Part shown: positions 1-47,075 of the stretch, in pieces
How positions within the stretch are numbered: the stretch's first letter is position 1
Layout: the number at the start of each line of letters is the position of its first letter
NCBI GenBank assembly: GCA_002069965.1
Contig: MWCI01000020.1
Coordinates: 1 to 47,075 of the forward strand
Direction of reading: 5' to 3'
DNA length: 47,075 bases
Source: Spirochaetes bacterium ADurb.Bin218
Lineage (GTDB): Bacteria; Spirochaetota; UBA4802; UBA5550
Translations under genes and position numbers: made by a program
Notes under the pieces: generated by a model
Seen by the model: only the letters and a program-made list of their open reading frames with translations
What the model was told of the DNA's origin: nothing
The model's database searches: none

Positions 1-764
1 TCTTCAACTGTTGCAGAGAGCTCTTCCATGGATGCTGCCTGGCTCTGGGCATTGTCTGAATATTTTGTGATTATGGTAAGGTTTCCTTCTATTGCCTCAT
101 CAAGATCTCTTATGGTGGTTTTTATTGTCTCAATCAAAGATGAGATTTTATTGAATCGCTGTGCATTTTCTTTTGATTCCCTTTGAGCAATTCTAAGAGC
201 CTTTTGTAGAAATTTGTTTGTTGTAACTCCAAGTATAAATAGCAATGTTAGAGTAATAAGTCCATCAATGTATGTTGAGTTTACAGTCTGAAGCAAAAAC
301 CAGGTGGCCTGAGGCCTCGCTATAAAAAAGAAATAATATGTATGAGTCGCTATGAATATCAGGAGAATTGAAAAGGATACAGCTGTTGAGCAGTAAAGGG
401 TTGCATAGGCAAGAGCAAGAAACATAAAAGCACCCATTGATACCCCTGCCACATAATAAGGTCTGTTTATAAATCCTGCTGCAGCAAGAAGGCATGCTGA
501 AAAAGCCAGAAAATTAGCTGCAATCTCTACCTTTCCTTTTTTAACAAGAGCTATTATTATTATGCATGAAAAAAACAATAAAGAGGCTGATATAAGAACC
601 TGTTTTAATCTTTCACTGTCAAAATTGAAAAATGAAAAAAGTGTAAGAAAGATCAATCCTATGGCAATTGTTGAGGCAAAGATAAAGATATATTGAGCTT
701 TTTTATATCTGATTAAATCTGCTTTATTATATGGAGAAAGTATTTTTTTTGAAAGGCTTTTCAT
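1..764 (-). CDS. Methyl-accepting chemotaxis protein, N-terminal part (runs off left edge)
   Basis: The gene reads leftward from an ATG at 762-764 and leaves the window, so about 254 residues are visible. After a short basic start (MKSLSKKILS) there are five or six hydrophobic segments packed together, then a helical region ending in DNAQSQAASMEELSATVEE, a typical start of the MCP signalling domain. There is no long periplasmic loop, so the sensor part is probably the membrane bundle itself rather than a Cache or four-helix domain. It would signal to CheA/CheW and so implies flagellar chemotaxis. The adaptation and hairpin-tip regions lie outside the window. Confidence 0.85.
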   Translation of the reverse strand, partial: MKSLSKKILSPYNKADLIRYKKAQYIFIFASTIAIGLIFLTLFSFFNFDSERLKQVLISASLLFFSCIIIIALVKKGKVEIAANFLAFSACLLAAAGFINRPYYVAGVSMGAFMFLALAYATLYCSTAVSFSILLIFIATHTYYFFFIARPQATWFLLQTVNSTYIDGLITLTLLFILGVTTNKFLQKALRIAQRESKENAQRFNKISSLIETIKTTIRDLDEAIEGNLTIITKYSDNAQSQAASMEELSATVE

Positions 765-869
765 CTTAGTATCCCATTCAAGCTGTTTTTTGTCTATATA
801 AGACACAGAGCAATGAGGGCTAAATATGTCAATTTATAATTTTTGTAAAAAAATCTTTTTTAGAGTTTT

Positions 870-2345
870 TTAGAACTTATAGGAAAGGGCAATGCCATAT
901 ATTGCATTATTTTCTAAGTCAAGAGAGATAAAGGGTGAGGGGATAAAATACTCATCAATAATTGAACTATTACTTAGATCTTCCCTGGAAAGAGCAGTGT
1001 GAATAACCTCAGTTAGTTTTGTTAAGGAAAGTAAGTAGCATATTTTTTTTGCCTTTGAGGTATTATTGCTGCCTTTTTTATAAGAATCTGTATTTTGATC
1101 GTAAATTTCTTCTCTCGAGAATTCCCTCATGGCAGAATATAGTAAAATATTGTTGAGGTGAAAGTAAAAGTATCCCCAGTATCTGTGGCCTTTGTAAAAC
1201 ATACCTCCACCATTGCTTATGAGAGAAAGATATATGGAGCTATATTGGTTTCCAAGAAAGGATGATTGCTTGTAAGAGCTCTTTGACTCCTCTAAATAGG
1301 AAAAGGCATAGGAGTCTATAAAAAGAGGGAGGCCTCCTATAGTGAGCATATACCAGGCAAAGTAATTCATGGCTCTGTTGTCTCTGGAAATGTCTTTGTC
1401 TTTTTCTTTAAGACGGGAAGGGCTGTTATAAAAGCCCATGGCCTCCATGTATAGATAAGGGGAGGCATTTATCATCCATAAGCCGAGTCCTTCCCAGTCT
1501 TCGTGCATGTAATATCCAAGAAAGGGAGAAGCAAAGGGCATCGAGGCGCTTGCAAAGGGAGTAAGAATAGCAAGATAAGCAGTGTTTGTTATGGAACTGT
1601 CAGCAAAGAGAAGTTCTTGCTTGCGTGATGTATAGTATTTTTTCAGTTCTTCTGATTTTGATACAAAGTTTATTAAAAGAAAGCTGTTTTCTTGCAGGTT
1701 GACTTCAGAGGTTATTTTGCCATTGCTGATGGTAACGTCAGAGAGCTTAATAACCTCTCCAGTGATATTTTTCTGGCAAAGAGGAAATGTCCCTGAAAGC
1801 TTTATATCCTCTTGCAAGAGAGATGTTCCATTGACCTTTTTGATTGCAATGTCATGCTGGAATCTTTGGAGAGTCTTTATGATAAAATTAGCAGATTGCT
1901 CTTCACATAAAAGGCTAAACTCCCGTGAACCAGAGGGATATTTTAGCGGGATTTTTATAGTAGCAGAATAAATTAAGTTCCCATTGTATATTCTGTTTGA
2001 GCCATGGGCCCTTAGATTGAGAATAAGGTAGGAGTTTCTATCTTCTATATTCCCTGAAATTAATAGGTGAATCTCTGCGTTTTTTGCAAAACCACTTAGG
2101 CATTTTTCATCAAAACAGTTAAACTTTGAAAGCTCTTTATTTATCACCTTTGAATCAATCGTATCAAATAGCTCAGTTTCTTTAAGAATTCTCAAGGTAT
2201 GCTCTTCTATTAAAGAAGCCAGAGCCATTGATCTGTTGGAGTCCCATGAGATATATGCCACAGCGGCAACTGGTTTTGCCTCTATAGCAAAGGGCAAGAG
2301 CATAAAAGTTATAAGGGATATATTAAATATAAAAGATTTTTTCAT
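870..2345 (-). CDS. Secreted/outer-membrane-associated protein of unknown function
   Basis: I do not recognise a named family. From the ATG at 2345 the protein (491 aa) starts with a clear signal peptide (MKKSFIFNISLITFMLLPF, then AIEAKP). The next ~150 residues (ILKETELFDTID, FNCFDEKCLSGFAKNAEIHL) look like the globular domains that assess envelope lipoproteins of the FlgO/CsgG kind, but this is only a resemblance. The rest is rich in aromatic residues and ends in IYGIALSYKF, compatible with a terminal beta-strand of an outer-membrane protein. In-frame upstream starts exist at 2360 (ATG) and 2384 (TTG); I prefer 2345 because it begins the signal peptide. It lies just downstream of lexA on the same strand and is probably cotranscribed with it. 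Confidence 0.7.
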   Translation of the reverse strand: MKKSFIFNISLITFMLLPFAIEAKPVAAVAYISWDSNRSMALASLIEEHTLRILKETELFDTIDSKVINKELSKFNCFDEKCLSGFAKNAEIHLLISGNIEDRNSYLILNLRAHGSNRIYNGNLIYSATIKIPLKYPSGSREFSLLCEEQSANFIIKTLQRFQHDIAIKKVNGTSLLQEDIKLSGTFPLCQKNITGEVIKLSDVTISNGKITSEVNLQENSFLLINFVSKSEELKKYYTSRKQELLFADSSITNTAYLAILTPFASASMPFASPFLGYYMHEDWEGLGLWMINASPYLYMEAMGFYNSPSRLKEKDKDISRDNRAMNYFAWYMLTIGGLPLFIDSYAFSYLEESKSSYKQSSFLGNQYSSIYLSLISNGGGMFYKGHRYWGYFYFHLNNILLYSAMREFSREEIYDQNTDSYKKGSNNTSKAKKICYLLSLTKLTEVIHTALSREDLSNSSIIDEYFIPSPFISLDLENNAIYGIALSYKF

Positions 2346-2394
2346 AGGGAGCTTTATCATTAGTAAGGTTTGAACCTGTGTCAAATAAAAAAGT

Positions 2395-2988
2395 CTAATA
2401 TTGCCTGAAAAGAGCAGCTAATTTTCCTATAATTGTAAATTCTCCTTCTATGGGGGCATAAGCGGGGTTGCATGGAAGAAGTCTATAGCTATTTGAATTT
2501 TTATCAAGGACCTTAAGTGTAGCTTCATCTTCAATTAAGGCCGCCACAATCTCTCCACTTTCTGCTGCTTCCTGGCTTTTTATAATTGCAGTATCTCCAT
2601 CAAGGATTCCTGCCTCAATCATTGAGTCTCCATGAACAGTGAGTGCAAAAAATTCCCCATTGCCCACCATTTCAAAAGGTAGGTTTATATAGCCTGTAAC
2701 GTTTTCCTCTGCAAGTATTGGGCTTCCTGCTGCAATCCTTCCAAGAAGAGGTATTGAGATTAAGGCATCTGGGATTTCATCTGTAACAACAATTGCCCTT
2801 GATTTGTTTTGGAATGTTTTTATGTAGCCTTTTTTTTCTATGGCCTTTATGTGATCATAGGCACCTTTCACTGTGATGCCAAATCTATCTCCAATTTCTC
2901 TGATTGTTGGTGGAAATCCAGATTCAGCTATCTTTTCCCTTATGTATTGCAAAACCATCTGTTGCTTTTCTGTTAGTTCTTTTGACAT
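2395..2988 (-). CDS. lexA: LexA repressor
   Basis: SOS-response repressor and self-cleaving serine peptidase, 197 aa from the ATG at 2986-2988, which has AAGGAG eight bases upstream. The N-terminal winged helix (residues 1-65; FPPTIREIGDRFGIT, then KGAYDHIKAIEKKGYI) binds operators. The C-terminal S24 domain keeps the Ala87-Gly88 cleavage bond (GRIAAGSP), nucleophile Ser122 (HGDSMIEAG) and general base Lys159 (EATLKVL). All residues needed for RecA-stimulated autocleavage are present and length is normal. An in-frame upstream TTG at 3021 would add 11 residues but lies inside the promoter region. No other obvious SOS gene lies nearby; the downstream secreted protein may be damage-induced by cotranscription. 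Confidence 0.95.
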   Translation of the reverse strand: MSKELTEKQQMVLQYIREKIAESGFPPTIREIGDRFGITVKGAYDHIKAIEKKGYIKTFQNKSRAIVVTDEIPDALISIPLLGRIAAGSPILAEENVTGYINLPFEMVGNGEFFALTVHGDSMIEAGILDGDTAIIKSQEAAESGEIVAALIEDEATLKVLDKNSNSYRLLPCNPAYAPIEGEFTIIGKLAALFRQY

Positions 2989-3011
2989 AAAATACTCCTT
3001 CCCTAAACAAA

Positions 3012-3040
3012 AGGTTAGCATACATTTGTAGTTATGTCAA
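3012..3040 (-). promoter_or_regulatory. lexA promoter with overlapping dyad
   Basis: Read on the minus strand: TTGACA (3035-3040), a 17-base spacer, then TAACCT (3012-3017), about 25 bases upstream of the lexA start codon. Between the two hexamers is the dyad ACAT-N8-ATGT (3022-3037), well placed to be an autoregulatory LexA site. The -35 match is perfect and the -10 is weak. The operator assignment is inference, because LexA boxes differ between phyla. Confidence 0.55.
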
Positions 3041-3074
3041 GTTAAAATTTTAAAATTTAAAAAGGCAAAGGTCA

Positions 3075-3647
3075 TTACTTATGAATTCTTATTCCTTCCC
3101 AGAAAACACTGTAGATGTCATCTATTAGTTCTTCAGTGAGATTTATTGCATTGTTTACATAGAGGTAGTGCAGTTGTTTTATTGTTCCCCACATATATAC
3201 AGCAATGGTATTGTAATCAACTCTTCTGATTTCTCCCTGAGAAATACCTCTTTCTATTAGTAGCTTTAAGTGGATATTTCTCCTTTTTGTTTCCTCAATA
3301 ACTGTTCTCTCAATATATGGAGATGTCATATATTGAGAGATAAACCTTCCTTCATATTCCCGTGTTATAAAGAAGTTGAGTATGTTTTTCCATTTTGTGT
3401 AAAATTCGTCTCTGACGCTTATATCTGGTGGTATATTCGCCATTGTGGCTTCATGGAGTTCTTTCATTATTATGTCATAGAGCTCATTTATTATAGACTC
3501 TTTGCTTTTAAAATATCTGTATATTGTTCCTGCACCAACACCAGCCTCTTGAGCAATCATTGAAACAGGTGTAGCATGAAATCCGTTTTCTGTAATGAGT
3601 TTTAGAGTAGCCCTGAGTATTCTATCTTTCTTTGAGTTTCCCTGCAT
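3075..3647 (-). CDS. TetR/AcrR-family transcriptional regulator
   Basis: A 190-aa one-component repressor, about the usual family size. Residues 7-53 form the DNA-binding domain: KKDRILRATLKLITENGF followed by the helix-turn-helix VSMIAQEAGVGAGTIYRYF and KSKESIINELY. The remaining ~135 residues are the variable ligand-binding and dimer domain. I chose the ATG at 3645-3647; the open frame extends 22 residues upstream from a non-ATG start, but that stretch is basic, low in complexity and outside the conserved domain. It lies divergent from the YhaO-like gene and is monocistronic or the first gene leading into lexA. Its own promoter carries an inverted repeat, suggesting autoregulation. Ligand and targets are unknown. 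Confidence 0.9.
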   Translation of the reverse strand: MQGNSKKDRILRATLKLITENGFHATPVSMIAQEAGVGAGTIYRYFKSKESIINELYDIIMKELHEATMANIPPDISVRDEFYTKWKNILNFFITREYEGRFISQYMTSPYIERTVIEETKRRNIHLKLLIERGISQGEIRRVDYNTIAVYMWGTIKQLHYLYVNNAINLTEELIDDIYSVFWEGIRIHK

Positions 3648-3703
3648 TGTTATCTTCTTTAGAAATTTAATTTTGCTTAAATTTAAAAATTTCGATTTTT
3701 TGG

Positions 3704-3732
3704 TCAATAGCAATTCAAGCTACTATTGTCAA
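3704..3732 (-). promoter_or_regulatory. tetR promoter overlapped by an inverted repeat (candidate TetR operator)
   Basis: On the minus strand TTGACA (3727-3732), a 17-base spacer and TATTGA (3704-3709) make a good sigma-70-type promoter. The inverted repeat CAATAG-N12-CTATTG occupies 3705-3728, covering nearly the whole promoter. A repressor bound here would block its own gene and perhaps the divergent gene at 3831. The arms are only 6 bp, so the operator call is tentative. Confidence 0.5.
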
Positions 3733-3830
3733 TTAATTGGCGTCAAGTCTTATATTATTTAAAGAAAAGGAGCTTTTTTCTCGATAAATAATAAATAAAG
3801 ACTCTTTTATACTATTTCAAGAGAAAATTA

Positions 3831-4916
3831 ATGGCAGCTGTAACCATACTTCTTACATCTGATATCCATTTTGCAATTGAGAGAATTAATCCTCTTATTT
3901 CAAGTAGTGAGAGGTTTTCTACTTTTAAAAAGATTATCTCCCTTGCAAAGGAACATGATATTTTCCTCATCGTAGGTGATTTAGTTGAGTTGCCTTTTGC
4001 ATGTGAGGAACTGATAAATGAAATCAATAAGGAGTTGCAAACCCTCATGGATAGTGGAACTGAGGTTTTTTTTCTTCCAGGGAGAAGTGAGCTGTGTTTT
4101 GATTGTAGGGCAAAGTTTTCAGTTGATGATATAAAAACTACTGGAACTTTAAGAACTGATGATGTGATTAAATCCAGTAAAGGAAATATTTTTTTATATG
4201 GAACAGCGCCATGTAATTTAAACAGAACTTCTCTTACAAGGCTTCCAGATAAAGGGTTTCATATTGGAATGTTTTATGGAGATTTTGATCCTAACTCTGA
4301 AAAGAAGTTTTCTCATTGCTCCATAAGTAGAAGTGATATAAAGAATATGAATTTTGATTTTTATGCCCTTGGTGGATGTCATATCCCACGGCTTTTTCGT
4401 ATTCCAGAAAAAATCTTAGGAGCCTGTGCAGGTAGCCCTGAGGCCTGTTCTATTGATGAAACAGGGGAGAGGTTTGTAATATCAATGACTGTAAATTCCT
4501 CAAAAATTGTTTTTATAAAGAGAATTCCAGTGAATACCATCTCCATACAGGAGAGGACTTTCGATTGTTCTTCTATTAAATCAGAGATGGAATTGGCAGA
4601 TCAATTGAAAGAAATATCTAATAGGGATTGTATCAATTATATTAGGTTGAGTGGCACAAGATCCTTTTTAATTACAGATAGCTTTAGAAGTGAAATGACA
4701 GGCTTTTTCAGAGGTCTTAAAATTATTGATAATACAAAAAGAGATTTGCAGGTTTTACTTACAGAGGAGTCAGAGGGTGATTCTCTTAAGGCAAGGTTTT
4801 ATGGAACTTTAAAAGACAGAATTATTGCAGGGGATTCCCTATTATCAGAAATTATAGAAAAGGATAAAATCGCAGAAAGTTTTTCCACAGGGGGGGTTCT
4901 CTTTTGCGATTCTTAA
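3831..4916 (+). CDS. YhaO/SbcD-like metallophosphoesterase with degenerate active site
   Basis: A 361-aa relative of the calcineurin-type phosphoesterases that pair with SbcC/YhaN ATPases. The fold landmarks are visible: strand plus DxH (TSDIHF, D11 and H13), GD (IVGDLVE, D50), and the YhaO/SbcD-like tail GSPEACSIDETGERFVIS after the fourth motif. However, the GNHD/E motif reads GRSE (84-87), the histidine-bearing motif reads MFYGD (147-151), and GHxH reads GGCH (181-184). Several metal ligands are therefore missing and nuclease activity is doubtful. It overlaps the next gene by 13 bases, so the pair is translationally coupled as in yhaO-yhaN and sbcD-sbcC. A structural or regulatory role is inference. 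Confidence 0.75.
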   Translation: MAAVTILLTSDIHFAIERINPLISSSERFSTFKKIISLAKEHDIFLIVGDLVELPFACEELINEINKELQTLMDSGTEVFFLPGRSELCFDCRAKFSVDDIKTTGTLRTDDVIKSSKGNIFLYGTAPCNLNRTSLTRLPDKGFHIGMFYGDFDPNSEKKFSHCSISRSDIKNMNFDFYALGGCHIPRLFRIPEKILGACAGSPEACSIDETGERFVISMTVNSSKIVFIKRIPVNTISIQERTFDCSSIKSEMELADQLKEISNRDCINYIRLSGTRSFLITDSFRSEMTGFFRGLKIIDNTKRDLQVLLTEESEGDSLKARFYGTLKDRIIAGDSLLSEIIEKDKIAESFSTGGVLFCDS

Positions 4917-6874
4917 AAATTACTCTTTTTGAATTTGATGGTCAAAGGCAGAGCTTCCCTCTGGAGGATGGATTAAATATTGTTGTTCCTGAAAAATATG
5001 ATGCTTCTGTTTTTGCACAACTGCCCTTAGTTTCAATTTTTGGCACTTCAAAAGATGGCAAATCCCTTGAAGAGTTATGCAGGAACAAATTTTTTAGATC
5101 TGAGGTTTTATGTAGAATTTTTCATAGGGAGGTCCCTTTTATTTTTGATAATGGCACGCTCTACAGAGAAAAAAATTTTGATATTCCCTTTACTTTTGAT
5201 GACTTTCTGGTGGCTTCTTTTTTTCCATCATGGAACCATTTTATGGAAAAAGATGTCCCTTTGAGGGATAAGCTAAAGAGATATTTGGTTGCATGTGAAT
5301 TTGAAAGAGAAAAGAACTCCTCGTTATATAGAATTGAAAGTGATCTTAAAATGAGAGAGCAAAAAATAAGAAATCTGGAAAAGGAACTTCAAATTCTTGA
5401 ACTAAAAAAAAGAAAAAGCAGCAAAATAGGAAGAGACATTGCTTTTATAGAATCTGAAGTATCTCTGCTAAAGGAAAAGCGCAACTTAGCTTATCTTTAT
5501 AAAGAGTCTCTTGTAAAAGTAAAGAATCTTGAAGAGGAGATAAAAAGTTTAAAAACTGAATCACTTGAAATCAAAAAAGAGATTCTGCAGGCAAAGGAAA
5601 ACCACAGCAAGCTAAAAGAACTTGATGAAGATATAAAAAGCAGATTTCCTCATTTAAAATATAATCCTGATAGTGAGTACTTTGATTATGAAATGCTACA
5701 GGAAAAATTTAAGGCCTATAGAAATGCAAATGAGAAGGTCTCCAATTATGAATCTAATCTAAAAAGCTCTCTCTCTGGAATAGCTAAGGCAATTGGTAGC
5801 TTAATTACTTTTTCAGTTATATCGCTTTTATTCATTTTTGTTAAGGCATTGACCCTATTTAATTTCCCTGGCATATTGTTCTTTTCTTTAAGCATAATTT
5901 CCTTTATTTCTGCAATTTTTATAGGATTTTATTATTATCTTCTCACTAAAAAGGGCGTGCCTGATTCTTTGCTTCAAAGCAAGGCTCTGGCTCAAAAAGA
6001 GCTTCTTGCAACATTAAAGGCGGAGTCCCTTTTTGAAAGAGATGCTGATGTTGGTGATATTTATGAGTTTGTTTTTCGCTATCTTCAGGATATGATTGCC
6101 TTTCTGGAAAAAAATAATGAGTATAATCTTTTGCGAAAAAATTTAATGGAGCAAGCAAATTATGAGGACTTTGAAAATAAGCTAAATCTCATTTCATCAG
6201 AGATAGATAGTAAAGAGAAGGAGATAGCTTCTGTTTTATCATCCTGTGATAGCACAATTCATCCTTTGCCAGAAAGAGAAGATGTTGGCTCACTAATTCC
6301 TGTGATTGATCAAATTATTAGTAACCTTGATGAGGAAATAGATGGTAAGGTGCAGATGATAGATAAGATGAAAGAGGATTTTCATTTGTCTGATACTGAT
6401 ACAGAATCTTTTGAAAAAACAAAGCTCAAGATTGATGATGAGATAGCCTCTATATGGAAAGAGATAACTTCTTTGCGACACATAAAAGAAGTATACGACG
6501 AGGCTGAGACACTGTGGTTTTCTGAAAAATTGGATCTTTTGATACAGAAGAGTTCCCAGATCTTTTGCAATATATATGAAGAAGAAGATAGAGCAGGTTT
6601 TGAGAGAGAGTTAAAAAAGTTATTGGAGTGCTTGCCTGTAGAATTTGAAGGTCGTGATGACTGGATTATTTTTGAGTTGACAGTGAAACTTGCTTTATGT
6701 GAAATTTTAGATAGAGATTATATCCCTCTTGTGCTTGAAGAGCCTTTTGGTTTTTTTTCTGATAATTACATTGAAAATTTAAAAAAAATCTTGCTTCTTC
6801 TTTTCAAGAAAAGGGAAGTTATTTTGATTACTTCGCAAAAAATGGATTTTACAGGTAATATTATTTATTTTTAA
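4904..6874 (+). CDS. YhaN/SbcC-like coiled-coil protein with transmembrane hairpin and lost P-loop
   Basis: A 656-aa protein starting at TTG (4904) seven bases after a G-rich ribosome site (AGGGGGG). The N-terminus follows the YhaN pattern (EDGLNIVV...LVSIFG, 21-47), but where the Walker A GPNxxGKST should be it reads PEKYDASVF. Long coiled coils (about 140-245 and 350-580) flank two membrane segments (about 297-315 and 322-346), an arrangement I associate with YhaN. The C-terminus retains a Walker-B-like VLEEPF and a terminal VILITSQ strand, with Glu in place of the usual Asp. No LSxGT-type signature is visible before it. ATP hydrolysis therefore looks lost, while membrane attachment and partnering with the YhaO-like protein look retained. 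Confidence 0.75.
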   Translation: MRFLKITLFEFDGQRQSFPLEDGLNIVVPEKYDASVFAQLPLVSIFGTSKDGKSLEELCRNKFFRSEVLCRIFHREVPFIFDNGTLYREKNFDIPFTFDDFLVASFFPSWNHFMEKDVPLRDKLKRYLVACEFEREKNSSLYRIESDLKMREQKIRNLEKELQILELKKRKSSKIGRDIAFIESEVSLLKEKRNLAYLYKESLVKVKNLEEEIKSLKTESLEIKKEILQAKENHSKLKELDEDIKSRFPHLKYNPDSEYFDYEMLQEKFKAYRNANEKVSNYESNLKSSLSGIAKAIGSLITFSVISLLFIFVKALTLFNFPGILFFSLSIISFISAIFIGFYYYLLTKKGVPDSLLQSKALAQKELLATLKAESLFERDADVGDIYEFVFRYLQDMIAFLEKNNEYNLLRKNLMEQANYEDFENKLNLISSEIDSKEKEIASVLSSCDSTIHPLPEREDVGSLIPVIDQIISNLDEEIDGKVQMIDKMKEDFHLSDTDTESFEKTKLKIDDEIASIWKEITSLRHIKEVYDEAETLWFSEKLDLLIQKSSQIFCNIYEEEDRAGFERELKKLLECLPVEFEGRDDWIIFELTVKLALCEILDRDYIPLVLEEPFGFFSDNYIENLKKILLLLFKKREVILITSQKMDFTGNIIYF

Positions 6875-6885
6875 TTTTGGTAAAT

Positions 6886-7875
6886 ATGGATAAAGATATT
6901 CAGCTAACTTTTTCTGATGATCCTATGTCTCTGGAGGCTGCTGAGATTTTTCAGTTGTTAACAGAAGGTAATTTTTCTGAGGCTGTTAGAAAAAGCGATG
7001 CTTTAATGTCTGTTGATCCTGATTATCCTGGAGTTGTGGAATATTACAGAACTGCTAAATTCTGGAACAATAGAGAAAAGGCTTTAAGAAAAACCCCAGA
7101 AGGGAAAAAGTGTGCTGATTTTTTAATGGAGGAGTGGTCTGCCTTTGAAGAGTATGCAGAGTATAGAAATATGAAGAACTCCTCAGCATATAAAGCTATA
7201 ATGAATTTTGTATTTTTTAAAGCTGCAGAGAATTACAAGCTGGCATTTCAAAATAATGAGGATACAGATAACAAATTTGATCTTCTTCTTAATTTAGGAG
7301 AGTGTTTTTTGCGCCTCAAGGATTATAAGTCAGCAGCAGATACTCTTGAGTATGCAATGAACTCATATAAGAGTAATGCCCGCCTCCTTTTTATTCTTGG
7401 TGAGGCCTATTATCACCTTGATGATATACCAAAGTCTCTTCTATATTTTCGAGAGGCTTTTTTAATAGATCCCTCAAAGATTGATCTCTCTGTGGTTGAA
7501 GCCAGGCCTATTCATGAGATAGTTGAAATAATAGCCAGCTCGGGCAAAGAATATAGAGATATAAGAGAGTGGATCCCCATATATGGGTATTTAACTGATA
7601 TTTTTTATGTCCGGAGAAATTTAAGCAAGCATCAGGTGGAATCAATTAAAAGAGAGATTATAAACTTAGAAAAGAGTTTTGCCAGACTTGGACCTGATGA
7701 TGTGGAAAATACAAATGTGCTCCCAAGGATGATTAACAAGTATTTATGGCTACTTGATTATTATGAAAATCAGGTGCCAAATATTGAGAATATGGAGCAG
7801 ATAAGGAGCAGGCTTATTGCCATTGACAGGGAACTCTTTTTTGAGTTTTTTAAGAAAAAGCCAAAGAAGATATAG
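6886..7875 (+). CDS. Tetratricopeptide-repeat protein
   Basis: A 329-aa soluble, helical protein. TPR-like units are clear at about 120-200: DLLLNLGECFLRLKDYKSA, then ARLLFILGEAYYHLDDIPKS and LLYFREAFLIDP. An N-terminal unit (EAAEIFQLLTEGNFSEAVRK) probably begins the solenoid. There is no signal peptide or membrane segment. It begins 11 bases after the YhaN-like gene; a TTG at 6877 is an alternative start, but the ATG at 6886 is preferred. Position suggests cotranscription with the YhaO/YhaN-like pair, so it may be a scaffold for that complex, which is inference. The C-terminal 100 residues carry no motif I recognise. Confidence 0.8.
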   Translation: MDKDIQLTFSDDPMSLEAAEIFQLLTEGNFSEAVRKSDALMSVDPDYPGVVEYYRTAKFWNNREKALRKTPEGKKCADFLMEEWSAFEEYAEYRNMKNSSAYKAIMNFVFFKAAENYKLAFQNNEDTDNKFDLLLNLGECFLRLKDYKSAADTLEYAMNSYKSNARLLFILGEAYYHLDDIPKSLLYFREAFLIDPSKIDLSVVEARPIHEIVEIIASSGKEYRDIREWIPIYGYLTDIFYVRRNLSKHQVESIKREIINLEKSFARLGPDDVENTNVLPRMINKYLWLLDYYENQVPNIENMEQIRSRLIAIDRELFFEFFKKKPKKI

Positions 7876-7919
7876 AAATTTGCTTTTATTATCTGAATAA
7901 TATATGAATTCTTTTTGAC

Positions 7920-7948
7920 TTGACTCACAGAGCTTTCTTTGTTTAACT
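7920..7948 (+). promoter_or_regulatory. Possible promoter for the GlgD-like gene
   Basis: TTGACT (7920-7925), a 17-base spacer and TTAACT (7943-7948) lie about 40 bases upstream of the ATG at 7987. A second overlapping TTGACT begins at 7915. The -10 matches only partly, so this is a weak call. Confidence 0.35.
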
Positions 7949-7986
7949 CCCCAGTGATGGCATTATATTGATAATGGAATTTATAA

Positions 7987-9135
7987 ATGAGTGGCTTTAC
8001 AATTCTTTCATATCCTACAGAAAAAAATAGCACTTTGCTTTCTCTGACAACAGAGCGATCAAGGTATATGTTGCCTCTTGGGGGCAGATTTCGCATTGTT
8101 GATTTTACTGTGAGAAATTCTGTTTCTTCAGGAGCAAAGGAGACAATAATATTTACAAACACTCAAGATCATCTTGAAGAGTATGTTAATTTTTATCACG
8201 AGGATTATTCTGAAGCAGGTCATCCTGTGAGGGTTTATCCTTTTTCTCAGGAGGATCCATCTTCTGTACTTGAGGCTATCTCTTCATCAGATGCCTCTTA
8301 TTTTGTTTTATACAATGGGGATAATCCTTCAGTTATTGATCTATCATCTATTTTGAAAAAATTTAAGGGCACAAAAAAGAAAGGGGTTTTGATTAAGCTC
8401 AAAATTGCAGGTAAGGCTACAATGTCTCAGAGGGTTGTTATATCTGATAAAAAGACCCTTGTTTCTGTTGTAAAAAAGGCTCTTACAGAAAAATATAAAT
8501 CCCCAAATTTTTTTGAGATGATTATAAATATGCTCATGCATTCAGGGATAGGGACTTCAACTGTAGATGCCCTTTACTGGAATATAAATAGCGTCACTGA
8601 TTATTATAATCTCAACAGGGATATTATATGGAATGAGGGAATATCATCCCTTATATATAAAGATAGGATAATTAAGAGTCAGATAAAAAAAGAAGGCTTT
8701 GCAATGCTTGATGAATATGGGATAATCAAAAATTCCTTTGTTTCTGATTATTGTTATATAAATGGAAAAGTAGAAAATAGCATAATATTCCCTGGTTCTG
8801 AGATTCATCAAGGAGCAGTGGTGAGAGATTCCATTATTCTTCCCTTTGCAAAAATAGGACCCAATGCTAAAGTTATAAATGCAATAATTGATGAGGGTAA
8901 TGATATTGATGAGAGATTTATTGTTGGAGCAGGTTGCAGAATTGGCTCTGAGGAAAAATTTATAAAAAATAGAGATTTTCCAAATATTTTGAATAACAGT
9001 ATAACCTTGATTGGAAGGGAAAATTTTTTGCCAGAGGGAGTCTTTGTGGGATCTGCCTGTTTCATTGCCCATGGAAAGGCCCAGGAATATTTTTTGACAA
9101 AAAATAGACTGGAAGATGGTGAATCTGTTTTATAA
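7987..9135 (+). CDS. GlgD-like glucose-1-phosphate adenylyltransferase homologue, probably non-catalytic
   Basis: A 382-aa homologue of ADP-glucose pyrophosphorylase (glycogen pathway). The N-terminal nucleotidyltransferase fold is recognisable from GGRFRIVDFTVRNSVSSGA (33-51), matching the GlgC GGKFRIIDF region. The nucleotide-binding loop GGxGxRLxxLT is replaced by PTEKNSTLLSLTTERSR. The C-terminal third is a left-handed beta-helix with hexapeptide turns (SFVSDYCYINGKVENSIIFP, then GSEIHQGAVVRDSIILP). This matches GlgD, the regulatory partner of GlgC in some Firmicutes, rather than a working enzyme. No glgC, glgA or glgB is nearby, so its catalytic partner must be elsewhere. It could instead be a diverged sugar-nucleotidyltransferase-like regulator. 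Confidence 0.75.
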   Translation: MSGFTILSYPTEKNSTLLSLTTERSRYMLPLGGRFRIVDFTVRNSVSSGAKETIIFTNTQDHLEEYVNFYHEDYSEAGHPVRVYPFSQEDPSSVLEAISSSDASYFVLYNGDNPSVIDLSSILKKFKGTKKKGVLIKLKIAGKATMSQRVVISDKKTLVSVVKKALTEKYKSPNFFEMIINMLMHSGIGTSTVDALYWNINSVTDYYNLNRDIIWNEGISSLIYKDRIIKSQIKKEGFAMLDEYGIIKNSFVSDYCYINGKVENSIIFPGSEIHQGAVVRDSIILPFAKIGPNAKVINAIIDEGNDIDERFIVGAGCRIGSEEKFIKNRDFPNILNNSITLIGRENFLPEGVFVGSACFIAHGKAQEYFLTKNRLEDGESVL

Positions 9136-9174
9136 TTTATTTTTATATAAAAATTTTAGAATAAAAGAGGTTTT

Positions 9175-9510
9175 ATGACAATATTGATTAAAGACATTCA
9201 AAGAAACGTGAATGAGATAATCAGAATAGAGGTTTCTGAATTTAAAGGGAAGGAGCTTATCAATATCAGAATCTGGTATGTGGCAGGCAGAGACGCTGAT
9301 GGAAAGGAAATATATAAGCCTACACAAAAGGGCGTTGCCCTTAACATATCTGAGTTTGCTGAACTTATGGATGGAATGAAGCGCCTTGAGGCTTATATAA
9401 AGGACAAAGAGCATGGAACTATTCCAGATCAGCCTGCTCCACTTAATAAGGCTGATTATTCTGAGGGATTGCCAGATCAGGAGGAAATTGAGGGAGAGGA
9501 AGAAGCTTAA
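9175..9510 (+). CDS. PC4/p15-domain single-strand nucleic-acid-binding protein
   Basis: A 111-aa protein with a GAGG ribosome site before its ATG. Residues 1-75 match the transcriptional coactivator p15 (PC4/YdbC) fold: repeated strands (IIRIEVSEFKG, LINIRIWYVAG), the family-typical KPTQKGVALNISEF, then a terminal helix (LMDGMKRLEAYI). The C-terminus is a highly acidic tail (DQEEIEGEEEA), as in many small ssDNA-binding proteins. Bacterial members bind single-stranded DNA and may act in transcription or repair; which applies here cannot be told. It follows the GlgD-like gene by 39 bases on the same strand. Confidence 0.8.
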   Translation: MTILIKDIQRNVNEIIRIEVSEFKGKELINIRIWYVAGRDADGKEIYKPTQKGVALNISEFAELMDGMKRLEAYIKDKEHGTIPDQPAPLNKADYSEGLPDQEEIEGEEEA

Positions 9511-9522
9511 ATTTCTTCCTCT
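9495..9522. terminator. Hairpin between convergent genes (possible bidirectional terminator)
   Basis: GAGGAAGAA (9496-9504) and TTCTTCCTC (9513-9521) form a perfect stem with an 8-base loop, extendable by one pair. It spans the stop codon of the p15 gene and faces the convergent phosphatase gene. No long T-run follows on either strand, so it is a weak terminator at best. Confidence 0.45.
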
Positions 9523-9534
9523 TATGGAATAAAA

Positions 9535-10683
9535 CTAAAACTCGATATTTAAAAAAGCAATATCATCGTTTATTGGATTTTTACCCCTGTAGCTATTTAT
9601 TGTGTTAAAAAGTTCCAAGCAGAATTGGTCTCCATGGATGTTAGACTTTTCCTTTATAAATTTTGCAAGGCCAATCTCTCCAAACTCCTTGCCATCCATG
9701 TTCTTTGTTTCTGTTATTCCATCTGTATATATAATTAGCCTATCGCCTTTTTGGACCTTTATTTTCTTCTCTTCATATTCTGTGTTGTCTGATATTCCGA
9801 CAAAAAAACCAAAGGTGTCAAGGCCTAATATTTTGCTATCTGAGGATCTGTAGAAAAGAGCTCTTGTATGACCTGCATTTGTATATTTGAGAACACTCTC
9901 CTGTTTATCATAAATAAAATAAAAGGCTGTTATATATTGAGTATCCAGAAGAACACTTCTCATCTTCTTGTTGATTTCACTTAGAAGCTGTGATGTACTA
10001 TCAAAGCGGAGGACATATATGCTAAAGAGCATCTTTGCCATTGTCATTGTAAGAGCTGCTGGTATGCCATGGCCTGTAACGTCTGCTATAAGAAAGGCTA
10101 CTTTTGAATCATCAATTTTATAGCAGTCAAAGAAATCGCCACCAATGTCTTCAATGGGATTATAGATACCTGTTATTTTGGGATATTCGATAAAATCAAA
10201 ATTGTCTGGTATAATAAAGCGCTGAATTTTCCTTGCGGCCTCCAGCTCTTTTTTGATCAACATATTTTTTTCAAAAAGCTCGCTATTTGCAGTTTTGAGG
10301 CGCAAAAGTGAAAATACCCTTGCTATGAGTTCCTGCTCATTAAGGGGCTTCAGAAGATAATCATCAGCTCCTGTTGAGAGGCCTTTGATCTTGGAATTGA
10401 GATCGTCAAGGCCAGTCATAAGTATTACTGGTATAAAATTTTCTCTTTCATCTTTATTAAACTCCTTCAAAAAGCCAAAGCCATCCATTTCTGGCATTAC
10501 AATATCAAGGAGTATAAGGTCGTATTTGTTATTTTGCAATAACTCAAGCCCCTGAAGCCCATTTTCGGCCTCATCAATGGTCATATTGAAGGGAGCAAGA
10601 GCTTTAGCAATAAAAGCTCTATTGAGCTTGCTATCGTCTATACAGAGGATGCGGTATTTTTTATTTAACAAATTTTTTATCAT
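9535..10683 (-). CDS. Response regulator with PP2C-type (RsbU/SpoIIE) phosphatase output
   Basis: A 382-aa two-domain signalling protein. Residues 10-125 are a receiver: acidic pair at 16-17 (CIDDSK), phosphoacceptor Asp60 (ILLDIVMPEMDG), and the conserved Lys in DDYLLKPL. A helical linker (ELEAARKIQRFIIP) leads to a SpoIIE-type phosphatase with metal-binding motifs GGDFFDCY, ADVTGHGIPAAL, IYTDGITE and NDDIAFL, all apparently intact. Such proteins dephosphorylate an anti-sigma antagonist (STAS protein) when their receiver is phosphorylated. No partner kinase or STAS gene is adjacent; the STAS-like/ATPase module at 32.5-34 kb is a conceivable but unproven partner. No clear ribosome site precedes the ATG. 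Confidence 0.92.
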   Translation of the reverse strand: MIKNLLNKKYRILCIDDSKLNRAFIAKALAPFNMTIDEAENGLQGLELLQNNKYDLILLDIVMPEMDGFGFLKEFNKDERENFIPVILMTGLDDLNSKIKGLSTGADDYLLKPLNEQELIARVFSLLRLKTANSELFEKNMLIKKELEAARKIQRFIIPDNFDFIEYPKITGIYNPIEDIGGDFFDCYKIDDSKVAFLIADVTGHGIPAALTMTMAKMLFSIYVLRFDSTSQLLSEINKKMRSVLLDTQYITAFYFIYDKQESVLKYTNAGHTRALFYRSSDSKILGLDTFGFFVGISDNTEYEEKKIKVQKGDRLIIYTDGITETKNMDGKEFGEIGLAKFIKEKSNIHGDQFCLELFNTINSYRGKNPINDDIAFLNIEF

Positions 10684-10785
10684 TGTCTAATTTATCATTG
10701 TTTTTATTTTTGGTAAAAAATATTTTATTTCCCTTTAGATATAATAATTTATTAACAATAAAATTTCAACAATGTTTTAAATAAA

Positions 10786-12660
10786 ATGAATATACTTTTT
10801 GTGCAATTACCTCTGCAAGATCATTCTTATGGCTATATAAATGGCAACATAGACTATGCCCCTGCTGCTTTATCTGGATATATATTGAAAAGATTTAAGC
10901 ATGTCCAATGCCAGAGCCTGCCTTTTGTGCAGGCTAATTTTGCTTCTAATGAGAGAATTGTTTCTTATATACTCAAAACTCAGCCTGACTTGCTATCTTT
11001 TACATGCTATCTCTGGAATGTGGAAAGAAATTTAGAGATAGCAAAGATTATAAAACAAAGGGATCATAAAATTAAAATCATATTTGGAGGCCCTGAGATT
11101 GCCACTGGTTCTTATGCTATAGCTGAAAAGAGAGAGGCGGTGGATATCTTTGTTTCTGGAGAAGGGGAGTGGTTTTACAACCTCTATCTATCTGGAGTAG
11201 ATATTGATTATAAAAATATCAATGGCAATAGGGTAGCATTCCAGCCCCATGATGAGCTTATACCTATTTGTGATATATTTGAGCCCCTTGCTGGGAACAG
11301 ATTAAACTCCATGATTGATGGTTCTGTTTTTATGGAACTTACAAGGGGCTGCCCTTACAGGTGTTCCTATTGTTATTATTCACGAAATTATAATAAGGTA
11401 AGAGAGATCCCCTTTGAAAAATTGATTGATGTTATAAAAGGTCGTAGAGACATAAAAGAGATCTATATTTTAAGTCCAACCTTTGACAGATCCCCTGACT
11501 TTATTCAAAAGCTTGAAAATCTCAAGAGCCTGAGGCATAGCGTGAGACTCCATACAGAGATGAGGACCGACAGGATCACCAGAGACATTGCGAAGCTTAT
11601 TTTTGATGCTGGATTTAAGAGCCTTGAGGTAGGATTGCAGTCAATGAATAAAAGGGCGCTTTCTTCTGTTAATAGGAGTAGTAATCCACAGGATGAGATT
11701 AAAGGTATGAGCTATCTTCGTGATGCAGGGATAGACCTTAAAATTGGTATAATCCCGGGACTTCCAGGGGATGATCCGGAAAATTTTAAAAATACAATAG
11801 ATACCCTTGTGGCAGAGGGCTTTGACAATAGCATTGAGCTTTATCCTTTGATGATCTTGCCAGGGACAGAGATCCGTTCCCTTGCACAAAGAGATGATAT
11901 CGCCTATCAGACAAAGCCTCCATATTTTTTTCTGCAGGGATGGAATTTTTCAATAAGGGATATTTCTGATCTATCTTTGTATCTTGAAGAAAAAACAGGA
12001 ATGTCTTCATCACTTTTTTATTTGCCAGATTTTACTGATTCGCAAAATCCTTTTTTTATTAAAGGATTTTCTTTATCCTCCAGTAATTGGGCTCTCATTA
12101 CAGAAAACTTATCGGAGGCAGATACAGCAGTTGTGGACATTCATATCTCTGCTCCTGATGAGTCACGTTTTTATGAAGAGCTTGAAAAATTTGTTGTTAA
12201 ATGTGATACCAACAGGCTTTATAATATAATAATCTATTCTGATATTGTCTTTGAAAGCCAATTGATTTATCGTATTATAAGTGAAAATGAAAGAGATCAC
12301 TACTACCGGAGAATCAATCTCTTTAATGGTTTTTTTGATGGTTCAATTTTTCATTTTTTTCAGGTAACATCTAATATTGATGTCTATGATAGAATATTAA
12401 GTGAAACAGCAATGATTACTCCAATATTCTTTCTTCATAAAGAGAGCATTCCATCTTTGCCAAAAAAAGGAGGGGATGACCTTTCTCTTCTTATAGATGA
12501 GGGATGCTATGACTCTGTAAAAGGCTTTCTTAAAAGATATTATAAAGATATACCCTCATCTGTTGCCTTTAAGAATGAAGCAGAGATGAGCCAATTTTAC
12601 TCAGAGATAAAAGCTGAGTTTTTGCGCTATCCCTTTAGCTTTGGCATAAAGAGAATATAA
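10786..12660 (+). CDS. B12-binding-domain radical SAM protein
   Basis: A 624-aa protein with the layout of B12-binding-like/radical SAM enzymes. Residues 1-135 form a Rossmann-like N-terminal domain (FGGPEIATGS; DIFVSGEGEWF) without a DxHxxG cobalamin motif, so B12 may bind base-off or not at all. The radical SAM core holds the cluster cysteines C189, C193 and C196 (RGCPYRCSYCYYSR), followed by SLEVGLQSM and KIGIIPGLPGD. About 200 C-terminal residues form an extra domain with no motif I know. The substrate is unknown; relatives include methyltransferases, methylthiotransferases and many uncharacterised enzymes. It is flanked by a divergent phosphatase gene and a convergent pyrF, so context does not help. 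Confidence 0.88.
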   Translation: MNILFVQLPLQDHSYGYINGNIDYAPAALSGYILKRFKHVQCQSLPFVQANFASNERIVSYILKTQPDLLSFTCYLWNVERNLEIAKIIKQRDHKIKIIFGGPEIATGSYAIAEKREAVDIFVSGEGEWFYNLYLSGVDIDYKNINGNRVAFQPHDELIPICDIFEPLAGNRLNSMIDGSVFMELTRGCPYRCSYCYYSRNYNKVREIPFEKLIDVIKGRRDIKEIYILSPTFDRSPDFIQKLENLKSLRHSVRLHTEMRTDRITRDIAKLIFDAGFKSLEVGLQSMNKRALSSVNRSSNPQDEIKGMSYLRDAGIDLKIGIIPGLPGDDPENFKNTIDTLVAEGFDNSIELYPLMILPGTEIRSLAQRDDIAYQTKPPYFFLQGWNFSIRDISDLSLYLEEKTGMSSSLFYLPDFTDSQNPFFIKGFSLSSSNWALITENLSEADTAVVDIHISAPDESRFYEELEKFVVKCDTNRLYNIIIYSDIVFESQLIYRIISENERDHYYRRINLFNGFFDGSIFHFFQVTSNIDVYDRILSETAMITPIFFLHKESIPSLPKKGGDDLSLLIDEGCYDSVKGFLKRYYKDIPSSVAFKNEAEMSQFYSEIKAEFLRYPFSFGIKRI

Positions 12661-12664
12661 AAAT

Positions 12665-13507
12665 TTATTTTAAGCCCTCTATTTCCTCATTCATCTCCTT
12701 TAGAGCAATTACAGCAGCCTCTGCATAATGAATCCCATTGTATTTTTTGTAGGCATAATTAATGGAGCTTGAGGCATTAATTCTGTGTATTCGTATATCT
12801 TTGCTTTTTTTAAGAACAGCCATTACCTCCTGAAGGCTCCCTCCCTGAGTGCCCACTCCTGGTATAAGGAAAGGAATCTCTTTTCCTGATTTTTCAAATA
12901 TATTGGAGATCTGCGATAGCTGTTCAGGGTATGTTGCTCCTGCAACAGATCCTATTCCTGGATGATACCATTGTATAATGAGCTCTGCCACATGGAGAAA
13001 TAATTCTTTATTATCAATTTTAAGATCCTGCAATTGGCCTGAGCTTGAATTGGATGTTTTTGTAAGTATATAATAGCCCTTTTCCGGGAAGCCTTTTATA
13101 TAGGGCTCAATTGAATCATAGCCAAGATAAGGGGAAAGAGTTACTGCATCTGCATCAAAGAAATCAAAGGCCTCACGGCTATAGGCAGCAGCTGTTTTGC
13201 CAATGTCGCCTCTTTTGTAATCTAAAATAACAGGAATACCTGCAGATTTATAAATTTTGATGAGCTTTTCAAGAGTAGCAATCCCTTCCAGCCCATATTG
13301 AGCATAAAAGGCATAGTTCGGTTTTACGGCACCAGGTAAGATATTTTTTTTGATGAGTTCATTTAGTATGTTTTCGTAGAATTTAAAAATTATCTCACCA
13401 TTACCTGTTCCTTTCTCTGGAATATCTTCTATAACTGGATCCATTCCAAAGCATACAATGCTTGAAAATTTATCAGCAGAATTTTTTAAAAGCTCAATGT
13501 AATTCAT
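12665..13507 (-). CDS. pyrF: Orotidine 5'-phosphate decarboxylase
   Basis: Converts OMP to UMP in the last step of pyrimidine synthesis. At 280 aa it belongs to the longer type-2 PyrF subfamily. The catalytic Lys/Asp array DYKRGDIGKTAA is intact, substrate phosphate contacts are likely in FLIPGVGTQGG, and CFGMDP near the N-terminus is typical. Its start overlaps the macro-domain gene by 14 bases, making it the third gene of a mogA-macro-pyrF operon. It ends 4 bases from the convergent radical SAM gene. No other pyr genes are present, but a uracil permease lies 4 kb away. Confidence 0.95.
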   Translation of the reverse strand: MNYIELLKNSADKFSSIVCFGMDPVIEDIPEKGTGNGEIIFKFYENILNELIKKNILPGAVKPNYAFYAQYGLEGIATLEKLIKIYKSAGIPVILDYKRGDIGKTAAAYSREAFDFFDADAVTLSPYLGYDSIEPYIKGFPEKGYYILTKTSNSSSGQLQDLKIDNKELFLHVAELIIQWYHPGIGSVAGATYPEQLSQISNIFEKSGKEIPFLIPGVGTQGGSLQEVMAVLKKSKDIRIHRINASSSINYAYKKYNGIHYAEAAVIALKEMNEEIEGLK

Positions 13508-14036
13508 CTTTTAACCTTTCAATATAATCGCAATAGATTTTGTAGTTCTCATCGTCAAACTGGATAAAAATTACTGTGACATCGTAATTTTGGGACTCCA
13601 TAAAGTCAAGAACTGTATCAACAGCAATTTTGCATGCCTCTTCTTTTGGATATCCATATACCCCTGTGGATATTGAAGGGAAAGCTATTGTCTTGATATT
13701 GTGTTCTTTTGCAAGCTTCATTGAGTTTTTGTATGAGTTTTGTAAAATTTGCGCTTCATTATTCTTTCCACCTCGATATATTGGTCCTGGGGTGTGAATT
13801 ACAAATTTTGCAGGGAGTCTATATCCCTTTGTTATCCTTGCCTCTCCGTGATTGCATCCTCCAAGTGTTCTGCATTCCTCCAGAAGCTCTGGGCCTGCTG
13901 CCCTATGAATGGCTCCATCAACTCCTCCGCCTCCAAGCAATGTGGGATTTGCAGCATTCACTATTGCATCGACCTTCTCTTTTGTAATGTCTCCTTTTTT
14001 TACGATTATTCTGGAAAGAGCATCTTTTTTATTCAT
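13494..14036 (-). CDS. Macro-domain protein (ADP-ribose / O-acetyl-ADP-ribose hydrolase, MacroD/YmdB type)
   Basis: A 180-aa single macro domain. Ligand-binding motifs are clear: VDAIVNAANPTLLGGGGVD (catalytic-loop Asn and glycine-rich loop), AIHRAAGPEL, ITKGYRLPAKFVIHTPGP and the second loop PSISTGVYGYP. This is the MacroD/YmdB branch, which hydrolyses ADP-ribose esters and O-acetyl-ADP-ribose. Its ATG overlaps the stop codon of the upstream mogA-like gene (TAATG), so translation is coupled. No ADP-ribosyltransferase, sirtuin or toxin is next to it, so a housekeeping metabolite-repair role is more likely than antitoxin activity. Confidence 0.92.
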   Translation of the reverse strand: MNKKDALSRIIVKKGDITKEKVDAIVNAANPTLLGGGGVDGAIHRAAGPELLEECRTLGGCNHGEARITKGYRLPAKFVIHTPGPIYRGGKNNEAQILQNSYKNSMKLAKEHNIKTIAFPSISTGVYGYPKEEACKIAVDTVLDFMESQNYDVTVIFIQFDDENYKIYCDYIERLKDELH

Positions 14037-14530
14037 TATTTTCCTCCGCAGTCTGTTACTTCGTTGTTTAGCAGACTTAAGGCATGGGGTATAGCCTTTT
14101 CAATAAACTGAAGGTTTTCTCTTACCCCCTTTGGGCTTCCTGGAAGATTTATTATAAGGCTCTTTCCTCTTATGCCAGAGATCGCCCTTGAGAGCATTGC
14201 ATGGGGGGTAATCTCAAGGGATTTCATTCTCATTGCCTCAGCAAATCCTGGAGCTTCTCTTTCTATTACATCCTTTGTTGCCTCTGGGGTTTGATCCCTT
14301 GGAGCAAATCCTGTTCCACCTGTTGTTAATATGAGATCTATTTTTTCATCACATAGTTCAATGAGAGTTTTTTTTATAATCTCTCTTTCATCTGGAACTA
14401 TTATTTCCCTTACAACGGAGAGGCTATTGTTTTCTGCCCACCTACGTATTTCTGGACCAGAGAGATCATCCCGTTCTCCTCTTGAGGATCTGTCGCTTAC
14501 AGTCACTATGGCAAGTTTATATGAATTCAT
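14036..14530 (-). CDS. Molybdopterin adenylyltransferase-like protein (MogA/MoaB family)
   Basis: A 164-aa protein of the MoCF_biosynth fold. It shows the N-terminal strand IVTVSDRSSRGERDDLSGP, the hallmark LTTGGTGFAPRDQTPEAT, and the C-terminal LIINLPGSPKGVRENL motif that contacts molybdopterin. It would adenylylate molybdopterin before metal insertion. Length suits MogA or MoaB, which cannot be separated here. No other cofactor genes (moaA, moeA, mobA) or obvious Mo/W enzymes are in the window. It is first in the operon with the macro-domain and pyrF genes, an odd functional mix probably reflecting expression convenience. Confidence 0.9.
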   Translation of the reverse strand: MNSYKLAIVTVSDRSSRGERDDLSGPEIRRWAENNSLSVVREIIVPDEREIIKKTLIELCDEKIDLILTTGGTGFAPRDQTPEATKDVIEREAPGFAEAMRMKSLEITPHAMLSRAISGIRGKSLIINLPGSPKGVRENLQFIEKAIPHALSLLNNEVTDCGGK

Positions 14531-14723
14531 GGAAATCCTCTTTATATTTTATTATTCTGAATAGCTTCACTGTAAGTGCTATAAAAGATAGCGTCAACTT
14601 TATTTTGTATATAAATTTAACTGGTTCATAAATTTTAAAATTTATGCGCTTAAATTTTTGAAAAATTTTTTTAAAAGGATATTTTTACTCTATCATAAAA
14701 GACCTTTTATAACAGGAAAAATT

Positions 14724-17438
14724 ATGACCCTTACAAAAAGAACTATTATTTCTCTTAGTTTTCTTATGATCTTAATGGCTTTGCTTATGTCTGTTATTCT
14801 CTGGATTTATGTTTCTTTTATATTTAGAGAAAGTGAGGTTAAAAGCGCCAGAACCAATATGGAGAGATTGTGTGGTGTTATAGACAGAGAGGTGGAGGCC
14901 ATTGATTCCTTTTGCAAGGATTATGCCTTCTGGGATGATACATATAATTTTATATATAAAAAAAATCAGGATTATATATTAAAAAATTATGATGTTCCCT
15001 ACCTCAAGACTCAAAGTATTCACTATGTATGTATTATGGATATGAATGGGAGGATCCTCTACAGTGCATGCTATTCCCCTGAGGATTATAAAAAGATGAA
15101 TTTTGATTTTAAAGGCGATTACTCATGGGAGAAGATTTTTTCAAAGGGCAGCAGCAGTATAGAAAAGGGCCTTGTAAGCTTAGGGGATCATATATTGCTG
15201 GTCTCTTCAAGGCCAATAAGCACAAGTCTTATGGATGCTGTGCCCAATGGCAGGCTTGTTCTGGGTCGCTTTCTTGATAAGGAAAGGATTAGTAATATAT
15301 CCTCTATGATGCATTTTAATTTTGATCTTATACCTTTGAAAGAGAAAAATATCTCACAGGTAGAGGATACTGTTGATATTAATAGCACAGATATACATGT
15401 TTACCGTATTCTTAAAGATGTTGCAGGGTCATCTATTGCGGGCCTTATGCTCCATCATGACCGTGGACTAAAGGATATAGCAATAGATACTATTAAGGCA
15501 ATATGGTTTGTCATTTTTTTCCTTACTTTGCTGGTAATTTTTGCCCTTGTTTTTGTTATTAGAAGAATAGTTATCAATCCTCTTCATGAGCTTACAGAAT
15601 CAGCCTATCTTATTGCAGAAAATGAGGATTTTGCCAGAAGGCTTCCTGTTATAGCAGTTGAAGAGTTTTGTAAGTTTTCAACTGCTTTTAATTCTTTGCT
15701 TGATGTATTGGCTGGAGTTAATCAGCACCTTGAAGAAAAGGTTGTTGAGAGGACAAAAAATCTCATTGCTGCAAATCAGGAACTCAATTTGATGAAAGAG
15801 ATCTTTGAGCATTCTCTGGAAGGAATTCTCATTACAGATAGTAGTGCTAATATCATAAATGTTAATCCTGCCTTTACAAATATTACTGGCTATACCAAAG
15901 ATGAGGTTATAGGTAAAAATCCACAATTGCTTAAATCTGGTTTTCACGATAAAGTTTATTTTACTCATATGTGGAGGACATTAAATACAAGCGGCCATTG
16001 GTCTGGAGAGATATGGAACAGACATAAAGATGGGAGGGCATATCCTCTTTTTCTTGCCATCAGTGCCATCAAAAATATAAGCGGAGAGGTTATTCACTAT
16101 GTAGGGATTTTTCATGACATGAGTGATATTAAGCGCCAGGAAGAGCTCATCAGGTATCAGGCATACCACGATGCCTTGACCTCTTTGCCTAATAGAGTTC
16201 TCCTTAAAAGCAGAATAGAGAGAGCAATTTCTCACTCAACAAGAAGTGGTAAAAGGTTTTGTATTTTATTTGCAGATCTTGATAATTTTAAGTTTATAAA
16301 CGATTCCCTTGGTCACACATCAGGTGATCTTTTTTTAAGATCTGCAGCCTCAAGGTTAAAAAATATTTCAAGGGATGAAGACACAGTAGCAAGGGTTGGA
16401 GGTGATGAATTTGTTATTCTCCTTGAGGATGTTCCTGATGAGAAGCCTGCAGTAAGGGTAGCCAGAAGGATAATAGATTCATTTAAAGAGCCCTTTGATA
16501 TAAATGGAACAAAGGTTTATGGAGGTATAACCATCGGGATCTCTATTTATCCTGAGGATGGCGAAGAGGCAGATGCTTTGCTAAAAAATGCAGATATAGC
16601 AATGTATAGGGCAAAAGAAAAAGGAAAACAGGGTTTTGCTCTTTTTAAACCTTCACTTAATGAAAGCGCTGAGAGAAAGTTCAGAATAGAAAATGAGTTG
16701 CGTAAAGCTATAGATGAGGGTGGCTTTGAGGTGTTTTTTCAACCTAAGATTGATTTAAAAAGCGGAACAATTGTTGGGGTGGAGGGGCTTGCGCGATGGT
16801 TTCATCCTCAGGGGATAATTAGCCCCTCTGATTTTATACCACTGGCAGAAGAGATAGGTCTCATATCTGAGATAGACAGAATAGTGCTTTATAGCGCTCT
16901 GGACAAAATAAGTTCTCTTAATAAGACTCTCTCTTATAATCTTAAGCTTTCTTTAAATTGCTCTGCCAAATTGCTCCATTTCCGTGGTTTGCCAGAGATT
17001 ATAAGTGATGCCCTCTTAAAGTATGATTTTAGGCCAGAGTGCTTTGAGCTTGAGATAACAGAAAACTCTTTGATGAGGGATCTAAACTCAAGCCGTGCAA
17101 TGATTAATCGCTTATTTGAACTTGGGATCTCCATAGCGCTGGATGATTTTGGGACAGGTCTTTCATCTTTGGCTCAGTTGAAGAATTTGCCAATAAGCTC
17201 AATGAAGATTGATGGGACTTTTATCAGGGATATAGATGCAAGTCCAGGAGATGAACATATAGTTAAGGCAATAATAGAGCTTTCGAAAAAAATAGGAATT
17301 GAAAGCATTGCAGAGGGAGTGGAAAAGGAAACACAATTTCAGTTTTTAAAAGATTCAGGTTGCGATATTGCACAGGGATTTTTTATATGCAAGCCTCTAT
17401 CCTTGGAAGAATTAAGAGCTTTTCTTGGATTGTCTTGA
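14724..17438 (+). CDS. CHASE4-HAMP-PAS-GGDEF-EAL cyclic-di-GMP signalling protein
   Basis: A membrane sensor of 904 aa. I start it at the ATG at 14724 (AGGA six bases upstream), directly before TM1; a TTG at 14658 would add 22 residues. Order: TM1 (about 8-30), periplasmic CHASE4 domain (ERLCGVIDREVEAIDSFC, then KDYAFWDDTYNF), TM2 (about 259-281), HAMP, a PAS domain (FEHSLEGILITDSSANIINV), GGDEF with intact RVGGDEFVILLED, and EAL. The EAL motif reads EGLARW, but DDFGTGLSSLAQL, KIDGTFI and AEGVEKETQ are kept, so phosphodiesterase activity is plausible. Both cyclase and phosphodiesterase motifs look usable, so the net direction is unknown. It is a single-gene unit. Confidence 0.93.
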   Translation: MTLTKRTIISLSFLMILMALLMSVILWIYVSFIFRESEVKSARTNMERLCGVIDREVEAIDSFCKDYAFWDDTYNFIYKKNQDYILKNYDVPYLKTQSIHYVCIMDMNGRILYSACYSPEDYKKMNFDFKGDYSWEKIFSKGSSSIEKGLVSLGDHILLVSSRPISTSLMDAVPNGRLVLGRFLDKERISNISSMMHFNFDLIPLKEKNISQVEDTVDINSTDIHVYRILKDVAGSSIAGLMLHHDRGLKDIAIDTIKAIWFVIFFLTLLVIFALVFVIRRIVINPLHELTESAYLIAENEDFARRLPVIAVEEFCKFSTAFNSLLDVLAGVNQHLEEKVVERTKNLIAANQELNLMKEIFEHSLEGILITDSSANIINVNPAFTNITGYTKDEVIGKNPQLLKSGFHDKVYFTHMWRTLNTSGHWSGEIWNRHKDGRAYPLFLAISAIKNISGEVIHYVGIFHDMSDIKRQEELIRYQAYHDALTSLPNRVLLKSRIERAISHSTRSGKRFCILFADLDNFKFINDSLGHTSGDLFLRSAASRLKNISRDEDTVARVGGDEFVILLEDVPDEKPAVRVARRIIDSFKEPFDINGTKVYGGITIGISIYPEDGEEADALLKNADIAMYRAKEKGKQGFALFKPSLNESAERKFRIENELRKAIDEGGFEVFFQPKIDLKSGTIVGVEGLARWFHPQGIISPSDFIPLAEEIGLISEIDRIVLYSALDKISSLNKTLSYNLKLSLNCSAKLLHFRGLPEIISDALLKYDFRPECFELEITENSLMRDLNSSRAMINRLFELGISIALDDFGTGLSSLAQLKNLPISSMKIDGTFIRDIDASPGDEHIVKAIIELSKKIGIESIAEGVEKETQFQFLKDSGCDIAQGFFICKPLSLEELRAFLGLS

Positions 17439-17466
17439 ATTATCTATCAATTTATAAATAAAAATC

Positions 17467-17495
17467 TTGACTCATAGCTTTCTTTTTTTTAAAAC
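17467..17495 (+). promoter_or_regulatory. Possible uraA promoter
   Basis: TTGACT (17467-17472), a 17-base spacer and TAAAAC (17490-17495) lie about 85 bases before the permease ATG. The leader between them contains CAGGG and CCCTG arms about 22 bases apart, a weak inverted repeat. I see no recognisable PyrR-type attenuator. Confidence 0.4.
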
Positions 17496-17578
17496 TTGCA
17501 GGGTGGTAATATAAACAGCTAATATCCCTGTTTAATCCATCCATTTTGTTATAATAAAAAATCATTAAGGAGTCTTCT

Positions 17579-18856
17579 ATGGCCAGAAGAGTTATTCAGG
17601 TTGAGGAGAAGGTAGGTCTTCTTGAAGGTTTTCCTTTGAGTGTTCAACATCTCTTTGCTATGTTTGGTGCATCAATACTTGTTCCAACTCTCTTTGGAAT
17701 AAATCCAGCTATTGTTTTATTGATGAATGGCATTGGCACTTTAATCTATCTTGTTTTATGTAAAGGGAAAGCTCCAGCTTTTTTAGGTTCAAGCTTTGCT
17801 TTTATATCACCTGTTTTAGTTGTGCTTGGTGCAGATAAGTCCTTCTGGGGAGCTAATTATGGCTATGCCCTTGGAGGCTTTATAGCTGCAGGTTGTGTAT
17901 TTATTATAGTTGCATTGATTATAGGGACCTTTGGGACAGATTGGCTTAAGGTCGTTTTGCCACCTGCTACAATGGGTCCAATAGTCGCCCTTATAGGTCT
18001 TGAGCTTGCAGGGGTTGCAGCATCAATGGCAGGGATAATCCCTGAGGGAGGTAGCTATAACTCAAAGGCGGTTATAGTCTCTATGGTTACTCTGGCAGTG
18101 GCTGTTTTTGGATCTGTCATGCTCAGGGGATTTTTATCAGTTATACCAATACTTATTGCAATAATTGTTGGATACGTAGTTGCACTATTTCTTGGTGTGG
18201 TTGACTATACTCCACTTTCAAAGGCAGCAGTTTTTGCTATGCCACAGTTTTATTTTCCAAAGTTTGACATAAATGCAATAATAGTAATATTGCCAGCATC
18301 CCTTGTTGTTGTGTCAGAGCATATTGGTCATCTTATAGTAACAGGTAGAATAGTGGAAAAGGATTTAACAGTTGATCCAGGACTTCACAGATCACTCATG
18401 GGAGATGGGATCTCTACAGTTATATCAGGATTTACAGGTTCTGTTCCAACAACTACTTATGGTGAGAACATAGGGGTTATGGCAATTACAAAGGTCTATT
18501 CTGTATGGGTTATAGGAGGAGCAGCCATTCTTTCAATATTGCTTGCATTTATTGGAAAGCTTTCTGGTTTTATTCAATCAATACCAGTTCCAGTAATGGG
18601 AGGCATAAGCCTTTTGCTTTTTGGAGTTATTGCTGCATCAGGTATAAGAATGATTGTTGAGGAAAAGGTGGATTACAGCAGAGCCTCTAATCTTATTCTG
18701 TCATCAGTTGTATTTATAGTTGGTATAAGCGGAGCAGCTTTTAATATTGGACATGTTCAGTTAAAGGGAATGGCTCTTGCTACAGTTGCAGGGATGATAT
18801 TGAGCATGATATTCCATTTTATAGAAAAGATGGGATGGGTAAATGATGCTCATTAA
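17579..18856 (+). CDS. uraA: Uracil/xanthine permease (NCS2 family, UraA-like)
   Basis: A 425-aa polytopic membrane protein with the NCS2 pattern throughout. The N-terminus LSVQHLFAMFGASILVPTLF is characteristic, followed by FLGSSFAFISP, LPPATMGPIVALIG, SLVVVSEHIGH (which carries a conserved substrate-binding Glu) and FTGSVPTTTYGENIGVMAIT. The last motif and the overall size favour uracil as the substrate, taken up by proton symport. AAGGAG precedes the ATG. It stands alone as a transcription unit and ends at a strong terminator shared with rubrerythrin. It fits with pyrF and the nucleoside deoxyribosyltransferase in the window as pyrimidine salvage, though these are not one operon. Confidence 0.93.
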   Translation: MARRVIQVEEKVGLLEGFPLSVQHLFAMFGASILVPTLFGINPAIVLLMNGIGTLIYLVLCKGKAPAFLGSSFAFISPVLVVLGADKSFWGANYGYALGGFIAAGCVFIIVALIIGTFGTDWLKVVLPPATMGPIVALIGLELAGVAASMAGIIPEGGSYNSKAVIVSMVTLAVAVFGSVMLRGFLSVIPILIAIIVGYVVALFLGVVDYTPLSKAAVFAMPQFYFPKFDINAIIVILPASLVVVSEHIGHLIVTGRIVEKDLTVDPGLHRSLMGDGISTVISGFTGSVPTTTYGENIGVMAITKVYSVWVIGGAAILSILLAFIGKLSGFIQSIPVPVMGGISLLLFGVIAASGIRMIVEEKVDYSRASNLILSSVVFIVGISGAAFNIGHVQLKGMALATVAGMILSMIFHFIEKMGWVNDAH

Positions 18857-18871
18857 AATTGTTTAATAAAT

Positions 18872-18909
18872 AAATATGGCCAGGCAAGAAATTTTGCATG
18901 GCCATATTT
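18872..18909. terminator. Bidirectional rho-independent terminator
   Basis: Perfect 11-bp arms (18872-18882 and 18899-18909, with core TATGGCCA/TGGCCATA) enclose a 16-base loop that itself can pair (GCAA/TTGC). A and T tracts at both ends serve the convergent permease and rubrerythrin genes. Confidence 0.85.
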
Positions 18910-18912
18910 GTC

Positions 18913-19488
18913 TTAATAGTTTTCAACATGTATTTCAAAATAGCTTTGAGGATACAGACATGTTGGGCATTTTTGAGGAGCCTTTTCACCTTCGTGGAGG
19001 TAGCCACAGTTTCTACATTTCCAGGTAACCTTTCCATCACGGACAAAGACTTTGCCGCTTTCAAGATTGTCGTATAGCTTTTTATATCTTGCCTCATGAG
19101 CCTTTTCAACAAGGGAAACCATTTTGAAAAGAGCAGCAACTTCTTTAAAGCCTTCTTCCTCTGCAATTTTTGCAAATTCAGGATAAAGCATAGTCCATTC
19201 TTCATTTTCACCATGGGCAGCCTCTTGCAGGTTTTCAAGGGTTGTTCCAACCTTACCAGCAGGATAGGAGGCAGTAATTTCCACAGGACCACCTTCAAGG
19301 AAAGAAAAAAATCTCTTGGCATGCTCCATTTCGTTTAAAGCTGTTTCTTCAAATAAAGCAGCAATTTGTTCCAGCCCTTCTTCCCTTGCCTTTGCTGCAA
19401 AGAGATCATATCTTGTCCTTGCCTGAGATTCACCGGCAAAAGCTTTTAAAAGATTTTGTTCAGTTTTTGTACCTTTTATTGATTTCAT
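18913..19488 (-). CDS. rbr: Rubrerythrin
   Basis: A peroxide-scavenging di-iron protein of anaerobes, 191 aa (full length). The four-helix ferritin-like part carries the iron-ligand motifs: [26 protein letters not shown] and [14 protein letters not shown]. The C-terminal rubredoxin-like domain has CRNCG and CPTCL, which bind a single iron and pass electrons to the di-iron site. AGGAG lies upstream of the ATG. It is a single gene convergent with uraA. Its presence supports an anaerobic life style with NADH-linked peroxide reduction; the reductase partner is not in the window. Confidence 0.95.
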
Positions 19489-19567
19489 GTTATTTCTCCT
19501 AAAAATTTCATTTTTGTAAAAAGTGCCAATCCTGGCTTAATTTAGTAATTTAAGTATTGACTAAGTG

Positions 19568-19623
19568 AAGGGATTTGTCCATAATTTTTTTAATTCCTTT
19601 TTGATAAAAGGAGTCCCTTTTTT
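19568..19623 (+). terminator. Nested hairpin plus T-run in the MFS leader (attenuator candidate)
   Basis: Outer arms AAGGGA (19568-19573) and TCCCTT (19614-19619) enclose a stem TCCTTTT-TGAT-AAAAGGA (19595-19612). Six T residues follow (19618-19623). It resembles a rho-independent terminator but lies 40 bases before the MFS start, with no rightward gene upstream. That makes it a candidate transcription attenuator rather than an ordinary terminator. Confidence 0.45.
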
Positions 19624-19663
19624 ATAATCATATAGAGATTTTAAAAATAAAAGGGAGATGAAG

Positions 19664-20863
19664 ATGACAAAAGATGATCGCAAGAGAGCTATGGTTGTTA
19701 TAGTGCTTCTTGGTCTTGTGAGCCTTTTTTCTGACACAATATATGAAGGTGCAAGGAGCGTCAATGGTCCTTATCTTGCTTTGCTTGGTGCAAATGCCAC
19801 TTTAGTTGGCATTATTGCAGGTGCAGGCGAGTTTGTTGGCTATGGGGTGAGAGTAATCTCTGGGTATTTTTCTGATAAAACAAGATCCTATTGGCTCTTT
19901 ACTTTTATTGGCTATGGCCTTTTGATCTCTGTGCCAATGATTGCTCTTTCAGGTATATGGCAGATTGCTGCACTTTTTATGGTTTTTGAAAGATTTGGTA
20001 AGGCACTTCGCAGCCCTTCAAAGGATACAATTCTTTCCATGGTTTCAAATAGGGTTGGCAGAGGTTATGGCTTTGGGCTACATGAGGCAATGGATCAGCT
20101 TGGGGCTTTTATTGGGCCAATGATCTTTACTGCAATATTTTCTATTTATGCAATTTCTTCTGGCAATGAATTGCGCCTTTATCAAAAGGGATATGGACTT
20201 CTTTTAATTCCATTTTTTATTGTAATGGCACTCCTCGTTTTTTCCAGATCCCTTGTGCCAGATCCTGCAAAATTTGAAGATGTAAAGGAGCATGAAGAAA
20301 AGAGTGATAGCTTTACAAGGGTCTTCTGGTTTTATTCTCTCTTTACTTTCTTTTCAACAACTGGTTTTGCTGTCTTTACATTGATTGCCTATCATCTTAA
20401 GGTGAATTCCATTGTCAACGATACTCTTATTCCTGCTTTTTATGCAGGTGCAATGATTGTTGATGGTATTGCAGCATTAATTGTTGGCAAGCTCTATGAC
20501 AAAAAAGGATTGAACCTTCTTGTTCTTACTCCTATTATTACAGCGCCTATAGCTTTTACTGTTTTTTCAAAGAATATTATTTTAATAGTTATAGGAGTTT
20601 TATTCTGGGGCATTGTAATGGGAATCCATGAGACTATAATGAAGGCTGCTATAGCAGATTTGACTCACATAAACAAAAGGGGTCTTGGCTATGGGCTTTT
20701 TAATGCAATTTACGGAGTCTCAATGCTCATTGGAGGAGGTGTAATGGGATTTCTCTATGATTCTGGAAATATTATTCTTGTTGGCGCTTTTTCTCTCTCA
20801 ATGGAGATTGTTGCAATGATAATATTCTTTTACTTCTTTAAAAAGAGTTTCAACTTTGAGTAA
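19664..20863 (+). CDS. Major facilitator superfamily transporter
   Basis: A 399-aa transporter with about 12 membrane segments. The N-terminal half shows MFS landmarks: YEGARSVNGPYLALLGA, GYGVRVISGYFSDKTRSYWL (the loop 2-3 GxxxDrxGrr-type region) and ERFGKALRSPSKDTILS with LHEAMDQLGAFIGP. The start is the second of two close ATGs, because AAGGGAG sits at a proper distance from 19664; 19658 is the alternative. Substrate is not predictable; drug or sugar export are both possible. It is flanked by a leader hairpin and a strong 3' terminator, so it is a self-contained unit. Confidence 0.85.
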   Translation: MTKDDRKRAMVVIVLLGLVSLFSDTIYEGARSVNGPYLALLGANATLVGIIAGAGEFVGYGVRVISGYFSDKTRSYWLFTFIGYGLLISVPMIALSGIWQIAALFMVFERFGKALRSPSKDTILSMVSNRVGRGYGFGLHEAMDQLGAFIGPMIFTAIFSIYAISSGNELRLYQKGYGLLLIPFFIVMALLVFSRSLVPDPAKFEDVKEHEEKSDSFTRVFWFYSLFTFFSTTGFAVFTLIAYHLKVNSIVNDTLIPAFYAGAMIVDGIAALIVGKLYDKKGLNLLVLTPIITAPIAFTVFSKNIILIVIGVLFWGIVMGIHETIMKAAIADLTHINKRGLGYGLFNAIYGVSMLIGGGVMGFLYDSGNIILVGAFSLSMEIVAMIIFFYFFKKSFNFE

Positions 20864-20917
20864 GAATCTTTAGCAATGAGTAATAATCTTTAAAAATACT
20901 CCTGGCTGATGAAATAT

Positions 20918-20957
20918 AACTCCCTCAGGCTCTGGCCCTGGGAGTTATGCTTTTTTT
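20918..20957 (+). terminator. Rho-independent terminator after the MFS gene
   Basis: AACTCCC (20918-20924) pairs with GGGAGTT (20940-20946), with additional AGG/CCT pairs inside after a 2-base bulge. Seven T residues (20951-20957) follow in the rightward direction. It may also slow leftward transcription leaving the protease gene. Confidence 0.8.
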
Positions 20958-20974
20958 GAAAATTTTCAGGAATT

Positions 20975-22447
20975 TTATTTTTGCTTCTTTAGATCCTCTG
21001 ATCTGTCTGAGGTGATCTTATATGTATCGAGAATTCTCTGGCTGTATTTAAGGACCTTATCTCTTTTTAAAACTATTTTGTTGCCATCGATATCCTCAAA
21101 TTCATGGAATTCCTTTTGATTATTCTCCACTGCCTCAATTAGATCCTCTATGGAGGATATTAAGTTGCCATTGACAGATTTTATTATGATGTTATCTATG
21201 TCATGGTATCCAAGGTTTATTTCATCTGCAAGAACCTTAGAAAGAAGAATAACCTGTTTTCTCTCAGGTGTTCTTATGCCTTTCTGGTAGAGTGTCAAAA
21301 GCTCTGATGGTGCAGTGAAAAACCATTGATTGCCCCATTCTAAGAGATAGTTTTTGGTTAAAGGCACAAAGACCAGCCCCCCTGTTATGTAGTATGTAGG
21401 AGGGGTATCGTATTTTTCAAAGGGAACAAGTCTTGTTGAGTTCATTGGGACAGTGAGTTTAATGGTTTTATTCATTACCTTCCCATTTCTTAGAATTGAG
21501 AGAGTTATATTGTCGTTTATATATTTTTTTTGAATAAGAAAGATCATGGAGGTTCTCTCACCTGGCCTGAATTCTATGGTGCCATCATTTTCAACATCTG
21601 TTCCGTCAACTGCTAAAATTACATCATTTACCATGAGTATATTTTTTGCTGGTGAGTCTATGAGTATTCCTGTAATTAGCACCCCACTTTGATCTTCTGC
21701 AAGGTTATATTTTTCCCTTATATCTGGATTTTCCATTTTCTGAAATTTAATTCCAAGCTCAGGGAATCCATCGTATTTTCCATCTTCAATATCATGGAGG
21801 AAGTGTTTGATTATTGGTGCAGGAACCATGTATCCAATGTTTTCACCTCTCATTGCAGATTGAAATGCCACTCCTACTATCTTATCGCCAATCATTACAG
21901 GTCCACCGCTGTTTCCTGGATTTATTGCTGCATCTATCTGACATGCAAGGAGATTGGCGCTGCTGTGGGCATAATTGCGCTGCTCTATTCTTGAAACTAT
22001 CCCCTCTGTTATACTCATCTCTTCTCCACCTGTTGGGAATCCATATACTGCTACTTTGTCTCTTATCTCTGGCAGATCGCCAATCTGTAGTGGTTGAGTG
22101 CCAATAAAAAATGATGGATCAGATACAGATAGTATTGCCAGATCGCTTTCATGGGATATGGAAAGAACCTTAGCGGTATATCTTTTTGCCTCTCCTGCTT
22201 TTTTTACCTGGATAAAGGTGCTGTTGCTTACAACATGGGCATTGGTAAGTATTCTCTCTTTATCAATTATACATCCAGATCCAGTACCCTTTGACTGTCC
22301 GCTCATCTGCCATGGGTTATCGTAGCTATAACTATCATAGACTGTATAGATTTTTATAACTGACTTTGTAATAAGGGGCTGAGAATTTAGATTTGTGGAT
22401 GGTATAAAAAATAGCAGCAGATATATGAGCATATTGATCTTTTTCAT
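20975..22447 (-). CDS. HtrA/DegP-type secreted serine protease with PDZ-like C-terminus
   Basis: A 490-aa protein exported by an N-terminal signal peptide (MKKINMLIYLLLFFIPSTNL). The trypsin-like domain holds a full triad: His71 (LTNAHVV), Asp102 (ESDLAIL) and Ser180 (NPGNSGGPV). A PDZ-like domain follows (GVLITGILIDSPAKNILMVN, then DVILAVDGTDV), then a further ~200 residues with a second degenerate PDZ-like stretch (LGYHDIDNIIIKSVNG). This arrangement is closer to plant-type Deg proteases than to E. coli DegP. It probably degrades misfolded envelope proteins. GAGG precedes the ATG; the gene is single and divergent from the large dehydrogenase. Confidence 0.9.
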   Translation of the reverse strand: MKKINMLIYLLLFFIPSTNLNSQPLITKSVIKIYTVYDSYSYDNPWQMSGQSKGTGSGCIIDKERILTNAHVVSNSTFIQVKKAGEAKRYTAKVLSISHESDLAILSVSDPSFFIGTQPLQIGDLPEIRDKVAVYGFPTGGEEMSITEGIVSRIEQRNYAHSSANLLACQIDAAINPGNSGGPVMIGDKIVGVAFQSAMRGENIGYMVPAPIIKHFLHDIEDGKYDGFPELGIKFQKMENPDIREKYNLAEDQSGVLITGILIDSPAKNILMVNDVILAVDGTDVENDGTIEFRPGERTSMIFLIQKKYINDNITLSILRNGKVMNKTIKLTVPMNSTRLVPFEKYDTPPTYYITGGLVFVPLTKNYLLEWGNQWFFTAPSELLTLYQKGIRTPERKQVILLSKVLADEINLGYHDIDNIIIKSVNGNLISSIEDLIEAVENNQKEFHEFEDIDGNKIVLKRDKVLKYSQRILDTYKITSDRSEDLKKQK

Positions 22448-22516
22448 ATTTACCTCTTGTATTTAAATTTTAGGCTCTATGTGTTTTTGCAGGAATAAAA
22501 TTAATGATTTTAAATA

Positions 22517-22546
22517 AGTTTAAGTCTTTATTCTCTAAGGTGTCAA
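22517..22546 (-). promoter_or_regulatory. Possible promoter of the protease gene
   Basis: On the minus strand TTGACA (22541-22546), an 18-base spacer and TAAACT (22517-22522) lie about 70 bases upstream of the protease ATG. The -35 match is perfect and the -10 partial. Confidence 0.45.
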
Positions 22547-22660
22547 GTGCAATTTCTGTGTAAAGTGCCTGGCAGAAATATTAAAATTGATGAAATTTAT
22601 AAACCCTTAGAGGGATACACTGTTCATAATTACACTACACCTTTGAATCTGCAGTAATCT

Positions 22661-22702
22661 AAATTACTTGACATTATTAAGCCATAGTAATTTGAGTATA
22701 AT
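22661..22702 (+). promoter_or_regulatory. Promoter with inverted repeat for the large FAD/Fe-S dehydrogenase
   Basis: A perfect TATAAT (22697-22702) lies 38 bases before the chosen ATG. The inverted repeat AAATTACT-N17-AGTAATTT (22661-22668 and 22686-22693) straddles the expected -35 region (TTATTA, 22674-22679). The repeat is a candidate operator. Having the -10 here also argues against a translation start at 22668. Confidence 0.5.
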
Positions 22703-22739
22703 TGGATATCTATTAATATTTTTTATATGGATGAACTTT

Positions 22740-25700
22740 ATGAAAAAAGAGTTTGGTTATAGAGAAATACCTTATAATTATACATCCTTTTCTGACAGGG
22801 AAATTATTCTTAAGTATTTTGATGAGGAGACATGGAACCTCCTTGACTCTCTTAGAGCTGAAAGAAAGACTGGTAGAAGTGCAAAGCTTATTTTTGAAAT
22901 CATAGGTGACATCTTTATTATAGATCGTAATCCATATATTTTTAATGATATACTTGAATACCCCAAAAAGCTTAAAAGACTAAAGAGGCTTCATCAGATA
23001 AGAATTGATTCTATAATTGATAAAACTTCAAATCCAAAAACAGTGGAACTTGTAGATAGGCTCAGAAAGGTTGACAGAGATTTTTTCCAGAAATTCAATA
23101 CAGAAAAATTTAAAAGAAAAAAGATATTGAGCCTTCTGTCTCAGGTTACATCAGAAAAAAATATTCATTTCTCTGCTTTCCACAAGGTTGCCCATGTAAC
23201 AGATGCAACAGACTGGCGCGTTGAGTATCCAGAGGTTGTAGTTTATCCAGAAAATTCATCGGAGATTATTGGCCTTGTAAAGGCAGCAAAAGAGCTTGGA
23301 TTAAAAATAATACCACGTGGGGGAGGTACTGGTCTTACAGGTGGAGCTATTCCTGTTTATCCCAATACAATGGTGATAAATCTTGAGAAACTTCGCAATA
23401 TAAGCGAGATTGAATTTGTTAAATCTGGAGATAAAACTATTCCAGTTGTAGAAACAGAAGCAGGGGTTATTACAGAAGAGGTTACCCATTATTGCAAGGA
23501 GCAGGGATATATTTTTGCTACAGATCCAACATCTGCATGGGCATCAACTATTGGAGGAAATATTGCAGAGAATGCCGGCGGGAAAAAATGTGTAATGTGG
23601 GGAACTGCTATTGATAATATATTTTCATTTAAAATAGTAAATTCAGAGGGACATCTTCTTGAGGTTGTGAGAAGGGATCATCCCCATAGAAAAATTGAGC
23701 CAGATGATGAGGTGATTTTTGATGTATATCAGCTCCATCGCAAGCGTGAAAAAAATTTACTTAAAACTATAAGCCTTAAGGGAACTGAAATAAGAAAGTC
23801 AGGAGTTGGAAAGGATATAACAAACAAGGCTCTTAAAGGGGTGCCTGGAATTCAAAAAGAGGGTGGAGATGGTATTATAGTATCTGCAAAGTTTGTATTA
23901 TACAGACCCTTTAAATATTGCCGAACAATCTGTCTTGAATTTTTTGGCACTAACATGATAAATGCAGCTAAGGCCATTGTAGAGATAAGAGATATATTTG
24001 CAGATGATAAGCTTGTATACCTCACTGCTCTTGAGCATTTTGATGATAAGTATGTGGCAGCCATAAATTATCGTAATAAATCTAATAGGACTGAATTCCC
24101 TAAGGCAGTTTTATTGATAGATGTTGAAAGTAATGATCACGATGCTCTGGAACAGGGCACAGAAAAGATCCTTAATATTGTAAAAAATTATAACACTGAG
24201 GGATTCCTTGCTGATACAGAGAGTAAAAGAGAGCTTTTCTGGAAAGACAGAAAGAATCTTGGTGCCATAGCCCGTCATACCAATGCCTTTAAGCTCAATG
24301 AGGATATTGTTATACCTGTTGAGGCTTTACCTGAGTTTTCTGATTTTATAGATAATCTCAATATCCAGAAAGAGCTTGAAAACAACTGTCAGATTATTGA
24401 TGAGGTTGTGGAATTGCTTGAGGAGCAAAAAACTGATGATGACTTTTTCCTCTCAAAGATTGATTCCTACATCGCCCATATTAAGAATATTAAGGATAAA
24501 CAGCTTTTTTATATTAAAAATCTTGAAAGTAGAGCAGGAGATATTGTTGGCTCTTTAGATGAAAAAGATAGAGATAAGCTTCTCTTTGAAGTTTTGAGAG
24601 ATGGAGCTGTGGAATTTTCTATAGCAGATTCTGTTATAGAAAGGTTTAAGAAAAATTTTCATGGTTACGATGAAATCATAAATAACTTTCAGGAGCTTGT
24701 TGATTTTAGACAAAGCAGAAAGCTTATAATTGCAACTCACATGCATGCAGGCGATGGAAATGTTCACGTTAATATTCCTGTTCATTCCAATGATTACAGA
24801 ATGCTCCTTGAGGCTGATGAAACTGCTGGTATCATAATGAAGGCCACTACGGATAAATTTCAAGGAGTAATATCCGGTGAGCATGGCATAGGGCTCACAA
24901 AGCTTCGCTTTATAGACAAAAGCGTTCTTGATGACTTTGCTGCTTATAAAAAGGAAAGTGATCCTTCAGATCTTTTTAATCCAGGCAAGCTTCGCCATGA
25001 TTTTCCCCATGATATAATTTATACTCCTTCTTTAAATCTCCTTGAGCTTGAGGCCTTTATTCTTGAGGTTGCAGACATGAAGGAACTTACAAAATCGATT
25101 TCTTCCTGCGTTCGCTGTGGGAAGTGTAAGGAGGTATGCAACACTCATTATCCTGAGGCAACAATGTTTTATAGCCCACGGAACAAGATCCTTGCTGTAA
25201 CTCTTATCACTGAGGCTGTTTTGTATGAGGCTCAGACTACCAATAATTTAAGTTTCCGAAATTTTAGAATGCTCAGAGACGTTTCTGATCATTGCACAAT
25301 GTGCCATAATTGCTACAATCCATGTCCTGTTAACATTGACTTTGGGAATGTTTCCCTTGCCATAAGAAGTCTTCTCCATGAGAGAAAGAGATCTGAGCCT
25401 AAGCTTATAACAAGCTTTGTTCTCTTCTACCTAAAGACAAGGGGTTATTATTACAATAAGCTCTTCAGGTATATTTTGTTAAAGGCGGGCTATTCAATGG
25501 AGAGGTTAGCCTATGTTGTAAATAAGCCTCTATCTGCCTTTACATCGCAAATTGCACCAAAGCTTAATGAGATTTTAAAATCACGGCTACCACGAGCCGG
25601 CAATCCTACTTTACGAGAACTCCTTGGGCTTAAAGGAGCTAATACCTTTTTTGCCTTTACCAATCCACAAAAGGATATTATCAAAAGCGTGGTTTATTTC

Positions 25701-26447
25701 CCTGGGTGTGGATCTGAGAGGATGTTTCCTGAAATAAGCATGGCTGTAATTGCTCTTCTTTATAATGCAGGGGTAAGAGTTGTAATCCCTCCTGAATATC
25801 TCTGCTGTGGCTATCCATTGCTTGCAAATGGACGTCAGAAGGATGCAGAGAATAAGAGTTATGAAAACAGGGTTATCTTTCATAGAATGGCTGATATAGT
25901 AAACTACATGGGAATCTCTGATGTTATAGTCTCATGTGGAACCTGCTATGAGATGCTGAGTAAATATACCATTGAGAATATTTTTCAGGATGCAGAAATT
26001 ACAGATATAAATGAATTTATAGCCACGCATTTGCTTTATTCAAAAGAAGAAAACTCAACTTTATATTATCATGATCCATGTCACTCTCCTCTTAAGAAGA
26101 TGGGTGCTGATAAAACATTCAAAACAATACTTGGAACAAAACCTCTTGTTGCTCCTAATTGTTGCGGTGAAGGGGGAACTCTTGCCCTATCAACTCCTCA
26201 TATATCCAATTCTCTTAGAAATAGAAAGAGAAAGAATATAAAGGAGCTTTTAACAAAGAGGGAAAACATAACTGTCCTTACTACATGTCCAAGCTGTGTT
26301 CAGGGATTATCAAGAATCAACGGAAGAACCTCTGTTACAGGTAAATCCATGGTTGTTTATCTTGCTGAGAAGATGCTTGGCACAGGATGGAAAAAGCAAC
26401 TAGTTAATGAACTAAAAAAACAGGGAGTTGAAAGAATAATTCTGTAA
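22740..26447 (+). CDS. Large FAD-binding and (Fe-S)-binding oxidoreductase (GlcD-GlcF fusion type)
   Basis: A 1235-aa fusion. The N-terminal ~150 residues are a helical region like the DUF3683 extension of this family. Next is a PCMH-type FAD domain (IIPRGGGTGLTGGAIPVYP; IGGNIAENAGGKKC) and its C-terminal oxidase half (THMHAGDGNVHVNIP; SGEHGIGLTKLRFID). Two 4Fe-4S motifs follow (CVRCGKCKEVC; CTMCHNCYNPCP), then two CCG domains (YFPGCGSERMF...CCGYP and HDPCHSPLK...NCCGEGG). It likely oxidises a 2-hydroxyacid such as D-lactate or glycolate and passes electrons to the quinone pool or ETF. I start at 22740 because the promoter lies within the longer frame. The substrate is unproven. Confidence 0.9.
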   Translation: MKKEFGYREIPYNYTSFSDREIILKYFDEETWNLLDSLRAERKTGRSAKLIFEIIGDIFIIDRNPYIFNDILEYPKKLKRLKRLHQIRIDSIIDKTSNPKTVELVDRLRKVDRDFFQKFNTEKFKRKKILSLLSQVTSEKNIHFSAFHKVAHVTDATDWRVEYPEVVVYPENSSEIIGLVKAAKELGLKIIPRGGGTGLTGGAIPVYPNTMVINLEKLRNISEIEFVKSGDKTIPVVETEAGVITEEVTHYCKEQGYIFATDPTSAWASTIGGNIAENAGGKKCVMWGTAIDNIFSFKIVNSEGHLLEVVRRDHPHRKIEPDDEVIFDVYQLHRKREKNLLKTISLKGTEIRKSGVGKDITNKALKGVPGIQKEGGDGIIVSAKFVLYRPFKYCRTICLEFFGTNMINAAKAIVEIRDIFADDKLVYLTALEHFDDKYVAAINYRNKSNRTEFPKAVLLIDVESNDHDALEQGTEKILNIVKNYNTEGFLADTESKRELFWKDRKNLGAIARHTNAFKLNEDIVIPVEALPEFSDFIDNLNIQKELENNCQIIDEVVELLEEQKTDDDFFLSKIDSYIAHIKNIKDKQLFYIKNLESRAGDIVGSLDEKDRDKLLFEVLRDGAVEFSIADSVIERFKKNFHGYDEIINNFQELVDFRQSRKLIIATHMHAGDGNVHVNIPVHSNDYRMLLEADETAGIIMKATTDKFQGVISGEHGIGLTKLRFIDKSVLDDFAAYKKESDPSDLFNPGKLRHDFPHDIIYTPSLNLLELEAFILEVADMKELTKSISSCVRCGKCKEVCNTHYPEATMFYSPRNKILAVTLITEAVLYEAQTTNNLSFRNFRMLRDVSDHCTMCHNCYNPCPVNIDFGNVSLAIRSLLHERKRSEPKLITSFVLFYLKTRGYYYNKLFRYILLKAGYSMERLAYVVNKPLSAFTSQIAPKLNEILKSRLPRAGNPTLRELLGLKGANTFFAFTNPQKDIIKSVVYFPGCGSERMFPEISMAVIALLYNAGVRVVIPPEYLCCGYPLLANGRQKDAENKSYENRVIFHRMADIVNYMGISDVIVSCGTCYEMLSKYTIENIFQDAEITDINEFIATHLLYSKEENSTLYYHDPCHSPLKKMGADKTFKTILGTKPLVAPNCCGEGGTLALSTPHISNSLRNRKRKNIKELLTKRENITVLTTCPSCVQGLSRINGRTSVTGKSMVVYLAEKMLGTGWKKQLVNELKKQGVERIIL

Positions 26448-26503
26448 AATTTTTTTAACATAGCCGAAAAGATAATAAAATACCATTTAAAAGGGTAGAT
26501 AAG

Positions 26504-27112
26504 ATGAAGCGTATTTTGACATTAATTATAATAATGCTTTTTCCTGTTGTTGGTTTTTCTCAAGGAGAGCAATCTCAGAAAGACAAAACAATTTTCCCTG
26601 TTCAGGCTGTTACTACTAAGCTTTTTACAGTTAAAAATATTAGCTTCAATAAGCTCATCCCAAACTCAGAGGGAGAAGTTCTTGAGGTTGAGTTTGAAGT
26701 TGAAAATGGGATAAATGCACCTCAAAATCTATATATATTTGTTATAGCATCTTATGAGAGCAGCTATAAAACTAAATCCAGTTTTGAAAGCCCTTCCCTT
26801 GAAGATCCAAATGAGATTAAATTTATCAAGGCTTTCCCAGAGGATTTATCAAATTTTGAATATAGCCAGAAGGACAAAAGTGGCGCTGAGAAAAAGGTTT
26901 ACATAAAATATCCAAAGAATATCAAGGCTGGTGTTGATCCAAAAACAGGTAAGCTTTATTTACTTGAGGAAAGCATTATATTCAGAACTAAATTCCTTAG
27001 CCAATATAGAAAGAATTATTATTTCTTTAATGAGATAACAGTGCTAATCTTTGATGAAGGGGAAAACCTTCTTTATAGACAGGTTTTTAAAGTCAAGGAG
27101 AAGAAGAGATAA
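26504..27112 (+). CDS. Exported protein of unknown function
   Basis: A 202-aa protein with a signal peptide (MKRILTLIIIMLFPVVGFSQG) and no cysteine at the cleavage site, so probably soluble in the periplasm. The mature part is beta-rich (VLEVEFEVENGINAPQNLYI, EITVLIFDEG) and might be an immunoglobulin-like fold, but I recognise no family. AAAGGG precedes the ATG. It lies 56 bases after the large dehydrogenase on the same strand and may be cotranscribed with it. Its 3' end overlaps the convergent deoxyribosyltransferase gene by 20 bases. Confidence 0.75.
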   Translation: MKRILTLIIIMLFPVVGFSQGEQSQKDKTIFPVQAVTTKLFTVKNISFNKLIPNSEGEVLEVEFEVENGINAPQNLYIFVIASYESSYKTKSSFESPSLEDPNEIKFIKAFPEDLSNFEYSQKDKSGAEKKVYIKYPKNIKAGVDPKTGKLYLLEESIIFRTKFLSQYRKNYYFFNEITVLIFDEGENLLYRQVFKVKEKKR

Positions 27113-27596
27113 AGCATCTAATAAGCTCTTCTCTAAGACTTTGAAGACTTGTGGCAATTTTCCCGCCACTTTTTTTTATAAAGTATTCCACCTGAAGGTT
27201 AACAACTGAACCTTCATTGTCTGATGAAAGCCTGAAATCGCTTCTGTAGGCTGTAATCCTTTTGCCTATGCCATAGGCAAAGCCTATTTCTGAAGCTGTT
27301 CCACTGTCTACATCACTTCCATCAAGAACTGCAAGGAGACCATCTGAATTTTCTATTCCATTCTTATTATTTTCACCTATGATAAGGTTTAGTCTTTCCC
27401 ATTGTTTTTTTCTTTCTACATAATCGGAAATTGACGAAACCTTTTTTATTTCACTTTCTGCTGTAAGCCTCCATGGGTCAATAACCTCAAGATTTAAGCT
27501 TTCCACAAGGGGGATTAGGTGCTCATATAAAAATATTCTTCCAGATTCATAAAATCCGAGTGGAGAGGCAAGATAGATCTTTTTTTTGTTACTCAT
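27093..27596 (-). CDS. Nucleoside 2-deoxyribosyltransferase
   Basis: A 167-aa enzyme of nucleoside salvage that swaps bases on 2'-deoxyribose. The N-terminal IYLASPLGFYESGR and the motif LLAVLDGSDVDSGTASEIG, which carries the catalytic Glu (SGTASEIG), match the family, as does FAYGIGKRITAYRSD. Length is normal for the type. Some relatives act as DNA or nucleotide hydrolases (for example DNPH1-type), so substrate is not certain. The gene is single and convergent with the exported protein; no good ribosome site is visible. Confidence 0.88.
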   Translation of the reverse strand: MSNKKKIYLASPLGFYESGRIFLYEHLIPLVESLNLEVIDPWRLTAESEIKKVSSISDYVERKKQWERLNLIIGENNKNGIENSDGLLAVLDGSDVDSGTASEIGFAYGIGKRITAYRSDFRLSSDNEGSVVNLQVEYFIKKSGGKIATSLQSLREELIRCFISSSP

Positions 27597-27850
27597 AGGT
27601 CTTTTCCAATTTTATTTTTAATGCTACAAAGTTTTTTTTAAAAAGTCAAGCCTGTAAAAGGATTTTGCTAATTGAAGGTGCTTATTTCCCCTTAAGGAGA
27701 GCTTTAGGCTATATTTGAGCTTGACAGTTTTATATCACCTATGGCAATAAAGGGGGGCTTTTATGAATTAAGATAACAAGTTGGCATATTCAATGAAGTA
27801 TGAATAAAAATTGGAATATCTACTAAAATTTTTATATAAAGAGGTTTTTA

Positions 27851-28936
27851 ATGGCACGTGTGTTTAATTTTTCTGCAGGGCCTGCTGTTTTGCCAGAGGT
27901 TGTTTTGAAGCAGGCAGCCTTAGAGATGAGTGAATATCAAGATTATGGCATGTCTGTTATGGAAATGAGTCACAGATCCAGGGCCTATATGGATATCCAT
28001 GCAGAAGCCTCATCTCTTTTAAGAAAGCTTATGAATATTCCGGATGATTATGCAGTGCTCTTTTTGCAGGGAGGGGCCTCTTTGCAGTTTTCTATGGTTC
28101 CCATGAATATTATGACATCAAATAAAAAATTTGATATAATAAATACAGGAGTCTGGACTCAAAAGGCCATTGTAGAGGGCCGCAAGTTAGGCCAGGTTAA
28201 TGTAGTTGCCTCTTCACAGGAGGAGGGTTTTTCTTTTATTCCTGATGTGGATAATATAAGCTTTAGTCATGATGCTGATTATGTTCATATATGCTATAAC
28301 AATACTATATATGGGACAAAGTATATAAAGATTCCTGATACAGGGAATTTACCTCTTGTATGTGATATGTCTTCTTGCATTCTCTCTGAGCCTTATGATG
28401 TTTCAAAATATGGGATTATATTTGCAGGGGCTCAAAAAAATATAGGCCCTGCTGGTGTCACCATTGTTATTATAAAAAAGGATCTCCTTAGCCGTTCAAG
28501 TGATGATCTAGCCACAATGCTCAATTACAAAGTGCATGCAGAGAGTGATTCTCTCTATAATACACCTCCTACCTATGCAATTTACATCTCTATGCTGGTT
28601 TTTCGCTGGCTTGATTCTCTTGGTGGCGTTGAAGAGATTTATAAGTTGAACAAAGAAAAAGCCAGCTTGCTTTATGATTTTATTGATAATTCAAGCTTTT
28701 TTAAAGGCAATGTGGACAAAAGATACAGATCTCTAATGAATGTAACATTTTCTACTCCCTCAAAGGATCTTGATAGCCTTTTTGTAAAGGAGGCAGAAAA
28801 ACATGGACTGGTTAATCTTGCTGGTCATAAAAGCGCTGGTGGCTTAAGGGCAAGCATATATAATGCAATGCCAGTTGAAGGAGTTAGGGCTTTAGTTGAC
28901 TTTATGAAGGATTTTGAGCTTAAATATAGTAAGTAA
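27851..28936 (+). CDS. serC: Phosphoserine aminotransferase
   Basis: PLP enzyme of serine and vitamin B6 synthesis, 361 aa (standard length). The N-terminal FNFSAGPAVLPEVVLKQA is diagnostic, with MSVMEMSHRSRAY, FLQGGASLQFSMVP and the PLP lysine in FAGAQKNIGPAG. The C-terminal AGHKSAGGLRASIYNAMP contributes to substrate binding. GAGG lies 8 bases upstream of the ATG. serA and serB are not adjacent. The 254-base region upstream shows a TTGACA at 27721 without a convincing -10, and nothing else I can name. A long AT-rich hairpin follows the gene. Confidence 0.95.
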   Translation: MARVFNFSAGPAVLPEVVLKQAALEMSEYQDYGMSVMEMSHRSRAYMDIHAEASSLLRKLMNIPDDYAVLFLQGGASLQFSMVPMNIMTSNKKFDIINTGVWTQKAIVEGRKLGQVNVVASSQEEGFSFIPDVDNISFSHDADYVHICYNNTIYGTKYIKIPDTGNLPLVCDMSSCILSEPYDVSKYGIIFAGAQKNIGPAGVTIVIIKKDLLSRSSDDLATMLNYKVHAESDSLYNTPPTYAIYISMLVFRWLDSLGGVEEIYKLNKEKASLLYDFIDNSSFFKGNVDKRYRSLMNVTFSTPSKDLDSLFVKEAEKHGLVNLAGHKSAGGLRASIYNAMPVEGVRALVDFMKDFELKYSK

Positions 28937-28983
28937 ACTCTATAGGTTAAGCTTTTTTTTAAATTACTCCTGACCCTTTGCCG

Positions 28984-29032
28984 ATAATTATTGTATAAAA
29001 CCGCTATTTTATTTCGGTTATACAATAATTAT
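28984..29032. repeat. Long imperfect inverted repeat directly before the SPOR gene
   Basis: Arms at 28984-29003 and 29015-29032 match over 18 bases (outer ATAATTATTGTATAA, inner CCG) with one 2-base bulge and an 11-base loop. There is no T-run, and the 3' arm ends 16 bases before the SPOR-protein ATG. It could be a regulatory leader hairpin, an operator, or an RNA-processing site between serC and the SPOR gene. Confidence 0.7.
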
Positions 29033-29047
29033 GTAAATGGGTAATAT

Positions 29048-29623
29048 ATGCAGAATATAGATCTATATAATGGCAGAAACAGCAGAGAATTTAACCAGCA
29101 TTTTGATAGAAGTGATCCTGAATTTTTTTCAAGAATGTCAAACTCCTATAATGATCATGACTATGGTCGTAAAAATGCAAGCGGGCTTTTTACTCTTATA
29201 CTTGCATTGGTAATAATTTCTTTTACCATAGGACTTGTTGTTGGCATTAAGTTTGCAGGTGGGGCTGACAGAAAAATTGTTGATGATAAAACCATGAGCG
29301 CCATGCAAAATTTAAGCAGCAAGGTTAGTGATATAATTAAGGATTCATCCTCCATGAAGCCTGCAAGCGAAATATATCCAAAGGCTGAATACCCCTTTGT
29401 GATTCAGCTCTCTGGTGAGTATTCAGAGGCAGATGTAAGAAATGTAGCTCAGCTTCTAAGTACTAAGGGGCACACTGTAATAATATCTCAAAATAATGGG
29501 AAATACAGAGTTTTTTTAGGACCATATAAAAATGAAAGTGATGCAAAAAAGACTCTATCAGAAATTTCACTTTACAAGCAACAGGATATTGCAACAAATG
29601 CTCAAATAATAAGACGCATTTAG
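29048..29623 (+). CDS. SPOR-domain inner-membrane protein
   Basis: A 191-aa bitopic protein. Residues 1-45 are cytoplasmic and polar, a single membrane segment follows (LFTLILALVIISFTIGLVVG, about 47-66), then a linker and a C-terminal SPOR domain (FVIQLSGEYSEADVRNVAQL, then GKYRVFLGPYKNESDAKKTL). SPOR domains bind peptidoglycan stripped of stem peptides at division sites, so it is probably a septal or cell-wall protein. It sits between serC and the acetyltransferase on the same strand, with a large hairpin in front of its ribosome site. Confidence 0.88.
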   Translation: MQNIDLYNGRNSREFNQHFDRSDPEFFSRMSNSYNDHDYGRKNASGLFTLILALVIISFTIGLVVGIKFAGGADRKIVDDKTMSAMQNLSSKVSDIIKDSSSMKPASEIYPKAEYPFVIQLSGEYSEADVRNVAQLLSTKGHTVIISQNNGKYRVFLGPYKNESDAKKTLSEISLYKQQDIATNAQIIRRI

Positions 29624-29653
29624 TCTGCACAATTGTAAAGTGGAATTTTATGA

Positions 29654-30115
29654 ATGGAAAAAATTGTTAGAAGAGCGACTCTTTTAGACGTTGATAATAT
29701 TTATTCCCTTATAGAATTTTATGCAAATCAGGGAGTAATCTTAAAAAGAGAAAAACAGGAAATAGAAAAGGGGATAGATAACTTTTTTGTTGCAGAGGTA
29801 GATGGAGAATTTGCAGGCGCTGTGACTTTTTATGATTATGGGCCTTCTCTTAAGGAAGTAAGATCTTTGGCTGTATGTGAAAAATATCATGGCTGCAGAG
29901 TTGGCACCATGCTTCTTAAAAATCTTGTAGAAACTCTTAAATCTCAAGGTGAAAGCAGGATCTTCACTTTAACATACAAACCAAAATTTTTTGAAAAAAA
30001 TGGTTTTATTGTTGTTCCAAAGGAAATTTTCCCAGAAAAAATATGGAAGGATTGTCAGAATTGCCCTGATAAGGATAGCTGCGGCGAAACAGCCCTCATT
30101 TATAAGGATCATTGA
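29654..30115 (+). CDS. ArgA-like GNAT N-acetyltransferase
   Basis: A 153-aa GNAT-fold enzyme. It has the acetyl-CoA-binding loop region VRSLAVCEKYHGCRVGTMLL, with the Q/R-x-x-G-x-G/A motif here as CRVGTM, and FFEKNGF. The C-terminal IWKDCQNCPDKDSCGETAL, a Cys-containing tail, is characteristic of short stand-alone N-acetylglutamate synthases. It would start arginine synthesis by acetylating glutamate. No other arg genes are nearby, so the symbol argA is not asserted. It begins 30 bases after the SPOR gene, and its end overlaps the convergent secreted-protein gene by 7 bases. Confidence 0.82.
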   Translation: MEKIVRRATLLDVDNIYSLIEFYANQGVILKREKQEIEKGIDNFFVAEVDGEFAGAVTFYDYGPSLKEVRSLAVCEKYHGCRVGTMLLKNLVETLKSQGESRIFTLTYKPKFFEKNGFIVVPKEIFPEKIWKDCQNCPDKDSCGETALIYKDH

Positions 30116-30966
30116 ATTGTTTTAAAATTTTTTATAATATCTTTCAGATCTTCATTGAGTTTTTGTTCAAGGGAACTATGGTAGAATATTCTGACAAGAT
30201 GGCTTTTGTTTTTTGAGATAAAAACTCCTTCAAATCCCTGAAAAGGAGCATCTGGATATTTTATTTTAAATATTATTCTCCTGTCATCTTTTAGGATCTC
30301 TTCTCTCTGGAGAGTATCCATTCCTGTTTCAAATATCCAGCTTTGAAATGCCTCAGCTACTGTTGGCGTAATTTCTTTAAAAATTCTGCTTTCAATGCCT
30401 ATTATATAGTCAAATCCATCCTGTTGATCTGGATCATTCATAAGTCCAATTTTAAGACCATAGCCTTTATAATTATATTTCCACTTCTGACTCAATATCC
30501 TGGGTTTATCCTTGAGGATTATCTGGTAATAAAGATAGCTGTTGTAAATATTGTATTTATCTTCCTCAAAGGTAATGGCTATTGTTGAGTCTCTATCAAA
30601 GTTTTCAAAGCGGCTACTGTGTTTTTTGTAGAGATAATCAATCCTTCTGGTTGCCTCTATTTGAATCTTTTTTATTCTGCTGTTATCGCTTTTTAGCAGA
30701 CGAAGAGATTTGAGATAAAATAATCCCTCAGGGATTTTACCTTCACTTATAAGTTCAATTCCATAGTTTAGATAATAATCAGCACCTGTGGCTGTAACAG
30801 CTTTGAGATCTATATTTGTAGTATCAGCTATTCGTATTTTGGATGCTAAGTCATAATAATACTTATTGCCATCTCTGTCCACAAAGAAATGCCAATCTGG
30901 CATCTGCCCCTGGGATATAGAAGAGAAAAAAATTACATATAGGCATATAAATATTTTATTTTTCAT
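30109..30966 (-). CDS. Secreted protein of unknown function, last gene of a five-gene module
   Basis: A 285-aa protein with a signal peptide (MKNKIFICLYVIFFSSISQG). The mature N-terminus (DWHFFVDRDGNKYYYDLASK) resembles periplasmic surface-adhesin-like domains that begin with a W-x-F-x-D-x-D-G-N-x-Y-Y pattern, and a short TPR-like stretch follows (YYLNYGIELISEGKIPEGLF). The second half is beta-rich with no motif I know. It starts 6 bases after the tail-anchored protein gene, so it is clearly in the same operon. No function is assigned. Confidence 0.75.
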   Translation of the reverse strand: MKNKIFICLYVIFFSSISQGQMPDWHFFVDRDGNKYYYDLASKIRIADTTNIDLKAVTATGADYYLNYGIELISEGKIPEGLFYLKSLRLLKSDNSRIKKIQIEATRRIDYLYKKHSSRFENFDRDSTIAITFEEDKYNIYNSYLYYQIILKDKPRILSQKWKYNYKGYGLKIGLMNDPDQQDGFDYIIGIESRIFKEITPTVAEAFQSWIFETGMDTLQREEILKDDRRIIFKIKYPDAPFQGFEGVFISKNKSHLVRIFYHSSLEQKLNEDLKDIIKNFKTIQ

Positions 30967-30972
30967 TTATTC

Positions 30973-32046
30973 TTAAGATATGACGTAGAAGAGTATAACA
31001 AGAGATAATATCAGAATTACAAATACAATCACAATTAATATGGTAAGCCAATCACCTGCTGGTTTTTCTTCCTGAATTTCCGTTGTGGAATTTATAAGCT
31101 GAGTGGCTTCTGTTTGGATTCTCACAGGTTCTTCTTCAACTATTTTTGCATAAATCCCCTTTGCTACAAGTGCATAGAGAATTACTCCCTTGCTCTGTTC
31201 GTTTGGGACTATTTCAATTACCCTTCCAATTATAGGGAGAGGTTTACCTTCATGATCCCTTGCTTTGTATGCATCTATAACCTTTTCTGATACAGGATCC
31301 CCTGCAGTAAGAGAAACCAGAATCCTTTCTCCTACTGTTACCTCTGATATGGGTTTGCCCCGAACAGGTGAGAGAACACAGCAGCCTTCAACAACAAAAG
31401 ATGCTTTTGATTCTATCTCTGAAAGTCTTTTGCCAAAGGCTGTATCTGGAATAGATTTTTCTTCTGTGGCTTCTGTGGGGGATTCTTCTTTCTCAGTTTC
31501 AAATTCTGGCACCATGATCGATATGCCTGCAAGATCAACCTCCATGGAGTTTGTTTTTTCTATATCAAGTTGACTCTTGGCTTTTTCAGATTGGAATATC
31601 TCTTTTATTATATCTTGAAAAACTGTTGATAGATATTCAAGATTCATCTTTTGAGCATCGGGGAATACATCTCTTTGTATCATTTTTGTCATAAGCTGTT
31701 CATTGAGCTCTTGTGAATTTGCGGAGTCTTCGCTTTTTGAATAGGCATTAATGTTATTATAAAATGATTTCCAGTTATCAAAAATTCTCAGTCTCGTGTA
31801 TGTAGTTGTATTATTTGAAGTTATACTCACCACAGCGGAGATATATTCCTGGACAACATTTACAAAGGCAATGAATGCTCCTGATCTATTTTGATCCGGG
31901 ACAACAAATTTACCCTTGAGTGCAACAATATCCTGAAGTTTACCACCAGCCATAAATTTGGCTTTTTCCATATCTCCGTTGGTGTATTTTAATGCAGTCT
32001 CGATTCTTTTTGCTTTTTCACTGATGCTTTCTCTTGCTTCTGGCAT
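30973..32046 (-). CDS. Tail-anchored membrane protein of unknown function
   Basis: A 357-aa protein with no signal peptide. Its only membrane segment is at the extreme C-terminus (ILIVIVFVILILSLVILFYV), so the bulk faces the cytoplasm. The N-terminal domain (AKRIETALKYTNGDMEKAKF, then LKGKFVV) resembles conserved spirochaete proteins of unknown function, from memory only. A low-complexity acidic linker (ETEKEESPTEATEEKS) precedes a beta-rich domain (GCCVLSPVRGKPISEVTVGE, then RILVSL). GAGG precedes the ATG, 8 bases after the upstream gene. It may recruit the module's cytoplasmic proteins to the membrane (inference). Confidence 0.75.
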   Translation of the reverse strand: MPEARESISEKAKRIETALKYTNGDMEKAKFMAGGKLQDIVALKGKFVVPDQNRSGAFIAFVNVVQEYISAVVSITSNNTTTYTRLRIFDNWKSFYNNINAYSKSEDSANSQELNEQLMTKMIQRDVFPDAQKMNLEYLSTVFQDIIKEIFQSEKAKSQLDIEKTNSMEVDLAGISIMVPEFETEKEESPTEATEEKSIPDTAFGKRLSEIESKASFVVEGCCVLSPVRGKPISEVTVGERILVSLTAGDPVSEKVIDAYKARDHEGKPLPIIGRVIEIVPNEQSKGVILYALVAKGIYAKIVEEEPVRIQTEATQLINSTTEIQEEKPAGDWLTILIVIVFVILILSLVILFYVIS

Positions 32047-32054
32047 TTTAACCT

Positions 32055-32513
32055 CTATTCTGAAAACAGGCTTTTTTCTAAAATCTCGTATTTTTTTTGT
32101 GGGCTCATATTTATTAGCTGCTTTACCCCTTTTATGACTTTTGGCATACTCTTTCGGCTTATCTTTATGCAGTAGTATCCCTTTTCTTTAAGAGAATCAT
32201 CAGTGGTAAGTTTATCTGTTCCGATTTTTAAGCCCAGTGATGGACCAAGTGTTTTTAAGATGTGAGATGGTTCTACATATTTTATGGAAAGCTTATCCAC
32301 CCCAAGCTCAAGCCTTTTCAATTCTTTTAGGCTCAAGTAGCTTTCTGGCATATTTTTCCAGAATTTAGGGTTTGATGTTATTGCCAGGATTATCTCATCG
32401 TGCTCTTCATCGTCAAAAACTCTAACATAAGAGTTAAATTGCTTATAGGAGGATAGCAATCCAAAGAGGCTGTCGTCTTTATTGCTTTTTTCTATTTTGG
32501 CTTTTGCTTTCAT
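32055..32513 (-). CDS. Small cytoplasmic protein of unknown function in the five-gene module
   Basis: A 152-aa soluble protein I do not recognise. It is basic at the start (MKAKAKIEKSNKDD), then mixed alpha/beta with EEHDEIILAITSNPKFWKNM and KGYYCIKISRKSMPKVIKGV. I chose the ATG at 32511-32513; the longer frame begins at a TTG inside the upstream gene. It lies 8 bases after the STAS-like gene and 8 before the tail-anchored gene, so its role is presumably tied to that module. Confidence 0.7.
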   Translation of the reverse strand: MKAKAKIEKSNKDDSLFGLLSSYKQFNSYVRVFDDEEHDEIILAITSNPKFWKNMPESYLSLKELKRLELGVDKLSIKYVEPSHILKTLGPSLGLKIGTDKLTTDDSLKEKGYYCIKISRKSMPKVIKGVKQLINMSPQKKYEILEKSLFSE

Positions 32514-32521
32514 ATTGCATC

Positions 32522-33064
32522 TCAAACAGAATAATATTCATTGTTGATTTTTTTTATAACACGTAAAGAATATAGCTCCTGAAGTATTGGCATTATTTTG
32601 ATTTCTTCTATTCCAGAGAAACGCAGCAATTCAGATAGAGAGGAGTGATGGTTAATTTTCAGATAGTCAATTATATCGCTTTCCTCTTGAGTCAAAGGCC
32701 CAATATAGTATTTGTTGTTCCTTCCAAGTTCTTCTCTTGCAGCAGCTATTCGTTTGTCTTTATAATTAGAATATGAATGGAATACAGAGTCAATATTTAT
32801 TTCTGCCATTAATGATATATCTTTAAGTTTAATATAAAAATCTTCTGTAGATGATATTTCTATAAGCCTGACAATAAACTCATCAATAAATGATGAATCT
32901 ATAACCTTTATATTTTCAAAGTCCAGAATAACTGTTTCTCCTTTATCTGTCATTTTTATTTTTTCCATAGCTTTTTCAAATAGGCTACGACCTATAGGCC
33001 TTGTTATTAGATCCTGTGATTTTATTTTACACTCTCTGGCTAATTTTTCAACCAAAATAATCAT
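32522..33064 (-). CDS. STAS-like (DUF4325-type) protein fused to a C-terminal winged-helix-like domain
   Basis: A 180-aa protein from the ATG at 33062-33064, preceded by a strong AGAGGAG. Residues 15-95 match the STAS-like DUF4325 pattern: SLFEKAMEKIKMTDKGETVI, then LDFENIKVIDSSFIDEFIVR with the conserved serines. The last ~60 residues (QEESDIIDYLKINHHSSLSE, then LLRFSGIEEIKIMPILQEL) look like a winged helix, perhaps DNA-binding. Such STAS-like proteins usually sit beside a GHKL ATPase, as here (10 bases downstream of it), suggesting partner switching in which the ATPase phosphorylates or sequesters this protein. Fusion to a helix-turn-helix would put the output directly on DNA, which is inference. 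Confidence 0.75.
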   Translation of the reverse strand: MIILVEKLARECKIKSQDLITRPIGRSLFEKAMEKIKMTDKGETVILDFENIKVIDSSFIDEFIVRLIEISSTEDFYIKLKDISLMAEINIDSVFHSYSNYKDKRIAAAREELGRNNKYYIGPLTQEESDIIDYLKINHHSSLSELLRFSGIEEIKIMPILQELYSLRVIKKINNEYYSV

Positions 33065-33074
33065 ATAAACTCCT

Positions 33075-33965
33075 CTAAGCTGATAAAGAAATGGCGATTT
33101 GAGTTCCTTCAAAATAAGGGAGATCGTTTCTGTGAAATATATTTTTCCCTTTTTCTATTTTGTTATACAGAACGGTAAGAGATGAAGATTCTGAACGAAT
33201 AAAGATTGTGCCTTTGAGCTTTTCTGTAATGGAATTTACCTGACATAGGCCATAGCCAAACTCTCTTTTGCTTGATATAGGAGTTGTTAGTGCAAGCTCT
33301 ATTAGTTGGGATGTGGTTTTGTAGTTTAAAGTCTTTTTACCTTCAAAGCTTCCCCTTATGCCAACGCCAGAGTCCGATATTACCAGTCGGGCTATATTTT
33401 CTTTACCACTTTTGTATGTTTGCATTGTAACAAATCCACTATCAAGGGAGTGTTCAAAAATATTCTGACATAGCTCAGATAGGACAGTGACAAAGTAGTC
33501 CACAATTGACTCATCCATCCAGAATTTTAGTATAAGCTCAGATCTCTTTCTAAAAAGGGATATTACAGAGGCCAGAACATTTACCCCCTGGCGCTCTTTC
33601 CCAGGAATTTCTGTTATTTCAAGGAGTCTATTGCTTATAGGGTTTCTCTTTAAGCTCATACCTTCTGGAAGAGTCTCGGTCAATATAAATATGCCCTTGC
33701 TAAAGAAATCCATTCTGTTAAGATATTGATGTATATGTATTGGAATGTGTATAAGCTTTAACTTTTCCCCTCTTTTCCTTAAGAAATTTCTTCCCATAAG
33801 AAGAAAGGAGATCATGGAATATGGCTCAATAAAGGCAATTCGCGACATGTCAACTGTCCCTGATGATTCAAGTAAAGAGCTATTCATAGATAGAACGCTC
33901 TCAAAGGTATAGGGATCCCTGAAGCGATCTGGCAATATTATTATGTCTTTACTCTCTTTAATCAT
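33075..33965 (-). CDS. GHKL (HATPase_c) protein with N-terminal STAS-like region; anti-sigma-kinase type
   Basis: A 296-aa protein from the ATG at 33963-33965 (a TTG 15 bases upstream is possible). Residues 25-110 look STAS-like (GTVDMSRIAFIEPYSMISFL). The C-terminal half is a GHKL ATPase with an N box (SELCQNIFEHS), G1 (ISDSGVGIRG) and G2 (EFGYGLCQVNSI). There is no histidine phosphotransfer domain, so it is more like RsbW/SpoIIAB anti-sigma kinases than sensor kinases. It heads a tight five-gene operon (gaps of 10, 8, 8 and 6 bases) with the STAS-like/winged-helix protein next. It is divergent from the M18 aminopeptidase gene. Confidence 0.8.
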   Translation of the reverse strand: MIKESKDIIILPDRFRDPYTFESVLSMNSSLLESSGTVDMSRIAFIEPYSMISFLLMGRNFLRKRGEKLKLIHIPIHIHQYLNRMDFFSKGIFILTETLPEGMSLKRNPISNRLLEITEIPGKERQGVNVLASVISLFRKRSELILKFWMDESIVDYFVTVLSELCQNIFEHSLDSGFVTMQTYKSGKENIARLVISDSGVGIRGSFEGKKTLNYKTTSQLIELALTTPISSKREFGYGLCQVNSITEKLKGTIFIRSESSSLTVLYNKIEKGKNIFHRNDLPYFEGTQIAISLSA

Positions 33966-34137
33966 TGGAAATATTTTCAACCTTATATAAAATTATCGAC
34001 AATTTCATTATTTTGCTTTTAAAAATAACATAAAAGGAAGAGCTTTTCTTTAAATAAAAAAGCATCTTTCGTTGACTATTCAGGACCCTATGGTAAATAG
34101 GTCTTTAGAGATAAGATTAGATAATGAGGGGAAATTT

Positions 34138-35544
34138 ATGCAGGAAGAAAAAAAATCTGAGAACAAACAACTTGAAGAAAAGCTTTTTTATAAAAAGGAA
34201 AGTTCATGGCTTGATTATGATGAAAATAGAGAAAAGGAAGTCTTTGCCTTTGCTGAGGATTATAAGGATTTTATAGGAAAATCAAAGACAGAGAGGCTTT
34301 GTGTAAAAAATATAATAGAGATCCTTGAAAAATCGGGATTTAAAACAATTGATAAATTTACCTCTTTAAAAAAAGGAGATAAGGGTTATAGAGTTTTTAA
34401 AGGGAAAACTGTAACTGCCTTTGTTGTGGGAGATGATCCTGCAAGCCTGAGAATTATAGGTTCTCATCTTGACTCCCCGAGGCTTGACCTTAAACCCAAT
34501 CCTTTATATCAAAGTCATGAGTTGGCTCTGTTGCAGTCTCATTACTATGGAGGTATCAAGAAATTTCACTGGGTAAATATTCCCCTTGAGTTGCATGGGG
34601 TTATATTTACAAGAGAAGGAAAAGAGATATCTCTATCCATAGGCAGCAATCCTGGTGATCCTCTTTTTATAATCCCTGATTTACTCCCACATCTTGCAAA
34701 GGATCAGATGAAAAAGGAAGCAACAAAGGTAATAGAGGGTGAGGAGCTTAATATAATCTTTGGACATATCCCTATTAGAGATAAAGAGATAAAAGAAGGA
34801 ATTAAACTTAATATATTAAAATACCTCAATGATAGATATGGACTTATTGAAGAGGATTTTATAACAGCAGAGCTTGAGTTTGTCCCTGCTCAGAGGCCTA
34901 TTGATATTGGTCTTGACAGAGGGCTTGTTGCAGCCTACGGTCATGATGACAGGGTATGTGTATATTCATCTCTACGGGCTCTTGTTGATGCTACAGATGT
35001 ATCAAAAACAGCTATTGGTTATTTTAGTGATAAAGAAGAAACAGGATCCTATGGAGATACAGGTGCAGAGAGCTTTGCTTTAATAAATTTTGCTTCTCAT
35101 TATATCAGGCTTACAGGCCTTGACCTCTCTCCATGGATGCTCCTTGAGAATGCAAAGGCAATATCAGCTGATGTAACAGGAGCAATGGACCCAACTTTTT
35201 CCTCTGTTAATGATCCACAAAATGTTTCTTATCTGGGCAAAGGTGTTTCCATAGAAAAATATGGAGGTGGAGGTGGCAAGTATAACACAAATGATGCTCA
35301 TGCAGAGTATACTCAGTATATGAGACACCTTGCAATGAAAAATAAAATTCCATGGCAAACAGGAGAAATGGGAAAACTTGATATTGGAGGAGGTGGCACA
35401 ATTGCTATGTTTATGTCAAGATATGGCATGGATTGTATAGACGTTGGGCCATGTTTACTCGGGATGCATTCCCCCTGTGAGGTCGCTTCTAAGGGTGATA
35501 TATTTTCTGCTTATTTGCTATATAAGGCTTTTTTTATGGATTGA
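34138..35544 (+). CDS. apeA: M18-family aminopeptidase
   Basis: A 468-aa cytosolic zinc aminopeptidase of the aspartyl-aminopeptidase/aminopeptidase I family. The ATG at 34138 follows GAGGGG at 6 bases; an upstream in-frame non-ATG start at 34072 lacks this. Metal-site motifs are intact: GSHLDSPRLDLKPNP with the first His, DRVCVYSSLRAL, FSDKEETGSYGDTGAES with the catalytic Glu pair, and GPCLLGMHSPCEV with the last His. It probably clears short peptides in amino-acid-fermenting metabolism. Single gene with a strong terminator; divergent from the five-gene module. Confidence 0.92.
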   Translation: MQEEKKSENKQLEEKLFYKKESSWLDYDENREKEVFAFAEDYKDFIGKSKTERLCVKNIIEILEKSGFKTIDKFTSLKKGDKGYRVFKGKTVTAFVVGDDPASLRIIGSHLDSPRLDLKPNPLYQSHELALLQSHYYGGIKKFHWVNIPLELHGVIFTREGKEISLSIGSNPGDPLFIIPDLLPHLAKDQMKKEATKVIEGEELNIIFGHIPIRDKEIKEGIKLNILKYLNDRYGLIEEDFITAELEFVPAQRPIDIGLDRGLVAAYGHDDRVCVYSSLRALVDATDVSKTAIGYFSDKEETGSYGDTGAESFALINFASHYIRLTGLDLSPWMLLENAKAISADVTGAMDPTFSSVNDPQNVSYLGKGVSIEKYGGGGGKYNTNDAHAEYTQYMRHLAMKNKIPWQTGEMGKLDIGGGGTIAMFMSRYGMDCIDVGPCLLGMHSPCEVASKGDIFSAYLLYKAFFMD

Positions 35545-35548
35545 TTGC

Positions 35549-35578
35549 TTTGCAGGCTTTTTTTTAAAAGCCTGCAAA
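35549..35578. terminator. Bidirectional terminator between apeA and the crotonase gene
   Basis: A 13-bp perfect stem (35549-35561 with 35566-35578; core TTTGCAGGC/GCCTGCAAA) has a 4-T loop, and the A/T ends of its arms act as T-tracts in both directions. It separates the convergent aminopeptidase and crotonase genes. Confidence 0.85.
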
Positions 35579-35597
35579 ACTATATATTTAAGCTGGG

Positions 35598-36380
35598 TTA
35601 TCTACATTTAAAATTTGCATCACGTTTTTCTACAAAGGCAGACATACCTTCTTTTTGATCCTCCGTTGCAAAGCACAGACCAAAGACCTGATTCTCAAAG
35701 GCAATGGCAGTATCTGTATCGCTTTCAAGTCCTCTGTTAATTGCCATTTTAGAATATCTAACAGCAAGCTGAGCGCGGGCTGCTATTTTTTTTGCCATAG
35801 TCATTGCAACAGAGATGAGTTCCTCAGAGGAGACTGTTTTGTTTACAAGACCAATTTTTTCTGCTTCAGATGCAGAAATAAGATCTCCGGTAAATATGAG
35901 TTCCTTTGCCTTTGCAGCTCCTATAACACGAGGAAGCCTCACACAGCCAGAAAATCCCGGTGTAATTCCAAGACCAACCTCTGGCTGCCCAAATTTTGCA
36001 TTTTCTGAGGCAATCCTTATGTCACAGCAAAGTGCAAGTTCACATCCTCCTCCAAGGGCAAAGCCATTTACCGCTGCAATTACAGGAATTTTGAGAAGTT
36101 CAATCTTTCTAAATACCGAGGAGCCCAGTTCTCCAAAAACTCTACCTGCCTCGCTATTAAAATCTTTCATCTGTGCAATATCTGCACCTGCAACAAAGGC
36201 TTTGCCTTCACCTGTAATTATGAGAACATTTAGAGCTTCATTTTTTGCAATTAGATCAATAGCCTCATGTAATTCCATGAGGAGCTCTGTATTAAGGGCA
36301 TTTAAAGCCTTTGGACGGGATATTGTAAGTATGCCTATCCCTTCTTCCTGAGAATATTTTAGATTATTAAATTCTTTCAT
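35598..36380 (-). CDS. crt: Enoyl-CoA hydratase / 3-hydroxybutyryl-CoA dehydratase (crotonase)
   Basis: A 260-aa crotonase-fold enzyme of standard length. The oxyanion-hole region KAFVAGADIAQM and the two catalytic glutamates (GFALGGGCELALCCD and FGQPEVGLGITPG) are intact. It would hydrate crotonyl-CoA, the product of 4-hydroxybutyryl-CoA dehydratase, to 3-hydroxybutyryl-CoA. AAGGGGG precedes the ATG. It follows thiolase by 115 bases on the same strand, separated by a hairpin, so the two may be partly coupled. 3-hydroxybutyryl-CoA dehydrogenase, which should join these two steps, is absent from the window. Confidence 0.92.
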   Translation of the reverse strand: MKEFNNLKYSQEEGIGILTISRPKALNALNTELLMELHEAIDLIAKNEALNVLIITGEGKAFVAGADIAQMKDFNSEAGRVFGELGSSVFRKIELLKIPVIAAVNGFALGGGCELALCCDIRIASENAKFGQPEVGLGITPGFSGCVRLPRVIGAAKAKELIFTGDLISASEAEKIGLVNKTVSSEELISVAMTMAKKIAARAQLAVRYSKMAINRGLESDTDTAIAFENQVFGLCFATEDQKEGMSAFVEKRDANFKCR

Positions 36381-36417
36381 AAATCCCCCTTTGTGATAAA
36401 AATTTTTAGTTAAAATA

Positions 36418-36469
36418 GGCTGTCTAAAATGCTTTACCTTGTTTTATTACAAGAAGCCCTTAGACAGCC
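36418..36469. terminator. Hairpin between thiolase and crotonase genes
   Basis: GGCTGTCTAA (36418-36427) and TTAGACAGCC (36460-36469) are perfect 10-bp arms. The 32-base loop contains a second small pairing (CTTG/CAAG). On the leftward strand the sequence after it is AT-rich with a broken T-tract. It may be a partial terminator, or an mRNA-processing or stabilising hairpin between the two genes. Confidence 0.6.
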
Positions 36470-36495
36470 CTGCAAAATTTAATAAGGGGAGAGAT

Positions 36496-37785
36496 TTATA
36501 CTCTTTCAAAAATCATTGCCATACCCATACCACCACCTATGCACATGGATACAACACCAGTTGAGAGATTCTTTCTCTTCATCTGATACATGGCTGTGAC
36601 AACCATTCTTGCACCTGTGCAGCCTATAGGGTGGCCAAGGGAAATTCCGCTACCCAGCTGATTTGGAAATTCATTGTCAAGACCAAGCTCTCTAAAACAG
36701 CCTATTGCCTGTGCAGCAAAGGCCTCATTGATTTCAACCATGTCAAGATCTCTTATTGTCATGCCTGCAAGTTTAAGAGCCTTGCGTATTGCAGGGACAG
36801 GTCCAAGGCCCATATATGCAGGATCCACTCCACCTGCAGCAAAGGATCTTATTCTAATTATAGGCTCAAGGCCAAGTTCTTTAGCCTTATCAGCACTCAT
36901 CATGAGGACAGCAGCAGCTCCGTCATTTATACCTGAGGCATTTCCTGCAGTGACAGTTCCGTCTTTTTTGAAAGCAGGCTTCATCTGAGCCATTTTTTCA
37001 AGACTTGTCTCCATTGGCCTTTCGTCAGTGTCTACAATTATATCTCCTTTTTTTGATGGAAGAACTACAGGAACTATTTCGTCTTTGAAAAGGCCATTTT
37101 TTATTGCAGCCATAGCTCTTTGATGAGATAAAACTCCAAGCTTGTCTTGTTCTTCTCTGCTTATGCCATAAAGAGATGCAATGTTTTCAGCAGTAATACC
37201 CATGTGGTATCCATTAAATATTTCGTATAACCCATCAAAGACCATCAGGTCATGAATATCGCCAGTTCCAGTAAGCTCCATTCTGTGTCCCCAGCGAGCT
37301 TTTTTGAGTGCAAAAGGAGCATTGCTCATGCTTTCCATGCCACCAGCTACAATAACATCTGCCTGACCTGTCATAATTGCCTGAGCACCCATTGTAATCG
37401 CCTTAAGACCAGATCCGCATACTTTGTTGATTGTGCATGCAGGTGCCTCTTTTGGTATTCCAGCGTAAATAGAGGCTTGCCTTGCAGGGTTTTGTCCCTG
37501 GGCAGACTGGAGAACGCATCCCATTATGCTTTCATCCACTGAAATTTCTCTGGCATTGCTATCATATTTGTATCCATTTTTTTCCAGTTCAAGTTGTCCC
37601 TGTGACTTGAGTTTATCCGGTGCTATGCTATGCTGATCCCCGGAAATTACAGGTTTTAGATTTATCTTCTTAAAGACTTCTCTCATTACAAGAGCACCCA
37701 TCTCTATAGCAGATACATCCTTAAGACTCCCCCCAAAGGCGCCAATGGCTGTCCTTGCACCGCTTACTATAACAACATCTTTCAT
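36496..37785 (-). CDS. Acetyl-CoA acetyltransferase (thiolase) with a 35-40-residue N-terminal insertion
   Basis: Interconverts acetoacetyl-CoA and two acetyl-CoA. At 429 aa it exceeds the usual ~392. The excess lies between residues about 43 and 82 (polar, containing SIAPDKLKSQGQLELEKNGY), just before the canonical DESIMGCVLQSAQGQNPARQ. The active site is complete: nucleophile Cys123 (INKVCGSGLKA), EINEAFAAQA, GHPIGCTGARM and the second Cys in MCIGGGMG. GGAGG precedes the ATG. It would finish 4-hydroxybutyrate breakdown with crotonase and a dehydrogenase encoded elsewhere. Confidence 0.93.
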   Translation of the reverse strand: MKDVVIVSGARTAIGAFGGSLKDVSAIEMGALVMREVFKKINLKPVISGDQHSIAPDKLKSQGQLELEKNGYKYDSNAREISVDESIMGCVLQSAQGQNPARQASIYAGIPKEAPACTINKVCGSGLKAITMGAQAIMTGQADVIVAGGMESMSNAPFALKKARWGHRMELTGTGDIHDLMVFDGLYEIFNGYHMGITAENIASLYGISREEQDKLGVLSHQRAMAAIKNGLFKDEIVPVVLPSKKGDIIVDTDERPMETSLEKMAQMKPAFKKDGTVTAGNASGINDGAAAVLMMSADKAKELGLEPIIRIRSFAAGGVDPAYMGLGPVPAIRKALKLAGMTIRDLDMVEINEAFAAQAIGCFRELGLDNEFPNQLGSGISLGHPIGCTGARMVVTAMYQMKRKNLSTGVVSMCIGGGMGMAMIFERV

Positions 37786-37832
37786 GTTGAAACCTCCATA
37801 TTGATTTAATAGTATGTTTTTGCAAAAAAATT

Positions 37833-37872
37833 AAAACTAAAATCAAAAGATTGTGATTGAAATTTTAGTTTT
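37833..37872 (-). promoter_or_regulatory. AT-rich hairpin upstream of the thiolase gene
   Basis: AAAACTAAAAT (37833-37843) and ATTTTAGTTTT (37862-37872) are perfect 11-bp arms, 48 bases before the thiolase ATG. In the leftward direction a 7-T run (37824-37830) follows. It could terminate transcription from the small membrane-protein gene at 38050 or act as a leader attenuator or operator for thiolase. The remaining AT-rich sequence to 38049 shows nothing else I can name. Confidence 0.5.
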
Positions 37873-38049
37873 TATACAAAATATTAAAAAAAACTTCAAG
37901 CATATTTAAAATAAAAGCAGCTAATTATATATCAATTTAGATTTTAAAAATATTTCTAAATTAAAAATTTAATATAAAAATTCATCTTAAAATAGCATTT
38001 AAATTATCCATATCTCAATAGCTAAAAGGTCTAAAATACTGTAGTTATA

Positions 38050-38382
38050 TTAATTATTTTTTTGTAGCAAAAACAAAGCAGATACTGTAAAGAGCAAAAT
38101 GGAACCAGCTTTTAAAGCTGTTGTTAATGAAATAACTATATTCCCTGAATAGATTAATCCATGGAAAATAAAACCTGCCATAAGGAGATTATAAATAATA
38201 ACAAGGACTCTTAGCCAGGTTTTATGATAGGCAGAGGCAAAGGTCATAAATAGAGCCATTGTAAGGTGAAAAATTGAAATCTGACCTGCTTCTATTATAA
38301 AGGCAATAAAGAAAAAGATCCATGCTGTTGCTGTGAGATAAAGGCCATAAGGAGAATAAGGATTAAGGGCTTTAGTTTGCAT
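38050..38382 (-). CDS. Small integral membrane protein of unknown function
   Basis: A 110-aa protein with four likely membrane segments (about 14-31, 36-52, 58-76 and 84-105), a short hydrophilic start (MQTKALNPYSPYG) and a basic-polar end (LLQKNN). I recognise no family. GAGGATAG precedes its ATG, and it lies 5 bases after the NERD-like gene, so the two are cotranscribed. Confidence 0.7.
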   Translation of the reverse strand: MQTKALNPYSPYGLYLTATAWIFFFIAFIIEAGQISIFHLTMALFMTFASAYHKTWLRVLVIIYNLLMAGFIFHGLIYSGNIVISLTTALKAGSILLFTVSALFLLQKNN

Positions 38383-38387
38383 TTTAT

Positions 38388-39104
38388 CTATCCTCTCATA
38401 TATCTCTGTTTCATAAAGATTGCAAAGCCTTCTGCTATTTCACTTTTTACCGGAAATGTAAGCTCTGTTGTAATTCTTTTGTTTAATTCGCTAAGTCCAC
38501 AGATTGATATTTCATTAAAGTCCTTGATGTTAGATTTTTCTTCATGTGCCAGAAGTAGAATTGGCTTTGGCATGCACTCATATCCATCAAAACCTTTGCC
38601 AATTATGATTTTAATGAGGTGGCATAACCTCCATAATCTTGCAGTAACTGATTCAAGGCTGTAGTCTGATATATAGAGAGAATCTTCTATTATCTCAATT
38701 TTTCCCTCAGCGGGAGACTTTGCTATGACAAATATCCCATGTTTTGATATGACAAGATGCTCAACGTGGAATAGCTCAAAGGTAAAATCATTTAGTATAA
38801 AGTAATCATCATTGAGTTGGCTGAGTGTTTCAATTGTTTTGTTTTCATTGCTCAAAAGCCACTGGAATTTGTTTTTATTTACAACTTTTTTCCATGCAAG
38901 AGGGTTTATGCGGAAAGAGACAAAAATCATGAGTGAAAGCGCAACTAATGTAATTATTGCAATCCCATAAAGATCTTTTGTTAAGTTCTGAGAACTTACA
39001 AGTAAAAATCCAAAGAGCGCAAAGGTTGTTATTGCTATAAAGCTAAGGTGCTTTGGGAATGTCTTTGCTATTTTTTCTTCTGGGTTTCCTTCTATATATG
39101 CCAT
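38388..39104 (-). CDS. Membrane protein with NERD-like (nuclease-related) domain
   Basis: A 238-aa protein. Two membrane segments near the N-terminus (about 20-37 and 46-63) anchor a cytoplasmic domain. Residues 96-135 follow the NERD pattern (DDYFILNDFTFELFHVEHLV, then ISKHGIFVIAKSPAEGKIEI). In classic NERD domains the strands carry IDH and an E-x-K motif; here these read VEH and IAKS, so nuclease activity is doubtful. GAGGG precedes the ATG. It forms a unit with the small membrane protein downstream and follows the permease by 100 bases, across a hairpin. Confidence 0.65.
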   Translation of the reverse strand: MAYIEGNPEEKIAKTFPKHLSFIAITTFALFGFLLVSSQNLTKDLYGIAIITLVALSLMIFVSFRINPLAWKKVVNKNKFQWLLSNENKTIETLSQLNDDYFILNDFTFELFHVEHLVISKHGIFVIAKSPAEGKIEIIEDSLYISDYSLESVTARLWRLCHLIKIIIGKGFDGYECMPKPILLLAHEEKSNIKDFNEISICGLSELNKRITTELTFPVKSEIAEGFAIFMKQRYMRG

Positions 39105-39135
39105 CTCTTCCCTCTTTAATTTTTTAGTAAGTTTT

Positions 39136-39167
39136 CAGCTTCTCTGCCGTTTTTGGCAGAGAAGCTG
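39136..39167. terminator. Strong hairpin without T-run after the permease gene
   Basis: CAGCTTCTCTGCC (39136-39148) and GGCAGAGAAGCTG (39155-39167) form a perfect 13-bp stem with a 6-base loop. Neither strand has a T-run directly after it, so it is not a canonical intrinsic terminator. It ends the apparent 4-hydroxybutyrate operon and may work as an RNA-stabilising 3' hairpin or processing site. Confidence 0.65.
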
Positions 39168-39204
39168 TCTGCTTAGGAGGATTTATGTTCTTTTAAAATC
39201 ATGG

Positions 39205-40647
39205 TTACTTTTCTTTTAAATGTTCTTCTACTATTTTAGCAATTACCTCTGGAGAATCAAGAGGAAATACTGGTTCTTCCTGAACATAAGCATTTCTCCA
39301 TTCCTTACCTATATACTGTAAAGCAACAAGGACAAATGCAGCGGCAAGCCACCATGCTGCCCCACGAGTAGCAGTTATTGCACCTGCAACGCCAGCTATA
39401 CCAAGGTCATTGAATCCCTTTGACTTGAGAACTCCAACACGGACGCTTACATATCCCTGGACAAGCATTGTTGATGTAAGGCCAACACCAAGTATTGGTT
39501 TTACTGTGGCAACTATTGGTGCCAGGAAATATCCAGTCCATGTTCCCCATCTGAAAGAGCCAGCGCCACTGTTTATAGATTCCATAGCCTTTGGACCATT
39601 TTTATAACGCTCTGCAACAACAACCTGCATAGCAGCCCACAGAGGTCCGCACATGGAGATATCTGGTCCCAAGATGCTCATGATGAGGTTTCTTCCGCCA
39701 AAGATAATGTGAGATCTGTTTGGATTATAGTTAACCTGTTCATCAGGTCTATATTTTTGAGCATCATCAAGAAGAGCCTGGCTCTGTATAACATCACCAA
39801 AAACAACTATGTATGCACTTACAACCATAGGAATTGATGATATGAACATATGAGCACTTGGGAATGGTATTGCACCAAGCATTGTGAAGTCTCTGAAGAG
39901 AGTTCCAAAATCTGGATTAGAAAAAATTCCATGAATTGAGCTGTAATCTGGCCATGGAATTTCACCGGTCATAGGGCCTACAAATATGGCCAGAGCAAGA
40001 GCTGGCATCATGCCAAGGTTGCCGAGGTAGTATGCCCAGCGATGTTTTTTCTTAAAAACCTTAAAGCTCTGTGAGAAAAGGAGATAGAAAGCAAGACCCA
40101 TACATATAATTATTGTAAGAGGATATGAGTCAAAGCTTTTTAAGCCCTTTCCAGGTGTAAATATCATTATTATTGCTGCAAAGCCTGCTCCAACAAGAAT
40201 TGCTGATTGAACAGCATTTGGTATGAGCATAATAAACCTTCTGGCAAGTCCTGTTATGCCAAGGAACATGCAGAAAATACCAAAAAGCATTTCAAAGGCT
40301 ATTAATGCCTGCATGCGCTCTACACCAGGTGCAAAGGTTTCGCAGTATGCAACAAGCAAAGGAATGGCAGGAGTTACCCATCCCGGAACTACCGGATCAC
40401 CAAAGGTAACATGTGCCAGATATAATGTTCCATTGAGAATTACTATTGCAAGAGCAACCTCAAAGGACATTCCAAGTTTACCTGTAAGCACTGGTATAAT
40501 GGAAAGACACACAGTGCACATGAGGAGACCTTGAAGATAATCGGCCCACTCAAATCTGTAGTGAATAAACGGAAGCCTTAGTGTCAGCGGCCCCATAGGA
40601 ATGCCAGGCTGGATTCCGCCATACTCCCTTTCTCTTCTGATACCCAT
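39205..40647 (-). CDS. NCS2-superfamily-like permease, predicted carboxylate carrier of the 4-hydroxybutyrate operon
   Basis: A 480-aa polytopic protein with about 12-13 membrane segments. Features such as VTFGDPVVPGWVTPAIPLLV, LIPNAVQSAILVGAGFAAII and AYIVVFGDVIQSQALLDDAQ are reminiscent of xanthine/uracil permeases, but it lacks the signature motifs seen in the true uracil permease at 17.6-18.9 kb. AAGGAG precedes the ATG, 50 bases after the CoA-transferase gene on the same strand. Its operon position suggests import of 4-hydroxybutyrate, crotonate or a similar acid rather than a nucleobase; that is inference. The substrate cannot be read from sequence. Confidence 0.75.
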   Translation of the reverse strand: MGIRREREYGGIQPGIPMGPLTLRLPFIHYRFEWADYLQGLLMCTVCLSIIPVLTGKLGMSFEVALAIVILNGTLYLAHVTFGDPVVPGWVTPAIPLLVAYCETFAPGVERMQALIAFEMLFGIFCMFLGITGLARRFIMLIPNAVQSAILVGAGFAAIIMIFTPGKGLKSFDSYPLTIIICMGLAFYLLFSQSFKVFKKKHRWAYYLGNLGMMPALALAIFVGPMTGEIPWPDYSSIHGIFSNPDFGTLFRDFTMLGAIPFPSAHMFISSIPMVVSAYIVVFGDVIQSQALLDDAQKYRPDEQVNYNPNRSHIIFGGRNLIMSILGPDISMCGPLWAAMQVVVAERYKNGPKAMESINSGAGSFRWGTWTGYFLAPIVATVKPILGVGLTSTMLVQGYVSVRVGVLKSKGFNDLGIAGVAGAITATRGAAWWLAAAFVLVALQYIGKEWRNAYVQEEPVFPLDSPEVIAKIVEEHLKEK

Positions 40648-40697
40648 ATAGAACTCCTTAATTTATTTATTTTAATATAATAAATCCCCTGTTAAAA

Positions 40698-41999
40698 TCA
40701 GATCGCTCTTTTGTAGATTTCAAAGAACTGCCTTGAAAGCTCCTCTCTGAAATCAGGGTGAGCGATCTTTATGAGGGATTTTCCTCGCTCTACAACTGAC
40801 TTGCCACGCAAATCAGCAACTCCGTATTCTGTTACTATGAAGTGAGTGTCTGCTCTTGGTGTAGTAACAGATGCTCCTTCATCAATATGAGCAACTATTC
40901 TTGAAAGCTTTCCTCCTGCTGCAGTAGAACTGAAAGCAAGGATGGATCTCCCATTTTTTGACCAGGAGGCACCTCGGACAAAGTCAAGCTGCCCACCTGT
41001 TCCACTGTATTGCTTATAGCCAATAGTGTCAGATACAACCTGCCCTGTAAAATCCACCTGTAATGCTGAGTTTACAGAAACCATGTTATCGTTTTGAGCT
41101 ATAACTGATGGATTGTTAACATAATCAACAGGATACATCTCTATCATGGGATTGTTGTTTGCAAATTTATAAAGTCTTTCACTTCCCATGAGGAACGTTA
41201 CAACCATTTTACCAGGATGAAAGTTTTTCTTTGAGCAGTTGATTACGCCCTTTTCTACCAGTGTCACAACTCCGTCAGAAAACATCTCGCTGTGAATTCC
41301 CAGATTTTTTTTGTCTGTGAGAAAGTTAAGTATTGCATCAGGAACCGCGCCAATTCCAAGTTGTAGGCAATCCCCATCATTTATGAGCTCTGCAATGTAT
41401 TTCCCAATCTTCTCGTCAGTTTCTGTTAGAGTTGGAGGATTAAGAAGAGCTGGGGTTGAATCGCTTTCAACTATGTAATCGATCTCAGAAACATGGATAA
41501 AGGAATCCCCATAGGTTCGTGGCATGTTTGGAGTAACCTCTGCAATGACTATCTTTGCGCATTCAGCAGCAGGTTTTGTATAGTCCACAGAAACACCATA
41601 AGAACAGTATCCATGCTCATCAGGAGTTGAAACCATTATTAGAGCAACATCCACAGGCAAAACCTTATCTTTGAAAAGAGATGGTATTCTGCTGAAGTGA
41701 CAGGGGGTAAATATAGCACGCCCCTCGGCAATAGCCTTTCTGGTTGAGGCTCCAGCAAAGAGAGCATTATGTGTAAAGTTTTCTACATATTCTGGATTGC
41801 AGTATTCTCCCTTACCAAGAGCTACCATGTGAACAATTTCTACATTTTTATACAAAGAGGCATTGCGGACAAGAGCCTCTACCAGCACTTTTGGTTCGCC
41901 AGCTGCGTGTCCAAAAACAACTCTGTCACCGGATTTTATATGCCTCACAGCTTCATCTGCAGTAACGACCTTTTTTTTATAATCATCCATCCACTGCAT
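40698..41999 (-). CDS. abfT: 4-hydroxybutyrate CoA-transferase (acetyl-CoA transferase family)
   Basis: Transfers CoA from acetyl-CoA (or butyryl-CoA) to 4-hydroxybutyrate. Of normal length at 433 aa, with family landmarks VVFGHAAGEP, LQLGIGAVPDAIL and the catalytic glutamate Glu238 (GIHSEMFSDGVV), followed by GTGGQLDFVRGA and VTEYGVADLRGKSV. Butyryl-CoA:acetate CoA-transferases look very similar; the adjacent 4-hydroxybutyryl-CoA dehydratase tips the assignment. A strong GGGAGG precedes the ATG. It follows the small Cys-rich gene by 16 bases in the same operon. Confidence 0.88.
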   Translation of the reverse strand: MQWMDDYKKKVVTADEAVRHIKSGDRVVFGHAAGEPKVLVEALVRNASLYKNVEIVHMVALGKGEYCNPEYVENFTHNALFAGASTRKAIAEGRAIFTPCHFSRIPSLFKDKVLPVDVALIMVSTPDEHGYCSYGVSVDYTKPAAECAKIVIAEVTPNMPRTYGDSFIHVSEIDYIVESDSTPALLNPPTLTETDEKIGKYIAELINDGDCLQLGIGAVPDAILNFLTDKKNLGIHSEMFSDGVVTLVEKGVINCSKKNFHPGKMVVTFLMGSERLYKFANNNPMIEMYPVDYVNNPSVIAQNDNMVSVNSALQVDFTGQVVSDTIGYKQYSGTGGQLDFVRGASWSKNGRSILAFSSTAAGGKLSRIVAHIDEGASVTTPRADTHFIVTEYGVADLRGKSVVERGKSLIKIAHPDFREELSRQFFEIYKRAI

Positions 42000-42015
42000 A
42001 TAAAACCTCCCTGAA

Positions 42016-42300
42016 TTAATTTTTTCTTAGCATCAAGATCTCATCAATCACTGAATCTGCATCTTCTTTGTTGCAGATAAACCTTATCTTACTATGTTCA
42101 ACTCCGGTTAAATCCGCACATGCACTTTTGCATCCCATAAAAGCCAGAATGAGATCCACTCCGCTCTCTCTGTAATCAGTAAAAACAACCTCATCTTTGA
42201 GAGCTTTTTTTATTTCCAGAGAGGCTGAGATCCTATCAAAAGTAGGATTACAGCCTCCGCAAAATTTAATACCTACCTTAAGCTTATTCCTCAATTCCAC
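42016..42300 (-). CDS. Small Cys-rich protein (CGGC motif) between abfD and abfT
   Basis: A 94-aa protein starting at GTG (42298-42300), 17 bases inside the 3' end of the dehydratase gene, so it is translationally coupled. Cysteines cluster as FCGGCNP (about 14-18) and MGCKSAC (about 56-61), a pattern suited to binding a metal or Fe-S cluster, or to thiol redox. The rest is a small alpha/beta fold (DLILAFMGC, SKIRFICNKED). I know of no assigned function. Its tight coupling to an oxygen-sensitive [4Fe-4S]/FAD enzyme suggests a maturation or protection role, which is inference. Confidence 0.75.
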   Translation of the reverse strand: MELRNKLKVGIKFCGGCNPTFDRISASLEIKKALKDEVVFTDYRESGVDLILAFMGCKSACADLTGVEHSKIRFICNKEDADSVIDEILMLRKN

Positions 42301-43726
42301 AGAGCTTCTTGGCTATCTTTTTCTTTTCTTCCATATTGACTTGACGTGCTATCATGATTCTCTGTGCCTGAGGTGATCCTGCACCATGCATTGACTCAGT
42401 TAAATATCCCACTGCTGCTGTTCCAAGGGTAATATTTTCTATGAGTCGTAAAATTCTTAGTCTGTTTTCCGTGGAGACATTGGCAACTGCCTTAAAGTAT
42501 TTTTTAACCCAGTGACCAACCTCAGGAGAATTTAAATCCTCCTCAGAGGGCATTGTAACCATAAGTCCACCTGCGATATCTTGAGCAAGCCTTGCTATCT
42601 CATAAGGGAATCTTGTAACGTTTTGCTTGCATACATTTGCAAGGAGTGTATTTACAAGGAAAGTCCCAGATGGCTGTTTTGTCCCTTCAAGGGCACATGC
42701 AAGAGAACCGCAGAATAGAGTCTCGTTGAGGTGATTCATTTCGATTATCTTTTCTTTTACATGAGAAGCCTTTGCTGCTCCATTGTACTCTGCTGCAACC
42801 TGAGCTGCCCCTATGAGGACATCGCCAACTCCCACCTTACAAGCATAGCTCTGCCTGTGATATGAGGCAAAGTTCTCCACAAGCTCTCCAGCAAATTCAT
42901 ACTCTTTATACATAAAAACTCTTTCCCATGGAACAAATACATCATCAAAAACAACTAATGCCTCATGTCCGCCGTAGTATTGGTTACCCCTGTCCAGTGT
43001 GCCTTTTTCTAGTTTCCTTGTGTCACATGACTGTCTTCCATAAATGTATGTTATCCCCTTTGTATCAGATGGAACAGCAAAGGATATTGCATATTCCTTA
43101 TCCTCTTCTCTCATTGATATTGTTGGCATAACAATAATCTCGTGAGAGTTAACAGCACCAGTTTGATGAGCCTTGGCTCCTCGAACTATAATTCCATCTT
43201 CTTTTTCGCTAACTACATGTAAAAATGCGTCCTTGTCTGGCTGCTGGCTTGGAGAAAGGCTTCTATCTCCCTTTGGATCTGTCATGGCTCCATCGCATAC
43301 CAGATCTTCCTGTTGAACATATTCAAGATATTTCAGGAATCTCTTGTTGTATTCTGTCCCATATTTTTTGTCTATGTTGAATGTTGTAATGGACAGAGCG
43401 TTTAAAGCATCCATACCAACACAGCGCTGGAAACAGCATCCTGTTTGAGCTCCAAGGAGCCTTTCCATTTTTGTCTTTTTTACAAGATCTTCTTTGCTTT
43501 GATGAATATGAGTAAATCGGTTGATCTTTTTTCCTGTTATGTGAGATGTTGCAGTTAGAAGATCTTCATATTCAGGCATTGCTGCTAAATCATAGGTTAG
43601 TTTAACAGCATTCATAGATGGTCTTATAATTGGATCATCAACAACGTTTTCCACTCTCTTGCCAAAGAGATACACTACAAGATTTAGTTTCCTTAAACTC
43701 TCTTCATACTCCTTACCTGTTTTCAT
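42284..43726 (-). CDS. abfD: 4-hydroxybutyryl-CoA dehydratase / vinylacetyl-CoA isomerase
   Basis: A 480-aa FAD and [4Fe-4S] enzyme dehydrating 4-hydroxybutyryl-CoA to crotonyl-CoA by a ketyl-radical route. Cluster ligands are recognisable: Cys98 and Cys102 (TGCCFQRCVGMDAL), His290 and Cys296 (YHRQSYACKVGVGD). FAD-binding regions are typical of the acyl-CoA dehydrogenase-like HpaB family (RGAKAHQTGAVNSHE, ESMHGAGSPQAQRIMIARQ). AGGAGG lies 8 bases before the ATG, and a sigma-54 promoter lies 44-59 bases upstream. It is the first gene of the operon abfD, Cys-rich protein, abfT, permease. Confidence 0.95.
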   Translation of the reverse strand: MKTGKEYEESLRKLNLVVYLFGKRVENVVDDPIIRPSMNAVKLTYDLAAMPEYEDLLTATSHITGKKINRFTHIHQSKEDLVKKTKMERLLGAQTGCCFQRCVGMDALNALSITTFNIDKKYGTEYNKRFLKYLEYVQQEDLVCDGAMTDPKGDRSLSPSQQPDKDAFLHVVSEKEDGIIVRGAKAHQTGAVNSHEIIVMPTISMREEDKEYAISFAVPSDTKGITYIYGRQSCDTRKLEKGTLDRGNQYYGGHEALVVFDDVFVPWERVFMYKEYEFAGELVENFASYHRQSYACKVGVGDVLIGAAQVAAEYNGAAKASHVKEKIIEMNHLNETLFCGSLACALEGTKQPSGTFLVNTLLANVCKQNVTRFPYEIARLAQDIAGGLMVTMPSEEDLNSPEVGHWVKKYFKAVANVSTENRLRILRLIENITLGTAAVGYLTESMHGAGSPQAQRIMIARQVNMEEKKKIAKKLCGIEE

Positions 43727-43769
43727 CAGTCGTGCCTCCTGTTTTTATATTGAAGTTAAAATCTCTTAT

Positions 43770-43785
43770 AGCAGTATCTGTGCCA
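43770..43785 (-). promoter_or_regulatory. Sigma-54 promoter of the abfD operon
   Basis: On the minus strand it reads TGGCACAGATACTGCT, matching the -24/-12 consensus with the obligatory GG-N10-GC spacing (GG at 43783-43784, GC at 43771-43772). Predicted transcription start is near 43759, giving a 5' leader of about 33 bases with an AGGAGG ribosome site. An AAA+ sigma-54 activator gene lies immediately upstream. Confidence 0.85.
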
Positions 43786-43963
43786 AAAATATTGAGGAAG
43801 GACCCTTTTGGATTTTAATGGAACTTTTTGTTGGATTTATCGTAAAAAGCTATTTTTTATCATTTAAATTATTCTTTTATTTATAATAGAAGAGCTTTTT
43901 TAGAATCTCTAAAAGGTCTGTTTTTATTTTATTTTTGTGATGTATTTATGCTTTTTATTTTTT

Positions 43964-43979
43964 GTTTCAATAATGAAAC
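43964..43979. promoter_or_regulatory. Upstream activator palindrome, site 1
   Basis: GTTTCA-ATAA-TGAAAC is a perfect 6+4+6 palindrome centred about 212 bases upstream of the predicted abfD start. It is the proximal member of a family of four near-identical sites and a likely binding site for the adjacent sigma-54 activator. Confidence 0.75.
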
Positions 43980-44115
43980 TAAAAGAAAACCTTTTTAGGG
44001 GTTTTTTTTCAGATCTTATTTTTTTTGCTCTTTATAGAGAATTTTTTTTATTATTTAATTATAAAAATTCCATAAAATATAGGGAAGTTCCATTTTCTAT
44101 GCAATTTTAATTTTT

Positions 44116-44168
44116 GTTTCATAAATGAAAAAATATTTCATTTATGAAACATGTTTCAATAATGAAAT
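44116..44168. promoter_or_regulatory. Cluster of three upstream activator palindromes, sites 2-4
   Basis: Site 2: GTTTCA-TAAA-TGAAAA (44116-44131). Site 3: ATTTCA-TTTA-TGAAAC (44135-44150). Site 4: GTTTCA-ATAA-TGAAAT (44153-44168). Each differs from the perfect site 1 by at most one arm base. Centres are 19 and 18 bases apart and lie about 364-401 bases upstream of the predicted abfD start. This is the typical architecture of an enhancer bound by an oligomeric sigma-54 activator. Confidence 0.8.
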
Positions 44169-46274
44169 TAATCTCTCTTGCTTATTCCATATTTTGCAGC
44201 TCTGCGGACAATTGAAGGGGCACTTATTTTAAGATGCTTTGCCATTTCCCTTGTGGTAGAATATTTTTCGTAAGCCTTTGCAATAAGTTGCTTTTCAAGG
44301 ATCTCAATAGCTTCTTTAAGAGGTATTACTGTATTTACTCTTATCTCTGAGGTATCTTCCTGGCAATTAGCCTCTGTGCATATATTTTCAGGAAGATCCT
44401 TAGTGCTTATTACATCCTCCGGGCACATCACAACAAGCCGTTCAATGAGATTGCGAAGCTCCCTTATGTTTCCTGGCCATGAGTATCTTTCAAAGGCGTC
44501 AATAACATCAGGGGACAATCTCTTTGTCATCTTATAATTTTCATTGAATAGCTTGAGATAGTAAGATGTTATAAAGGATATATCCTCTTTTCTTTCCCTC
44601 AGGGGTGGAATTGATAGAGGCACTACATTTAGCCTGTAATAGAGGTCTTCCCTAAATTTTTTTTCATTTACCATCTCCATCAGGTCTTTGTTCGTGGCAG
44701 CTATAATCCTGACATCAAATTGTCGGAATTTTAATCCTCCTACGCGGTTAAATTCTTTATGTTGTAAAACTCTTAAGAGCTTGGCCTGAAGATCATAGGG
44801 AAGCTCTCCTATTTCATCAAGAAATAATGTTCCCTTATCCGCCATTTCAAAGTAACCCGGCTTCCCCCCCTTTTTTTGCTCCTGTAAATGCTCCCTCTTC
44901 GTATCCAAAAAGCTCTGACTCAATGAGATTTGCAGGGATTGCTCCACAGTTGACCTTTATAAAGGGCATGTCATGCCTGTGACTATATTTGTGTATTATA
45001 CTTGCAACTAAATCTTTTCCTGTACCAGATTCCCCTGTGATTAAAATTGTGGAATCAACCTTTGCAAGGCGCATTGCAAGATCTATAATTTCATTCATCT
45101 TCTCAGATCCAACAATCATGCCATCAATGTTGCGGAAGTTCTTAATTCGAAGAGAGTTTAGCTCTTTGCGATATTCCTCTGTCATTCTTTGAGTTTCTTC
45201 AAGTGTCTGCTGGAGTCTATGAAGGTCAGTTATATCTCGCACACTGGTTACAACTCTGAATATATTTCCATTCTCATCAAATACTGGCTTTCCTGTTGCA
45301 AGGAGTGTTTTCCCACTGCTGGTCTTTTGCAATATGCTAACAGTTTCGCGTTTTTCTATTACAAGCAAGGTTACAGATCTGGAATATGTTCCATTGGCAA
45401 CAAGTTCACGCATATTTTTACCATAGAAGTTGGAGGTATCCAGCTCTGCAATTGTATCATAGGCCCTGTTTATTCGCAAAACATTGGCATTTCCATCACA
45501 GACAAAAATTCCGTCAGATGAAGATTCTATGATTGCATCCAGCTCTCTGTTTAATTCTTTTACAGATTCCAGTTCGTTAATGATTTTTTCTAAAGCGTCA
45601 ATATCTGTTAATGAAGAGACAGCTCCTATTATTGTTCCCTCTGAAAACACAGGATATCTGCTGCAAAGGTATGATTTGTTTTTTATTGTGATTTTTTCTA
45701 TTGGTGGCGTATCTCCTGTTTTAACAATATCCATGAGGTTTATTTCAGGGAATAGGTTTGAAAATTTCTCACCAAGAGCTTCCTGTTGTGTTAGTCCAAA
45801 TTCTTCAGAGGCTTTTCTGTTTACAAGATTAATATTGCCATTATTATCTATGGATATTATAGCGTTATTTGATGAATTGAGTATTGCATTTATAAAATTT
45901 TTTGCTGCACGGTATGAATCATGGTATGTCCGAACAAAATCTGGAATTGATATTACTCCCACAGGCTTGTTATTTTCTACTACAGGCAAAAAACCATGCC
46001 TAAAGTAAAATCTGTCTTCCACCTCATCATCTGGATGACCACATATTACATTTCGTGTCATAAGTTCTTCCACAGGAGTGTTTAGCGGGATGCTGTTTTT
46101 AACAGCCTTAAAGACGTGATTTTTTGTAAAAAGCCCAAGTATTGTGCTGTTTTCATCAATGACAACTGTTGCATCTATTTTAAGGTCGCTAAAAACTTCA
46201 CAGGCTTTTTGAAGTGAGTCTGTTGGCTTCAGGAAATGGATTCTGTTACTGCAGAGAAAATCCCTGACTTTCAT
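44168..46274 (-). CDS. Sigma-54-dependent activator (CBS-CBS-PAS-PAS-AAA+-HTH), frame broken at an A7G7 tract
   Basis: Two overlapping frames (44847-46274 and the 3' part ending at 44168) together encode one activator of about 701 aa if a single base is removed at the A7G7 tract (44864-44877). Order: paired CBS domains (1-120; [20 protein letters not shown]), PAS 1 ([20 protein letters not shown]), PAS 2 ([20 protein letters not shown]), AAA+ domain with Walker A (GESGTGKD), the sigma-54-contact loop GAFTGA, Walker B ([11 protein letters not shown]) and R-finger region, then a Fis-like HTH ([20 protein letters not shown]). CBS domains may sense adenylates or CoA-type ligands. It lies directly upstream of abfD and probably binds the palindromes there. 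As given, the first frame stops shortly after GAFTGA and could not activate transcription. Confidence 0.85.
44864..44877 (-). repeat. A7G7 homopolymer tract at the activator frameshift
   Basis: On the coding strand seven A are followed by seven G. Losing one base from either run restores the reading frame and gives the same protein (A-K-K-G-G-K-P-G), directly after GAFTGA. Such tracts are prone to sequencing error, replication slippage and transcriptional slippage. Confidence 0.9.
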
Positions 46275-46421
46275 AAGAACCTCTCTTTTGTCAAAAATGA
46301 TAAATTATGCCCTTTTAGTCAATTTAAAAAAATGAAGTTCCTTGTCCATTGGAGGTATTTAATGTTTTGGCTTTATTTTGCACTAAAAAGTGTTTTTGCA
46401 ATTGACTTATCAATTTTTATG

Positions 46422-46436
46422 TGTAAATTAATTACA
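46422..46436. promoter_or_regulatory. Palindrome in the KaiC-like gene's upstream region
   Basis: TGTAA-N5-TTACA lies 27 bases before the KaiC-like ATG, downstream of TTGACT (46403-46408) and overlapping the expected -10 position. It is a candidate operator, but the arms are short and AT-rich. Confidence 0.4.
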
Positions 46437-46463
46437 TACTTCCAAAAGAAGGTGAGGTTTTTC

Positions 46464-47075
46464 ATGAAACTTGAAAAATTTTCTACAGGGATTCAGGGAC
46501 TTGATGAGATTTTACATGGGGGTCTCATTCCACAAGGGGCATATCTTGTAAGAGGAGGTCCTGGCAGTGGCAAGACAACTCTTGGTCTTCACTTTCTGGC
46601 AGATGGAATCAAACTTGGCCAAAGCTCTCTGTTTATATCTCTTGAAGAACCGGAATCTGCTATTTGTTCCAATGCAGCTTCCTGTGGTTTTAACCTTGAT
46701 AAGATGAATTTTCTTGATTTAAGCCCAACTTCTGATTTTTTTGCAGAGGTAAAAAGTTATGATATTTTTTCACCAGCTGAAGTTGAGAGAGAGCCTTTAA
46801 CCAGCCGCATAATTTCAGAGATAGAAAGACTAAAACCCAACCGAGTTTTTGTAGATCCAATGACTCAATTCCGTTATTTTGCAAGTGATCTTTTTCAATA
46901 TCGCAGGCAGGTTCTTTCTTTTATAAGATTTTTGAAAGAGAAAGGAGCTACAGTTTTATTTTCATCAGAAAATAGTGCTGAGGCTCCTGATGAGGATCTG
47001 CAATTTTTAAGCGATGGTATTATCTGTCTTGATAATTCTGTTGGCTTATCTCAATATATGATCAATCATACTCCC
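46464..47075 (+). CDS. KaiC-like RecA-superfamily ATPase, N-terminal part (runs off right edge)
   Basis: 204 residues are visible from the ATG at 46464, preceded by AAGGTGAG. The start follows the KaiC/RadA pattern: STGIQGLDEILHGGLIPQGA, Walker A GGPGSGKTT, a catalytic-glutamate region LFISLEEPE, and Walker B RVFVDPMTQF. Single-domain KaiC-like proteins in bacteria often work with PAS or histidine-kinase signalling proteins rather than in circadian clocks. It is divergent from the sigma-54 activator gene, with 189 bases between the starts. Whether a second ATPase domain follows cannot be seen. Confidence 0.88.
   Translation, partial: MKLEKFSTGIQGLDEILHGGLIPQGAYLVRGGPGSGKTTLGLHFLADGIKLGQSSLFISLEEPESAICSNAASCGFNLDKMNFLDLSPTSDFFAEVKSYDIFSPAEVEREPLTSRIISEIERLKPNRVFVDPMTQFRYFASDLFQYRRQVLSFIRFLKEKGATVLFSSENSAEAPDEDLQFLSDGIICLDNSVGLSQYMINHTP

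Follow-up and report, generated by a model that had tools for sequence, protein, structure and literature searches.

Known Mre11-Rad50-type and YhaO/YhaN-type pairs

Complexes of the SMC/Rad50 type are thought to require both the binding and the hydrolysis of ATP. The calcineurin-like fold has been kept as a structural subunit after the loss of catalysis in the B-subunits of eukaryotic DNA polymerases and in Vps29. The closest named relatives of the gene pair described herein (genes A and B) are YhaO and YhaN, for which a literature search retrieved no functional study. YhaO/YhaN-type pairs, which are composed of a phosphoesterase and an AAA_27 Rad50-like protein, share with A and B the gene order, the overlap or abutment of the two frames and the folds. 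In P. furiosus Mre11, His173, His206 and His208 have been listed as nuclease residues, and the Mre11-Rad50 fusion R555 of Mimivirus provides a natural Mre11-like domain in which the His206 position is replaced (PMC3175470).

Source of the locus and sampling

The window, namely the whole stretch of 47,075 nucleotides that was analysed, corresponds to contig 20 of a genome of 3.0 Mb (G000, 96.6% complete), which is related to Spirochaetota MAGs including UBA5550, UBA5763, UBA2205 and HGW-Spirochaetae-5. It belongs to an uncultured Spirochaetota class, which we take to be the GTDB class UBA4802 and of which we know no cultured member. The class was sampled with 46 genomes, and the motif table covers 42 of them together with three intact outgroup pairs from other Spirochaetota outside the class (G056, G068 and G078, the A frame of G068 being without its start). 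The window's B protein alone, used as a query against the genome contigs, gave no match because it is too diverged, and the class relatives were recovered instead by a profile search with the TPR protein of gene C. Seven genomes from the genera g1, g2, g6 and g10 (G000-G003, G007, G011 and G015) constitute what is termed below the Walker-less clade. Promoter and terminator scans gave results at chance level.

Gene A, a probable pseudo-phosphoesterase of the Mre11/SbcD fold

3831..4916, + strand: gene A, Mre11/SbcD-fold pseudo-phosphoesterase, 361 aa, ATG start
3861..3869, + strand: DxH (D11, H13) kept, forming half of the metal site that remains; present in 42/42 (D) and 38/42 (H) class genomes and in 7/7 Walker-less genomes
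3978..3980, + strand: D50 of the GD motif kept, as in 38/42 class genomes and 7/7 Walker-less genomes
4080..4091, + strand: GRSE in place of GNHD (residues 84-87); N absent in 42/42 and catalytic His in 40/42 of the class
4275..4277, + strand: Y149 where the H173-equivalent His would stand; that His remains in 2/7 Walker-less and 32/42 class genomes
4371..4382, + strand: GGCH in place of GHxH (residues 181-184), first His lost (G182), H184 kept; in the clade, first His 0/7, second 7/7

The single-sequence scan gave a weak Metallophos match for window A. A profile built from its relatives matched SbcD/Mre11 chains (E 1e-11), and the AF2 model (pLDDT 87) matched Mre11 structures of the PDB in Foldseek (E 3e-13). 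By the model, its structure matches and the profile, A has the Mre11 fold with a capping domain and C-terminal helices of the Rad50-binding type, which would be the part that binds B.

The Mre11/SbcD active-site set is incomplete in window A, with the loss of GNHD and of the H173- and H206-equivalents. Both the Asn and the His of GNHD are present in all three outgroup A proteins, and both are gone from the seven Walker-less genomes. In Mre11-type enzymes, DxH, the bridging Asp and the last His (D11, H13, D50 and H184 in A) are the ligands of one of the two metals; this D/H/D/H site is complete in 38/42 class genomes and in 7/7 of the clade, and A keeps one complete metal site, the second being dismantled.

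Gene B, a Rad50/YhaN-type coiled-coil protein

4904..6874, + strand: gene B, coiled-coil protein of the Rad50/YhaN type lacking ATPase motifs, 656 aa, starting at TTG
4988..5014, + strand: PEKYDASVF at the Walker A position, where relatives in other families and 11 same-family genomes have G(K/R)N(G/N)SGK(S/T) or a close form
5801..5929, + strand: membrane hairpin at the apex of the coiled coils, made of two hydrophobic segments; a double peak in all full-length class B proteins and in all three outgroup proteins
6641..6688, + strand: ABC signature position, EFEGRDDW...; LSCGAEEQ in the outgroups, altered in the whole class, e.g. LNPxxxH
6725..6748, + strand: degenerate Walker B, PLVLEEPF; PL(I/L)(I/L)D(D/E)PF..MD in relatives
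6833..6838, + strand: switch His lost, TSQ in place of TH (S644), from the motif table

In the single-sequence scan, window B gave no ATPase match, neither AAA_23 nor AAA_27. The AAA_27 profile is matched by the intact relatives, not by window B, for which common descent is indicated by alignment to these relatives; AAA_27/AAA_23 matches were obtained for 16/31 members. A profile built from the relatives matched Rad50 chains (E 2e-15), and the AF2 model (pLDDT 81) matched the Rad50 chain of the Mre11-Rad50-Nbs1 (MRN) complex (E 4e-12), the next matches being LmuB and other SMC-like proteins. The whole-length TM-scores, at about 0.3, are low, which is to be expected where the arm geometry of a coiled-coil protein is uncertain; the match rests on the E-value and the profile evidence. 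By the profile, the AF2 model and the structure matches, B has an ABC-type head in two parts that long coiled coils connect.

The CxxC zinc hook is absent from window B, and in its place stands the hairpin, with hydrophobic peaks at residues 300 and 324 (KD 2.3 and 2.5), which is kept in all seven Walker-less B proteins. After the hairpin, residues ~383-400 (window 6050-6103) form a class-specific conserved stretch with the consensus YExLLQYFEDYxEY, in which Y387 and Y393 are invariant and to which nothing in the outgroup proteins obviously corresponds.

The preliminary description of this DNA had the coordinates and the frames right (3831-6874, here resolved into 3831-4916 and 4904-6874 with an overlap of 13 nt) and had read most of the motifs as they stand here, with GRSE in A (residues 84-87) and, in B, PEKYDASVF for the Walker A loop, no visible LSxGT signature (the position reads EFEGRDDW) and Glu for the Walker B Asp (in LVLEEPF). 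Its statement that A is devoid of the GHxH histidines holds for the first His alone, H184 being kept. The structure models, which it had suggested as a check, leave both proteins within the Mre11/Rad50 folds. The Walker motifs are likewise missing from six further genomes, so that the loss of the Walker motifs in the window is not a matter of chance. By fold and alignment the window pair is a family descendant that fails the catalytic features of the family, and neither a nuclease nor an ATPase annotation is thus appropriate for it.

The complete D/H/D/H site, the nearly invariant Glu of PGxxE in A and the intact Walker motifs of B outside the clade would fit an altered enzyme that is still active, in which A acts on another substrate with one metal (or with the PGxxE Glu as a ligand) and B binds ATP without the signature, at least outside the clade. 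Such an enzyme is improbable given that the GNHD Asn is gone throughout the class and the catalytic His nearly so, and that a Gly-Lys-Ser/Thr loop occurs in 0/7 of the clade B proteins.

Intact SbcCD elsewhere in the genomes

Co-occurrence with an intact SbcCD, which had been put forward as a second check, was found. G000 encodes at C13 a canonical SbcD-SbcC pair with GNHD, GHLH, the zinc-hook CPVC, GPTGSGKT and LSGGE; G001, G002 and G003 likewise have an SbcD that scores above the family cut-off, and G007 harbors another intact SbcCD-like pair. No second, intact B copy able to supply the ATPase was found in G000. The SbcC_Walker_B match L002 and the B-profile match at G000:C3 were rejected, both being ordinary ABC transporters.

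The conserved operon and the TPR protein

4904..4916, + strand: A/B translational overlap, 13 nt; likewise 13 nt in 7/7 Walker-less genomes, overlap in 40/41 class loci
6877..7875, + strand: gene C, TPR protein, 332 aa, 2 nt 3' of B; TPR_2 E 2.4e-8; 42/46 class genomes
7987..9135, + strand: gene D, GlgD-like protein, neighbour; TIGR02092 E 5.6e-31

The A-B-C operon is found in about 42/46 class genomes (B in 43/46 at E < 1e-3, with a weak match in G009; A and C in 42/46 each), and the spacing of B and C lies between -25 and +14 nt in 40/41 class loci. All or most of the operon is missing from G009, G014, G036 and G043, of which two are incomplete and two are 94% complete, so that gene loss or an assembly gap may account for them. 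Beyond the class, B-like proteins were detected in G056, G068 and G078 among ~250 phylum genomes, three candidates being scored per genome.

The distribution also bears on whether A and B derive from a module for defence against phages, be it Lamassu (LmuB) or another SMC-like system, as the resemblance of B to LmuB in structure and profile might suggest. The pair is single-copy and occupies one conserved operon position in nearly every class genome, no Lamassu effector adjoins it, and PADLOC returned no match for A and a weak match of the coiled-coil type for B, which makes a defence origin highly improbable.

Gene C is the most conserved member of the operon (45-73% identity) and occurs in 232/296 Spirochaetota genomes, being conserved also without A and B. 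Among the 16 non-class C neighbourhoods read, none has A-B beside C, and nearly all have directly downstream a protein of ~900 aa, which is long-form GreA in both full-length examples tested. The arrangement of a C-type TPR gene directly upstream of long-form greA extends across most of the phylum (L147-L161, L166), genomes of 0.9-1.9 Mb included, and the class retains long-form greA elsewhere in the genome. The phylum-wide occurrence of C beside greA outside the class implies that C is old and that it joined, or was joined by, A-B in the class. The suggestion that the TPR gene may encode a third component is plausible: C is a near-constant operon partner within the class, but it is phylum-wide and stands beside long-form greA elsewhere. 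From its conserved adjacency, C is plausibly the best candidate partner of A-B.

Gene D follows C in 6/7 Walker-less genomes and in G006, and is probably not part of the A-B complex; its GGxGTRL nucleotidyltransferase loop is seemingly replaced by ILSYPTEKNSTLL, as in regulatory GlgD subunits. A lexA gene lies at 2395-3021, two genes upstream of A; a LexA link to A-B was rejected, since lexA occupies that place in the window and in no other class genome read. Further away, at 36496-43726, genes resembling thiolase, CoA-transferase and 4-hydroxybutyryl-CoA dehydratase (named by eye from their first residues) suggest a butyrate-type fermentation cluster.

Order of the motif losses

The outgroup pairs possess GNHD, GHFH, Walker A, the LSCG signature, DDPF, the switch His and the hairpin. 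The ABC signature is altered in every class B, while both Walker motifs remain intact in families f2-f7 and in 11 members of f1, the family of the window, within which the first His of GHxH is kept solely in G008. The seven genomes without Walker motifs form one clade of four genera with 100/100 support in the C+A tree, which, with GTDB-style family codes, keeps the clade inside f1; the A+B tree, in which the branches of the clade are long, puts it outside its family.

As read from the motif table and the trees, GNHD and the signature were lost in or before the class ancestor, and Walker A/B and the switch His were lost once, later, in one clade. The losses were therefore sequential, the nuclease motif going first and the ATPase motifs much later, and not parallel as had been proposed. 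In family f3 (L162-L165), A has separately lost DxH and the Asp of GD and B keeps Walker A and B, which amounts to another route of dismantling.

Selection and constraint

The single usable Walker-less pair, G001/G002 (dS about 0.2), gave dN/dS values of 0.11 (0.07-0.16) for A, 0.17 (0.12-0.24) for B and 0.01 for C, and B in Walker-intact pairs at similar dS gave 0.18-0.21. The former head domains of B yielded 0.29 and 0.14. At a C identity of 0.65-0.70, B identity is 0.25 in the Walker-less clade versus 0.35 in the intact genomes, and the identity of the B heads at equal C divergence is 0.25-0.26 versus 0.40-0.49. This faster evolution, located mostly in the ex-ATPase heads, fits a partly relaxed constraint; the fair reading is that the constraint on B in the clade has changed and been partly relaxed, not abolished. 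The frames of A and B are open in 7/7 Walker-less genomes at identities down to 0.33 (A) and 0.16 (B), and the B of G003 is short and sits on a very long branch.

Slow decay, in which A and B are unneeded and persist merely through their position in one operon, upstream of the conserved C and overlapping it, would explain the rapid fall of B identity in the clade, which is steepest in the heads, the state of G003 B and the far stronger constraint on C. It would hardly be expected to leave seven full-length frames open across four genera at such divergence, to hold the upper bounds of dN/dS at 0.24 for B and 0.16 for A, or to preserve the hairpin and the retained metal ligands in 7/7 genomes, and it is considered unlikely.

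The preference of the preliminary description for repurposing over decay is therefore shared here, given the Walker loss in seven genomes of four genera, dN/dS of 0.11-0.17 in the one pair available to its proposed test of purifying selection, the open frames, and the retained hairpin (7/7) and 13-nt overlap. The losses are not recent decay, being common to the class or to the four-genus clade; fully intact orthologous pairs occur in a few other Spirochaetota.

A putative membrane-anchored scaffold

It is probable that A and B constitute a membrane-anchored pseudo-enzyme complex of the Mre11-Rad50 type, which has been retained for its architecture and works as an ATP-independent scaffold. In such a complex, A would dimerise and its C-terminal helices would bind the base of the coiled coils of B, which would run from the head to a two-helix membrane hairpin at the place where SbcC/Rad50 would carry the zinc hook. 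The nuclease residues of GNHD and the ABC signature were lost by the time of the class ancestor, in which ATP binding would have been kept; in the clade of the window, the Walker motifs have also gone, so that ATP could no longer drive a cycle of the head and the complex would serve as a static scaffold, or as a tether linking the membrane to a cytoplasmic partner, most likely the co-transcribed TPR protein C. A may hold one metal ion, which would stabilise the protein or bind a ligand. The analysis establishes the homology and the folds, the lost motifs and the order in which they went, the conserved operon, purifying selection and the intact SbcCD elsewhere in the genome; the assembly of A, B and C, the membrane insertion, the absence of ATPase and nuclease activity and the scaffold function are what we infer.

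There is about an even chance that a DNA-processing Mre11-Rad50-type enzyme has become, by steps that can be traced within one class, a catalysis-free membrane-anchored scaffold with a TPR partner, namely an SMC/Rad50-like machine that needs no ATP cycle. Intact, half-dismantled and fully dismantled forms of one operon occur in one phylum with the order of loss readable on a tree, by which the role of such a complex without its enzymes becomes a testable question and the widespread, uncharacterised YhaO/YhaN pairs gain a comparative handle.

Comparison with known systems

The YhaO/YhaN-type outgroup pairs retain every catalytic motif together with the hairpin, whereas A-B has lost GNHD and the signature class-wide and then the Walker motifs, and is accompanied by gene C as an addition. 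A 1149-aa protein of Sphingobium that bears the name YhaN is, unlike B, without the hydrophobic hairpin. SbcCD and Mre11-Rad50 have the folds and the two-gene architecture in common with A-B, which differs from them in the membrane hairpin instead of the zinc hook and in the missing nuclease and ATPase motifs. LmuB of Lamassu is similar to B in structure and profile, and the Lamassu features of a linked effector nuclease, LmuC and a patchy island distribution are absent from the A-B locus. The partner of the DNA polymerase B-subunits and of Vps29 is not a motif-less Rad50-like ATPase, unlike B, the partner of A. Finally, R555 resembles A in the replaced His206 position but, unlike A-B, keeps GNHD/E and the Walker motifs (PMC3175470).
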